Assembly (NCBI RefSeq): GCF_000787575.1
Contig: NW_012236503.1
Coordinates: 248,001-312,000, forward strand
Length of the DNA stretch: 64,000 nt
Direction of reading: 5' to 3'
From: Acytostelium subglobosum LB1
Taxonomy: Eukaryota > Evosea > Eumycetozoa > Acytosteliales > Acytosteliaceae
Under the pieces are notes generated by a model. That model saw nothing but the letters and a program-made list of their open reading frames with translations, was not told where the DNA came from and ran no database searches. This document shows positions 1 to 64,000 of this stretch, in pieces. Both the position numbers and the translations under genes were made by a program. Positions within the stretch are counted from its first letter, which is position 1. Each line of letters opens with the position of its first letter.

Positions 1-1
1 T

Positions 2-1020
2 GAAGCTGTGTTTAGGGAGGAGTCACTGCAACATACATTATGCCCACAGCGTCAGATCATCGATACGATGAATGAAGCTGCCACAGAGAAGACTATGACA
101 ACTTACTTCAAGTACGCCTCGGTCAAGGGTCTGGGCATCGGCACCAAGGTCGTCAGTGTGGTGCCCGGTAACGCGCGTCTCAACAAGCCCACCGTACCCG
201 CCACCGTACTGCTGATCGACCCAGTGGACGGATCATCTCTGGCCCTAATCGGTGGCACCTACCTCACTGGATACCGCACGGCAGCCGGCAGTGCTGTGGC
301 CGCTCGCTACCTGGCACCTAAAGACAGCTCTGTGCTCTCTGTGTTTGGCGCGGGTCTCCAGGCCCGATGCCACATCGAGGCCTTGCTGGCCGTCATGAAG
401 GGCATCACCGTGATCAACATACACAACAGGACTGTGGCCACTGCCGTTGCATTGGTGGACTCCCTCAGGTTAAAGTATAGCAACGTTCGATTCGTTGTTG
501 TGTCCGCGGAGGAGGCCGTGTCCTCAATTGTCAGCGAGTCGGACATCATCGTTGCCGCTACCAACTCATCGAAACCTCTCTTTGATGGTCGATGGGTCAA
601 GCCAAACTCAATGGTCATTGCCGTGGGCAGCAGTAGACCAGACTCACGCGAGCTTGACAGCGCAACTGTATGTTCATCGACGGCCACCATCATTGTGGAT
701 GACCCTGGCTCATGTCTTGTGTCGGGCGACATCCACTCGCCACTCCAAGAAGGTGTCATCACGCAGGGTGACCTCGTGCGACTGAGCAGCGTCGTTGCAG
801 CCAAAGGACTGCCTGCTGGCACTACCAAGAAGTCCATCATTGTGTACAAATCTGTAAGTATCTCATGTATCGATCGCGAGATGGTCTGTATATCTCACTA
901 AAATCAATCCATGCACATCATCCATCACAGGCTGGTACCGCCATCCAAGACATCGGTACTGGTAAGATGTTCTATGATCTGGCAATAAAGTCCAATACGG
1001 GCGTCAAGGTTGACCTTTGA
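2..1020 (+). CDS. Ornithine cyclodeaminase / mu-crystallin family protein (5' partial)
   Basis: The reading frame is already open at the window edge, so the start lies upstream. Exons are 2-853 and 931-1020; the intron is GTAAGT...CACAG at phase 0. The C-terminal exon ends KVDL and a TGA. The product shows the family's YRTAAGSAVAAR segment and the dinucleotide-binding loop FGAGLQARCH, followed by the usual alternating Rossmann pattern and a 'ATNSSKPLFDG' region. Members use NAD(P)H on amino or keto acids (ornithine cyclodeaminase, ketimine reductase, thyroid-hormone-binding mu-crystallin); the substrate cannot be told from this fragment. It converges on the Dabb gene with a 30-bp gap. The family call is secure; the specific activity is open. 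Confidence 0.88.
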
Positions 1021-1050
1021 TTGATTGATTGAATGATTGATAGGAGTTGT

Positions 1051-1527
1051 TTAATTGGAAGCACGGGGAACGACAAAGTCTGAGACGATGGGAGGTCCGA
1101 CACGCACGCCGTTCAGGATGTTCTTGAACTCCTGGTGAGTGGCATGAGCGTCGTAGACAGGGAGATCAGCTGGGTCGCGGAGCAATACTCTGAAACCATA
1201 GTTGTAGCCTTTTGATGTGTTAGTTAGGTGTCATGATTGAATGATATGAGGAGACTTACCTCCGTTTCTATCTTTGTTAAGGTTCTTGCCAAAGTTGATG
1301 ACCAAGACGCCTGGGATGGAGTTCTTCATCTTCTCGATCTGATCGAGCAATGATTGATGCTCCTGTTGGTTCATGTCCTCGCGGAGGTTCATAAAGAGAA
1401 TGTGTTCAAGTGAGTTGGACATCTTCCTATTACTGCTAAAGTATCTTATATTATTAAAGTTATAATGATGATTGTTTAGTTTTAGTTTAGTTAATAAAGA
1501 TGGTATACCTCTGGCGACTGTATTCAT
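1051..1527 (-). CDS. Stress-responsive alpha/beta barrel (Dabb) domain protein
   Basis: Exons are 1260-1527 and 1051-1208 on the minus strand, joined at phase 1, giving 141 aa. The domain starts near 'LEHILFMNLRED' and continues through 'IPGVLVINFGKNLNKDRNGGYNYGF', with a C-terminal 'H..F......P.V.DF' segment, the pattern of the dimeric Dabb fold. The first 35 residues (starting at 1527) are rich in Arg, Asn and Ser and poor in acidic residues, like a mitochondrial presequence. A second in-frame ATG at 1422 (MSNSLEH) would give the bare domain, so two products are possible. Dabb proteins include small stress proteins and polyketide cyclases; the activity here is unknown. Confidence 0.8.
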
Positions 1528-1700
1528 CTATCTATCTCAAGTGTATAAGAACAAACTAATTATCAAGTATCAATCAATGAATGATTGAAGGTTGGTCATC
1601 TCGGAGTAACTTCGAAGTGTGCTTGAACATTCAATTTATGGGACAAGCTGGTGCATTTGAACTTCACTCGCGCTCACGCACTAACTTCATTCTGGCCTTG

Positions 1701-1727
1701 TTATCTCTATCTCTATCTCTATCTCTT
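1701..1727. repeat. (TCTCTA)n microsatellite
   Basis: Pyrimidine-rich hexanucleotide tract of TATCTC units just downstream of the LRR gene's stop codon (that gene is on the minus strand). It probably lies in its 3' untranslated region. Confidence 0.8.
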
Positions 1728-1735
1728 GGACTGCC

Positions 1736-3235
1736 TCATGATGGCAATACTCTTGTGTATTCTTTATAAAAGTATTGCTTGTCGATTGCTAGTTGGTAGT
1801 GAGTGGACTTGGACGACGACACAATGGTTGCTAGGATGTCATCGCTGATGCGTAGCACTCGGATCGATTGGTTGGTCTCCAGGTATGATAGGATATTCGA
1901 CCCGAATCTTTTGTTTGTAGGTCCATTGATCTCTAGTCGCTCAATCGATTGGTTGTGAGATAGACTGCCAAACAGCTTGGTGCAGCACTTGGCATTGAGC
2001 TCCTCGCAGTGCTCCAGAACAAACTCTTTGATCGTCGTGCTGTTGGCCAGCCAGTCGAGCGACTGTCCAATATCCAGGCATGTCTCAGTCTCAATATGCA
2101 GTTTGACCAGTGCCCGACAGTACTTGGTTGGGTCATGCGCAAGCGATGATGGATACATAGTGTTGAGCAACAGATGTTTGAGTGTTGTGTTGACGAAGGG
2201 GATGTCGCTTGATGAAGGGACGCAGGCAGACGACGACGATGATGATGATGGGAATGGCGTCGTCCAGAGCTCCCTCTCTGCATCCGTGATCTGGTCGTCA
2301 TTGTATCGATACAGACTGCCCATCGACAGGTGTCGCAGTGCCGGCTTGGTCAACAGGTGTTCCATAACGAATTGTTCGTTGAGAGGTGTGCCCATGACGA
2401 GCGATGTGATCGTTTGGTTGTCAATGAGATACTCCAAGAATGAGCGATAGTTGTCGGCGAACAATACTGGCATCTCGCTGCATGTGATCTGGTCCTGGAT
2501 GACCAGCTCGCGTAGGTTCAGACAGCCGCGCAAGAAGACAACCAGTGAGTCGCGATGCGGGAAGTCAAACAGACTGCATTGGAATGTGAACGAGGTAAGC
2601 GCGGGCAGATGCAGGCTAGTGAACAGCGGGTCGATACTGGGCGCGTAGCGAACTGATAGCGAGCGCAGACAGCGGCCCATGGCATTGATCTCGCCAATGT
2701 GTGTGAGTGCGACGGTGTCGAGAGGCGGCAGCGCGAGAACGTCGACGTTTGTTAACGACGTGACAAAGCCGAGTAGCTCGGCAGGCAGACTGGGCGTGTT
2801 GACGAATGACACGCTCGTGATATGCTCGTTGATGATCGGTATAAGTTTGTCGAGCGACCATCTCATTAGACTGTTGTTGAGCGACATCCTCAGATGTAGA
2901 TGCTTGATGGTGCCGCGCGCCAACAAGTCGCGCAGCACTTCGGGGCAATGTATGGGACAGTCCATCAGTTGGTACTTGACATTGACAGTTAGTCGCATGC
3001 TGTATGAGAGTAGGCATCGACTGTTATTGGTGTTTATGATGTGAGTAGCGTCCTCCTTGAAGTGTGTTGGGTCGAACCAGAAGTCGCCGTCATCGCTGTC
3101 TCGCTCGATCATTCTGGCCACACAGTTGAACCAGTGATTGGACACAAGACCCAGTGCCAGTCTCCACTTGAACGAGCAATACTGATCGCCATAAGCGAAT
3201 TGTACTATTCTTTGTTGCACGTATATTGGTAACAT
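1736..3235 (-). CDS. F-box-like, leucine-rich repeat protein of dictyostelid type
   Basis: A single-exon gene of 499 aa. The ATG at 3235 is chosen because the six codons upstream in frame begin with GTG. The N-terminus (LPIYVQQRIVQFAY...LALVSNHWF) has the hydrophobic spacing of the F-box-like head found on many dictyostelid LRR proteins. The rest is a series of irregular leucine-rich units (for example 'TIKHLHLRMSLNNSL', 'CLRSLSVRYAPSI', 'NLRELVIQDQI', 'TTIKEFVLEHCEEL', 'SIRVLRISDD') interrupted by a Ser run near residue 325. Proteins of this kind are thought to act as substrate adaptors for SCF ubiquitin ligases, but none of that is shown here. It follows the SET-domain gene on the same strand with a 120-bp spacer. 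Confidence 0.65.
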   Translation of the reverse strand: MLPIYVQQRIVQFAYGDQYCSFKWRLALGLVSNHWFNCVARMIERDSDDGDFWFDPTHFKEDATHIINTNNSRCLLSYSMRLTVNVKYQLMDCPIHCPEVLRDLLARGTIKHLHLRMSLNNSLMRWSLDKLIPIINEHITSVSFVNTPSLPAELLGFVTSLTNVDVLALPPLDTVALTHIGEINAMGRCLRSLSVRYAPSIDPLFTSLHLPALTSFTFQCSLFDFPHRDSLVVFLRGCLNLRELVIQDQITCSEMPVLFADNYRSFLEYLIDNQTITSLVMGTPLNEQFVMEHLLTKPALRHLSMGSLYRYNDDQITDAERELWTTPFPSSSSSSSACVPSSSDIPFVNTTLKHLLLNTMYPSSLAHDPTKYCRALVKLHIETETCLDIGQSLDWLANSTTIKEFVLEHCEELNAKCCTKLFGSLSHNQSIERLEINGPTNKRFGSNILSYLETNQSIRVLRISDDILATIVSSSKSTHYQLAIDKQYFYKEYTRVLPS

Positions 3236-3355
3236 CACCAAATCAATCAACACAAACAGATAAAGTTGAAAGTTGCAAAAATGGTAAGTGTGTGAGGCTG
3301 GGGCTTGGGCCTTGAGGCTTTATGATTGATCGTGTGGTGGAGTATGGTTGGTGGA

Positions 3356-5942
3356 CTAGGAAGCCTCTCTCCATAGCCATCCTCTGCACTTAGATGATCC
3401 ACACATGCATAGGATATCATTCCTTCCTTTCTTCTTCCTGCCTTTCTTCTTGGCGCCAGCATCGTTTGGTATCTGATATTGGTAGTCGATGGAGAGCTCC
3501 TCGCCCTTCATTATCGGTCTATTGCTAAAGAACATGATCTTGACGAACCTTCTATCGCTGGAGTCAATCATTGTCTAATGATTGATTGAGTGTGAGTAAG
3601 TGGATGATGACTGTGATCAATCAAACTACTTACAACAGTTGATAGGTTTGGATCACATGAATGATTGATGAACCTGGATTCGTTGCCGTGCTCGGTGGCG
3701 TCAATGGTGTGCATCGCGTCGGGTAGGTCAAAGAGGTAGGACAGTCCACGACTGTCATAGTCTTGTCCACGTTCATTGGCGAGATCAGTGGTGATGATCT
3801 CGCCAGTGTACTCGGTGACGAATGTCTTTTCTGGAATGTCCACACATGAGCGCACGCCCCAGCCCTTGGTGCTGGTCTTGTACAGCTCCAAGAAGTACTG
3901 CTGTCCCCTCTCCACGACCTTGTTGTGACAGGTGGCTGCGCAGGCGCACTTGTCATTGCACTCTTCCAGCGGCTCGGCGCCAAATGTGATCAGTTGGCCA
4001 TTTTCGGTGTAGTAGGGGCCGCCGTTCTCGGCCAGACACGAACACTTGCCAATGTTCTCTGGCGCGTGGCAGTCGCCAATGCACTCGCAGCCAAACTCAA
4101 ACTCCTCCTTGTTGACGGGCACCTCGATGTTGGTGAAGCATCGGAATGTCCAGTCGAACGACTGCAGGGGTATGCCGTCCACCTCGTTCTTTGCCGGCAG
4201 GGGGAATGATAGTCGGCCCTTAGCCACATCCTTGTCCTGCCACAGCACAACCCTCCTGTCGTGGCTACTCTTTATCGCAGTCTCCTTCAGTCTCTTCAAA
4301 GGTGGATGAGGCACTGTGATTGTGAAGCTGTCCACGCTTGGATGTTCCTTTGTCCTCTTGTTGTTGTTGTTGATATCGTTATATACATTGGTGGAGGAGG
4401 AGGTGGTGGTGGTGGTGGTGGTTGTCGTTGGGAGTGATGATGGCGTAGCTGGAGGCTTTGATGTTTGAGTTGGTTGTGTCGTTGTCTTTGGCTGTGGCTG
4501 TGTCGGTGGTGTTGGTTGTGGCGCAGGTTGTGTCGCAGGTTGTGGCGCAGCAAGTGTTATAGTAGCAGCAGCACCATGTTTGGATGAGGGAGAAGAAGAT
4601 GTGGTCTTCTTGGGCTTGGACTCATCATCAAAGTGTGATTGCTCAATCTTGTGCAAACTCTTTCTGAAGTATTTGGATACTCTCGGGAGTGATCTCGGTG
4701 AACTTGGTGAGCTTCTTCAATGCGCGCAGGACATGCTTGCAGTCTCGTTCGCGTTCAATGTTGTAGGGCTCCTTCTGAAATATCGATTTGAAGTGCACCT
4801 CAATGATGGAGATGTCGCGGCCAATGATCGCAGACAATGCCAGACAGAGAGTGTAGTCGTATTCGTTGGGTGTATCAGGGTCCTTCTTGGAGAGGTCAAA
4901 GTAGCGGTCGACCAGCGCCAGCTCCCGACTGGTGAGCGGTTGGGTCGGGTTGGTGGTGTTCTGGTTGAGGTCGCGCACCAGTCGCCACTTGGGGTCGTTG
5001 TAGTCCGAGTCAATGATGTCCTTCAGTCGTCTGTTTCGAATGACCGTTAGTACCTTTGAAATGATGATGTCGTCCTGGCTCAGTCGTCGTTTGCGCAGTG
5101 CCTCGACATCCATGATCGTGTCCATGATGTCGTCATAATCGTTGACCTCCAGTATCTTTGTTGTTGTATTGTTCTTTAACTTGTCGCCACTTCTATTCAG
5201 TGAGGGAGGACTGTCCTTTGTCGATGCAGTTGATGTAGTCGATGTCGTCGATGTTGTTGATGTCGCTGGCTTGGTCGTCTGCTGAGGAATGTCGAATGGT
5301 TCTTGTGAAATGTCTATAGTTGCCCTCTTTGGTGAGGTCATTTTGGCAGGGGATGATGATGTTGTTGTTGATGTTGTTGATGATGGTGTAGGCTTTGGTG
5401 GTGTGGCGGGTGCAGATGGTGTTGTGGAGGTTGAGGTTGTTGATGTTGTTGGAGTGGATGGCATGTTTGGCTTGGCTGTCGAAGCTGGTGTCGTTGATGT
5501 CTTGGGAGGGGCAACATGTTTCTTTGATGCTGATGGTGTTGGCTTCGATGTCGATGAAGCCCTTGTATTGGATGCGTGTGTTGGTGTTGCAGTTGTTGAC
5601 GTTGTCGATGTCCTTGCCATTTCTTGTTGGAATAGCGCTTGAGTATTTGGAGATGGTAATGCAGATGTCTTTGAAGTTGTCGCTGGAGATGGCCTTGCTA
5701 AAGGTTGTGTAGATGACTTTGCTGTTGATGGTAATGGTGATGGTGATGGTGATGGTGAGGGGGTCGTCCTTGGTATTGATGTTGCTGGTGATGGTGATGC
5801 TAATGGTGCCGTCGTCGGCATTGATTGTGCGTGTATATTCGAAGTTGATGGTGATGATGAAGCCAATGTTGGAGATGAAGTTGCTGGTGATATCTTCTTC
5901 TTGTAACTCAGTGGTTTCTCGACAGTAAGGTCTATTATAACA

Positions 5943-5974
<32 letters not shown>

Positions 5975-6331
5975 GTTGTTATTGTTGATGGGTGGTCTGT
6001 TGAGGTTGATGGCGTTGTTGATGTTGTTTGGTTTGTTGATGTTGCTGGCGGGTTTGTTGACTGGTTTGTTGACGGGTTTGTTGATGGGTTTGTTGACATT
6101 GTTGTTGTTGTTATTGCTGAGGGAGAAGTTAGGTGGTCTTGTTGATTGGGATTGAGATTGAGATTGATAAGGTTGCCAGTATAAGTTATTGTTATTGTTA
6201 TTGTTATTGTTATTGCTATTGTTTGTATTGGTTGGATCTGTTCTAAACTTATTCAATAGTTGAACAGTTGATGATATCTTGGCCATTACTTCTTCATCAT
6301 CCAGATCAACCATATCAATTGGTTCCTTCAT
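3356..6331 (-). CDS. suvA: SUV39-type histone H3K9 methyltransferase (pre-SET/SET/post-SET), with apparent frameshift
   Basis: The C-terminal part (3634-4655, then exon 3356-3574 after an intron with GTAAGT...ATTAG) carries a full methyltransferase module: pre-SET with the CxCxxxC...CxC...CxxxCxCxxxC zinc-cluster cysteines, SET motifs GWGVRSC, RFINHSCDPNL and ELSIDYQY, and post-SET CMCGSSKCRGWL. This predicts H3K9 methylation in heterochromatin. The N-terminal part (4643-6331, ATG at 6331) is about 560 aa of Asn, Ser, Thr and Pro repeats ending in a folded, charged region (about residues 390-560). The two reading frames overlap at 4643-4656 and differ by one base. The SET frame has no ATG before its domain, so it needs the upstream frame. 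Either there is a one-base assembly error or the gene is disrupted. Orthology to D. discoideum suvA is inferred from the domain set. Confidence 0.75.
5941..6225. repeat. Trinucleotide repeats encoding poly-Asn tracts
   Basis: Repeated ATT/GTT triplets (minus strand AAT/AAC) encode Asn runs inside the N-terminal region of the methyltransferase gene. A repeated VNKP unit (about 6055-6095) lies among them. Tracts like these are common in dictyostelid proteins. Confidence 0.85.
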
Positions 6332-6747
6332 ATTGATTGTTATTGTTATATATATATATGTATGTTTGTAAATTGGATAGAGATAATGAATGAAATGAGT
6401 TTGAAAATGCGCGCACTTTAGTGTCTCCGTTCACTTTCCCACAAACCACAATTGTTATTGACAACTTGGTCAATCATTTTATTGACTATCATAGACTTAT
6501 CATCATAAATAAACACCTCACTGGAATCCATTAATCTATCAATCAATCAAAAAGAATGTGGGAATGAAAGAATTTGAACCAAGTGAACAAATATAGAATC
6601 TAAGAATATTATAATGAGGTCCTAACATCACATTATCATGGAAACAAAGAATTTTGTTAATCTTTTATTATTAACCAAACAAGTCCGACGAAGAACCCTC
6701 GGACGATCATTAATAAATCGAAGCGATAGTTTGTTTGATTGAGTTGG
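6332..6747. other. AT-rich intergenic spacer
   Basis: Upstream of the methyltransferase gene and outside the transposon's left inverted repeat. It holds a (TA)n-like stretch near 6346-6360 and a short inverted repeat (GTCCGA...TCGGAC, 6684-6705). No gene is seen. Confidence 0.6.
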
Positions 6748-6769
6748 TTGCTGCTAAGGTTCTGCAGGG
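6748..6769 (+). repeat. Left inverted repeat of the transposon
   Basis: TTGCTGCTAAGGTT immediately followed by CTGCAGGG. The same two blocks occur in inverse orientation at 9252-9283. Confidence 0.7.
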
Positions 6770-6963
6770 GATAGTCAAGGTTACGCAGAGAATTCATTTT
6801 TCAGCGGTCTCAATCCTTGGGTTCGAGCTGGTTCGACCCTGGACAACCCTTGGAACAGCAAGGGGAACCCTTTCAAACCTTATCTGATGTTAATTAAATA
6901 TTTATATTTTTATTGTTGTTGTTGTAGTTGTTGTTGTGGTTGTTGTTGTTGTTGTATGATAAA

Positions 6964-8061
6964 TTAGACCTTAAAGAAATCGTCGTCTCGTCCAAAGGAG
7001 TGGAACATATTGGTCAAATATGCGATAATTGTCCAGAGTGCGTTGTGTCGTTGAATGTTGTCAGAAAGGTCGCCAAGTGATCTGATTGTGTCTGACAATA
7101 TGTTCCATTTCTTCATCTCTCCAAAGACATTCTCAATGATGATCCTCACCTTCTTGATTCGATTGCTCTCATCTTTCTCTCTCAGGATACGCTCGGCATC
7201 GAATCCTTCTTTGGTGACCTTGGCTTCCAATGCCTTCAACTTCTTAGATACCTTGGTCGCCTCCTTTCCTTGACGCAGGCGATGCTCATCGAGCGTGCGT
7301 TTTCTGATCATCTTGTCTGTGTACTCCATATGATCGATCAATGAAGCCGACTTGATCTTGGGGGTGATGGTGTTGGTGTAGTACTTCTGACCTCCTTTGA
7401 ATCCTTTGTCACCGAGAATGACAATATCTTCATCGAACAGAGCCTGTAGTCTAGGTGCAGCATCCTTGTAGAGCGAGACGTCAGGCTGGGCGCCTCCCTC
7501 TGTCTTACCTACATACACGATCTTGCCACGTATATCGCAAATGACCAACACTGCCAAAGAATACATTGATTTCTTGCCAGAATAAACAAGATCCTTGATC
7601 GTCTTGTGTGGCGGCACTTGAATCCTCTGCTCTGACCCGTCCACAATGAGATGAACATTGTGCTTAATACCATCTTTCCATATTTCTGCATGATTGTCTC
7701 GAAGCTCTCCATTGTGAACCACATCCTGGAAGTACCCATGGCAGTACGACTTCAATCTATCGAACACCTTGGTGAATGAGTACCTGAGCTGAGCGATTGT
7801 CAATTGATATAGGAACACACGCTCCATCATGTACCAGGGAAGGTTGTGGCGGCACCTCATGAGGAAGACGAGCATGTCCTTGTGTTCAAAAGAGTGCTTC
7901 TCACAGAGCTGAGACACTTGACTATGGGAGAGCTTGAAGTAACTTGTGTACTCTTCATCTTGGTTGAACCATTGATCTGTAAGTGCAGAGTTGAGGGTAT
8001 GGCATTTGTCAGTTAATGGACTTAGCTTGCTGGCAGCATATTTATTCTTCACCTTCTTCAA
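6964..8061 (-). CDS. DDE superfamily transposase (DDE_Tnp_4-like)
   Basis: About 365 codons ending at 6964. Catalytic residues are visible: first Asp in HLIVDGSEQRI, second Asp in VILGDKGFKGG, and Glu in IIIENVFGEMKKW, with spacing typical of the DDE_Tnp_4 family. The first 110 residues form the helical, basic DNA-binding head usual for these enzymes. The frame has no ATG ahead of the fold: it opens at a TTG inside the overlap with the zinc-finger ORF (8042-8061), one base out of phase with it. Translation therefore needs a frameshift, an unseen splice, or the copy is broken. The catalytic core itself shows no stop or gap. Confidence 0.82.
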   Translation of the reverse strand: MKKVKNKYAASKLSPLTDKCHTLNSALTDQWFNQDEEYTSYFKLSHSQVSQLCEKHSFEHKDMLVFLMRCRHNLPWYMMERVFLYQLTIAQLRYSFTKVFDRLKSYCHGYFQDVVHNGELRDNHAEIWKDGIKHNVHLIVDGSEQRIQVPPHKTIKDLVYSGKKSMYSLAVLVICDIRGKIVYVGKTEGGAQPDVSLYKDAAPRLQALFDEDIVILGDKGFKGGQKYYTNTITPKIKSASLIDHMEYTDKMIRKRTLDEHRLRQGKEATKVSKKLKALEAKVTKEGFDAERILREKDESNRIKKVRIIIENVFGEMKKWNILSDTIRSLGDLSDNIQRHNALWTIIAYLTNMFHSFGRDDDFFKV

Positions 8062-8091
8062 GGGTATTGTTCTTCCTCTTATTGTTCCTCC

Positions 8092-8123
<32 letters not shown>

Positions 8124-9121
8124 GGTGTTGGTGTTGCAGCTGCTTTCTTGGCCTTTGATTTAGACACTGGTTTGGTTATTGCTGGGCTTGGTGCTGCTGG
8201 GCTGGGTGCTGGGATGGGTGGTGATGTAGTTGTTGACATCGCATTATCGTCGATATCTATCGTTGCCCTGCTGGAGATACCGGTGTTCGCTTCGCACCAT
8301 TGAGTCCATTTCTCTCGTTTGTTGGTTAGATACTCGACAAGGCAGTTCCATCGACAGAAGTATACAAAGACGCCAAACGTGCTGTCTGGATGGCAACACT
8401 TCAAGATGCGAGAACAACCCTTTGAACAGTTCTGGCAATGTTGGACAGAATCTCCAATGATAGGCTTCTCTGGATCGTGTTCTCCAATCGCAGGTACAGC
8501 AAGCTTCAAATAGGGCATTGACCTGGTATGGTTTGTAATATGTCCAACACTGCACATCATCATTTTTTGGTCGCCATAGTAGACAATGATCTTCTTCTCG
8601 ATCTTGTTCTCTGGTGAATTGCAAGTCGCCTCTACTATAATCCGGTTGGGATTGGTTGGGTCTCGAACGTTGGAATGCAGGAAGCACTTGGTTTGTTTGC
8701 TAGTCTCTCCATCCATCAACTTCTTGGTATGTGTGATATTCATCAGCTCTCTATTGTTCTCTGCCGCACCTTGTTTGGTTGGCGTCTTCATTTGCTGAAG
8801 CGTGAGTGTTGATGACAACGATGTTGGTTGTGGCTGTTGTTGTTGTGGCTGTTGTTGTTGTGGCTGTGGTTGTTGTTGTTGTTGTTGCGATAATGACTTG
8901 ATGATTCCCTCTAACTCCTCTATACGCAGCCTCAACGTGTGAGTCTCCTCCTGTGATTCTTTAGTCTGGAACATATCAATGATGATATTGTAACACAGTT
9001 TGGCGCACACGGGCAGGTGTTTGCCCAAGACCCAGATATCCAACTCAGTACCGCAGAAGAAGCATTTGACACCTGCTTGCTTAACTCTGGTGACTATTAA
9101 CTGGGTTAGCTCCTCAGACAT
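8042..9121 (-). CDS. Zinc-finger protein of the transposon
   Basis: 359 aa from the ATG at 9121. Residues about 18-45 hold a CxxC...HxxxCxxxC finger (VKCFFCGTELDIW..HLPVC). Residues about 60-110 form a coiled coil followed by Gln/Pro repeats. A second Cys cluster (CQNCSKGCSRILKCCHPDSTF...FCRWNC) lies near residues 225-270. The C-terminus is Ala/Pro/Thr-rich and basic (RRNNKRKNN), like a nuclear localisation signal. Its position inside the inverted repeats and overlap with the transposase frame suggest it is the element's DNA-binding or accessory protein, or the N-terminal half of a frameshifted single product. No precise family is recognised. Confidence 0.6.
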
Positions 9122-9251
9122 CAGATGTTGTATTATATATATGTATTAATTGGTCGCTATTACTATGTTGGAGGTTGCAAAGGGTCATCACGGGTCGGAC
9201 CTTGGATTCCAAAACAAATATTTGAAGAATCCACCCACAACACCCGTTGAA

Positions 9252-9283
9252 CCCTGCAGAACCCAAGCTAACCTTAGCAGCAA
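9252..9283 (-). repeat. Right inverted repeat of the transposon
   Basis: Carries CCCTGCAGAACC and AACCTTAGCAGCAA, complements of the two blocks of the left repeat. A run of nine G (9294-9302) follows just outside, unusual in this AT-rich spacer. Confidence 0.7.
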
Positions 9284-9527
9284 TCAAGTGGTTGGGGGGG
9301 GGTTTGCACCATGATGCAACCGAATTTTTGTTGAAGTAGTGAGTTGTTTGTGTGTGAACGAATGACAAGAATGACTGTTTAGGACTCCAACCTTTTGAAG
9401 ATGTGTTTGTAGATAAAGTGGGCTAACTAAGTCTCATTCATTCATTCATTAATCTCAACAACTAATATAACTACATAATAACTACATCATAACTACATTA
9501 TAACTACATAAATATATATAAAGTTGA

Positions 9528-11334
9528 ATGAAAACAGCAGCAGGTAAACTGGCGACGGCTGTTTGGATATCAAGTGCAGGCTTGGTGATTGCACTGTTGG
9601 TGTTCAATATAACACCGTCGCTACTCAATGGTCTACCATGGTTTCACATCACACTTGGCTTCAACAGCTTCATCTTCTTCCTAGAACTCTATCTCGACAT
9701 CCGCCAATCATTCACAATCCGACAGTACAGGAACCCCAAGGCAAGCTGGACGACTGCTTCCTTTCACATCGTGAGTGTCAAGATGATGTGATGTTGTACT
9801 CAACAACACGACGCTAACGATCAATCAATCAAACAGGAGAACATACTAGGACTGCTCAACTTTAGAAGGACAGAGTCAACGATTGGCTTTGTCTTGGAGT
9901 GTTGTATATTGAACTTTGGAGCATTGGTATACTTGTACTCGTTGAATAATACAATGTGGGAGTACTATGGCTTTGGCGAGCAGTATGAGGTGACACGCGG
10001 CATTTCATATCTGCTGATGGTGAGCATGTTTAGTTCACTGATACGTCTGCCCTTTGAATTGTACCGCGTATTCCTGGTGGACAAGCGGCCTGACTCACCT
10101 GGGCATGCCGACGACGAGTTCTGGCTGAGGCAGATCGTTCTCGACCAAGTCAAGATGTTCCTCGTCTCCCTCATCATTGGCACGCCACTCCTGGCTTTCA
10201 CCATTGCTCTATTCACTTGGCAATTCCCCTATCAATGGTTATGTATGTGATCGTTCACGTCGTCCATCATTCATTCATTCATTCGTTGGATGATTGAACT
10301 ATTCCAATCGCTCAATCACCCAATCACTGGAGCTATTCCATAATCAATGGAGCTATTCCAATCAATCATTCAAACAAACCTTCGCTCAAACACTCAATCA
10401 CTCAATCGCTCAAACACTCAATAACTGGAACTATTCCATAACTCAATCAATCAATCACTCAATCACTAACTCTGACTGGCACTCATTCATTCATTCAATC
10501 ATCAAACAGATATTATAATCTTTGCATCAACAGTATCATTGTTCTTCTCGGATATGTACCCGACATTCGCCATAATGTTCAATAGCTTTGCAGTTGTTGG
10601 ACAGGGCGAACTACGCGACGAGATTGTCAATCTATCAAAGAAGTTATCATTCCCCGTCAAACAAATATACACAATGGATGGATCGAAGCGAGTCTCTCAT
10701 TCCAATGCCTTCCTCCTTGGCTTCTGGAACAACAGCATCGTGCTCTACGACACGCTCCTCAAGCAACTCACCACCCAAGAGATCCTGGCCATCATAGGCC
10801 ACGAGATAGGTCACTACCGATACAAGCGTGAGTATCAATCATTCGTGCACGCGCGACGCGATGGACTGGATTGGACTGGCACGTGGACTAACCTCATACC
10901 CTCGCCCGCCCACCCGACAATCAGACTCTTGGAAACATCTATTTGTTCAATTGATGTTCTTGGGCAACTTCATATTCTTGTTCTCAAGGGTGGTCAACTT
11001 GGACATGTTTTATAGCTCGTTTGGCTTCCCCAAGGTCGACGTGACAGTCGGCCTGGTGCTGTTCTCCTACCTGTACAGCACGTTTGCAAACTTGTTGCGA
11101 TTCGTCACCAACCTAATACGCCGAGAGTTTGAGTATGCGGCCGACCGCTACGCACTGGGCAACGGATTGGACATGAAGAACGCACTGCTCTCCATGCATG
11201 GCAAGGGCAGATACATCAAGCCAGATATTTATTTCTCGCTCTATTACTACTCGCATCCAACACTGATGGAGCGATTGGACTCGATCGAGGCCATCACCAA
11301 CGATCTGAATGTTCAGCATAAAAAGGATACATAG
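9528..11334 (+). CDS. zmpste24: CAAX prenyl protease 1 (Ste24/ZMPSTE24 family)
   Basis: Exons 9528-9770, 9837-10242, 10510-10827 and 10925-11334 give 458 aa; all junctions are GT-AG and keep frame. Family hallmarks: zinc motif HEIGHY (about residue 312), the SHSNAF segment ahead of it, the second metal-site region REFEYAADRYA, and the C-terminal YYSHPTLMERL. At least six hydrophobic segments span the protein. The enzyme sits in the ER/nuclear membrane and removes the last three residues of prenylated CAAX proteins, and makes a second cleavage in some substrates. The segment just before the first intron matches the family poorly and is somewhat uncertain. It converges on the FNIP-kinase gene with 46 bp between stops. 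Confidence 0.9.
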
Positions 11335-11380
11335 GATTGATAGATAGATTGGTACACAAACACAACGATCATCATCGGCA

Positions 11381-14176
11381 TCAACTGTACTCAATCATGC
11401 AGTGTGGCGGCACTGCCAGGTCGGACTGGTGCTTGTAGGTTGTGCGTAGGTGGAGCGTGCGCAAAGACTCGGGTAGCGCACCAGGCTGTGAGAATGGATG
11501 ATCGTAGTACTCATCGAGACTGAGATGTGTCAAGGAGAGTGGCAGCACACCAGGTTGCGATAGACATTGATTGAAGTTGAGCCCAAAGGTCAGAGATGTA
11601 AGGCTCTCAGGCAGGGTGTCTGGCAACACAATCTGATTGAACTTTGAACCAAATCGAAGTGTGGCGAGGCAGGGCGGCAGGCTACAGGCCACGATGGCCT
11701 GGTTGAAGAGGTCGCCCAACACAAGGCTGGTGAGGCCATAGGGCAGCGCACCATTGATGAATGGTTGATTGAAGTTCCAGTCAAAGGTGAGTGATGTCAA
11801 CGAGTCAGGAAGCACACCTGGAGTGAGTGGCTGGTTGAACTGACGGCCAAACTTGAGTTCAGTGATGGATGGAGGCAGCTCACCATACTGTATCGCCTGG
11901 TTGAAGCACTCGCCAAACGTCAAACACTCGAGGGATGCTGGGAGGAAGTCTTCAGGGAGTGGTTGATTGAACTGTTGACCAAACTCAAAGCTCCATGTTC
12001 CTTTTGGCAATGTGAAATGGATGGTTGGATGGTTGAAATAGTCCTTTAGTCGCCATGCGTGGACACGGTCCTCCATTGAAGGTACCAAAGGGTAATCCAA
12101 CATCTTTAACAACTTATAATGATCACCTTTCTTTGATGCCAACAACAACTTTACAAACTCCCTCAACTCACTTGAATACCTCTCTGGTGACATCACAAAG
12201 TTGTTATCGCTCAGTTCATTTGCTCGGATGTCATCTGGATGGCTATCAATGATTGATTGAATAAGTGTCAATGTCAGGGCCAGGGTCGGGGAGAACGATT
12301 GATTCAGGTGGATAGTTACCAAAGTAGTAGTTGCTTGATTGTTTGGCCGAGTGAGTTCATATCGAAAGTGTTCATGTGTCCATCCAGTGCTGTTGGTCCT
12401 TCAATCTCTTGGTTCAACTACATCCGGTTGTTAGTATACTCCCTCTTTGTTGGTCAAGTCAAGTTCATAACTTACCATTGCAATATAATCAATGTTATCT
12501 TCATCATCACTTGTATCCTTGGAGGATGATTGTCCATCATGGTTGTTGGAGTCCTCATCGGAGTTATCATCATTCTCCTGGTCATCATTATATCTTCCTG
12601 GTGACTATTGTTGCCAAACCAAATCCACCTAGCTTGATACCCAGGTCACCCTTTATATACAAGTTTGAGGGTTTGATATCTCTGTGAGCAATTCCATTCT
12701 GTTCCATTATCCTCAACATATTCAACATCGTTGTCAAGTATGTCCATATCTCTCCCTCCTTGATGTAATGTGGAATATCCTCTCTTCTATTCCTAATGTT
12801 ATTGAATGTTTGAGTGAGTGATTGAGTTATTGAATGAATGAGTTGGTCTAACTTACAATCTCTCAATCTGGTCTATCTTGTCTTGGAGACTACCTCCATC
12901 ACAATACTCCTCGAGTATCTGAATGGTTTGAGTATCCTTGTTATCATAGTATGTGTAAAAGTCGACAAACTCTCCTTGTCCCTTCAAGCAATCCATCACC
13001 TTGATCTCACTCATTATCCTCTTATATCTCTTGCTACTTGTATTGCTATAATTGATCTCCCTGCACAGTATCTACATGTCATTGATTGATTGAATGAGTG
13101 AGGTTGGAATTATTCCAAGGTTTATCAATGGTACATACCAACACCTTGGTGTCATCGTCCTTCATGAGAAGGTAGGTCTGGCCGGATGTATTGACAGGTG
13201 TACTAGATGATGGGTCCGACTCGGTATACTTCTTCACGACATAGTAACGTTGATTGTTGATGTGTACAGTGTTGAAGCCTTGTGGTCTGGGCGACTCTGG
13301 AGATGAGGCCTGTTGACGTGTAACAGTGGCACCATAGACCTTATCACCACCATGTATCAATTGGTACTGTATGATCTTGAATCTTGAACCTTGTTGTAGA
13401 TTGACATTGCCAACAATCTGTTTATAATCTCCATTGGAACATCTCTCAAACACTGTGAGTGTGCATCTATCATCTTTGAGCAGCTCAAAGCCCTCGGGCT
13501 TGAGGACTAGTACCTGGTTGGCCGCTGGCGAGAAGGCTTCGTGCTGGACAATGCACAAACAGTGACGCGATGAAATGTTGGACACCTTGATGGACTTGAA
13601 CTCGCCGCCAGACTCATCGGCCTCCACCATGTGGTCCAAAATGATCGTGGAGTATGTACCTTTAGTCACGCGGATGTTCTTGAATTCCTGGCGTCTGTTG
13701 AGCCTGAGGAAGTACAGCGATGTTGGTAGCGCACCAGCCTTGAACTCTCGTGTGAAGTGCTCCCCAAAGACAAGGAACTTGATGGAGTGAGGCAGAGATC
13801 CAGGGGCCAGTATCTGGTTGAAGCGCTCTCCAAACGTCAACTTTTGGAGAGAGCCTGGCAGGACACTAGGTGTCAATGGTTGATTATAATCTCGACCAAA
13901 GCGCAATGTGATGAGAGTGAGTGGCATGATACCACCCGATAATGTTTGATTAAAGTCTCGACCAAAAGTAAGATGTATGAGTGCAGTTGGTAGTGAATCA
14001 GGTGTTAACACCTGGTTGAACTTGGTGCCGAATACCAAATGTGTAATAGTTCGTGGAACCAATGTAAGAGTGATTGGATGATCATAATACCACATTAACT
14101 TGTGGATTGATTCGTCCTCGTTTCCAGAGTTGTCCGAGTCAGAATCCATCACAACAGTCTTGTGTAATTTCATCAT
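11381..14176 (-). CDS. FNIP repeat / protein kinase-like / FNIP repeat protein (fnk-type), with frameshift
   Basis: Exons on the minus strand: 13139-14176, 12857-13071, 12476-12792, 12320-12417 and 11381-12242. Splicing keeps frame except for one extra base in the third exon near 12588-12610. The N-terminal exon has five or six FNIP units (consensus LP.SL..L.FG..FNQPL), then a linker. The middle exons encode a kinase-like domain with EEYCDGGSL, HRDIKPSNLYI and DMNSLGQTIKQLL. The last exon has about eight more FNIP units. Key kinase features are altered: DFG reads GFG, the beta-3 Lys position appears to be Arg (CREI), and no APE is seen. D. discoideum has FNIP-kinase genes (fnkA-fnkE), so the family call is good. 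Activity is doubtful, and the gene may be a pseudokinase or a decaying gene. Confidence 0.78.
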
Positions 14177-15058
14177 TTTTGATTAATTAATTGAGTGATT
14201 GGTATAGTTCCACTGATTGATTGATTTAGTGATTGATGGAGTGATAGAGTGATTGAGTGATTAATAAATTATATTTGTTGTTGTTATTACAACAGTTGTT
14301 GATGTATTACATCTAAAGTAGAACAGGATGTGAACACTTTCCAAGTGATGTAAGTTGATGATGCCTTGAGTCCTCAATACTTGATTGATCATCAAGCCAC
14401 ACTCATAAGGTACACACAACACCTATACACACACATACTCTAACAATCAATCAAATAAGAAGGGGGTCCACATGTTACCATTCACCAAACTGGCCTTCAG
14501 AAAGGCCCACAAACACACATAATGGTGGCCTCTATGATCACATTAATATAAATGTTGTTGATGATGATACAACGAGCGAGTGAATGGAACGGGGGTAACC
14601 AATTCATACCTTTGTATGGGTATGAATATAATATTTCATCGATGACAGATCAAGCAAATGACGGAAGTTGGCTTGGTTGGGCACAGCCCCGACCCTTCCA
14701 CTTGTGATGTGGAGTAGTGAAGTGATTGAGCGTGATGGGGTTGGGTGTGTTTGTCGGGCGTGGGTTGGAAAGAATCGGGGTTGATGAAAACAGTGAGGAA
14801 TCTTCTTTAATGATCAGTACTCCTTTACTTGAAGTGACACGAGACAAAGACCAACTTACTCATAGAAATGGGAACAACAACAAAATATCCACTTGACCAA
14901 TCATTCAATCATTCAATCAATCAAACAATCATTAACACATGATTACACGAAAGTCAACTCTTTATGGTAACCCGCGTATTGCGAATGTTGTCGTGTTGTG
15001 TTGTTACTTGGTTTGGTCCAGGACAAGACAAGAGTATAACTTGAGAACTTTTATTACA
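14177..15058. other. AT-rich intergenic spacer
   Basis: Separates the 5' end of the FNIP-kinase gene from the 3' end of the Prp16 gene. It contains GATT/AATC tetranucleotide runs (14215-14265, 14900-14935) and TTG repeats (14275-14300). Short open frames at 14650-14847 and 14939-15202 lack homology and coding composition. No gene is supported. Confidence 0.6.
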
Positions 15059-18000
15059 TTACAGGCCAAATCTGGATGGCGTCCTGCGAGGTGTTGCCCC
15101 GCCAGGTGTGTTGCCACGTACGCTTCCTGGCATCGCTATGGGTGCGGCAGCCTTGGGCGTCGTCTTTTGCTCCTCGAATGTCAATCGTTGATACTTGGAT
15201 GATCTTCTCTGTTGTGTAGGCTTTCCAGACACCAACTTCTCAAGTTGATCAGTATCGTCACTTTGTTCCGCTTCATCATCATCGTCTTCTTCGTCGTCTT
15301 CGCCTCCCTCACCCATCTCTTTCTGTCTCTTCTTCCTGGCGGCACGCTGTTTGAATGACTCTTTGATTGTAAAGAACATGGGACCTAGCTCGGCCAGCCA
15401 CTTGGGGTCGACGGCCGTCACAATCTGCATGTACTCCTTGGTGGTCATCACGAGCTCGTGGTAGACAATGTAGTCGGGTGCGTAGCCCAGACCATAGAGC
15501 GCGCTGGTTGGATGCAGGAAGCACGGCATGCCAGTTCTCATGTTGACGTACTCGCCAATGCCCTTGATCTTGGCTGAGTGGTGGAAGTATGATGAACAGA
15601 TGGCCTTGCGCACCACGTCCCAGTCGGTACCACAGGACTCCACTGGCAGCTTCTGGGTCTCCATGATCTCCATCAACTGGCCACGCACCTCGCGCACCTT
15701 TCTCATCGCCTTCACATGTATAAAGTGCTCGTTGCACCATTGGGCGCTATAGTTGTTGATCTTCCACTGTTGATAGACGTGCAGCAGGGTGAGATGGTCA
15801 CTCTCGGGCACAAAGAACTTCTCGCGTGCAGCGTCACTCTCCTCCTCGGCACCCTTGGGCCTGAAGAACACGGTGGGGATGGACAGCATCGAGACGATTG
15901 TGACGATCTCTTGTGCGCAGCCCTTGGTCACGGAGAACAGGACCATCTTGGAGAGAGGCGGGTCGAGTGGGAACTCGACCATCTTGCGGCCAAGCGAGGT
16001 GATGCCGCCGTCGTCGGCCAGGGCGCCAAGCACCCAAAGCTGGAACATTGAATTGAGGATGTTGTCCGCAGGTGGCGGGTCCATGAAGTCAAAGTCCAGC
16101 AAGTCCTTCACACCGATCGACTTTAGATTGAGCACGACGTTGCCCAAGTTGGTACGCTGGATCTCGGGTATGTTGTTGTCCAGCATCTCATTCTTGAAAG
16201 CAGACTCTGTGTACATGCGGTACGCGCGACCTGGTCCGGTACGTCCAGCGCGACCCGATCGCTGGTTGGCGTTGGCCTTGCTGATGGGCGTCACTTGGAG
16301 CGCGTCCATACCAACACGTGGATTGTACACCTTGAGCTTACTGTAGCCTGTGTCGATCACGTACTTGATGCCATCCACAGTCAAACTGGTCTCGGCAATG
16401 TTGGTGGCGACGATGCACTTGCGTGTGCCCTTCTCGGCGGCGTCAAAGATCTTGGCCTGTAGGTCGGACGGCAGCTGAGAGTAGATGGGCAGTAGCAGTA
16501 GGGGCGGTGCGTCCGTGCCCAACTGCTTCATGCGCTCCTCTATTGTGGCGCATGTACACTCAATGTCCTCTTGACCGGTCATAAAGATAAGGATGTCACC
16601 TTCAGGATGTGTGACGTGGATGGACAGCGCCTGCTTGACGGCAGCGTCGACAAAGTCCTCGCACGGCGTCTTGCTCCACAGTACATCGACGGGGAAAGTT
16701 CGACCAGGGATGTTGAAGATGGGAACGTCGCCAAAGAACATGGCGAACTTCTTGGCGTCCATTGTTGCCGACGTGACGATCAGTTTGAGGTCATGGCGAC
16801 GCGTCAGCACCTTGCGTAGGATTCCAAACAGCACGTCAGTGTTGAGCGAGCGCTCGTGCGCCTCGTCCATGATTATTGCTGAGTACTTGTCCAGGTTGGC
16901 GTCGTTCAGAGACTCCTTGAGCAGCACACCGTCCGTCATGTATTTGATGGCCGTGTCCTTGGTCGTGCAGTCTTCGAAACGGATCGCGTATCCGACCTGC
17001 TCGCCCAGAGTCACGCCCATCTCTTCAGCCACACGCTTCGCCACGGACATGGCAGCGACACGACGGGGCTGCGTGCAGCCAATCTTGCCAAAGGCGGCGT
17101 AGCCCTCCTCGTACAGGTATTGGGTGAGCTGCGTGGTCTTGCCCGAGCCAGTCTCTCCCACAATGATTACCACGTTGTTCTCAGCGATGATTCGCATCAG
17201 CTCATTGCGGCAGCCATAGACGGGGAGGTACTCGCGCTGCTGCTTGATTGTTTTGGTGCGGCCAAACTCGCTGGTAGCCTCAGCCTTCTTCAAGTGAGAG
17301 GCATACTGCGAGTTGCTCTTGTAGTTGACCACGTCGCCCGTCTTGTCGTCGACGACTTCTGCCTCGCCTTGTTTGATCTCGGGGTTGTCGTCATCGCTCT
17401 CCTTCTTCATGCCCATGATGTTGCCAAGGGCAGTGCCGCCCAGCTCCCACACCTTCTTCTGACCTTTGATCCTGTCCTTCTTGTCGCGGTAGTCGCGCAG
17501 CAATATGCTGCCCTTCTTTGAGATGATGGCCAAGTCCGAGGTGGCGTCCTTCACGGTCATGACCGCGCGCTGGGACGAGGCGGCAGCTGCAGCTGTACCC
17601 TCAAGGAACTTGGGCACCGAGTTGGACACGATCAAGTTGATACGGTCCTCTTCCTCCTCGGTGAAGTCCAGGTCGAGTTCCTTCTGCACCATGATACCCG
17701 ATTGCATCATTCGATTGGCCTCCCATCGAGAGTTGTCCTCGTTCTTCTGCTTGGCTTTGGTGCTCATTCGTCGCGACTGTCGCTTCTGCATCTCCTCCTC
17801 CATCTTTTTGAACTTGGCTTCGTCGCCGAGGAATGGACCGCCGTCCCTCTGGTCGTGCACTGCGCCCTCGCCCTCGTCTGCGTCATAGTAGTCACGATCA
17901 AACTCCTCATCATCCTCGTCATACTTTCGTCTGTTGCTGTTGTCTTGGACACCGCCAGTGCCCTTGAAGTCATCGCGGTCATCATCATTCTGACCTCGTC

Positions 18001-19303
18001 GTTGTGGGGTCTCATATTTTGATCGAGGATATGGCTTGGAGCTGCTGTCTCTGTGGACGCCTCCATGTCGCTGAGGAGTTGCATTGGGGTTTGTGTTGTT
18101 GTTGTTGGGATAGTCCCCGCCGCCTCTTCTTGAAGGCGTGTCATGTTCGCGCCTTGAAGGGGTGTCAAACTGGCGACTGGAGTCATTCCTTCCGCCATCT
18201 CTCCTCACACTGCCATCTCTATCGTTGCGGCCATCTCTATAAGGTGTTGATGAGGATGATGACTCATTCCTCCTGCTTGGCGTGTATCCACCACGATCAT
18301 CTCTTGGTCTACTCCTCTCACTCTGTTCTCTATTGTCTCTGTATCTATCACGATCACGGTCGTTGCGGTCGCGGTCATTGTGGTCGCGTTCGCGGTCGTT
18401 GCGATCACGATCACGATCACGATCCCAATCTCTGTTGTTATCTCGTCGATCATCATTGCGATGGTAGTTGTTGTTGTCACGTGATGAGTATGTGATGCCA
18501 CGTCTGTCACGGTCTCTATCTCGGTCTCTGTTGCGCTCCTCAATCCTGTCCAACGCATCACGATTGACTCCACCAGAGTGTGTTGGTGTCTGAGCATGTA
18601 TCTCTCTATAATGTTTCTTGACCTTGTGGAATGATGTATTCGAGTCTCCATTGTTGTCCTTGTCATTGCCATTGCCATTATCATCATCTTGTTGTTGTTG
18701 TTGTAGTCTTAGTGCGTTCTCACGCTCCTTTGCCTCACGCTCAATGCGTTTCTCCATCGCCAGCTTGTCCAGACCCAATACTGATGCGCGTGCCTGAGGC
18801 ACAGCGAATGTGTGACCACCTTCACCTGGCTTCTTATTAAGTCCTCCTTGTAATACGAGTCCATCTGCTCCCACTGCCACATCAGTGACAGTATGTGAAT
18901 CACCATCTAGTTGTTGTTGTTTAAAGTTCAATGTACTCCTCTGTTGTCCTTGTCCCTGTTGTTCATTCTGATACATCTTTACATTCTGTACCTTATTATA
19001 TATCTCCTTATTCACTATATTATCCTTCATTCCATATTCCAAGCATTCTACACATTCATTCAAGTTGAGGTGAGGTATCAATGTTAGCATGTTGTCAATG
19101 ATTGATCGATTGATTGATTGAATGAATGATCACAACAACAATAACAACAACATAACGTACATACTCTCGTTAAATATATCTAATGACTTTGATGCATAGG
19201 CTTCATTCATAATACGTAGACCTAACTTGTTATTACGCATATCAAGTTGTAAAGCCTTTGTCACAAGTCCTGTGATCTCTGCTGATAGTTCTGGATTATT
19301 CAT
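15059..19303 (-). CDS. dhx38: Pre-mRNA-splicing ATP-dependent RNA helicase Prp16 / DHX38
   Basis: Exons 19165-19303 and 15059-19047 give 1375 aa; the 46-codon first exon ([10 protein letters not shown]...) joins in frame through a GTATGT...GTGTAG intron. Residues about 150-450 are an Arg/Asp-rich, RD/RS-like tract. The helicase core carries Walker [11 protein letters not shown] (about residue 675), DEAHER (about 770), SAT, and motifs V and VI ([19 protein letters not shown]). The '[26 protein letters not shown]' region identifies Prp16 among DEAH enzymes. Winged-helix, ratchet and OB domains follow. The protein remodels the spliceosome after the first catalytic step. It is divergent from the Prp2 gene across 227 bp. 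Confidence 0.94.
18330..18540. repeat. RD/RN-encoding low-complexity repeat in dhx38
   Basis: Tandem CGATCACGGTCGTTGCGGTCG-like hexamers (here in plus-strand orientation) encode Arg-Asp and Arg-Asn dipeptides in the N-terminal arm of the Prp16 homologue. The repeat is in frame and purely coding. Confidence 0.75.
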
Positions 19304-22880
<3,577 letters not shown>

Positions 22881-23200
22881 CTCGATTGATTGGACTGGTA
22901 CATGATGGGACTATCCCACACACTTGTGATTGGTCAACACCATTTTTTTGATCATGATCAGTGTTGGGGTTAGATCTGCGCCTTTTTTGATTGTAGTTGT
23001 GACTTTACAAGCCTATTAGGTACCTCCCCATAATTGGGGAAAAGATATTTTGTTTCGCGCATTGTACAACAAGAGGTCTTGTTGTTCGCATTGTGCATCG
23101 CTTTGACCGTTTGCCTCATGATTGATCAAAGTAATCGCAACTTCTCGCTCTATAATTCGTTCATTCATACAATACCCATTCATTAAATATATATAAAGAG
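22881..23200. other. Intergenic spacer
   Basis: Between the DHX16 stop and the CLN5-like start. It holds a perfect palindrome TGATCATGATCA (about 22950-22962), a short CCCCATAATTGGGG block (about 23026-23040) and GATT/CATT runs. A TATATATAAA-like element (23188-23198) lies just ahead of the next ATG. No gene is seen. Confidence 0.6.
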
Positions 23201-24608
23201 ATGCAGGTACAAAGCTTGATGTTTGCTGTTGTCTTGGTGTTGATGTTGGCAACAACAACATTGACCAATGCATATAACTTAAATGAACACATAGAGGTGT
23301 TCTACGTTGAGGCCCCACTGATGAAGGCTCAATTTGGTAGTTTGCTTGGTAATCTCAAGGCATATCATTCTGGATTATACTTCTATGCTACGTATGTTAT
23401 ATTTGATTGATTGATCGGGTGAGCACATGACTGACCAACTCCACCCAATCACATGGAATCGTTCCACCCCACCCCACCCCACAATCACTTAATCACATCA
23501 ATCATAATAGTGAATCCAACGAGAATTATACAGCCCAATATGTGGCGTATCCTCAGATCTTGAATGCCATATTTCCAAGTGTTAATCAGACTGATGAAAC
23601 GATCAGTTGGGGTAACCTGGGCATCATCGAGTTTGATAATGAGTTCAATGGAACGTACTGGTCAACGAGTCAACAATATGTGATGTCCATCACTGGTGCT
23701 CAATTCCTTAGTTATATTTGTTGGATGGAAGGATACAATGTGACCAACTATTATTACAACCTATATGATGTTCGCGACTATAACACTGGCGAACTGTACA
23801 TGGGTAGCAGCACATGTGATGACTTTGCCTGGAACTCATTCACCGCGCTCTACAACCTTGGCGGCACATTCACCCTGGCGCCAACCTCGCCACCACCTCG
23901 CGACTTCATCACACTGCTGGTGGTGCAGCCACCCGTCATTGTCAACAACATCAACGACCCGGCCACATGGGGCCAGATCATGAACTTCTACGAGAAGATG
24001 GTGTTCATGCCCAATGAGACCGCAGTCGAGATCATCCAGAACCTGGTCAATCTATTCTCTGGCGAGTTCTACTATCATTATAACAATGATTACTACAACC
24101 TCACGCTAATCTCACAGCAGAACACCGTTCCCCTGTCCATCCTTTACAAGCCGGCGCCACTGCCATCCGGACCTCGCGACCCCAACTCCGTGCGTCTCCC
24201 CAGCAACTGTGCCACACCTTCCAGCTACAAGAAACCCGGTATTGGTGGAGGATGGATCTTCATCATAATGTAAGTTCAAGCCAAGAGTCCATGGACCCAC
24301 CCATCCTTGTCTAACATCGCTCCCATCCATCCATCCTAGTGTGTGCTCGGCTTCAGTTGTATATATTGTTGCAGGACTGATATTCAATGTCAAGCAGAGA
24401 GGCATGCCCTTGAATGCTCAGGCGATGCCCAACCACGATGGTTGGGTCGAGTTTGGAAACTTGATAAAGGTATGATTGATTGGATTGATTGATCCGATTG
24501 GATGGACATGGATTGATGACTAACATAACATTGATTCAATCAATATAGGATGGAGCATTATTCATCAAGTCCAAGGTAACTGGAACACCATCGTACTCAA
24601 GTTTGTAA
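23201..24608 (+). CDS. CLN5-like protein with transmembrane segment and M6PR-like tail
   Basis: Exons 23201-23391, 23511-24269, 24340-24469 and 24549-24608 give 379 aa. A signal peptide (about residues 1-24) is followed by a luminal domain matching CLN5: 'IEVFYVEAPL....FGSLLGNLKAYHSG' and 'STCDDFAWNSFTALYNLGG', which keep the His and Cys known to be catalytic in human CLN5 (H166, C280), an NlpC/P60-like bis(monoacylglycero)phosphate synthase/thioesterase. Several N-glycosylation sites (NYT, NGT, NVT, NET, NLT) are present. A single transmembrane segment near residues 317-340 and a tail 'NHDGWVEFGNLIKDGALFIKSK' resemble the cation-dependent mannose-6-phosphate receptor. The C-terminus is YSSL, a Yxx-hydrophobic endosomal sorting signal. 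A membrane-anchored endolysosomal enzyme is inferred. Confidence 0.82.
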
Positions 24609-24724
24609 CTTGTGGCGAGGACTACTGCTTGGACATTGGATCAATAAAGATACCCTTTGGATGGTGGTCAACTTGACGACATGTGGACCCATCCATGAAT
24701 CACCAATAACCAGATAACGTTGCG

Positions 24725-25603
24725 CTACAGGTACTCTTTAATACTGAGTGGCGAGTTGACTATTTTGACAGGTGTTCTAGACTTGGAGAAGGAGGTGTTG
24801 GATGGGTTTGGCGAGACGGGGGCGGATGTCGAGGCATACTGTCTGGGCAGTCCACCAGGACTACCAAGCAATTGACGCCACAGCTGGTCTTGTTGACTCC
24901 ACAACTCCATAAAGTTGTCGATCTTGGCTCTGTAGGCTTGGACGTTGCGCTCGTCTAACGAGCACTGTTGTTGTAACTCTTCGTTCTCGATTGTCAAACG
25001 ATTGAGTTGGTTGATCATCTCTGTTGCCAGAGTCTTGCACGTGGATATATCAGCTCTGAACTTGTCCAATTGTTGTTGTGTAATGTTGGCATCGTCCTCC
25101 AGGCTATTTCTCTCTTGTCCAAGTTCATCCAGTTGCTCTTGTAGCAATGTGATACGATCCGACTTAACTTGAAGTTGTTGTTTGAGCTCAATTGTTGATG
25201 ATTCGGATGCAGATAGTTGTTGCGCCAGAGTTCTCAATCCTTGTAACTCGTCCTCCTTTGATGCCAAACTATTCTCCAGCACCTTGATCATCTTGTCATT
25301 GTCATTCTTTGCTTCAACCTTGTCTCGCCTCAGTGCTTGGCTCTCCTCCACCTGCACTCCAATCATCTTTTCCAACTGTTCTATTCTATTCTTTAACAAT
25401 TGAACATCATCATGCTGTTCAGGATCTGTGGACTGAGTCTGTGTCTGAGGATGGACCGTGACATTGCTACTACCTCCACGTGGAGTTGACAATAGAGTGG
25501 TTACAGTAGTGCTGACATCTCCATGACCTCCACTATGATGTTGATACTTTAGTGCCTCTATCTCTTTGAAGAAACATCCAGACTTGTTGTTTGATTTATC
25601 CAT
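24725..25603 (-). CDS. Coiled-coil protein of unknown function
   Basis: A single exon of 292 aa. The ATG at 25603 is chosen; upstream codons in the same frame lie in repeat-rich spacer. Residues about 65-240 form a long heptad-patterned coiled coil (LLKNRIEQLEKMI, LKQQLQVKSDRITLLQEQLDEL, INQLNRLTIENEELQQQ). A low-complexity Ser/Pro/Thr tail follows, with STP/SRTP sites and a conserved-looking C-terminal 'VKIVNSPLSIKEYL'. No catalytic domain is visible. Coiled coils plus Ser/Pro tails are common in cytoskeletal and spindle/centrosome proteins, but no family is recognised. It converges on the CLN5-like gene with a 116-bp gap. Confidence 0.75.
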   Translation of the reverse strand: MDKSNNKSGCFFKEIEALKYQHHSGGHGDVSTTVTTLLSTPRGGSSNVTVHPQTQTQSTDPEQHDDVQLLKNRIEQLEKMIGVQVEESQALRRDKVEAKNDNDKMIKVLENSLASKEDELQGLRTLAQQLSASESSTIELKQQLQVKSDRITLLQEQLDELGQERNSLEDDANITQQQLDKFRADISTCKTLATEMINQLNRLTIENEELQQQCSLDERNVQAYRAKIDNFMELWSQQDQLWRQLLGSPGGLPRQYASTSAPVSPNPSNTSFSKSRTPVKIVNSPLSIKEYL

Positions 25604-25892
25604 GTTTACTACTTTATATTTAAGTATATGTATATATGTATAAGTATGAAATGAACATGAAGTAGTTGTCATAGACTAGATACATGGTATTGTCAAGGTA
25701 ATGGATAGCTGGCGGTGTGGTAGTACTTGTGGAGACTGTGTTGGTTGGCAGTGTGGTAACAACTTCGCGCGCCAAACACAAATGCAAAGATCGATGAAGG
25801 AAGATGGGTTGGTTGTTGTTCAAGGTCTTTGAGTGTTGAAGAAACGGTTGAACGATCAATCATTCAATCATACATTCGAGAACTCAACAACA
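25604..25892. promoter_or_regulatory. Divergent promoter region between coiled-coil gene and itfg2
   Basis: 289 bp separate two divergent start codons. There are TATATGTATA-like tracts (25625-25645) and CAATCATT repeats (25853-25870). Shared control is possible but not shown. Confidence 0.4.
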
Positions 25893-27715
25893 ATGAGACA
25901 TATATCACTTGTAGATAGAATAGTGTTCAATTGGAAAGGCAACGTGTTTAGACGTGCGATCACTCTAGCCGATGTTGACAATGATGGTGTAAGTCAAGTC
26001 TAACACGATGACTTAACAATGATCATTGATTAACTTTCAAGTACCCATGTATAATAGGATAATGAACTGATCGTTGGTAGTCTTGAAGGCAACCTCACTA
26101 TATTCAAGGGCATTGATAAGCATCCTTGGAAGGTTGCCAACAACATTGGTTCAGTATGTATGCGAGACATAAGGGTCGTTCATTCGAATGTTAACATCAT
26201 CACTCAATCATTCTAGATCACTTGTGTAGCAGTTGGTGACCTGTTAGATAGTCACAGGGTATGAATGAGCGTGCGAACGAGAGCGAGGAGGAGTGAGGGA
26301 GTGAGTGAGAGATGGAGGAAAAGGTGAAGCGAGCACAAGACCTAATCAACTCAATCAAACATATATAGAACTTGTTGGTAGTGATATCATCAGAGGGAAT
26401 ATGTAATATATATAATGTTGCTGCTAATGGAGTCGATCAAACAACAACATCCGAACACTTGGTACCAATGCTCTCACAGCGACTGCCACCAAACGCCTCG
26501 GCAATACTCATTGGCGACGTGGACAATGATGGAAAGAATGAGCTGGTCATTGGCACATACGATCACACGCTCTACTCATTCAGTCTGCAGAAGCAGTCGC
26601 AGCAGCAGCAACAACAGCAGATGATCATGGAGGACGGCAGCGGCGCTGGCGATCAGAAGGAGTGGACATTGGTTTGCAAGAACAAGTGGCAACTGCCCGG
26701 ACAGATTGGCACGCTCGTGATGGCCAAGGAGTCGGGCGGCAACGAGATATTGATCGTGGGACTGTGCGAGGGCACCAACTACATCATACTGGACAACAAG
26801 GGACAGCTGTACAAGGAGGAGCGATCATCGACCCACCCCAACATCATGTCATCGTCATACTCCCCGCCCTACATGGCTGGCTCGCACTCGTCCGCGGGTA
26901 TGGGCATGGGCATGGGCATTGGCAGCGACTTCTCCAATTCAACTGGCGGCGCGGGCGAGATCATGTCCAACAACGAGACATTCATATCGATCGACCACCT
27001 GAGGAAGCGCAAGACAGACATCATCACCAACATTAGCGCGCCGCTCAATCTGCGCGCCGGCACTTGCTTGGTCAACGAGGATGGCGTGGAGGAGCGCATC
27101 GACGATTCCGATACTGCCTCCATCATCGCGACGGCCACGTTGGACGGCGTGCTCAAGCTGAAGCGTGTCGGCAAGGGCATCGTGTGGAAGATGGAGATCG
27201 AGGAGATGGGCAGCGGCCAGCTGGTCGCACTCTATGCCGCGCCCCTGTCGCGTGACACCCACGGCAACGACTACATAGTGGCATGTGGCTGGGATGGCTT
27301 GACCGTGGTGGTGGACAGCGAGCGCAACATCGTCTCGTTCAAGTTTGGCGACCGCGTCTGCGCCTTTACCACTGGCAACTACACAATGTGTCGTGGCGCC
27401 GCCAGCACGCCCTGCTTTGTTTACGTCACGTTCTTTGGCGAGATCTACCTGTACCATAACCTAAACATCCAGCTCAAGCCGACGCACAGTCTGAAATGGA
27501 CGACCAAGCAGCAGATGGACGAACTGGTGGCGCTGGCTGCCACTGGCCTGGCGGGCGGCCAGGCCCTGGGGACTGTAGACGAGTTCTACTCAACACTCCT
27601 TTCGCCACAATTCGACAAACAGTTACTTGGACAATATTTAGATCGGCTCAAACAAGATCGTCGTCGTCGTGGTCAGTCGTCAGAAGTTGTAGACGGACAG
27701 GACAATCTGGCGTAG
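25893..27715 (+). CDS. itfg2: ITFG2 homologue, KICSTOR complex subunit (beta-propeller)
   Basis: Exons 25893-25988, 26058-26153, 26217-26258 and 26369-27715 give 526 aa. The sequence follows human ITFG2: 'LADVDNDGDNELIVGSLEG', 'ITCVAVGDL', 'NLLVVISSEGICNIYN', 'LIGDVDNDGKNELVIGTYD', 'ATLDGVLKLKRVG' and 'CFVYVTFFGEIYLYHN'. The FG-GAP-like DxDNDGxNEL units are blades of a beta-propeller. Two insertions are low complexity: a Gln run (about residue 150) and a Gly/Met/Ser loop (about 245-260). In animals ITFG2 joins KPTN, C12orf66 and SZT2 in KICSTOR, which holds GATOR1 on lysosomes and restrains TORC1 when amino acids are scarce. The function here is inferred from orthology. Confidence 0.9.
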
Positions 27716-28460
27716 TCATCGATCAAACAATGCATGATGGGCATTCATTCATTCATCCATTCAGTGATCTTCGTCCAACCCGGCGCCCACTCCTTATTGA
27801 TCTTCATTCTTTCAGTCAATGGCCAACAATGTACATAAACAAACATCATCGCCAGCACCAGCCTACAATGATCAACGTGCAAAGCAAAGACAAGTTGTGG
27901 GCTGCAATCATTCGTTTATTCATTCATTCAATAATCAATCGATGGAGCAGCTCGCATCCAAAGGTGGACATGGACTAATTCGATTAAAAGAACCCCTCTG
28001 CAGAGCCCTGACACTGTACTGATCAATTGTGGTGATTGATTTTCGCACTGATCAACACAAGATGGGGGCTGTGTTTTGGTTCTTTGGAGCACCATGGGGC
28101 GCAAAACACCCAACCAATCTTGTTTGAAACCCTCTAAGGTTGTAGTGAGGTTCCCCTAACTAGCTTTGGTGTTTGTGTGAATACCTTGGCAAGGGGTGCG
28201 ATGGTTCAAGCTGGTTATTTGCGAAGAGACAGCTGTCAGAAAGGGCTGCATTCAGCGTGATGAGGTAATGACTGATTGGTCCAATCCTTTGTTATGTTAT
28301 TGTTTTATTATTGTACGTCTGGATGACTGACTGACTGAATGAATGATCATTTGACAACTCATACTCCAATCAATCAATCGATCAATCACTTGCCAACTCA
28401 CGCATTCAATCAATCACATACTCAATCAATCACTCCAAACCAATCCCCCATGCTATAACA
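27716..28460. other. Intergenic spacer with GC-richer core
   Basis: The flanks are ATTC/CAAT repeats (27740-27765, 27905-27940, 28360-28430). The core (about 27985-28265) is richer in G+C and non-repetitive, with CTCTGCAGAG (27999-28008) and runs such as GGGGCGCAAAACACCC. It has no convincing ORF or cloverleaf. It could be a decayed mobile element or a non-coding transcript; see findings. Confidence 0.5.
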
Positions 28461-30736
28461 ATGACTGAATCAACACTTGATGACTCGCCCAAGGTGGACG
28501 CGTCCATCGATCATCCAATAATCACAATTACTCCAATTGCCACTGAACCAACATCCATGGATGTGGACAAGGACATGGAAGTTGACAAAAAACAAGAAGA
28601 ACCACAACAACAACAGGATACTCTGAGGACCAGCTTGTTTAAACCACGCAGCAGGACACTTAGTACAAGTCACCACCCTACAACTAAGAGAGCATTCCAA
28701 ATACCAGTTCCAGGATTTGTGGAGAATAGTACAAGACTGCGATCATATGCCGAGAAGTTGGTACCAACATTCCCAAGTGCACTACGTGGCCGTATCAATC
28801 CATTCACATTGGTATTCAAACATTTGGCCAAACCAACCGAGGCCGACCTCGAGGAAGGATGCACGCGCACCTCCACCAAAGCCAGTGCGCGTCGCACTCG
28901 CCAATACCTAGTGGCCCAGCGAAAGAAGTCCAACATGACCGGGCGCTACATGTCCATCTCGACCCAAGATCCAATACTCAATGAGTTGGTAACAGGTATG
29001 TTTGATTGATTGAGCGAGGGCGAGGAAGTGGCGAGTCGAACTAAACTAACACTGTCGCGCGCATGTCTAGAGGGCGAGTTCGAGAGATACTTCAATATGA
29101 TATGTACAAAGAAGGTTAGGATATTGGTGTTGGTAGCGTTGTTGATGGAGATTGCAATGTCTGTGTTCACATTCCTCAAGCATGGAAACTACGAGTTCAC
29201 AAGAGACGCGGTCTACACAGTGGAGCTGGCACTCACTTTTGTCGTCGCATGTATAGTCATTCCATTCCCACGTACTACATCATACGTAGAAGTAGTATAT
29301 CTTCAGATAATGCTATTAACCAACAATATTACAAGGATATGGTATTATGATGTTGTAAGTACTTCCTGCTCACGACTGAGTAGCCACACTCGTCGCCACG
29401 CATCCGCCACACGCTCGCCACTCACACTCGCCAAACAATCCAATTCCATCCAATCCAGTACCCTCCATACGAACCAACATATCAGATATACTTGTGGATC
29501 AACTTTGCACTGCCTACCGCCAAGTTCTGGCGAGCCTCGATCACGGGCACATTTGGAATCGTGGCCTTGGTGACGGTCCGCCTGATACAGGGCTACAGCA
29601 ATGCGACTGATGTTGTGTTGTCACAGGGTGGTTCATACTTGGTCTACCTCGTAGCCGTTGCCTTTGGTTCACGATTATGCGAGATCATCAATCGTGCGCT
29701 GTTCACTGAGTTGATCCAGGTGTGCCCTCACCTGCCAGCCCAAAAGACATACGCGATCTTTGAGCGCCACTACAACAAGACCACGCACACAATCACTCAG
29801 CGCTTCAAGGATCCACACACTGAGGAAGAGTTCCTGCGATACTATGCATCCGAGTCGATCATTGAGCTTGGACTGGTGATGGCCACTCTGGCAACCACCA
29901 TCTACTACGTGCTGCAGGACCACCTCTACGCAAAGCCAGGCACTCTCTACATCTTCCTGCTGCTGCGCATCTGTGTGATGGTGCCCGTCACGCTATCACT
30001 GCTGTACTTCTCGATCATGCGCCGTAAGCACCCGTACCGCGCCGACCTGATGTCGCTCGCGGCCTTTGCCGTGTTGATTGGCGTGCAGTGCTACATGTTC
30101 AAGTCGGTGACGTCGTGGGAGGGCAGTCTCTACTACTTTGGCGGTGTGATGCGCGTGCTTACATTGGGCGCGTCACAACTGTTCTTCCTGCCCATGCTCA
30201 TTCTGCTGCCCATCAGCTTTGCCATCCTGCCCCTGGCCATCATCGAGTCGCAGAGCATGTACACCAACTACATCCTATTCCTCGTCATCCTGGTTGTTGT
30301 CCTTGGCTGCTACTCCTTGTTGCGTGAGAAGAATCAGCGTCTTCGCTTCCTCGTCCAGAGACATGCACGCGATATCCTGACGCCAGAGCTAGCACTCGAG
30401 TTGTCAGAGACTGCGACAGAGACCGCAACAACAACTGGTGTGGTGACAGCAGGCGCTACTACAGACAAGGATGAGGTCGGTGCGATAGAGATGACGATGA
30501 TCCAGGATGCAGCGACCAAGATTGATGTGGTAGTGGACCATAATGATGACTCGCATGATCCCCAGTTGATCGTTAACATCATGCCAGATGGCACGCCAAT
30601 CAAGGAGTCGACATTGTATGAGGAGCTGATCCATTCATCCACGCCACATACACAGTCCAATCCATCAACGCCACGAGGCAAGAAGAACCTGTTGGAGTAT
30701 CCAAACAACCTAAGGTCGAGCAAGGGATGTGAATAG
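28461..30736 (+). CDS. Multipass membrane protein of unknown function
   Basis: Exons 28461-28995, 29071-29354 and 29459-30736 give 698 aa, all junctions in frame. The first 200 residues are soluble and low complexity with Gln, Ser and basic stretches, then 'FERYFNMICTKK' leads into the membrane. About ten hydrophobic segments follow (for example VRILVLVALLMEIAMSVF, LALTFVVACIVIPF, YIFLLLRICVMVPVTLSLLYF, LFFLPMLILLPISFAILPLAII, YILFLVILVVVLGCYSLL). A cytosolic tail with 'LREKNQRLRFLVQRHARDIL' and Thr/Glu-rich repeats closes the protein. The arrangement is like the membrane halves of cyclases or sensors, but no output domain is present. No family is recognised. Confidence 0.8.
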
Positions 30737-30809
30737 TGCAGTCCACTCATCCATCCTTGAGTCGACAAGGATGAAGATGAACAGTTTATTCGATCGCGAG
30801 TAATGACAT

Positions 30810-31392
30810 TTACATGAAGTCAATCAACTCAATCTCGAATACCAATGTGGAGTTGGCTGGTATACCAGGCAAGCTCTTGGCACCATAGCCAAGGTCTAAA
30901 GTTGCAACAACATCAAAGGCAAGGCAAGGTTGTTAGCGAGAGCCAATGACACGTGTCTTCAACAACACCAACAACACAACAACAATAACATACCAGGTGT
31001 GATAGTGAATGTAGCTATCTCGCCAGGCTTCATTGTGGGAATGGCTTCTTCCCAACCTAGATTACATTACATTAAAGTCGTAGTAGTATTAGCATGAATG
31101 ATTGACCGTTTGATTGATTGAATGAATGAATGAACGAGAGATACCATTGATAACTCTACCTTGACCAACAGTGAATTGGAATGGCTTGCCTCTTTGACGC
31201 GAGCTATCAAAGATTGTACCATTGAGTAGTGAGCCTACATAGTGCACATTGACCATGCTTCCACTTGATGGAGAGTCTTCATCTTGATCACCCTCTTGTT
31301 TGATCGTCTTCTCAATGCCCTAAACATCATCAGTCAGCATATCATCCTTCATTCTATATCTTTTCATCATGTATATCATTCATTCATACCAT
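30810..31392 (-). CDS. fkbp1: FKBP12-type peptidyl-prolyl cis-trans isomerase
   Basis: Exons on the minus strand: 31390-31392 (the ATG alone), 31145-31319, 30994-31056 and 30810-30895, giving exactly 108 aa, the length of human FKBP1A. Motifs include NVHYVGSLLNGTIFDSS, PFQFTVGQGRVINGWEEAIPTM and GYGAKSLPGIPANSTLVFEIELIDF, which hold the aromatic and acidic residues of the rapamycin/FK506 pocket. The protein is a cytosolic prolyl isomerase. A short acidic insert (GDQDEDSPSSGS) lies in the first loop. The initiator codon is separated from the body by an intron of about 70 bp. The CDS was reconstructed from pieces too short to stand out as ORFs. The gene symbol is tentative. Confidence 0.88.
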
Positions 31393-32035
31393 TGATCGAT
31401 GTTGCTTATCACTTGTTGAATGATAGAATGCATGAGATTAGTCTTGGTTTGACCTGAACCCTGCCCTCAACCCTCGCCCTCAACCCTCATTCACTCATTC
31501 ATTCACAACACTTCTCTTTCTTTTCATGTTGTAGTATCTGTAGATAGATAGATAGAGATAGATTGTTAAAGGGATAGGCCCATACAACGTTCCAATTTGA
31601 TGACAAGATCAAATGGGTAATGGGCATAAATGATGACACCTCTATCTACACTTGCGCAATATCGCTTCATTCGAGCCCTCCAACTCATTCAGATATTTTG
31701 GCTCTTCAGCTTGTTGCGAAGTACCTCATGAGAATACTTCACGCGCGGACCAAAGCCAAACAAATATCCGATTGATTGAGGGCCACGATCCACATCGTGC
31801 ACCCGCATTGGGATTGCAGGTCTGGCTTGCGCCGGAACTGGCCTTGGAACTGACTGAACTGAATAAGTTCAAAGCAATTTCAAAGTGTTGTTGCTTGTTG
31901 CTGTTGTAGATAGCAACAACTGTCAACAGCAGGACTAACAAACAATACAATAAGCAGCATGGTCAATCATTCAATCAAGTTGTTATTAATAACAAACACA
32001 TAACTTAACTTAATCAATCAATCAATCAAAGAGAG
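31393..32035. other. Intergenic spacer between divergent genes
   Basis: Separates fkbp1 (minus) and the secreted-protein gene (plus). It contains a CCCT-rich patch (31450-31490), GATAGA repeats (31540-31562), a short inverted segment around GTTGCTATCTACAACAGCAAC (31895-31920) and ATCAATCA repeats before the next ATG. Open frames at 31652-31909 (+) and 31726-31950 (-) are not supported as genes. Confidence 0.55.
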
Positions 32036-33099
32036 ATGTATAGACAAGTTGTTACAACATTGTGTCTTGTTGCCTTGGTATTGTGTTCGACCACATCGGC
32101 ATTCACATTCCTCGCACAGGAGAATGGACTGACCGAGATGACCATCCGTAAATACTCACCATCCGCTGTGGACTCCAATCCATTGCCTGGCAAGGTAGTG
32201 TCCAGGATCAAGGGTGCCTCAACACTAAACAACGAGGGATTCTCCTGGGGTGTCACCTGTGTTGCCGGAAGCACCTACTTTGCCCTGCTAACCAACAACA
32301 TCGAGTACTACATGTACGGAATCGACCTCACTACCAACCAGTTGGTGATCAATGGTTACTCACCCGTAAGTCATTCAATCAATCATGGACTGGAACTATC
32401 CCAATCACAAACTCACACTCATTCAATCAACAGGATAGCTCTGAGATGTATGTCCAAGCATTGGCTTATGATAGCACTATTGACGCACTGTTTGGAATTG
32501 CACCAAATGATATTGTACCATCATGGTATGATGTGGTCGAGTTGGACCAGAGCAAGGGCTCGATCAAGAAGAAGATCGGATCGCTCAAGTTGGGCGAGTA
32601 CGAGTACACCGGCCTGTATACATACGATCAGAGCACATCGTCCATGTTCATCGTGTTCAAGCAGTTCACCAACGACTCGTCCACCACCCAGGAGGGCATG
32701 ATGGTGATCAACACCCAATCCGGCGACGTCAGCGACGCCATCATGTTCACCGGCTACCACGCATCCGACACCAACCTCTGGAACATCGCCTTTGACCCCG
32801 AGTCCAAGGCGCTGTACGGCACCACCTCCAAGTACATTGGTACCGAGCGCGCCTTTGTCCGCATCGACCCTACCTCTGGCGAGATCACATCCATCAACAA
32901 CTCGACCGAGGTGTGTTCTGGCAATGGACCCGTCATCCAAGACGGCTACTTCATCTCGCCTGGCCACGACAGTGTAAGCTCCAGCACCATCTACTACGTC
33001 AACATCACCACTGGACACATTGACAAGAAGTACAGCAACTCTGATGCCCTGTCCCTCATCTCTTTCCTCAGCGTCTACGACGACTCCTCTGATCAGTAA
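32036..33099 (+). CDS. Secreted protein with propeller-like repeats, unknown function
   Basis: Exons 32036-32365 and 32434-33099 give 331 aa. The N-terminus is a clear signal peptide (VVTTLCLVALVLCSTTSAF, cleavage near residue 22). The mature part repeats a pattern of short beta strands of the form 'Y.LD...G.I......L' (for example 'VELDQSKGSIKKKI', 'MVINTQSGDVSDAI', 'VRIDPTSGEITSIN', 'YYVNITTGHIDKKY') with 'DALFGIAPN' and 'KALYGTTSK' between them, like blades of a YncE-type beta-propeller. N-glycosylation sites NDSS, NNST and NITT are present, and there is no transmembrane anchor. It looks like an extracellular or vesicular protein; its role is unknown. Confidence 0.75.
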
Positions 33100-33682
33100 T
33101 GAGGTAGTCATTATCATCATTGTTATCTCTATCTGTCCAGCCTGTCAAGTCTGTACATGTGCCACTGCCACTAGCACGTGATGGTGTGATGGCGAGAGTG
33201 TTCAAAGGAAGTGGGCCTTTTTTGGGTTCACGATGAGTAAATTTCAATCAAAAAGGAGAAACGAAACGAAGTTACGTTTGTTTGGAACTGTGTTGTTGGG
33301 CGAGGGTGTCAAAGGGAGGACTTGCCAGGTACACCATCATCTCCCAACATGAGTGTGTTGATAGTGATAGTGCTATTAGTGTGATCTTAAAAGATAATAT
33401 CAGGGTCAATACATATCCCTTAAGGAAGTCAATTCTTCTTCCACATCATAATAACGAGTGGTCGAGTCAACTTCAAACACCCCTTCACTCACTCATTCAT
33501 TCACTCATTTACCCACTTTGATCAATCACTCACTCACTCCATCAATCACCCAATCACACTAGTTATAACATAACCACAATCACTTATTCACATCCATTCA
33601 TTCATTAACTCATTCACTCATTCATTCATTCATTATCTCTCAATTCAATCATATAAATATTCATTCAATCAAACAATAAGTC
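33100..33682. other. Intergenic spacer
   Basis: Upstream of the SPX/GDPD gene. The right half is mostly CATT/CACT/CAAT repeats (33480-33680). The left half is unique sequence without a supported gene. A short frame at 33282-33521 runs into the repeats and is not credible. Confidence 0.6.
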
Positions 33683-36600
33683 ATGAAGTTCTCCAAATAC
33701 TTGACGACAGTCACTGTTTGGAATCATGACTATATTCCATATCAGAGACTCAAACGAAGGATTCGATCATTATACTCTCCAGTGATGACTCGTAGTTTGG
33801 TTGAGTCAATCACAGCCACAGGCACAACATCATCCTCCTCTGCACAAGCCCAGCCACAGCCACAAACTCAAACTCAAACTCAAACACCAACCCCAACACC
33901 AAGCGACTTCTTATCACAACTGGAATCAGAGGTGCTCAAGGTGGACCAGTTCATGCAGGAGAAGGAGAGCGAGCTGTACAATCGATACCTGTACCTGCTG
34001 TCCCGCTTCCGCGCCACAGACTTCTCGTCGCCATTCTCCTCGTTCCTGTTGCCAATCGACGCTCAGCTGCTGGATGCCGCCGGAATCGCTGGCTACAAGG
34101 AGATCAATCCGATGTGGGCCTTCCAAAAGGCCTACGAAGACGTGATCAATCAGTTGGCTCAGTTGGAGAAGTATGCCAAGATCAATGTGTGGGCCGTGCA
34201 GAAGCTGATCAGCTCATGCACCAAGAAGAAGACGAGAATTGAGACTCGTCGACGCAACTCAATCGGTGAGCACCTGCCCAACCAGTTCACCTCTTCTCCG
34301 CTGCCTCACAAGAAGGTCCTCTATCAATCACCCAACGTGCCTTCAGTCATCTCGGATACAGTGTCGCCAACAACAACATCAGTTGCCAACAACAACGATA
34401 AGACTAATGGCAATGGCAACAACAATGCAGAGGATGTGATGGATTCATTCTTTGAGCGCATTGTTAGCCACACAGAGATTGGAAACTGCAACAGACTCAA
34501 ACAACTATTGCAAGAGGTGGAGCGCGAGTATCAGATCATCACTCAGAATGGTGCAGTCTATCTGAACAATCAATACATCAACTTGTTAAGTGTAGGTTGA
34601 TCGATGAGTGGGTTGGGGCTGGAATCATTCCATCCCATAAACTAACACACATACATTCAGCCAAAGGAACAGGAACTATCACAGAGAGTGGCCAATCTTA
34701 ACAACTTGGTGATCACAAACAATGTTGTAGCATTACGAGAGTAAGTGATCAAAGTGATCAATCATGATTGAGGCCAGGGCCTTGGCCCCCTGGACCTTTC
34801 TAATCATGGTCCACCCACCCACCCCTCCAACCTCTTGCAATAGGAGCATTGTGTTCATCAAACAGACTATGCAAGAGTTGAACATTGCGAACGATGTAGC
34901 GATGTGGCGCGAAGCCATTCATTCATGCATTCACAAGGCGGCCTCATTGGGCGCCGTAGAAGTGGCCAAGGTGATCTTTGACATACTTGGCTCAATAGTG
35001 GACATTGACTACCTGGACGAGGTCGACAAGAAGTTCATTCACATCGCGTCTGGCCGTGGACATCCCCAGTTTGTCGAGTTCCTCATTGAGCGCGGCGCGC
35101 GACTCGACAGCCAGGATTTCCTCAAGCGCACACCCCTTCACACAGCAGCGCAGTACGCTCACTACGACATTGTCAAGCTGCTGCTGGCCAAAGGCGCACC
35201 CATCGACGTCAAGGACCGTGATGGCTGCACGCCATTAAATCTTGCGAGCAGACACACGGGCGACAGCTCGCGTGTCATTGAGCTGCTGCTCAACAGCGGC
35301 TCGCCTCTGTCGCCAGGACCCTATGGCCGTCATCTCATCCACGAGGCGGCCATCCAGGCCAATGTAGCCAATGTTGCGGCCATCTTGGCTCACGCCAAGA
35401 CCGACGTCAACCAGCTCGACTCATTCGGACGCACCGCCCTGTTTGAGGCAGCCAAGAACGGCAGCACGGATACACTCCTCCTGCTGCTTGCCAAGAACGC
35501 GCTGATTGACATCATCGACGAGGACAAGCGCACGCCCATGCATGTGGCTGCGTCACGCGGACACACCAACGTGCTAAACACACTCATTGAGCACATGCTC
35601 AAGGACAGCCCAGCCAGCGAACTCACACGTCTGATCAACTCGCAGGACTATGATGGATGGACTGCGCTACACGAGTCAGCTTACTTCAACTTCATCGAGT
35701 GCACCAAGACCCTGATGACACACGGCGCCAACCCATTCGTTCAAGATAATGATGAGTGGTCACCCGTGGTCCATTCATTGTACCGCGGCAACATGACCAC
35801 TGCGCACTCAATCTGGGAGCACGTCAAGAAGACTCCCGAGCTGCTCGAGATGATCACCTCGCAGCCATCGACACCTTCACTACGCGACTCCAAGGGCCTC
35901 CCCCTGCCCAACCCTAGCCCGCGCATTGACCTTTTGCGCTCTGACACTGAGGTGCGCAACAGCACGTCGGGTGCATCAACACCAAGCCGCACTCCGGCAA
36001 TCACCGTCGCTACCGCCTCCACAAGCAATGGCGGCGCCGCTGACGGATACACACGCAAGATAACCAAGGGATCGATGTCTAACGTCACCTTTAGGATAAC
36101 AGCGCGAGTCAAGCCTGGATACCGTGTGGGCGTCATTGGCAACCGTAAGGCATTGGGCAAATGGAACCCGGGCAAGGCCCTGTTCCTCACACAGGACGAT
36201 ACTGCGATCAACGCCAACGCTGGAGAGTCGACATGGGTGGGCAAGGCGACGCTACCCACTGATGTCCAGGTCGAGTACAAGTACATCATATGCCAGGGCA
36301 ATCGTCTGGACATGTGGGAGGCACTGCCTGAAAACCGCAAGTTCCTGCCCGAAGAGGAGGTAGAGCTCCTCGACGACGGCACCTTTGGATCGGTGCCCAT
36401 GCTCGACGACCTGGCCCTCCCGCCCCAGATCTCCTCCCAGTCCGAGTCTCCACTTTCACCATTGCTGTCACAATCACAGCAGTTGTCCCAGCCCAAACAG
36501 CTGCAACCTTTAACTCAAACTCCATCACAGACCCAGCTCCTGCCACAACAGCAGCCACAAAAGACTGTGTTTGTGGAGAAGGGATGGCTGGTGCAGGACT

Positions 36601-38033
36601 ATCAGATACGCTTGAGATTCGGTGAGACCTCTCCAAAGGACCCACAACGCAAACTCATTCAGCCGATCAAGATCTTTGGCCAGGTCGAGGTTGGTAGGAT
36701 TGTCGTTACGCTCAAGGACCGCCAGTCACAGACCCTGGCTGGCACCTTGCCCACCCAGTTCACCTCACCCCTGTCCGTGGACCAGTACGTCTGGTTCCAG
36801 TTCCACGAGATTGATCGTGTGGCCACCGTCCAGTTTGACATGTATCGTGCAGGTATGTCCAGCGTCCTGGTCGGACGCGCTGTCCTGCTCGCATCAGACC
36901 TGCTCAACAAGTCGCCATACAAGTGCACGCTCCCAATCATGAGCGCCACGCTCATGACCATTGGTGAGTTCACCGTGTTCCCACTGGTCGTGTCACCATT
37001 CACACATCCACGCATCAGTGATGTGCTCTCCAACACATACTGGAAGTCGACCATGCTGATTGGCCATCGCGGCGGTGGTGCCGAGTATGCCCGTAACGTC
37101 GGCAAATACAAGCGCACGCACATCAAGGAGAACACCATCCTGTCGTTCGTGACCGCCGCGTCGCTCGGCGCACAGTACATCGAGTTTGACGTGCAGCTGT
37201 CGCGTGACAACGTGCCCATCATTTTCCACGACTATGAGATCAAGTGCACGGGCGCCGGCAATGTCAAGGTGCCCATCAACAAGATCCGCGCCGACCAGAT
37301 CCACAACCTGCAGCCAAAGCCACCCGCTAAAACCAAGTCTTCGCGCGAGCCCCATCACCAACAACTTCAACGACAGTCGCGCTCGCGCTCCATGGAAGAC
37401 CTGCTCGTGGATGTCAATGGCGGCGGAAACACCCAGGCCGGCAGTGGCGACAAGTCCGACGAGGAGGAAGAGGAGGAGGTTGAGATGGTGTCGGACTCGA
37501 TGACCTCGCTCGAGGAGACGTTCAAGAAAGTACCCATCCAGACTGGCTTCAATATCGAGATCAAGTATCCCAACGAGGAGAAAGAGAACGCGCTCAAGCT
37601 TCACTATCTCGATCGCAACAGCTATGTGGAGCGCATTCTGGCCGTGGTGTTTGAGCACGCCGGCGATCGCCAGGTCATGTTCTCATCATTTGACGCGGAC
37701 ATTTGCATCATCTGTTCGCTGAAGCAGCCGCGCTACCCCGTCTTCTTCCTGAACAATGCGGGATTCTCGCAGCATTCTGACCCGCGCGCCAACTCCATTT
37801 GCGAGGCCATTCGCTTCTCCAAGTCTGCGCATCTGTTGGGCATCGTCACCAACTCCAAGATCTTAACAGAGGGCACGCCAATCATTCGCGAGGTCAAGCA
37901 AGCTGGACTGATGCTATGCTCCTGGGGTGAGGAAAACAATGACCCAGTGCTAGTCGACCTCCAAGAGACCCTCGGAGTCGATGCCGTCATTGTTGATCAC
38001 GTGGCTCACATCTCAAGGCATTATAACAAGTAA
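33683..38033 (+). CDS. SPX-ankyrin-CBM20-GDPD protein (GDE1-like glycerophosphodiester phosphodiesterase)
   Basis: Exons 33683-34591, 34661-34740 and 34844-38033 give 1392 aa. The order of domains is: SPX (starts MKFSKYLTTVTVWNHDYIPYQ, residues about 1-270, with a QT/PT insert); ankyrin repeats (about 370-620, for example RTPLHTAAQYAHYDIVKLLLAKGAPID); a CBM20 starch-binding-like domain (about 742-835: GYRVGVIGNRKALGKWNPGKAL...); a C2-like segment (about 910-1040); and GDPD (about 1069 to the end) with LIGHRGGG, ENT, IEFDVQLSRDNVPIIFHD and NIEIKYP. The catalytic HRG, E, D and H residues are all visible. A Ser/Glu-rich loop (about 1160-1220) splits the GDPD domain. Yeast Gde1 hydrolyses glycerophosphocholine; the SPX domain senses inositol pyrophosphates. 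Phosphate-linked lipid recycling is inferred. Confidence 0.9.
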
Positions 38034-38369
38034 TAATAATAATAATAATTAATAATAACATTCATACATTTCCATGCTGGAATGGAAATATTCCAATCAA
38101 TCAGATCTGATCAGTCAGTGCACTCATATATATCTTGATTATATATCTTGATCAAATATCTTAATGATATCCAATTGGTTAAACATTTATTTCCGAACTG
38201 TAGTTCATTGTTTCTTCCCATTTCCTCTTTTGGGTTCCAAAATAAACTGATGGGGTCAAAACGATAAAGTTAACTTCACACACTCATAGAGTGATCATTC
38301 ATTCTTACATTCATCGTCAATCAATCAATCAATTAACTAACTAGTGTGTGTGTGTTTGTGTGTTTATTG
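38034..38369. other. Intergenic spacer with repeated 3' element
   Basis: Starts with (AAT)n directly after the GDPD stop codon. It contains the TATATCTTGAT element (38109-38167, listed separately) and (ATCA)n/(TG)n before the glyS start. No gene is seen. Confidence 0.6.
38109..38167 (+). repeat. Dispersed CAGTGCACTC + (TATATCTTGAT)n element, copy 1
   Basis: Reads GATCAGTCAGTGCACTC followed by three imperfect TATATCTTGATNA units. It is in the same sense as the upstream SPX/GDPD gene, about 75-130 bp after its stop. A near copy lies downstream of mrpl15 and a related array downstream of the fourth acyltransferase gene. Confidence 0.7.
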
Positions 38370-40552
38370 ATGTTGTTGCAAAAGCATCGTCTCATAACAA
38401 TCATCACTCATTCTTCATCATCATTATTCAAACAATTATCAACAAATAATTATCATAATCTTATAACTTCATTATCATCTATATCATTGTTTAGTAGTAC
38501 AAGTACATCAAGAACAAGAATGTCAAACCCATCAACTCCACCCAACAAGGAAGTAAACATTAGAGCTGGCGTCGAAGATCTGATGAAGCGTCGTTTCTTC
38601 ATTACACCAGCATTCCAGATCTATGGTGGTGTGGCCGGTCTCTACGACTACGGTCCCCCCGGTTGCGCCATCAAGGCCAACCTCATCAGCTACTGGCGTC
38701 AACACTTTGCCAACTACGAGGACATGCTCGAGATTGACTGCACAGCCTTGACTCCAGAGATCGTCCTAAAGTATGTTTGTTCAGTCGGTCGAGCGAACGA
38801 ATGATTGATTGATTGAACGCGACTAACCTTGACTCCAACTCAACTTGTAGGACATCAGGTCACGTTGCCAAGTTTGCAGACTTTGTCGTGAAGGACACAG
38901 TGACTGGCGCTTGCTATCGCGCTGATCACTTGCTCGAGGGCCACATTGAGAAGTTGCTCGTCGATAAGACATTGTCGGAGGAGAAGATCAAGGAATACAA
39001 GCACATCTTGTCACGTGCTGGCGACGCCCCACAGGATGAGTTGGCCGAGATGCTGACCAAGTACGCCGTCAAGGCACCGGACAATGGCAACCCAATCAGC
39101 GCGCCAGTGCCCTTCAACCTGATGTTCCAGACCCAGATTGGTCCAACTGGCCAACTGCAGGGCTACCTCCGTCCCGAGACTGCCCAGGGTATCTTTGTCA
39201 ACTTCAAGCGTCTCCTTGACTTCAACGGCGGTCGTCTTCCATTCGCCGCTGCACAGATTGGCAACTCGTTCAGAAACGAGATCGCCCCACGTTCTGGTCT
39301 GCTGCGTGTGCGTGAGTTCACGATGGCCGAGATCGAGCACTTTGTGCACCCAGATCGCAAGAACCATCCAAGCTTCCCCGAGGTCGCCAACATCAAGACC
39401 TACCTGCTGACGGCCAAGTCGCAGGGCACCACCAAGGAGGTCGTCGAGATGACCTTTGGCGATGCCGTCGCACAGAAGGTGATCAACAACGAGACTCTCG
39501 CCTACTTCATGTGCCGTACTCAGCTTTTCCTGCACACTGTCGGCATCAAGCCCGAGCGCATGAGATTCCGTCAGCATCAGTCCAACGAGATGGCTCATTA
39601 TGCCACCGACTGCTGGGACGCTGAGATCCACACATCGTACGGCTGGGTCGAGTGTGTTGGTCACGCCGATCGTTCGTGCTACGATCTCAAGGTACACTCT
39701 GACAAGTCACAGGTGCCCCTCGTCGCCTTTGAGGAGTTCAAGGATGGTCCCAAGACCGTCGATGTCTTTGACGTCAAGGTCGAGAAGGGTCTCATTGGCA
39801 AGACCTTCAAGGGCAACGCCAAGGAGCCATTGGACTTCCTCGCCGAGCTCTCCAACAACTTTGACAAGGCACTCAACTTCAACAAGGAGTTGGAGGCCAA
39901 CGGGTAAGTCTTGACAGCATGCATGTATCTATCATCAACATCAACTAACATCGCTCACCAACCCAACAACAGCAAGGTGACTATCAAGCCATCAAACACT
40001 GACTATGTGATCACAAAGGACATGGTCACCCTGAAGCAGGCTCAGAAGAAGATCAGCGGTGAGAACTTCCAGCCACATGTTATTGAGCCATCATTCGGTC
40101 TTGGCAGAATCATCTACTCTTTGCTCGAGCACTCCTATTATGTTAGAGACGGTGACGAGCAGAGATGCGTGCTGGCCCTGCCACCAATCATCGCTCCAGT
40201 CAAGACATCGTTGCTGCCACTGACCGGCAGCGAGAAGCTGGCTCCATTCGTCGCTCGTATCAACCGTCTCCTGAAGGACGCCGGTATCTCTGCCAAGGTG
40301 GACGAGACTGGTTCGGCCATTGGTCGTCGTTATGCCAGAACCGACGAGATCGGTATCCCATTCGCCATCACTGTCGACTTTGACACTGTTGAGAACCAAA
40401 CCGTCACTCTGCGTGAGCGTGACACCACCAAGCAGGTGCGTGTGCCAATCACCGAAGTTGCCCAGCTCCTCAAGCAGCTCTGTGAGAACATGCTCGAGTG
40501 GAAGGATGTTCTTGCCAAGTACCCAGCCTACGTCCCAACCAGCGAGAACTAA
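38370..40552 (+). CDS. glyS: Glycine--tRNA ligase, probably dual-targeted
   Basis: Exons 38370-38770, 38851-39903 and 39973-40552 give 677 aa from the first ATG. Class II signatures: [15 protein letters not shown], motif 2 [17 protein letters not shown], and motif 3 [14 protein letters not shown], followed by the anticodon-binding domain ([15 protein letters not shown]...[13 protein letters not shown]). The eukaryotic/archaeal alpha2 type is clear; there is no WHEP domain. The first 50 residues ([16 protein letters not shown]...) are rich in Ser, Arg, His and Leu without acids, like a mitochondrial presequence. An internal ATG at 38520 (MSNPSTPP) would give the cytosolic enzyme. The upstream ATG is included here. 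The gene symbol follows the D. discoideum name and is tentative. Confidence 0.95.
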
Positions 40553-40950
40553 ACTATAATACATGTTCTGTTGTGTCTTTCAATCATTCAATCCATCTAA
40601 CTAAGTTGGTGTTTCCGCGTGGTAGTTACTGTTTCCGCGCGACAATGCGTCGAGAGTCGCAACCTTCATTGATGTTTATTCCTGATGAGAGATAGTTCGC
40701 ATTCATGCCTTCTCTGCTTGTTGAGTTACATATATGCGCTGCGCTTAGTTGAGGGGAGATGTACACCAATCATAAATAGGGTTAGGGTAGGGTTGGGTTG
40801 GGAGGGGAAGGAGGAAGATAGAGTACAGGTGTTGTTGTTGATGCTGTTGTTTGTTCGTGTGATCACATGACATTGATAGTCAGTGTGATACACTCCGAGG
40901 TGATATCAAGTAATGCTATATGTCCAATGAATGAATGAAGTTGAGTGAGG
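40553..40950. other. Intergenic spacer between convergent genes
   Basis: Contains a duplicated GTTTCCGCG phrase (40612-40640) and a G-rich, telomere-like tract (40779-40808, listed separately). No gene is supported. Confidence 0.6.
40779..40808 (+). repeat. Telomere-like G-rich tract
   Basis: Six G-runs of three or four separated by one to three bases (GGGTTAGGGTAGGGTTGGGT..., then GGGAGGGG). It fits a G-quadruplex-forming pattern and resembles degenerate telomere repeat. It sits between the convergent glyS and calmodulin-like genes. Confidence 0.7.
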
Positions 40951-41456
40951 TTACTGAAGCTTGGAGAGGATGAGCTTGGTGGCATCGGCAGAGTTGATGA
41001 AGCCGTCATTGTCTGTGTCACACTCGCGAACTAGATCGCCAGCCTCTTGTCCGTTCATGGCGTCGCCCATTGACATGAGGATCTGCTTCAGGTAGTCGCA
41101 TGAGACAAATCCATTGCCCTCCTGATCGAAACAGTTGAATGCGCGTCTCAGCTCGTCCTCTGGGTCAGTGATCTGCAGCTTCTTGACGACGATGGCCAAG
41201 AATCCATTGATATCAACGCCCGAGGCGACATCATTCTCATTGAGATTGACACCGACTGACTTGAGTGCCATGAGTGCCTCCTTTGAGTTTAGTCTACCAT
41301 CATTGTCCTTATCGAACATCTGGAAACAAGTGTTGAACTCCTGTCGCTGATCGTCTGTCAATTGTTCCTGTTTTGTTTGATTGATTGAGTTTGATTGAAT
41401 GAGTGGGAGTGAGTGAGTGAGTGAGTTAGTTAGTGGATAGATTGTCTTCTTACCAT
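40951..41456 (-). CDS. Calmodulin-like EF-hand protein
   Basis: Two exons: 41454-41456 (the ATG alone) and 40951-41367, giving 139 aa beginning MEQLTDDQRQEF. The four-EF-hand layout of calmodulin is kept, but only the first loop is fully canonical (DKDNDGRLNSKE). The second is replaced by a non-binding segment (GVDINGFLAIV). The third (DQEGNGFVSCDY) lacks the Glu/Asp at position 12, and the fourth (DTDNDGFINSAD) ends in Asp. Calcium binding is probably limited to one or two sites. It could be a diverged calmodulin or a myosin/actin-associated light chain; the partner is unknown. The intron directly after ATG matches vertebrate calmodulin genes. Confidence 0.85.
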
Positions 41457-42247
41457 TATATATCTTTGTTTGTTTATGTATTTATGTAGGATTAAGATGT
41501 AGTATGAATGATTTTGATCATCTACTTTGTGGACTCATCAAAACTAACTTTACCTCAGTGCAAAAATTAAAATCCAAACCTTGGACCCAATTTATTTGAA
41601 TCTGATCACTTGGGTCCACCCAATCAAATCCCTATCCTAAAAAAAACAGACTACTTTATGAACAGTTATTAACTGTTTGCATCGGATAACAACTATACCT
41701 ACTTCTACTCAATCACTCACTTCCGGGGACTCGGATATATTGGATTGAGTAGACTTGACTTCCAGCCATCCGACCAAACAAACAAACAAACAAACTCTTA
41801 ACATTCACTTTCTCAATCTCAGGTAGTTCCACAAGTGTGCATTCATTCACTCATTGTCATTCCAATTATGTAGCCAGAGTGTTTCGTCATTACCACACAC
41901 ACATAATAGGGGTCTAGACCTTTCCACTTCCACCCACTCACCACTACACTACACTTTGGATCTTGAACAAAGGACAAAGATCCCACCCTCAACTTGAGAA
42001 TTGGACCTCAGTCGACAAGACAGCGGACTACAGTGGATCGGCATGTTCCAGACTGGAACGATGAGATGGACCACTAGAGCAGCATGCTACTCTACAACTT
42101 TCTAAAGTCTTTGGACTCACTCTCTCCAAGACTATGACAAGTAAGTGGAGGTCAAGCCAAGTCCAACACTACAACATATAAGTCTAACCCAACCTACTTC
42201 AAACACATAAACATAAATAGTAGTAGACATACTATATTAATCAGATA
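41457..42247. other. Long AT-rich intergenic spacer
   Basis: Upstream regions of two divergent genes. It contains (CAAA)n (41775-41792), short CACT/CATT runs and unique AT-rich DNA. There is no ORF with coding character and no recognised RNA gene. Confidence 0.55.
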
Positions 42248-42597
42248 AATGTCAAGTACAAAGGCCCAACAGTCAACAATGAAGGAAGGTATGAATGTCA
42301 CACATCAACCAAACAACGCCGGGATGACATGTAAATAATTAACAAATACGTGAAGGAGTATTCAAGAGCATTGGTTCCAAGTCAAAGGTTGCATTCTTTA
42401 AGGCATACAATACAATGCAACCAAAGATGGAGAATGGTTTGGGTAAGACAAAGATGATGGGCGAGAAGGCAAAGGGTAAGCTACAGGATGGTCTGCACAC
42501 ATCCAAGATCAAAGCCGACAAGTTCATATGCAAGGCCAGAGGTCAGGCATTCGTCAGTGATGGTTACGAGCCATTGTTGGACAACCAATACTTATAG
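42248..42597 (+). CDS. Small basic protein of unknown function
   Basis: Exons 42248-42287 and 42356-42597 give 93 aa. The start MSSTKAQQSTMKEG is joined to a Lys-rich body with repeated GK/K motifs ('SIGSKSKVAFFKAYNTMQPKMENGLGKTKMMGEKAKGKLQDGL' in outline) and a distinct C-terminus ending DNQYL. There is no signal peptide and no membrane segment. An amphipathic helix is likely around residues 20-65. No family is recognised. The intron sits early, at phase 1. It is tail to tail with fpgt, 69 bp between stops. The Lys-rich helix suggests nucleic-acid or membrane binding, but this is only a guess. Confidence 0.7.
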
Positions 42598-42666
42598 ACA
42601 TGTCCAAGGATAGGACAAACAACCTGTAAATATAATACTTTATTTATTCTACACATACTAGACTAT

Positions 42667-44603
42667 TCACTTGTTCTTGATTGATTCGGTTAGTCTTGCA
42701 CGTCTGGATGATTGATTGAGCAAGTCCTTCTCAGAGAGACATTGCTCGAGTGAGTAGCGAGTTGCGACTACACTTGATTGAGTGGTGGCCGCATCTCCAA
42801 GGAGTGCAAGCGAGCCAATGACAGACTCTGTTGGGCTTGCACACAATGGGAATAAGGATGCAGTCCAAAGTGAATGGTCGTCAGTCTTCCAAACACTCTC
42901 GGTCGCCAGACTATGCTTGGTGAGTAGCTGTTGAAGTGGCGCACCCAAGAATGTTGGGTTGGAGGTTGCCTTCAATGCATCGTCCACGCCAAACAACACA
43001 GTGACATAACCTTTGTTATTGATGCACAGGGTTTGAATGAATGTGTTGGAGGGGATTGTGAGCGAGGCTCCTTTGCCATCGCCCTTGTACTCAATGTCTG
43101 AGACGATGCATCGTTGTCCAATTGATGCATTCACATTGATCAGTTGACAGTACTCCAACACAGATGATGATTGGATTGAAATACGTCCTTGATCAAACAG
43201 ACAGTGGATTAGGACAGAGTTGGCGTCGATCAGTTTGCTATCGTCCAGCCTGGAGTAGACCACATTGACCGAGCCAATCTTTGGGAAGTTGAGCGTGAAG
43301 TGTTCAATGTACTCATGACATGTTCCAATATGAATGAATGATGATGGATTGAGTGGTAATGCTGTCAACTGAGTATGATTGTTGTTGAGCAGATCAAAGA
43401 GTTTCCTGGATTGTTTGTTTGAATGAGTGTCAGTCAGTCAATTGCACAGCCCTAACCCGCCAGTGATCGCGATCAAACATACTTTCGTTCCTGTGCTATC
43501 AGAGGAGTGTACACAGTGACATTGTTCTTGTTCTCAAAGTAGTCACCTTTGGCGCATGATCCCAGTGGCTGCAGGAAGTCGCTGTAGGCATCGATCTCGC
43601 ATTGGATAGGACTGTTGGCATTGTAGTATGCCAGCAACAGTTTGGTGGTGTCGCTGTCAAAGAAGTAGCAACTGTCGAGCAACACCTGGTTGTTGGGGAG
43701 GATGGCGCCCTCCTGCTCCATCTTGGCCTTGGATGGCTTGTGAAGGTAGCGTACACACTTGTTTGGCTGGTTTGGTGTGTACTTGTCATTGTGCTCCAGG
43801 ATGAAGATGCCATGGCCGAGTCCGACGTCAATGGTGCCGGGATGCGCCAGCGCTGTGAAGCCTGGCGCGGTCATAGTCATACCTTTCGACTCAAACAGTT
43901 CAATATCATCTGAGCAAGCCAAGAAGATGCCAGGTTTCATGCTGATGGGGAAGTCGATCAAGATAATGATCTTCATCTCCAACATTGTGATGGCGACTCC
44001 ATTCGGTTCCAACTGGAATGGCAATGATGCAAAGATCTTGCCAGAGGTTGAGTGATTGGGCAATCTCTTTGAGTATCCACCAGCATGTAACAGTAGTACT
44101 TTAGCTGTTTGTTTGATTGATTGATGATTGATTGAGGAAATCGGGCATTAGTACATGGACTGCCTGGGACATATAGAGATTGTTTTTGACATTACTGTTT
44201 GAGAGTACATCTGGTGTTAAGAGTTGGCTGAGACATGCCAGAGTATAGAGTGTCGATCCTCCGCATCCTATCTTGGCTCCAACAGGGTCTGCAATGACAA
44301 AGTACTTTACAAAGGAGGGAATGAGACGTTGTTCAATCTTTTGTTTGATCATTCGTTCATAATGAGCCTTTTGTTCCTCATCGATTGCAGTGATAACAAT
44401 CACATCAAAGAATGATTGTCTGAGCTCTATATGTGATTGATTGTTAGTTGTTTGGTTGGTTATCGACACTTAAGCCGTTCATGATCATTCATACCTTGCA
44501 TTACGGAATCACCAAGTAGTTGCTTATATCTTGCTATCTTCCTGTCTTGAATCGATCGATACACAGACAGTGTGTCCACATCATTACTGAATCCTAACTC
44601 CAT
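42667..44603 (-). CDS. fpgt: Fucose-1-phosphate guanylyltransferase (GDP-L-fucose pyrophosphorylase)
   Basis: Exons on the minus strand: 44495-44603, 44196-44426, 43483-44104 and 42667-43405, giving 566 aa. The match to animal FPGT runs end to end: KIGCGGSTLYTL, the nucleotide-binding loop HAGGYSKRLPN with GKIFASLPF, CSDDIELF, PGFTALAHPGTI, CEIDAYSDFLQPLG and HIGTCHEYIEHF, then the left-handed helix-like C-terminal region and 'SLWTASLFPLCAS'. It makes GDP-fucose from fucose-1-phosphate and GTP in the salvage route, feeding protein fucosylation. A tiny upstream ORF (ATG about 44640, 12 codons) precedes the start. No fucokinase gene is seen in the window. Confidence 0.92.
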
Positions 44604-44793
44604 TATCTTGTTGTAGTTGTTATTACAAGATTGGTGAACATGCAAGTCTTGTGAAAGAATGAATGGGTGGGTTCGAGGCTTCTGTTAAATTTGATGTTGA
44701 AAGAGGCACATGATCATCAGTTTATTTACATTTCAAAGATAGAGATAGAGATAGAGATACATGTACATATAAACATGTATAACAAATAGTTAA

Positions 44794-46263
44794 TCAAAGC
44801 TTGGTAGTGCCAAGCATTGCATACTTTCTAATGTTGTTGGTGATGGCTGCTACTAGTTTATCGGATTCCTCTTCGGTTATGGCACCCTTTTGATAGCCCA
44901 TCGTACCGGTGAAGTGCTCGAGTGACTCACCGCCAATGAAGGAGATGAGCAATGCGCCTCCAGTGACAATGGCCGTCTGTGCTACCGATAGCTCCTTACA
45001 GGTCCACTCACCGCCCTGCTCAATGTGCATCTGGCCCATGTCGTTCAGGATGAATGACGAGCTCCTGCCCATTGGATAGACCTCCAGGTTCTTGGACCAG
45101 AGGTTGAGCAATCGGTTGGGGAAGTTGTCCGAGATGTAGTTCAGCATGTTGGAGAGCTTGAGCGACTCAAGGTAGTGAGTCCTCAGGTACATCTTGTACT
45201 TGGCACTCTCATCCCAGAAGTTCTTGGTGTCCTCCAAAGCGTGGGGCTTGACCACCGTGTCCCTGGTCACGGGCGTCACAAAGATGCCAGTCTCTTCGTC
45301 GGGTACCTTGCATGCTCGACGCACATTGACCATGGTCGAAGAACGCAGGGTGAGTGGCTGGCCATTACTAAACACATCAGAGATGGATTGGATGATCACC
45401 GTGTATAGGCCGGCGTGTGGCGTCACCTTGTTCTGCATGCACGTCCCGATGAACGACATCATGTCACCAGTTGGCACGGACATGACACGGATTCGACAGT
45501 TGCAAGCCTCCCACTCTTGTCGCTTGGTGCCCGCCCAGAATCTGTTGCGGTGTCTCTTGATGGACGCGGGCATGTAGTTTAGATGCGCAATGATGGGCAG
45601 CTTCTCCATCAAGCTCAGAGACGTCGGGTTCATACGTTCAATTGTGTCGTTACAATGGTAGCCACCCTCTAGGTAGTCAAAGTGTAGGATGCTGGACTCG
45701 AGGTGACCCGTAGAGAACTTTTCGTTGTGGATCGAGCGCAGGAGTGTCTCGACGATCAGTCTCGCGCCATTACCATCGGAAAGAACATGGTTGAAGTTTA
45801 GGATCATCAGGAACTCGTTGAGACGAGAGTGATGCCAGAAACAGGTGATTCTCATCAATGGCGAGATCTCGTCCAGGGGCATCTCAGTGTGCAACACCTC
45901 TTCAAGGCGTCGCTCCATGTCTTTTCGGGTCCAGAATGGCGTCTCCTCGTAGATGTGCACGACTTGCGATAGGTCCACAGACTTGAAGCGAGTGAAGCAT
46001 GGGTTTTCCGACGAGGCATTGGCCACACCCATCTGGATGAAGTGGTTCTCGAGGAATAGTTGAGAGGCAATGAAGTAGCATCGTTGTGTAAGGTATTCAT
46101 TGGACAATGTTATTCCATCGGCCACCTCAAACTTCATACTGAATCCTGGAAATCCATAGATTCCCGCCAACTGTTTGGAAAGTTGGTATTTCTCCGCCAC
46201 GCCAAGAGGTCTCAAAATTTCATATTGATCATTATTAATATTATTATTATTGGTGGTTGTCAT
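44794..46263 (-). CDS. HxxxDG acyltransferase, alcohol acetyltransferase-like (paralogue 1)
   Basis: A single exon of 489 aa. The active-site HxxxDG motif is HVLSDG at residues 159-164, in the context NFNHVLSDGNG. Other family blocks: N-terminal 'RPLG..EKYQLSKQLAGIYG', 'CFTRFKSVDLSQVV', 'YPMGRSSSFILNDMG' and 'MGYQKGAITEEESDKL'. The two-lobed fold of CoA-dependent acyltransferases (AATase, condensation and BAHD-like enzymes) is predicted. A likely reaction is transfer of an acyl group from acyl-CoA to an alcohol or amine of unknown identity. It is the first of four tandem copies, all on the minus strand, with poly-Asn encoded just after the start. No signal peptide is present. Confidence 0.85.
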   Translation of the reverse strand: MTTTNNNNINNDQYEILRPLGVAEKYQLSKQLAGIYGFPGFSMKFEVADGITLSNEYLTQRCYFIASQLFLENHFIQMGVANASSENPCFTRFKSVDLSQVVHIYEETPFWTRKDMERRLEEVLHTEMPLDEISPLMRITCFWHHSRLNEFLMILNFNHVLSDGNGARLIVETLLRSIHNEKFSTGHLESSILHFDYLEGGYHCNDTIERMNPTSLSLMEKLPIIAHLNYMPASIKRHRNRFWAGTKRQEWEACNCRIRVMSVPTGDMMSFIGTCMQNKVTPHAGLYTVIIQSISDVFSNGQPLTLRSSTMVNVRRACKVPDEETGIFVTPVTRDTVVKPHALEDTKNFWDESAKYKMYLRTHYLESLKLSNMLNYISDNFPNRLLNLWSKNLEVYPMGRSSSFILNDMGQMHIEQGGEWTCKELSVAQTAIVTGGALLISFIGGESLEHFTGTMGYQKGAITEEESDKLVAAITNNIRKYAMLGTTKL

Positions 46264-47284
46264 TTCTTTCTTTTTTTTTCTATTAATATTATTATTAATA
46301 AACTTGTTGACTTTGGTTGAAACAAATATTAATATTTGAGCTTATAATTGATTATGGATGGATGGATGGTTGGGTTGGATGGATGAAAGGATGGAAGGAT
46401 GGATGGATGGTTGGAAGGATGGATGGATGGTTGGAAGGTCAAGATTGAAGGATTTACGGGGAAACGTATGGCGCTTGGAAGCAGGCGAGCTTGGGAGTTA
46501 AGGATCATTCATTGATCAATGAGACGTCACAAAGCAATGATAAGTCTTATCACATGCCTTTAATGGGTATGTAAGATTCATTGTTATTGTGGTCTCGTCT
46601 GGTTGGATAGCCATAAGTGTGTGAGTGAGTGTACAATCGATTGTACCCCCTGACTCTCGCTCACTATCAATAACACCTTTCACTCACTCACTTACAGTCG
46701 TTCTTCATTACCACACCTGTCGTTTTCCGTGCTCGACCACTGCATTCAACAATCGATTGAGTACATACAAATTGTGTGTGGTTATATGTCTGAGTAGGAA
46801 TTAAGATGACGATTAGTACTTAGCGAGTGTAGAGGGGTGTGGATTTATGTATCTCAACATTCAGATCCTTTTTTCGCAAACTTGGCTCAGTGGCTACAAT
46901 GAACCAAGAGGTATCACATCATCTTTCGAATGGATATCATCCAGAGTGGTAGAATAGGCAGTACGGGTACACCTTAACTCTTGACTTTTGACTCGGTCAA
47001 GACTTGAACAAAAGTCCAATGGTTCGACCAGTCGAATCCCCTTTTAGGGTAACGACTTTCCTATTTTAATATTCAAGGATCTTAATTATCCTTGAACAAT
47101 ATTATTTATATATATATATGGTATTTTAGGGAATAATAATATTAATGTCGATCTTTCTCAACATCTCTTCGTAGACTTGGGACGAGTCCTTTTCAAATCT
47201 ATTTCCTAGGAAGTAATACCTGTCTATAGATGATAGTTGAACTGAAGATCTTTATTTGTTGGGATGTCAATTCTCACAACATCT
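46264..47284. other. Spacer between acyltransferase paralogues 1 and 2
   Basis: About 1 kb upstream of paralogue 1. It contains a GGAT minisatellite (46355-46440, listed separately), ACTCACTC/GAGTGAGT runs and AT-rich DNA with a (TA)n tract near 47107-47120. No ORF or decayed acyltransferase copy was recognised. Confidence 0.55.
46355..46440. repeat. (GGAT)n / GGTTGGAAGGAT minisatellite
   Basis: Tandem GGAT tetramers with interspersed GGTTGG and GGAAGGAT variants, about 86 bp, purine-rich on the plus strand. Confidence 0.85.
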
Positions 47285-48781
47285 TTAAAGTTTTGAGATA
47301 AGATTACTTGGTGTTGTTGAGTACTTGTGTATATTCTTGATGAATGCTTGAACTAGATGCTCGCCCTCTGCCTCGGTGATCGCTCCTCTCTGATAACTCA
47401 TTGTTCCAATGAATGACTCATGTGTATCACTGCCAACTAAAGAGAACATTAATGTGCCTCCAGTGACTATTGCCGTCTGACTTGCCATCAATGCTTTGCA
47501 AGTCCATTCACCTTCTTGTGATATCTTGTACAGACCCATATCGCTGAGTAAGAAGCTGGATGAACGACCCATTGGATAGTCACTAATGTTCTTTGACCAA
47601 TACTCCAGTGCACGATTTGGGAAGTCGTTGGTGATGTACTCCATCATGTTTGAGTATCTGACGGAGTTGGTGAACATATTCCTCAGGTGGTTCTTGTACT
47701 TGGACGTCTCATCCCAGAAGTTCCTGGGTTCCTCTAATGCCTTGGGTGGGACAACAGTGTCCCTGTTTATCGTTGACAAGTATAGACCAGGGTCAGAGTC
47801 AGCCAACTTGCAAGGTTTGCGTAAGTTGACAATGGTCGATGAACGCAAGGAGAGTGCACGTTCATTACCAAACACTTCTGAGAGACATTTCAAGATGATG
47901 GTGTAGATTCCAGAGTGGGGAGTAACCTTGTTCTTCCAACAATTATCCACGAATGACATGAATGAGTCCATTGGTACGGTCAATAATCTGATACGACTGT
48001 TACATCTGTCCCATTCTTGACGTTGTGATCCGGCCCAGAAGGTATTCAGTTGTCTCTTGATGATCGATGGAAGGTAGTGGTGGTGGACTATGACAGGCAA
48101 CTTTTCCATGATGGTCATCTTTGATGGATTATGGTTGTCAAGTGTACCGGTCATCTTGAATGTGCCCTCATCAACCAATGATATAATGTTATCCAATTGA
48201 CCAAGATCCTCAACCTCAGTCAATGAGTTGGACATTGTTAACAAGTCCTCCACAACAGCCTTTGTTCCAAGCCCATCCGAGACCACATGATTGAAGTTTA
48301 TCACCAAGAAGAATTGGTGTGTTCGCTCTTGATGCCAGAAACATGTAATTCGCATCAGTGGGGAAGTCTCATCCATGTGTATCTCCTGATGAAGTACTGT
48401 TTCCAAGGCAGTCTCCAAGTTCTTGGTATGCCAGAACTCATAGTCGTCAACAATCTCAATAACTCGATTCAGGTCAACTGATGTGAATCTAGTGAAGTGT
48501 GGTTCGGTATCAACCTTGCAAACTCCCATCTGAAGGAAATGATGTTTGTTGAATAGTTGAGCGGCTATATAGTTGAACTTCTTCAAGAGGTATTCATTTG
48601 ATATCACAGTTCCAGGTGCAACATCGATAATCAATCCATAACCAGCAGTACCGTACAATCCTCCAAGTTGTTTGGATAATTGATATTTCTCTGATCCTCC
48701 AAGAGGTCTAAGTATTGTATAAGGTTTGTCTCTTATTTTTGGTATATTTATTATATCATTATGTATTTGAATATCTGACAT
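47285..48781 (-). CDS. HxxxDG acyltransferase, alcohol acetyltransferase-like (paralogue 2)
   Basis: A single exon of 498 aa with the same blocks as paralogue 1. HVVSDG is at residues 165-170 (INFNHVVSDGLG); also RPLGGSEKYQLSKQLGGLYG, HFTRFTSVDLNRVIEI, NTFWAGSQRQEWDRCNSRIRLL, DYPMGRSSSFLLSDMG and MSYQRGAITEAEGE. Its N-terminus lacks the Asn run of the others and starts MSDIQIHND. It looks closest to paralogue 1 by eye (shared DETSPLMRITCFWH-type region and YPMGRSSSF). The coding region is intact, with no introns. The strand and order suggest tandem duplication. Confidence 0.85.
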   Translation of the reverse strand: MSDIQIHNDIINIPKIRDKPYTILRPLGGSEKYQLSKQLGGLYGTAGYGLIIDVAPGTVISNEYLLKKFNYIAAQLFNKHHFLQMGVCKVDTEPHFTRFTSVDLNRVIEIVDDYEFWHTKNLETALETVLHQEIHMDETSPLMRITCFWHQERTHQFFLVINFNHVVSDGLGTKAVVEDLLTMSNSLTEVEDLGQLDNIISLVDEGTFKMTGTLDNHNPSKMTIMEKLPVIVHHHYLPSIIKRQLNTFWAGSQRQEWDRCNSRIRLLTVPMDSFMSFVDNCWKNKVTPHSGIYTIILKCLSEVFGNERALSLRSSTIVNLRKPCKLADSDPGLYLSTINRDTVVPPKALEEPRNFWDETSKYKNHLRNMFTNSVRYSNMMEYITNDFPNRALEYWSKNISDYPMGRSSSFLLSDMGLYKISQEGEWTCKALMASQTAIVTGGTLMFSLVGSDTHESFIGTMSYQRGAITEAEGEHLVQAFIKNIHKYSTTPSNLISKL

Positions 48782-49329
48782 TATAAATTAATTAAATAAA
48801 AAAATATTTATCTTATTAAATTTATAATAATTATTTATTAACTTAAGTTACCAAACCTACCTATGTGACAATTGTACATGTTACCATTTGGTCAGGTCAT
48901 GTCTCTCCAATCATTCATTCATTCGTATAGTCAGGTCAATCGTTAATTCAATAATTCTTTCAATTAGGTCAACTAGGTGAGTGAGCCAGTCTGCCCGCAA
49001 GTTTAAAACTCGTTGTGAATGATGACACCATGTAAGATGAGTTCCACATTAACTAGTTACGAATTATCCTCACTTCATACATTCAATCATACACACTCAT
49101 TATAATCCAACTTAATTCATTCAATTGATGGAGAGAATGAGTGAATGATTGACCGGCACAGATATGGATTTAGATCAGGTGGTTGTTGGGTGATCCAGAT
49201 GAAATGCGCATCTGACTTTCTTTCGTTTCCTGTGTCAGGTGATTGAGGGGTGGGTTGATCAGAAGTCAACACATTAGTGTGTGATAGAATGAATGAGGGT
49301 GGGTGATAGGATGCATCTCTGTTTATTAT
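48782..49329. other. Spacer between acyltransferase paralogues 2 and 3
   Basis: AT-rich, with TTATTT-type stretches directly upstream of paralogue 2 and CATT repeats (48915-48930). No gene is seen. Confidence 0.55.
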
Positions 49330-50835
49330 TCAAAGAGATGGACGAAGTAGATCTACACCCTCGGGTTTGAAATTGAATGAATACTTCCTGATCTTCTTGG
49401 CCATTGTATCCAAAAGTAGTGTCGCTTCACGTTCGGACACGGCTCCCTTTTGATAGGACATGGAGCCGATGAACTCGGCCAACGATTCATTGCCCAGCAA
49501 GGAGAATATTAGTGGCGCACCGGTCACACTGGATGTTTGGCCGACCGACAGTTTCTGAATGCTCCATTCACCGCCTGGTGGGGGCATGTTGAACCAACCC
49601 AAGTCGCTTATGATGAAGCTGGAAGTTCGGCCCATGGGATAGTCATCGATTTGTGTGGCCCAGTAGTTGACAATGCGGCAGGGGAAGTCGGAGGTCATGT
49701 AGCCCAGCATGTCGACCACCTTGGAGGCAGACTGGAAGTGATTCCTCAAGTGTATCTTGTAGTCGTTGCATTGTTCCCAGAAGTACTTCTCATTCTTCAT
49801 CATCAACTTGGGTGGGAGGATTGTATCGCGATTGATTGTTGTGATGAATATTCCTGGTGCGGTATCGTTCACCTTACATTGTTTGCGCAGGTTGACAACG
49901 GTGGATGAGCGCACCTTGAGTGGTTCGTTGCGTCCAAACACCTCTGCCAGCGACTCGAGGATCACCGAGTACAGACCAGCATGTAGACTAGATCCATGAC
50001 TCTTGCAACACAGTCCAAATAATCTAAATTCATTCATTGGGATTCTGAACTCGCGTATGCGACTGTTGCATACCTCCCATTGCTGGCGAACGCTGCCGGC
50101 CCAGAACGAGTTGAACTTACGCTTGATGAATGAGGGCACTGTGTAGTACATCATAATCGTTGCCAACTTGCGCAGATTGCTCATCTTCTCTGGGTTTGAT
50201 TGTTCCATTAGGTCCATCACCTTGAACTCTGACTTGTCTATGAGGTCTACAATGTTGGAGTCGTAGTGTATGTCTGGTGCTTCGGCCTCGTTTGAAATGT
50301 CCACGAGTTGTTCAATCAAGTCGCGCATGCCAACTCCATCGGACATCAAATGATTGAATGAGAATATTAAGATGAACTTGTCAGGTACGTCACAATGCCA
50401 GTAACTGGTGAACCGGAATAGAGGAGTGTTGGGGTCGAGGCTAAACTCGCGATGTAACAGGAACTCGGTGTTTCGATCCATGTGAGCGTCATCCCATATT
50501 GGACAATGGTCGACGATCTCCACGATCTTGGACAAGTCCAATGACTTGAGACGAGTGAATAAGGGCTGGTCAGAGTTGGCATTGCTTATTGATAATTGTA
50601 AATGCTGGAATCTGTTTGCCAAACTAACTGCCAGGTGACATGTCTTCTTGTAGAGGTAGTCATGTGTGAGAGTGATTCCTGGACGCACCTTTAAATGATA
50701 CTTGAAGCATGGATTTCCATAAGTTCCAGCTATCTGTTTACTAAGATGATATTTCTCCGATTGACCAAGTGGTCTTAATATATAATTATTATTATTATTA
50801 TTATTAATATTAATATTATCTAATATTGTTGACAT
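49330..50835 (-). CDS. HxxxDG acyltransferase, alcohol acetyltransferase-like (paralogue 3)
   Basis: A single exon of 501 aa. HLMSDG is at residues 162-167 (FSFNHLMSDGVG). It keeps RPLGQSEKYHLSKQIAGTYG, LFTRLKSLDLSKIVEI, NSFWAGSVRQQWEVCNSRI, YPMGRTSSFIISDLG and MSYQKGAVSERE. An (ATT)n tract encodes Asn residues 10-17. Differences from its neighbours cluster in the region after the active site and at the C-terminus (FKPEGVDLLRPSL), suggesting a different acceptor substrate. The reading frame is intact. Confidence 0.85.
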   Translation of the reverse strand: MSTILDNININNNNNNNYILRPLGQSEKYHLSKQIAGTYGNPCFKYHLKVRPGITLTHDYLYKKTCHLAVSLANRFQHLQLSISNANSDQPLFTRLKSLDLSKIVEIVDHCPIWDDAHMDRNTEFLLHREFSLDPNTPLFRFTSYWHCDVPDKFILIFSFNHLMSDGVGMRDLIEQLVDISNEAEAPDIHYDSNIVDLIDKSEFKVMDLMEQSNPEKMSNLRKLATIMMYYTVPSFIKRKFNSFWAGSVRQQWEVCNSRIREFRIPMNEFRLFGLCCKSHGSSLHAGLYSVILESLAEVFGRNEPLKVRSSTVVNLRKQCKVNDTAPGIFITTINRDTILPPKLMMKNEKYFWEQCNDYKIHLRNHFQSASKVVDMLGYMTSDFPCRIVNYWATQIDDYPMGRTSSFIISDLGWFNMPPPGGEWSIQKLSVGQTSSVTGAPLIFSLLGNESLAEFIGSMSYQKGAVSEREATLLLDTMAKKIRKYSFNFKPEGVDLLRPSL

Positions 50836-51456
50836 TTTGGAAATATTATTAAATTTGATTGATTGATTAATTAATTAATTAACAATTTATATTATAATAT
50901 ATTTATACTACTACTACTAAGGTAAGTTGTAATGTAAGTTGGACTTGTTATACATGTCAACTCACTTTACTCCAAGATATAACTTAATGAGATGACGAGT
51001 CATAAGTTATAAGTATTTCTGGACTAACTCCATTGAGTATCTATCTATATGTGTGTAGTGGGCAGACACACTGACTTAAGTTATTATCTGAACGATTATG
51101 GGCAGGTGTATCTTGGTACCTATCATAGTATAGGTACCGGTATGATAAACATCGACCGGGTTTCAACTTAAGTCAGAGTGTTACGTGTTGTTGTCATTGC
51201 TTGCTTGAGTGAATGTGTGTATCTTTATGTAGTGTGTTAGTGGGTAAGTGTGAGTGTGTGTGTGAGTGATACAGATAGTATTACTTTGAATCTGAATGAG
51301 AATGGGTCCAATGAATGAGTTTCACGAATGAACCTTCTTAACTAGTCAACTTGTGCTGAACAAAACAGATATTATTATTGATTGATTAATATACCTATGA
51401 TCAAGATATACGATCAAGATATACGATCAAGATATATGATCTAACATATGATTTAT
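50836..51456. other. Spacer between acyltransferase paralogues 3 and 4
   Basis: AT-rich, with (TTAA)n and ACT repeats, TG-rich runs (51240-51260), an imperfect GGTACC-containing inverted repeat (51112-51142) and the GATCAAGATATA array (51397-51441, listed separately) downstream of paralogue 4. No gene is seen. Confidence 0.55.
51397..51441 (-). repeat. (TATATCTTGATCG)n element downstream of paralogue 4
   Basis: On the minus strand, three units of TATATCTTGATCR lie 16-60 bp after the paralogue 4 stop, in the sense of that gene. They are related to the elements at 38109-38167 and 56334-56374, but without the CAGTGCACTC block. Confidence 0.7.
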
Positions 51457-52941
51457 TTATAACTTGGTACTTCCAATGGTGACATACTTCTTCAATAGTC
51501 TTGGGAATGCTTCAACTAAACGATCAGCCTCTGCTTCGGTAATAGCACCTCTTTGATATGCCATACTACATGAGTAGTCATCTAATGTATCAGATCCTGC
51601 AACAGTGAATAGTAATGTACCAGAGGTGACAATCGATGTTTGAGCGAGTGTCAATGACTTTACGGTCCACTCTGCACCAGGCGGCACTTCGAGTATACCC
51701 AAGTCACTCATGATGAAACTCGATGTTCGACCCATTGGATAGTCATCAACATTCTTGGACCAGTACTTGAGCATGTTGTTGGGGAAGTCTGCCGCCAAGT
51801 ACTCAATACAATTGGACAGCACCAATGATGTTGGCGCCATGGTGCGGATGTAGTCCTTGTACTTGACCGTCTCCTCCCAGAAGTTCTTTGACTCGACAAT
51901 GTCTTTGGGCTTGACCACTGTGTCGCGATGGATCGATCCAAGGAAGATACCAGGTGCCTCATCAACAATCTTGCAGAATCTACGAAGATTGACAACGGTC
52001 GATGTACGCAACTTGAGCGCGTCTTCATTTTTGCCAAACTCTTGGGACAATGCCGACAGGATCACAGTGTAGAGACCGGCATGTGACGTGACCTTGTTCT
52101 TCTTGCACACCTCCATGAATTGGCGGAAGTCGGACATGGGGAAGGAGAACAGTCTGATGCGACTATCACACTTCTCCCATTGTTGTCGCTGACTGCCCGC
52201 CCAGAACATGTTGAGCTGTCTCTTGATGAATGATGGAACAAAGTGATATTGGAGGACCATTGCAAGTTGGTTGAGAAAGTTCAACTTTGTTGGATTCTTC
52301 TCCTCGAGCACATCCATGCATTTGAAGTCATCATAGGTGGCGACGGGCACGATGTAGTCGTCTGGGATGTGGATATTCTTGATGTCCAAAGGTCCTCTGT
52401 TCACAAGGTCAACAGCACGTGACTCCAAGAACTTGTAGCCAACTCCATCCGACACCAAGTGTCCTGGTATGACATGGAGTAGGAACTGGTCTGGCACACT
52501 GGCGTCCCAAGCAATGTCGACAAACACATGTGGAGTGGTCTCATCCATGACGACAGGGAGATGCATGAACTGTTCCACCAATGCTTCACGATCTCGGATG
52601 TCAATGAATGGTCGATTATCCCATACTTTAACAATGTTGGAAACATTGTAATGTCGGAAACGCGTGAATGATGGATTGTTTGTGTGGACGTTGGTCACAC
52701 CGACTTGAAGTTGTTTGAGTTCATTGACCAATCCCATTGCCAGATAACATCCCTTCTTGAAAAGATATTCATGGGTCAATTTAATTCCTGGACTAACCTG
52801 GACCAATGAGATCACTCCTGGATTTCCATAAACTCCTGCCAACACCTTGGACAAATGGAATTTCTCTGAATATCCTAGCGGCCTAATAATTTCATATTCT
52901 AAATTATTATTATTATTATTATTATTTATTGCTGTTGGCAT
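51457..52941 (-). CDS. HxxxDG acyltransferase, alcohol acetyltransferase-like (paralogue 4)
   Basis: A single exon of 494 aa. The active-site motif is HLVSDG at residues 161-166, but the preceding residues are VIPG rather than NFN. The usual 'MRIT.FWH' strand is replaced by 'VFVDIAWDA', so the substrate pocket is probably different. Retained blocks: RPLGYSEKFHLSKVLAGVYG, SFTRFRHYNVSNIV, MFWAGSQRQQWEKCDSRI, DDYPMGRTSSFIMSDLG and MAYQRGAITEAEADRL. It is the most diverged of the four copies. Asn residues 6-13 are encoded by ATT repeats. The frame is intact. Confidence 0.85.
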   Translation of the reverse strand: MPTAINNNNNNNNLEYEIIRPLGYSEKFHLSKVLAGVYGNPGVISLVQVSPGIKLTHEYLFKKGCYLAMGLVNELKQLQVGVTNVHTNNPSFTRFRHYNVSNIVKVWDNRPFIDIRDREALVEQFMHLPVVMDETTPHVFVDIAWDASVPDQFLLHVIPGHLVSDGVGYKFLESRAVDLVNRGPLDIKNIHIPDDYIVPVATYDDFKCMDVLEEKNPTKLNFLNQLAMVLQYHFVPSFIKRQLNMFWAGSQRQQWEKCDSRIRLFSFPMSDFRQFMEVCKKNKVTSHAGLYTVILSALSQEFGKNEDALKLRTSTVVNLRRFCKIVDEAPGIFLGSIHRDTVVKPKDIVESKNFWEETVKYKDYIRTMAPTSLVLSNCIEYLAADFPNNMLKYWSKNVDDYPMGRTSSFIMSDLGILEVPPGAEWTVKSLTLAQTSIVTSGTLLFTVAGSDTLDDYSCSMAYQRGAITEAEADRLVEAFPRLLKKYVTIGSTKL

Positions 52942-53560
52942 AAAGTATTATTATATTATTAAATATTTCTGGCTCTTTGAATGAAAGGATAAATAACAAG
53001 GAATGCTGAGGCATCAATAAGGTAAAGTATGTTACCTAACAAGGGCGACACGATAGGTTAAAGGATGGAGGGTATCAATAATACACTACCCAAGATAAGG
53101 GCAGGGATACCATTTTATCGATCTATTTACTTATACCCATTCCATCTTGCTTAATTCATAATTATTGAACATTCTTGAGTTTGTACTTGTGTGTGTGTGT
53201 GTGTGTGTGAATGAGTGTGTGATTAGATTCCATTGTATCGTCTGACGTCAATCATTCATTCACACACACTCACATGTATAAGGAATGCTCATCCATAAGT
53301 TGTTACAGATTATTCGATATTCCGACCTAGGTAAGTCATAACATAGGCATTCATTCTTCATACAGTGCTCATCCAACTTGATTGAATGAATGTATGAGTG
53401 TAACCTTGAACATCACCTATTTAACAACAAAGTTCAATCAAACATACCCGCCACTCAATACGCTAGTCATTGAAATCATTCAACAGCAATGATAGATGTA
53501 CTGCACTTGAGTGTGCGGGGTGTGTTTGGACAATAACTTCAAGACTGTACTTGTGATGCT
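52942..53560. other. Intergenic spacer
   Basis: Upstream of paralogue 4 and downstream of the LEA-like gene. It has a (TG)n run (about 53189-53210), GAATGAATG and TCATTCATTC runs, and AT-rich unique DNA. No gene is supported. Confidence 0.55.
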
Positions 53561-54309
53561 TTATTTGCTGGCCTTCTTGGGTCTGCCTCTGCCCTTACCC
53601 TTCTTGGAGGCAATAGCCTTCTCCTCAACCTTCTCTGCGGCCTCGGCAATGTCATCCTTGACCTCATCCATCTTGGCATCGATCTTCTCTTGTAGACCGG
53701 CAGCATCCTTCTTCATCTCGCAAGCCTTTTCGTCCATCTTCTCCTTGAGACACTCTCCATCCTTCTGAGCCTTGTCCTTGAGCTCAGCTGCCTTGCTGTC
53801 GATCTTCTCCTTGAGACACTCTCCGTCCTTCTGGGCCTTGTCCTTGAGCTCACCCGCCTTGGCCTTCAATGCCTCACCATCCTTTTGGATCTCCTCCTTG
53901 GCCTCCTCGGACTTCTTCTGGAGACTGTCCATGAACTCCTTGGACTTTGTCTCAATCTGCTCCTTGAACTCAGCAGTCTTCCTGCACGTAGCATTATAGG
54001 CATCGAGCATCACCTTCTCGGCTTGCTCCAACATCTCCTTGCCCTTATCCATTGCTGGTTGCATCATCTCCTTGCCCTTCTCCATGGCACTCTCAAATCC
54101 GGCTTGCATCTCGGTCTTGGTCTTCTTCAACTCCTCACCAGCCTTCTCCATTTGCTCTCCAGCTCTCTTCATTCCTTTTTTTGTTTACAAAAATTAATAC
54201 AACTTTACAAGTAGTTTGTAGGACACAGACTGTGTTTGGTTTACTTACCGACTTCCACATTGGATGAGATTGAGGTTGGTCCCTCTGGCTTGTCTCCTGG
54301 ATGTGACAT
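53561..54309 (-). CDS. LEA-like coiled-coil repeat protein
   Basis: Exons 54249-54309 and 53561-54174 give 224 aa starting MSHPGDKPEGP. Nearly the whole protein is an amphipathic Lys/Glu/Ala helix with 11-residue-type periodicity and repeats such as 'ELKDKAQKDGECLKEKID', twice, with only the final residue changed in the second copy. This is the composition of group 3 late-embryogenesis-abundant and apolipoprotein-like helices, known to protect membranes and proteins during drying. The C-terminus (KKGKGRGRPKKASK) carries an AT-hook-like GRGRP core and is strongly basic, so nuclear or DNA contact is possible. No signal peptide is present. In a spore-forming amoeba a role in dormancy is plausible but inferred. 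Confidence 0.72.
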
Positions 54310-54906
54310 GATTTATTATTATTAATTACAAAGTTGACTATAAAATATTTATAATATTCTTATTATTTGTTTGATGTTGTTGTTGTAGAGGTTGAATAAA
54401 TATAATATGTTTGTTTGTGTAGTGCAGGGATATAAGATTGTGGATTGAGGATTGTGGTCTTGGTAGTCCAGACCAATGCCTCTTCAACTTCCAAGTATGT
54501 CCTGTCCTGTCCTTCCCAAACCATATACAACCCTAACCCTAACTGAATTACCCTAACCATCCTTGCCATCTCAAACACTACCATGCATGTTCAGCAATTT
54601 AGCCCCAGACTACAACCTTGAACATCTATAACAGTTGTTGTGTGTATTTAGTTAGTCTAAGCCAGGCCACTACAACAACAATGTGTGTATGCGAGAGACC
54701 TAGGACATCTAGTCCATCTCAGTTTGGAAAAGTGTGTTGGTGTTGTTCACACACACACAAACAAACATTGAGATACAACACAACTCTCTCTAGAGAGTGT
54801 CATACACACTAACTACATATATTATTATTATAATAAGAAAGAATAAAAGGTGTAGATCTGGAAAGGATTGGGGGTTAACCACTACTACAACATAATAATA
54901 TTATAT
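54310..54906. other. Intergenic spacer
   Basis: Upstream of the LEA-like gene. It contains a CCCTAA-type patch (54531-54558), TCTCTAGAGAG (54785-54796), ATTATT runs and otherwise unique AT-rich DNA. No gene is supported. Confidence 0.55.
54531..54558 (-). repeat. Telomere-like CCCTAA patch
   Basis: CCCTAACCCTAAC, then ACCCTAACC after a short gap. It is the C-strand counterpart of the G-rich tract at 40779-40808. Confidence 0.7.
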
Positions 54907-56207
54907 TTAGTAGCGACGCGCGAACTCCCCATCCTGTTGGCTGAGGAAGGGGAAGTTCTCTAGCCATGTTGGCATCTGGGAGAAGGGAACTACATTGCGA
55001 GAGGCACAGACGCGTGGATGTGTCTGGTCGAATTGGACACAGGACAACTTGGGTCCGCATAATGTCTCGTCGCATTTGGCAAACTCACAAAGGTTCTTGC
55101 TGTTACATGTCTGGCCACTCAAACATTCTGACTGGCTATCTTTACACCTTGCCCTAGTCGTATTATCACTCCACTCTGTACACATAATGCCCCAAGCGAA
55201 CCTGTCGCACAAGAACCCAGCAGGGCAGTCCATGCATGTAACATTCTTCTCTGTAATAGTAATTGATTGAATGTTAGATTCAATGATTGATTGAGTGAAT
55301 GAGTGATTGATCGAACTACACATACCTGAAACATCATTGAATACTGGGATACAATCATAATCTGATATTAGACCTTTGCCACAGGTGAATCCAGGTGGAC
55401 ATGAATCTCCAACTGATGGGTCACATTGAATACTGACATCAAAGTGATCGACCTTTAGGAAACATGCTGCCATGTTGATCTCTTGCATCTCTATACACTC
55501 TTCATCGGCCTCACATATCAGTTGCTCACAGGTCTTTGGTACGCACTGTGGCTCACTTCCCATTAGCTTGCAAGTGAATCCTTCGGCACAGTTTGAATTG
55601 CATGTTCCACCATTCCTCCTCCAATCATTATTGATACCCTCCGTCTCTGGTTCACTCCTAAGTATACACCTAGCCTCTGGCTTACAACATACCATGTCAG
55701 TCCTTGAACAAGGATTAGAAGGTAACAGCGTGCAATCCAAGTTCAAAGCTTCACAGTTCTTGTTTGCACATGTCTCTGTGTTTGATTGATTGATTGAATG
55801 TTAATGATTGATCAAACTTTGATTGATATGATATGATACATACCATCTGAAGGTAGGAATTTGTGATAACCAGGTATGTCGGGTATGTTGTAGGATAGTT
55901 GGAAGACTTGTTCGAATGCGATGTGTCGGAGACAGATGGTGGAGTTGGGATCTTTAGTCCGCAGGTCTATCACTGTTAGGTATGATGAACTGACACATAT
56001 TGATCCTATACCTGAACAACATGATAGTACAGGTATGATCAAACAATCTGGATAGGCTGTCAAACATGCATCAGGTCCAAGTGTTTCACATTGCCCCAGT
56101 GCATCAACCAATGTTGTGATGTTGTTGATCATGATCATGCAAATCAATCCAAGAATTAAAATATTCCTTTCCAGTCCATGTTTGGCAATCTTGGTCACCA
56201 TCATCAT
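54907..56207 (-). CDS. Secreted or surface cysteine-rich protein, unknown function
   Basis: Exons 55844-56207, 55326-55775 and 54907-55250 give 385 aa. The N-terminal hydrophobic segment NILILGLICMIMINNITTLVDA fits a signal peptide or signal anchor. The mature protein has about 40 Cys residues in short units such as 'CETLGPDACLTAYPDC', 'CEQLICEADEECIEM', 'CPPGFTCGKGL', 'CPAGFLCDRF' and 'CDETLCGPKLSC', spaced like dictyostelid CTDC-type or EGF-like extracellular repeats. No C-terminal anchor is seen (it ends EFARRY). It is likely extracellular matrix, spore-coat or cell-surface material. The family is not identified with confidence. The first of three adjacent ATG codons is used. Confidence 0.75.
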
Positions 56208-56333
56208 TAGTTGTATTTATATATATATATGTATGTATAAGTATAAGTATGTGTTAACAATGACTTACTCCCACTGTATTAAAGTGGTATCAAGTTGATT
56301 GCCAGCTCACCAACAGTTGTGTGTGTGTGTGAA

Positions 56334-56374
56334 CCAAGATATATGATCAAGATATATGAGTGCACTGAATGATC
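56334..56374 (-). repeat. Dispersed CAGTGCACTC + TATATCTTGAT element, copy 2
   Basis: The minus strand reads GATCATTCAGTGCACTC, then two TATATCTTGATCA-like units, about 70-110 bp after the stop of mrpl15 and in the same sense. It is nearly identical to 38109-38153 over about 40 bp. Confidence 0.75.
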
Positions 56375-56444
56375 ATGATCGTATATAAAGGGTGTTTTGT
56401 TATTTGAGTTGTAGTCTTGGGGACTGAATCCAGAACCCTTGAAC

Positions 56445-57593
56445 TTAGGCGCTCTCGGTTTGAGAGACTGGTGGACTTCCATCGGTGGAGTACGCGCCCA
56501 AGTAACCAGTGGGATGGTTGGGATACTTCTCCTTCAGCTTGAGTGGAACTCTTGCGCGCTTTGGCACAAAGTCAAACTTCTCTGGCTTGAGCAAGAATCG
56601 CAGACCGACACGGTCGTAATACACATTGGTGGCGCTACCTCCCAGAGACTCAATCGACTTCTTTGCTTCCTCTGAGAAGTCGCTCAACTCGATGTTGATC
56701 TTGTGTCTAAATGACTCCTTTCCCTGTTGTGTTATATGATTGATTGTATGGATGGATGTCAGTCATTGGTCGATCCAATGTAATCGCAAGAGTGTGTAGC
56801 ATTGTGATCACTTACACTGGCCAACAGTTTGATTCCAAACTTGACTCTGCCGACAGCATTAGCATCGTATAAGTGTTTCATGGTGATTGTTTCGTTCGGG
56901 TTGATGAGACCATCGTCGATCAACTTTGACAGACGAGCGAGGTTCAATGGATTGAGCACTCTCGTGAATGTTGCGTTCGAGAAACCATACTTCCTCATTC
57001 TTTTGTACAATGGTGTCTGTCCTCCTTCGAATGCTCTTGGTATATCTATTCGTTTGTTTGATTGATTTAGTCAGTCACTGTCATCACTGTAATCTCCAAC
57101 TTGATCAAGTTGGTCATCGTCCATTCTTTCAATCAACACATACTGTGACCTGCTCTAGCCTTCTGACCGCCATGACCTCTTCCAGAGGTCTTTCCTCTTC
57201 CTGAACCGATACCTCTTCCAACTCTAACTTTCTGTTTGATGTTAACAAAAGTATTATAAGTTAGTCCAACCTGTATGTACTGTTTGTGTCTCGCGAGACA
57301 CTCGCTCTATCATCACAACGAATGAAACGAACGAATGATTGACTGNTATGTACCTTTTTGTTGGCACCTGGGTTATCCCTTAGGTTGTTTAGTGATATAT
57401 CATGAGGAGCTGCAACGATGGTTCTAACAAACTGAGTGTTGATACTTGGCATCTTTGTAAATAGACTGCTGTTGCTGACATTGCTGATGTTGCTGCTGCT
57501 AATCGACAATGATGTGAATGGGCTATGGCTTGCACGAATAACCTGTTTCGATATGCACAGGCTGCTTGCCAATCTATTTGTGAGTGACAACAT
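56445..57593 (-). CDS. mrpl15: Mitochondrial large-subunit ribosomal protein uL15m
   Basis: Exons on the minus strand: 57354-57593, 57144-57231, 56816-57045 and 56445-56723, giving 278 aa. A presequence rich in Ser, Arg and Leu ([22 protein letters not shown]...) precedes uL15 motifs: [16 protein letters not shown], the glycine-rich loop [25 protein letters not shown], and [17 protein letters not shown], then the L15 core with [14 protein letters not shown] and a mitochondrial C-terminal extension ([23 protein letters not shown]). The protein is part of the mitoribosome large subunit. The window's single ambiguous base (N at 57346) is in intron 1 and does not affect the protein. It is divergent from dctn6. 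Confidence 0.92.
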
Positions 57594-57852
57594 GACTGTC
57601 TTTATCTTTATATAAATATATGTATGTATGTATGATTGATTAAGAGTGTGTTTGTGACTTGTGATCGAGTCGAGTCCAATCCATCCATCAAAGGATTGCG
57701 AAAACGAACATCGGGTCCAAACTTGGGCATTTTGAATGAAAAAAATAAGGTGCAGTGTGTGTGATAAAGGACTTGGGCAACTAGAAGTTCAAGTCTATTG
57801 TATACTTTGGCTCATTGACCATTCTCTCATTCATTCAATCATTCATTCAGTG
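57594..57852. promoter_or_regulatory. Divergent promoter region of mrpl15 and dctn6
   Basis: 259 bp between two start codons on opposite strands. There is a TTATATAAATATATG tract (57607-57622) close to the mrpl15 start and CATT/CAAT repeats before dctn6. Shared regulation is only inferred. Confidence 0.4.
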
Positions 57853-58551
57853 ATGGCAACTAGTACGACACATGTATCATTCGAGAACACTATAATTTGT
57901 CAGGACTGTGTAGTAGGAGACAATGTTACAATAGGCAAGGGAACTGTTTTGCATCCACGTGCAACAATCATATCAAAGAATGGAGCACCAATCATCATAG
58001 GCGACAACAATATAATCGAAGAGTTGGTCACCATCACCAATACATCAGATCAACCAATGACCATTGGTTCACGTAATTTATTTGAAGTTGGATCTGGTAT
58101 GTTGTCCTCTCTATCTCTTCATTGCATTCATTCAATCACATACTTACTCATTCATTCATTCAATGATCTTGTAGTTATTGAAGCAAAGAGTATTGGTAAT
58201 GATAATGTAGTAGAGACAAAGGCAAAGGTTAGCGCTGGCACTGTTATAGATAATGGATGTGTAGTTGGTGCATGTTGTATTACACCAGAGAATGAACATT
58301 TGAAAGACTGCGAAGGATTGTACGGACCGACTCTAGCTCGTACCAAGTCCACCATACCAAGAGATGTGAGTGTTCTACTATGACAACGACCACAGACGAC
58401 AGGCAGGCAGACAGAAGTACTAACATCCACCCATCCCCATCCACATCCACATCCACATCCATTGCCAACACAGATGCACAACTCGACCCATGACCGCCAC
58501 CTTGAGCTACTTCACAAGACATTGCCCAACTTCCACCAAATGAAGAGGTGA
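57853..58551 (+). CDS. dctn6: Dynactin subunit 6 (p27)
   Basis: Exons 57853-58096, 58175-58365 and 58474-58551 give 170 aa. The ATG at 57853 (MATSTTHVSF) is chosen; longer upstream readings run through spacer repeats. Hexapeptide repeats (VVGDNVTIGKGTVLHPRATI, IIIGDNNIIEELVTI, SIGNDNVVETKAKVSAGTVIDNGCVVGA) form the left-handed beta-helix of DCTN5/6. The C-terminal helix (LELLHKTLPNFHQMKR) matches p27. In dynactin it caps the pointed end of the Arp1 filament and helps dynein recruit cargo. The last exon was found by its splice site and homology. Confidence 0.9.
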
Positions 58552-58690
58552 GGGGGATGATGTCGACTTGGCTTGATCAGGAAGCTTGGAATGATATGTA
58601 CATGTATAAATATGGTAGTGATTACCTCTTTCGGAAACAGTTGGATTGTCAATGGCTAAGCCATCACTGTAATCAATCAATAAAATCAGA

Positions 58691-58702
58691 GGGGTGTGGG
58701 TG
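58691..58702 (+). promoter_or_regulatory. Possible G-box (GBF-type) element
   Basis: GGGGTGTGGGTG, about 245 bp upstream of the hssA-like ATG. It resembles the GT-rich G-box bound by G-box binding factor in D. discoideum developmental promoters. The match is by pattern only. Confidence 0.35.
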
Positions 58703-58810
58703 ATGATGGTAGTACTGATCATAACCATATATAGTAATGAAGGACTTATCAGGAAGGAGGGTAATGGGTAGGACATCCTAGATTGGACATGAACATGACT
58801 GTCCGTCCAC

Positions 58811-58818
58811 TATAAATA
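58811..58818 (+). promoter_or_regulatory. TATA box of the hssA-like gene
   Basis: TATAAATA 128-135 bp before the start codon, in an otherwise mixed-composition stretch. Confidence 0.45.
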
Positions 58819-58945
58819 CCATGACTTTAGACAGACTATCCATCATTCAATCATACAATCAATCAATCAAAGCAACAAACAATTGTAATTATCTACATTC
58901 AATACTTGTCAATACTATTATTCCAATCCAATCAATCATCCAAGA

Positions 58946-59280
58946 ATGACTATCTTAAGTATGTATTCATCATGTTGTGTTGTGTGCCCATGGCCGACAA
59001 CTGTCACTGTGCTATACTGACTTGCTCCCTTCCACTCTCTTTCTCTCTCTCTTCCATTCCAACAGAGAACTTGACATCAATGGGAGGCCAATCCATCAAC
59101 ACCCGATCAATGGAGACTGTGGCTGGCGTCACTGGTACTTCTGGCGCCGAGTCCAACAATGACCTTGCATGCTGCTGGAGAAGAAGGGCCAACATCAACA
59201 TCTTTGTGCTCCGTCGTCGTTGCTGTGGTGGATGTGGAGGCTTTGGAGGCTTCGGTGATGGAGACGGAGACATCTTCTGA
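58946..59280 (+). CDS. hssA/B-like small protein
   Basis: Exons 58946-58958 and 59066-59280 give 75 aa. It starts MTILKNLTSMG and ends with a Gly/Cys-rich block (CCGGCGGFGGFGDGDGDIF), the two hallmarks of the large dictyostelid hssA/B family. The intron after the fourth codon is also typical of the family as I recall it. An Arg/Cys segment (CCWRRRANINIFVLRRRCC) in the middle is unusual. Members in D. discoideum are abundantly transcribed late in development; their biochemical role is unknown. A TATA box and a GT-rich box upstream fit strong regulated expression. Confidence 0.75.
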
Positions 59281-59553
59281 GCAAGCACAGTGTCCTCCTG
59301 GGTCCGAGTCCGGGTCCAATGCTCCAAGTCCAATGTCCAATGTCCATGTCCTTGTCCACGACCATGCCAGCAGGGCCCTCACGCTCCACTTCACTTCACA
59401 TCTCACCTTCAACCAACCATACATGTCTGTGTTGAATAAACATTGATCTGTAACAATGCCTATTGTAGGCCATCCCAATCCACCAATCCATCCATTCATC
59501 CATTCATTGATATTTATGTTTGAGTGCAGAGCGTGATCATTCATTCATTCTTT

Positions 59554-59982
59554 TCATATTGGCTCGCCTTGAATGGTGACGACTATCTTGCGCGAGCCTC
59601 CACGTGTGCGATGTTCTCCAAGCCATATACCTTGCCATGTGCCCAGTTGCAATTGACCATGACTGATTGGCAATGATAGTGATGTGCCCAACATTGAGGA
59701 CTTGATGTGAGCGGGCATGTCATCTAGACCCTCGTCATCATGCTCATAGGCAGTCTCGCTCTCTGGCACAGTACGCATAAAGTATTGTTCCATATCACGT
59801 CTTACTGAGGGGTCTGCATTCTCATTCAATGTCAATGATGCACTTGTATGTTGTAACAACAAGTGTACCAAACCAACCTTAACATTCTTCAACTGTGGTT
59901 GTATCTTATTAACAACTTCATTTGTAACTAAATGGAATCCTCTTGATTTCTCTGTTAGTGTTATTATACATTGTTGCCACAT
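59554..59982 (-). CDS. YjbQ / UPF0047 family protein
   Basis: A single exon of 142 aa, the usual family length. Conserved blocks: [66 protein letters not shown] and [13 protein letters not shown], with the His and Asp residues that line the putative active site. Bacterial YjbQ has weak thiamine-phosphate synthase activity; the real role of the family is unresolved. No targeting signal is present. It converges with the hssA-like gene and is divergent from the UBR4-like gene. Confidence 0.9.
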
Positions 59983-60438
59983 TGTATGTTATGATATGTA
60001 TCTCTATCTCAAAATCTTACTCCAATGAGTTGGGACTCGTTTGTCTTCAATGCATCATTGAGAAGTGAAGTCGCCAAACTCCAACATCTTTTGTGAACTT
60101 GGGGTTTTGTTTATTTAATTTTTAATTTATTTCTTCAAAACACATGATCATGAGGGGTTGAGTCTTCATCACCATTCTCTGTCTATTCCAAGTCTTGTCA
60201 AACAAACAAACAAATACACACACGTGTCTCTATCTCTCATATCTCTCTCTTTATCAATTGATCAGAGTATACCCAACTCAATCTCAACCCAACTCAACTC
60301 TTTATTATAAGTCTTTTGAGAGTGACATATTCATTACACATTCAATCAATCTTGCAACTTCTTTCATTCATCCAATCATTCAATCATTCAACCATTCAAT
60401 CAAGTGTGATAGTTATTAATAATATATATTAGTTTGAA
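59983..60438. other. Intergenic spacer
   Basis: Upstream of two divergent genes (yjbQ-like and UBR4-like). It holds a CAAA run (60200-60213), TCTC runs (60225-60252) and CATTCAAT repeats (60365-60400). No gene is supported. Confidence 0.55.
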
Positions 60439-63400
60439 ATGGATCCCGATCTTCTATTGGCCATTGCTTTGTCAGAGAGTCTAATGGTACATGGTGGCGG
60501 CGGATCAGAGGTAAGAGACCAAGACCAAGACCATGACCCAGCATGATCATATTGAATGATTCATCGAATGAGTACCCTAACAAACAAACAATCATAATAC
60601 ACACATAGTCTGCCAATCCAGATAACCAAGACAATGATGACACTGCCAATAACAATAACAACAACAACAACAAGGACTCTGAGATGGATACTTCATCAGA
60701 GAGTCCAAAACCAACAGACAAGTTCAAGCTTTACTTTGTCGAGCTCACAAAGTCTTTGAAAGCAGATGTGTTGATTGATCACATGCCACTATTCAATTTG
60801 CTTCGAAGCCATAACTTGAACATGCTGTCGCCCACACAAATCTTCTACCTCTCCCAAGTCGTCGAGTACATGTCATTCCTAATCATCGATGGAAAGTTGA
60901 AGAGTATGTTATACCATCACTCACATGATTGATTGATTGAGTCATCAATCATATACTTACACTCAATCACTCAATCAACCTCCACATCAGATGTCGACCG
61001 TAGCATCATCAATGAGTTTTGTAAATGCTCTTTGGACTTTTGTTTGATGACATTGGAGAGATGGTGCGACAGCGTTGAACATAACAGTGCAGAGAAGAAG
61101 ATGATGGGCTCGACACCGACTCATTTGCTCGAGATCATCGACATGCTCTGCTGTATAGAGTTCCCGCCCTCTGATCTCAACAAGCTCAGCTTTGATCAAT
61201 GCCCATCATTCCTCGACTTTGAAGTGGACGTTGACGCCTTCTTTAGCAGCGGCAAGAGTACTGCCGCTGCCACAGCAGCAGGTAGCGAGCCAAAGTCAGA
61301 TCAGCAAGAGCAGACACAGCAACCAAACATAACAACAACGACGGACACTCCTTCCAAACCGACGTCAACCAATGTATACAGCCAATTCCTCAAGGTTGGC
61401 ATGAAGGAGGCCCCGGCGCCCCCAGCGGGCGCACCTGCCGCGTCGACCGCCAAGTACAAGGAGGTGGCGTCGACCGCCAGGAACGACGCTGACGCCAACG
61501 AGGAGCTGGTCAAGATCAACTCGCACTACTTCAAGTCGATCAAGGGTCCCTCGCGCATGATTGCCATCTGCTCCAGTCTGCTGCTTCCCTACTCGCCTGA
61601 CCTGGAGGTGTCGGAGCGCTTCCAGGAGTTCAAGGATCGCGAGGAATACACCGGCTACTTCATCAACAATGTGCACGACATCCTCTTCACCGAGGGCTTC
61701 GAGACACTGGACATTGCCTCGATACCTTGGACCATCGACTTTATCAGCCGACTGATTGGCACGCTCAGGTCCTACCAGGCCTACAACATCAAGCATCAAA
61801 TACCCATTCTCAAGTCCAACCTGTTCACTCAACAGCTCTTTGAGAACCTATTCCAATTGCTTGGCAACAAGCTCAGTTGTCCAGATTTGAAAGCAAAGGC
61901 AGAGGTATGTTACATCATGGGAATCAAGACTGGATCTCACTCACTCATTCGCTCACTCACTCAATCCATCAATCGTTTAGATATTCGTCTCACTCTGTAT
62001 TTTAACTGATATTGAACGAATGAATATCAGGATCGAAGACATCATATCGAACGATAGGCTGGTGCAGAAGGAGTATCTCTGTTGGCGTCCTCAGTTGGTC
62101 ATCATGGCGATAAACCTTGTGTTTGAGCATTTGGAGAACAACTCCAATCTTGAGGAGCATCTTCTCAAGACACTGGCCGTCAACCCAGCTGCCATGGCGG
62201 GCGGCGGCGCGATCGCCAGGCGCGAGCCCGAAACCAAATTTATCAACTACGCGACATCATCAACATCCACAATCTCATCACCATCATCAACAACAACAAC
62301 GGAGAAGCAGTCGATTTGGTTCGACTACTTCACTCCAAAGCAATTCACTCAACAGGAGCTCTGCCAAACGTTCGCCACCAATGCATTGCTCGATTCAATC
62401 TTCACCATTCTCTACATATCTTGCTGCAGGATCAAGGAGACTTCATCCCTGGTATCTGGCAATGTACATTCATCAGGCGCACCCGCCTCGGCTGGGGCCA
62501 AGGACACCCCCACGGCCAAGGACGCGAACAATACCAGCAGCAGTGGCGACGAAGAGAACATGTTTGGCGGCCTGTTCCACGATGACGGCGCCAGTGACAG
62601 TGGTAGCAGCAGCAGCAGCGACACGTCCCTATCATCGTCATCCAACATCCTCTTTAAGACGCCGACCAAGGGAGATCAGAGCGGCGCCACGTTGATCGAG
62701 TCCATCTACTCCTTATCCAAGGATGATGGAGACTCGGAGCTCTCCTACATCAAGTTTGTCAACGAGCTGTTTGCCAAGGCCACCGCCTCCCAGTCGGCAC
62801 CGCTGCTCCACCTGCTCAAGAGCAGCCTGTCACTGGTGCACCTGCGGGTGTTGGCACAGCTGCTCTACTTCCAGTCTCCGGGTGTTCGCATCGACGGCGA
62901 GCGCGTCGGCCCCCTCATCCACGCGCCCGCCCTGACCAGCCTCTTGCAGACCGTCTGCTTCAACATCACGAGGAACGACTGCGTCTCTGACGATCTGACC
63001 CACCAGCTGATACGCACCATACTTATGAACAAGGACAAGGACGGTGCGTTTGCTGTGCCTAGCGTGATCCCGCGCGAGCAGCTTACATGGCTCGCATGGA
63101 TGTTTGTCAAACTGCAGAGCACCAGAGGTGCACAGGATAACGATGAAACGGCCACCTTTTTGTGGGACGAGTTCACCTCGCGGACGATGCAATGCGCCAA
63201 GTCTGACAATGCCAACGACAACAACGAGCTCAAGGAGGTGTACGACATTGACTACATCATCTTCCTGTTGTTCACCTTCCACTCAATGGACGATCAACAT
63301 CGTCTGGACATCATCAAGCGCGCTCATGACATCATCCAAACAGTGGTCTCACGTAACAGAGACACTCAATTTGTACCAAAGTCTTTAATATTCTCAAGGT

Positions 63401-64000
63401 TCTTGCTTGTTGTACAATGTAAGTAGCCCTAGGGACTCCTTCCCTCCTCCTACACTCTCCTCCTAACACAACCAACTTGCAGATGTTATCTTTAACTTTG
63501 ACACCATGTCTTCCAAGCTCTCGACGTTGTTCTACAGCAGCATCTTGACATCCAATGTCAAGCCGTCTGCATCAACCGAGATCAATCAGTCGATCATTAA
63601 CAAGTCCTATCAGTACATGTTGAATGATGCCCAGCAGCTTAAGTCGCTGCTGTACGAGTTCAACTTGGGCGATGCCAAGTGTGGTTGGGTCGAACCCGCT
63701 GCCAGCCAGCTGCTTTCATCTGTCACCCAGTTGTTTGAGCGCTGTCACGTGTCCTACCAGGAGTTCCACCAGCTTGTCCAGTTTGGCCTATGCGGACTGG
63801 TACAGCCGTCACCCACCGTCGAGGCCAGCCTACAGCCAACTCAATCAGTGCTGTTTGATTACATCGTGTCCACTAGCTGTGTGCTAGTCTACTCGCTGCC
63901 ACTGCCACCATCATTCATGCAAGCAATCAAAGACAAGTCACTCTTTGCTACCTCAGTATGTAGTTCATTCAATCAATCAATCGAATGTTGCTAACACTCC
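60439..64000 (+). CDS. UBR4/BIG-like giant protein, N-terminal portion (3' partial)
   Basis: Exons 60439-60510, 60609-60903, 60991-61904, 61981-63418 and 63483-63955; an intron then runs to the window end. So far there are 1064 codons. The first residues (DPDLLLAIALSESL) match a ubiquitin-interacting motif. The rest is helical-repeat-like sequence with Asn, Ala and Ser inserts. The region FVPKSLIFSRFLLVVQYVIFNF and its surroundings resemble the armadillo-like N-terminal part of UBR4/BIG (RFVPLILARLLLIFDYLLHQ in human). UBR4 is an N-degron E3 ligase of over 5000 aa, so most of the gene would lie beyond the window. The family call rests on limited similarity, without the UBR box or E3 module in view. 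Confidence 0.65.

Follow-up and report, generated by a model that had tools for sequence, protein, structure and literature searches.

The window analysed here, a 64-kb stretch of the Acytostelium subglobosum LB1 genome, carries at positions 23201-24608 of its + strand a gene in which a CLN5 domain is followed by a membrane anchor (hereafter the focal gene, and its product the focal protein). A spliced model of four exons, the last one including the stop codon, gives an uninterrupted frame of 379 amino acids, and the three introns, of 119, 70 and 79 bases, all begin with GT and end with AG. The predicted protein consists of a signal-peptide-like start, the CLN5 domain, a single transmembrane segment and a tail of 45 residues with YSSL at its end. 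Retention of intron 2 or intron 3 is predicted to end the protein at ...IFIIM or ...GNLIKV, respectively. The features are listed below with positions in the window, which corresponds to C27:248001-312000 in the genome searched (30.7 Mb, 56 contigs); paralogues are labelled by their contig (C22, C40, C54, C56a and others).

23201-23391, +: exon 1, N-terminus resembling a signal peptide, then the first part of the CLN5 domain, which includes His56 (spliced model; alignment to human residue 166)
23392-23510, +: intron 1, phase 2, codon 64, GTATGT...ATAG; identical position and phase in the C54 paralogue
23511-24269, +: exon 2, remaining CLN5 domain with Cys166, linker, and start of the membrane segment, GIGGGWIFII (PF15014, 1.5e-20; 6R99)
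24270-24339, +: intron 2, phase 2, within the membrane segment; codon and phase common to six of seven ATG27/M6PR-group genes and to C56a
24340-24469, +: exon 3, remaining membrane segment and proximal tail (...MPNHDGWVEFGNLIK) (ATG27 match at aa 302-375; hydropathy 2.8)
24470-24548, +: intron 3, phase 0; donor position the same in the C56a paralogue
24549-24608, +: exon 4, distal tail DGALFIKSKVTGTPSYSSL and stop, with C-terminal YSSL (spliced model)
24643-24648, +: AATAAA, a possible poly(A) signal 35 bases beyond the stop

Upstream lies a DEAH-box helicase gene (19516-22880, +; HA2_N, Helicase_C and OB_NTP_bind matches), presumably encoding a splicing helicase. On the other side, a convergent coiled-coil-looking open frame (24725-25675, - strand), with no Pfam match at 0.001, ends about 117 bases from the focal stop, and an Itfg2-type FG-GAP protein is encoded at 26369-27715 (+; Pfam 4.7e-51). 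The tRNA scan of the 64-kb window found none, and contig pattern searches gave 51 matches in genome contigs and 99 in viral contigs, none of which was confirmed, as expected for a eukaryotic gene.

The luminal domain

By hmmscan, residues 28-282 of the focal protein match the Pfam CLN5 family (PF15014) at 1.5e-20, with 74.4 bits, over the curated cut-off of 27. When the PDB was searched with phmmer, human CLN5 (6R99) was the single convincing relative, at 1.6e-16, the one further row being an antibody chain at 0.15. In the alignment with the human structure, His56 (in AYHSG) and Cys166 (in STCDDF) coincide with His166 and Cys280, which we take to be the catalytic residues of human CLN5. Since the pair is kept, the focal domain probably has the thioesterase/transacylase-type chemistry of CLN5. 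BMP synthase, S-depalmitoylase and glycoside hydrolase activities are ascribed to CLN5 (PMC13015511, PMC10318531, PMC9686302).

The membrane anchor and tail

A linker of about 24 residues separates the end of the CLN5 match from the anchor, where the 19-residue hydropathy reaches its peak of 2.8 (aa 313-331). The ATG27 model (PF09451) matches residues 302-375 at 2.4e-10, with 41.2 bits over a cut-off of 27 and profile positions 178-258 of 261; this is the sole stretch matched by PF09451, and the luminal part of the focal protein, which is CLN5, gives no ATG27 match. The similarity to the mannose-6-phosphate receptor (M6PR) model (Man-6-P_recep, PF02157) is weaker: at residues 308-366 (profile 163-220 of 254) it gives 6.7e-5 and 22.6 bits with the whole protein, below the cut-off of 25.4, and 25.9 bits, just over it, when the tail is scanned alone, and the M6P-binding luminal part of the model finds no match in the focal protein. 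Other Pfam rows were not significant (PRIMA1, 0.077; TMEM132_C, 0.15).

These comparisons confirm, at the level of the predicted protein, that a CLN5 domain and an ATG27/M6PR-group anchor and tail are fused on one chain. An ordinary CLN5 is a soluble mature protein without C-terminal anchor; the focal protein has the hydrophobic segment and the tail homology just described, and so differs from it in spite of its CLN5 domain. It would be a type I membrane protein, with the CLN5 domain toward the lumen of the Golgi, the endosomes and the lysosome, and YSSL on the cytosolic side.

An earlier note on this DNA had proposed a CLN5-type luminal domain with the same His and Cys, a transmembrane segment behind it and a Yxx-hydrophobic C-terminus, YSSL, all of which are borne out by the matches, the alignment and the hydropathy given above; its two introns coincide exactly with introns 2 and 3, and the first one was absent from it. 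Its claim of an M6PR-like tail stands as regards homology to the M6PR/ATG27 group, and has to be amended as regards the nearest relative, given that the tail search that it set as a check, against CD-MPR and ATG27, went over the cut-off for ATG27 and, with the tail alone, just over that of the M6PR model, and placed the tail nearer to ATG27.

The CLN5 genes of the genome

At least five CLN5 genes, a lower bound, emerged when the genome was searched with the focal protein and with the CLN5 model, and the model matched none of 14 control genomes. Three of the five have the anchor, namely the focal gene, C54 (394 aa) and C56a (401 aa), so the fusion is no isolated case; C22 (322 aa) and C40 (321 aa) are without it. 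The late hydrophobic segment reaches 2.43-2.80 in the three anchored proteins, against 0.92 and 0.73 in the two soluble ones. Manual placement was used for the first exon in C22 and in C40 and for the last one in C56a. With the tail as query, a spliced search over the 3' flanks of the two soluble genes, C22 (957 bases) and C40 (1014 bases), scored 27 in each case and found no tail; 29 other 2-kb stretches of the window, searched on both strands, gave 58 background scores with a maximum of 46 and a mean of 33, above the score of either flank.

The CLN5 His is present in all five genes and the Cys in four, the exception being C56a (L008; C56:883653-887600, with the CLN5 match at 885153-886100 on the minus strand), which keeps the His and has Ser in place of the catalytic-type Cys (SSISDDF), so that some copies may be enzymatically inactive. 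C56a is over the Pfam cut-offs for CLN5, Man-6-P_recep and ATG27, and its tail, which with the hand-placed last exon ends in DGYNPLTVPSLDEEL, matches M6PR (5.8e-7) slightly better than ATG27 (2.1e-6). C54 was missed by the genome search with the CLN5 model, and its protein lies over the CLN5 cut-off (5.7e-16); most of its CLN5 domain and the whole anchor are within one exon, and its tail matches no tail family in Pfam. Beyond a PN...W segment C56a and C54 diverge, the distal tail of C56a being unlike the others. Since ATG27 is the better model for the focal protein and M6PR for C56a, the parent of the tail is best named the ATG27/M6PR group; CD-MPR as the specific parent was rejected, as ATG27 scores higher for the focal protein.

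In a tree of the luminal domains, the three anchored proteins split from C22, C40 and human CLN5 at 100/100, in an unrooted tree of six rows with long branches, among them that of the anchored set and that of the human protein, which was flagged. The two soluble copies group at just 51/38, and in 51 of 500 label shuffles the labels clustered as well as the anchored set. On these sequences, the three anchored CLN5 proteins of the genome are one clade.

Other tail-bearing genes and a shared intron

At least seven further genes (C16a, C16b, C56b, C48, C12, C53 and C49) carry the anchor and tail as well; with the identical tail query and settings they score from 91 to 178, against the background maximum of 46, which puts the tail similarity above chance. 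The ATG27-model matches extend to the luminal part in C16a, C16b, C56b and C12, though taken alone those of C16b and C12 are weak; for C48 and C49 the luminal part was assessed just by eye. The C53 gene (C53:1658388-1659285; L036, L054) has a CIMR-type luminal match (1.3e-5), the same type of anchor, a tail under the ATG27 cut-off (20.5 bits) and a C-terminal YSSLG; from these matches, it may be an M6P-receptor-like protein of the amoeba. A weak match to the M6PR model, below its cut-off, was seen at C27:3875-4045 (18.8 bits), and a borderline CIMR match at C40:395188 (22.6 bits with its neighbours).

Intron 2 of the focal gene, at the same codon and in the same phase (2), is shared by six of these seven tail genes and has a counterpart in C56a, the exceptions being C16a among the tail genes and C54 among the fused ones; by a rough estimate, such a coincidence would have a chance of about 1 in 230 per comparison (77 codons by three phases, around 230 sites). 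Intron 3 has a counterpart only in C56a among the ten genes. C16a and C16b, two ATG27-like genes, are adjacent on one strand (C16:103731-106186; L028, L034), and it is the first of them that lacks the membrane-segment intron.

That tail genes and fused genes share this intron, down to codon and phase, points to the capture by a CLN5 copy of the 3' end of an ATG27/M6PR-group gene, phase-2 intron included. Since the conserved GIGGGWIFII precedes intron 2, the fusion junction should be further upstream, within the linker or close to it, with the intron probably carried over as part of the captured segment; this is why we rejected exon shuffling by way of intron 2. C56a and the ATG27-like C56b (C56:892288-893012; L031) have their matches 6.2 kb apart on opposite strands, which is only suggestive of a local origin of the fusion beside C56b. 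In a tree of the tails, where branches are mostly weak and one capture versus several is left undecided, the three CLN5 tails are not grouped (3 changes; set apart by a single branch in 5% of bootstrap trees), so that a single capture, in an ancestor common to the anchored paralogues, is the simplest interpretation but no established result.

Comparison with known proteins

The focal protein shares with human and D. discoideum CLN5 the PF15014 domain and the His/Cys pair, and differs from them by its anchor and tail at the C-terminus. Two reports describe the D. discoideum protein, Cln5, as secreted and as having 322 residues and a signal peptide (PMC5122030, PMC9686302), which makes C22 and C40 similar to it in length. 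The membrane status of animal CLN5 is debated, and the membrane stages of the human protein are reported to be N-terminal and not C-terminal (PMC8195759, PMC9348797). With yeast Atg27 the focal protein shares the membrane segment and the tail, including a C-terminal Yxx-hydrophobic motif like YSAV.

The literature searched contained no paper on an anchored CLN5 of this kind, nor any on CLN5 together with Atg27. Cln5-like proteins of D. discoideum have entries in sequence databases, and if these have anchors, the fusion would already be annotated there.

All ten modelled tails have a Yxx-hydrophobic motif ending nine residues or less from the C-terminus (within the last 13 residues), and in five of the ten it is the very C-terminal end. 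In yeast, vacuolar-membrane localisation of Atg27 is described as needing the C-terminal YSAV and AP-3 (PMC8008256), and a further tail sequence retrieves the protein from the vacuolar membrane to the endosome (PMC8008255). These tails and the behaviour of yeast Atg27 make a self-sorting role of the focal tail plausible by analogy; it counts against it that Yxx-hydrophobic motifs are short and common. Matches to the Sortilin-Vps10 model were also found in the genome (5.8e-50 and 4.1e-41), a model which passes the cut-off in two of 14 control prokaryotes and so is not specific; with these matches and the genome's own ATG27/M6PR-group genes, receptor-based sorting need not be absent, and the bypass of such sorting that the earlier note suggested would be a property of the focal protein only if its tail acts as proposed.

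Discussion

The interpretation of the earlier note was right in outline, and can be refined to a tail of the ATG27/M6PR group, an anchored clade of three proteins, and an intron as a record of the tail's origin. We consider it fairly probable that the focal protein is a membrane-anchored CLN5 enzyme whose ATG27/M6PR-group tail would route it to the limiting membrane of endolysosomes. The 3' end of a gene of this group, with its phase-2 intron, would have been joined to a CLN5 copy, and the C-terminal Yxx-hydrophobic motif would probably be read by an AP adaptor, AP-3, if yeast Atg27 is a guide, or else AP-1. Read in this way, the motif would let the enzyme route itself along the Golgi-endosome-lysosome route and remain on the limiting membrane. 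The fullest version of the proposal, to which we give somewhat less than an even chance, is a membrane CLN5 lineage born by 3'-end capture, that is, a self-sorting acyltransferase/thioesterase that follows the Atg27 route to the limiting membrane and ties CLN5 chemistry to autophagy membranes.

The anchor could instead be a delivery device only, with the linker being cut in the lysosome to free a soluble enzyme, as in lysosomal acid phosphatase, which is later released by cleavage. The linker of the focal protein, which sets the CLN5 domain apart from the anchor, would suit such a cut, but yeast Atg27, with a similar tail, is retrieved from the vacuolar membrane (PMC8008255), and we regard this outcome as unlikely, though with a real share of the probability. 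The parallel is one of logic, the nearest known of its kind, with no homology claimed: lysosomal acid phosphatase is a luminal lysosomal enzyme that is a transmembrane protein (PMC10996651), and the title of a work cited in PMC4584282 names an essential tyrosine in its internalization signal.

It is less likely still that the anchored CLN5 proteins are receptors or pseudo-enzymes, in which a lipid or a protein would be bound by the CLN5 domain as cargo and transported by means of the receptor tail. The origin of the tail in a receptor group that includes C53, with its CIMR-type luminal match, the loss of the Cys in C56a and the long branch of the anchored clade all speak in its favour, whereas the focal protein and C54 keep both the His and the Cys. 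Finally, as the exon joins are predicted from sequence, the anchor exons could belong to another gene or be unspliced to the CLN5 exons, a gene-model artefact that we rejected as very improbable, given that GIGGGWIFII shares exon 2 with most of the CLN5 domain, that C56a is arranged alike with introns at the same two places, and that C54 has its whole anchor and most of its CLN5 domain in a single exon.

If the fullest version of the proposal holds, the anchored enzyme would work at the limiting membrane, where a soluble CLN5 cannot be held. Thanks to the shared intron, this is a good example of an enzyme that took over a sorting tail from a family of receptors. For CLN5, a Batten-disease protein that has D. 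discoideum as a working model, the chemistry, the relation to membranes and the trafficking are all under debate. A natural tethered CLN5 beside soluble copies in one genome offers a clean test of the effect of the anchor, covering both where CLN5 must sit to work and whether it needs a sorting receptor, and if the model species has anchored paralogues too, work on its cln5 mutants must account for them.
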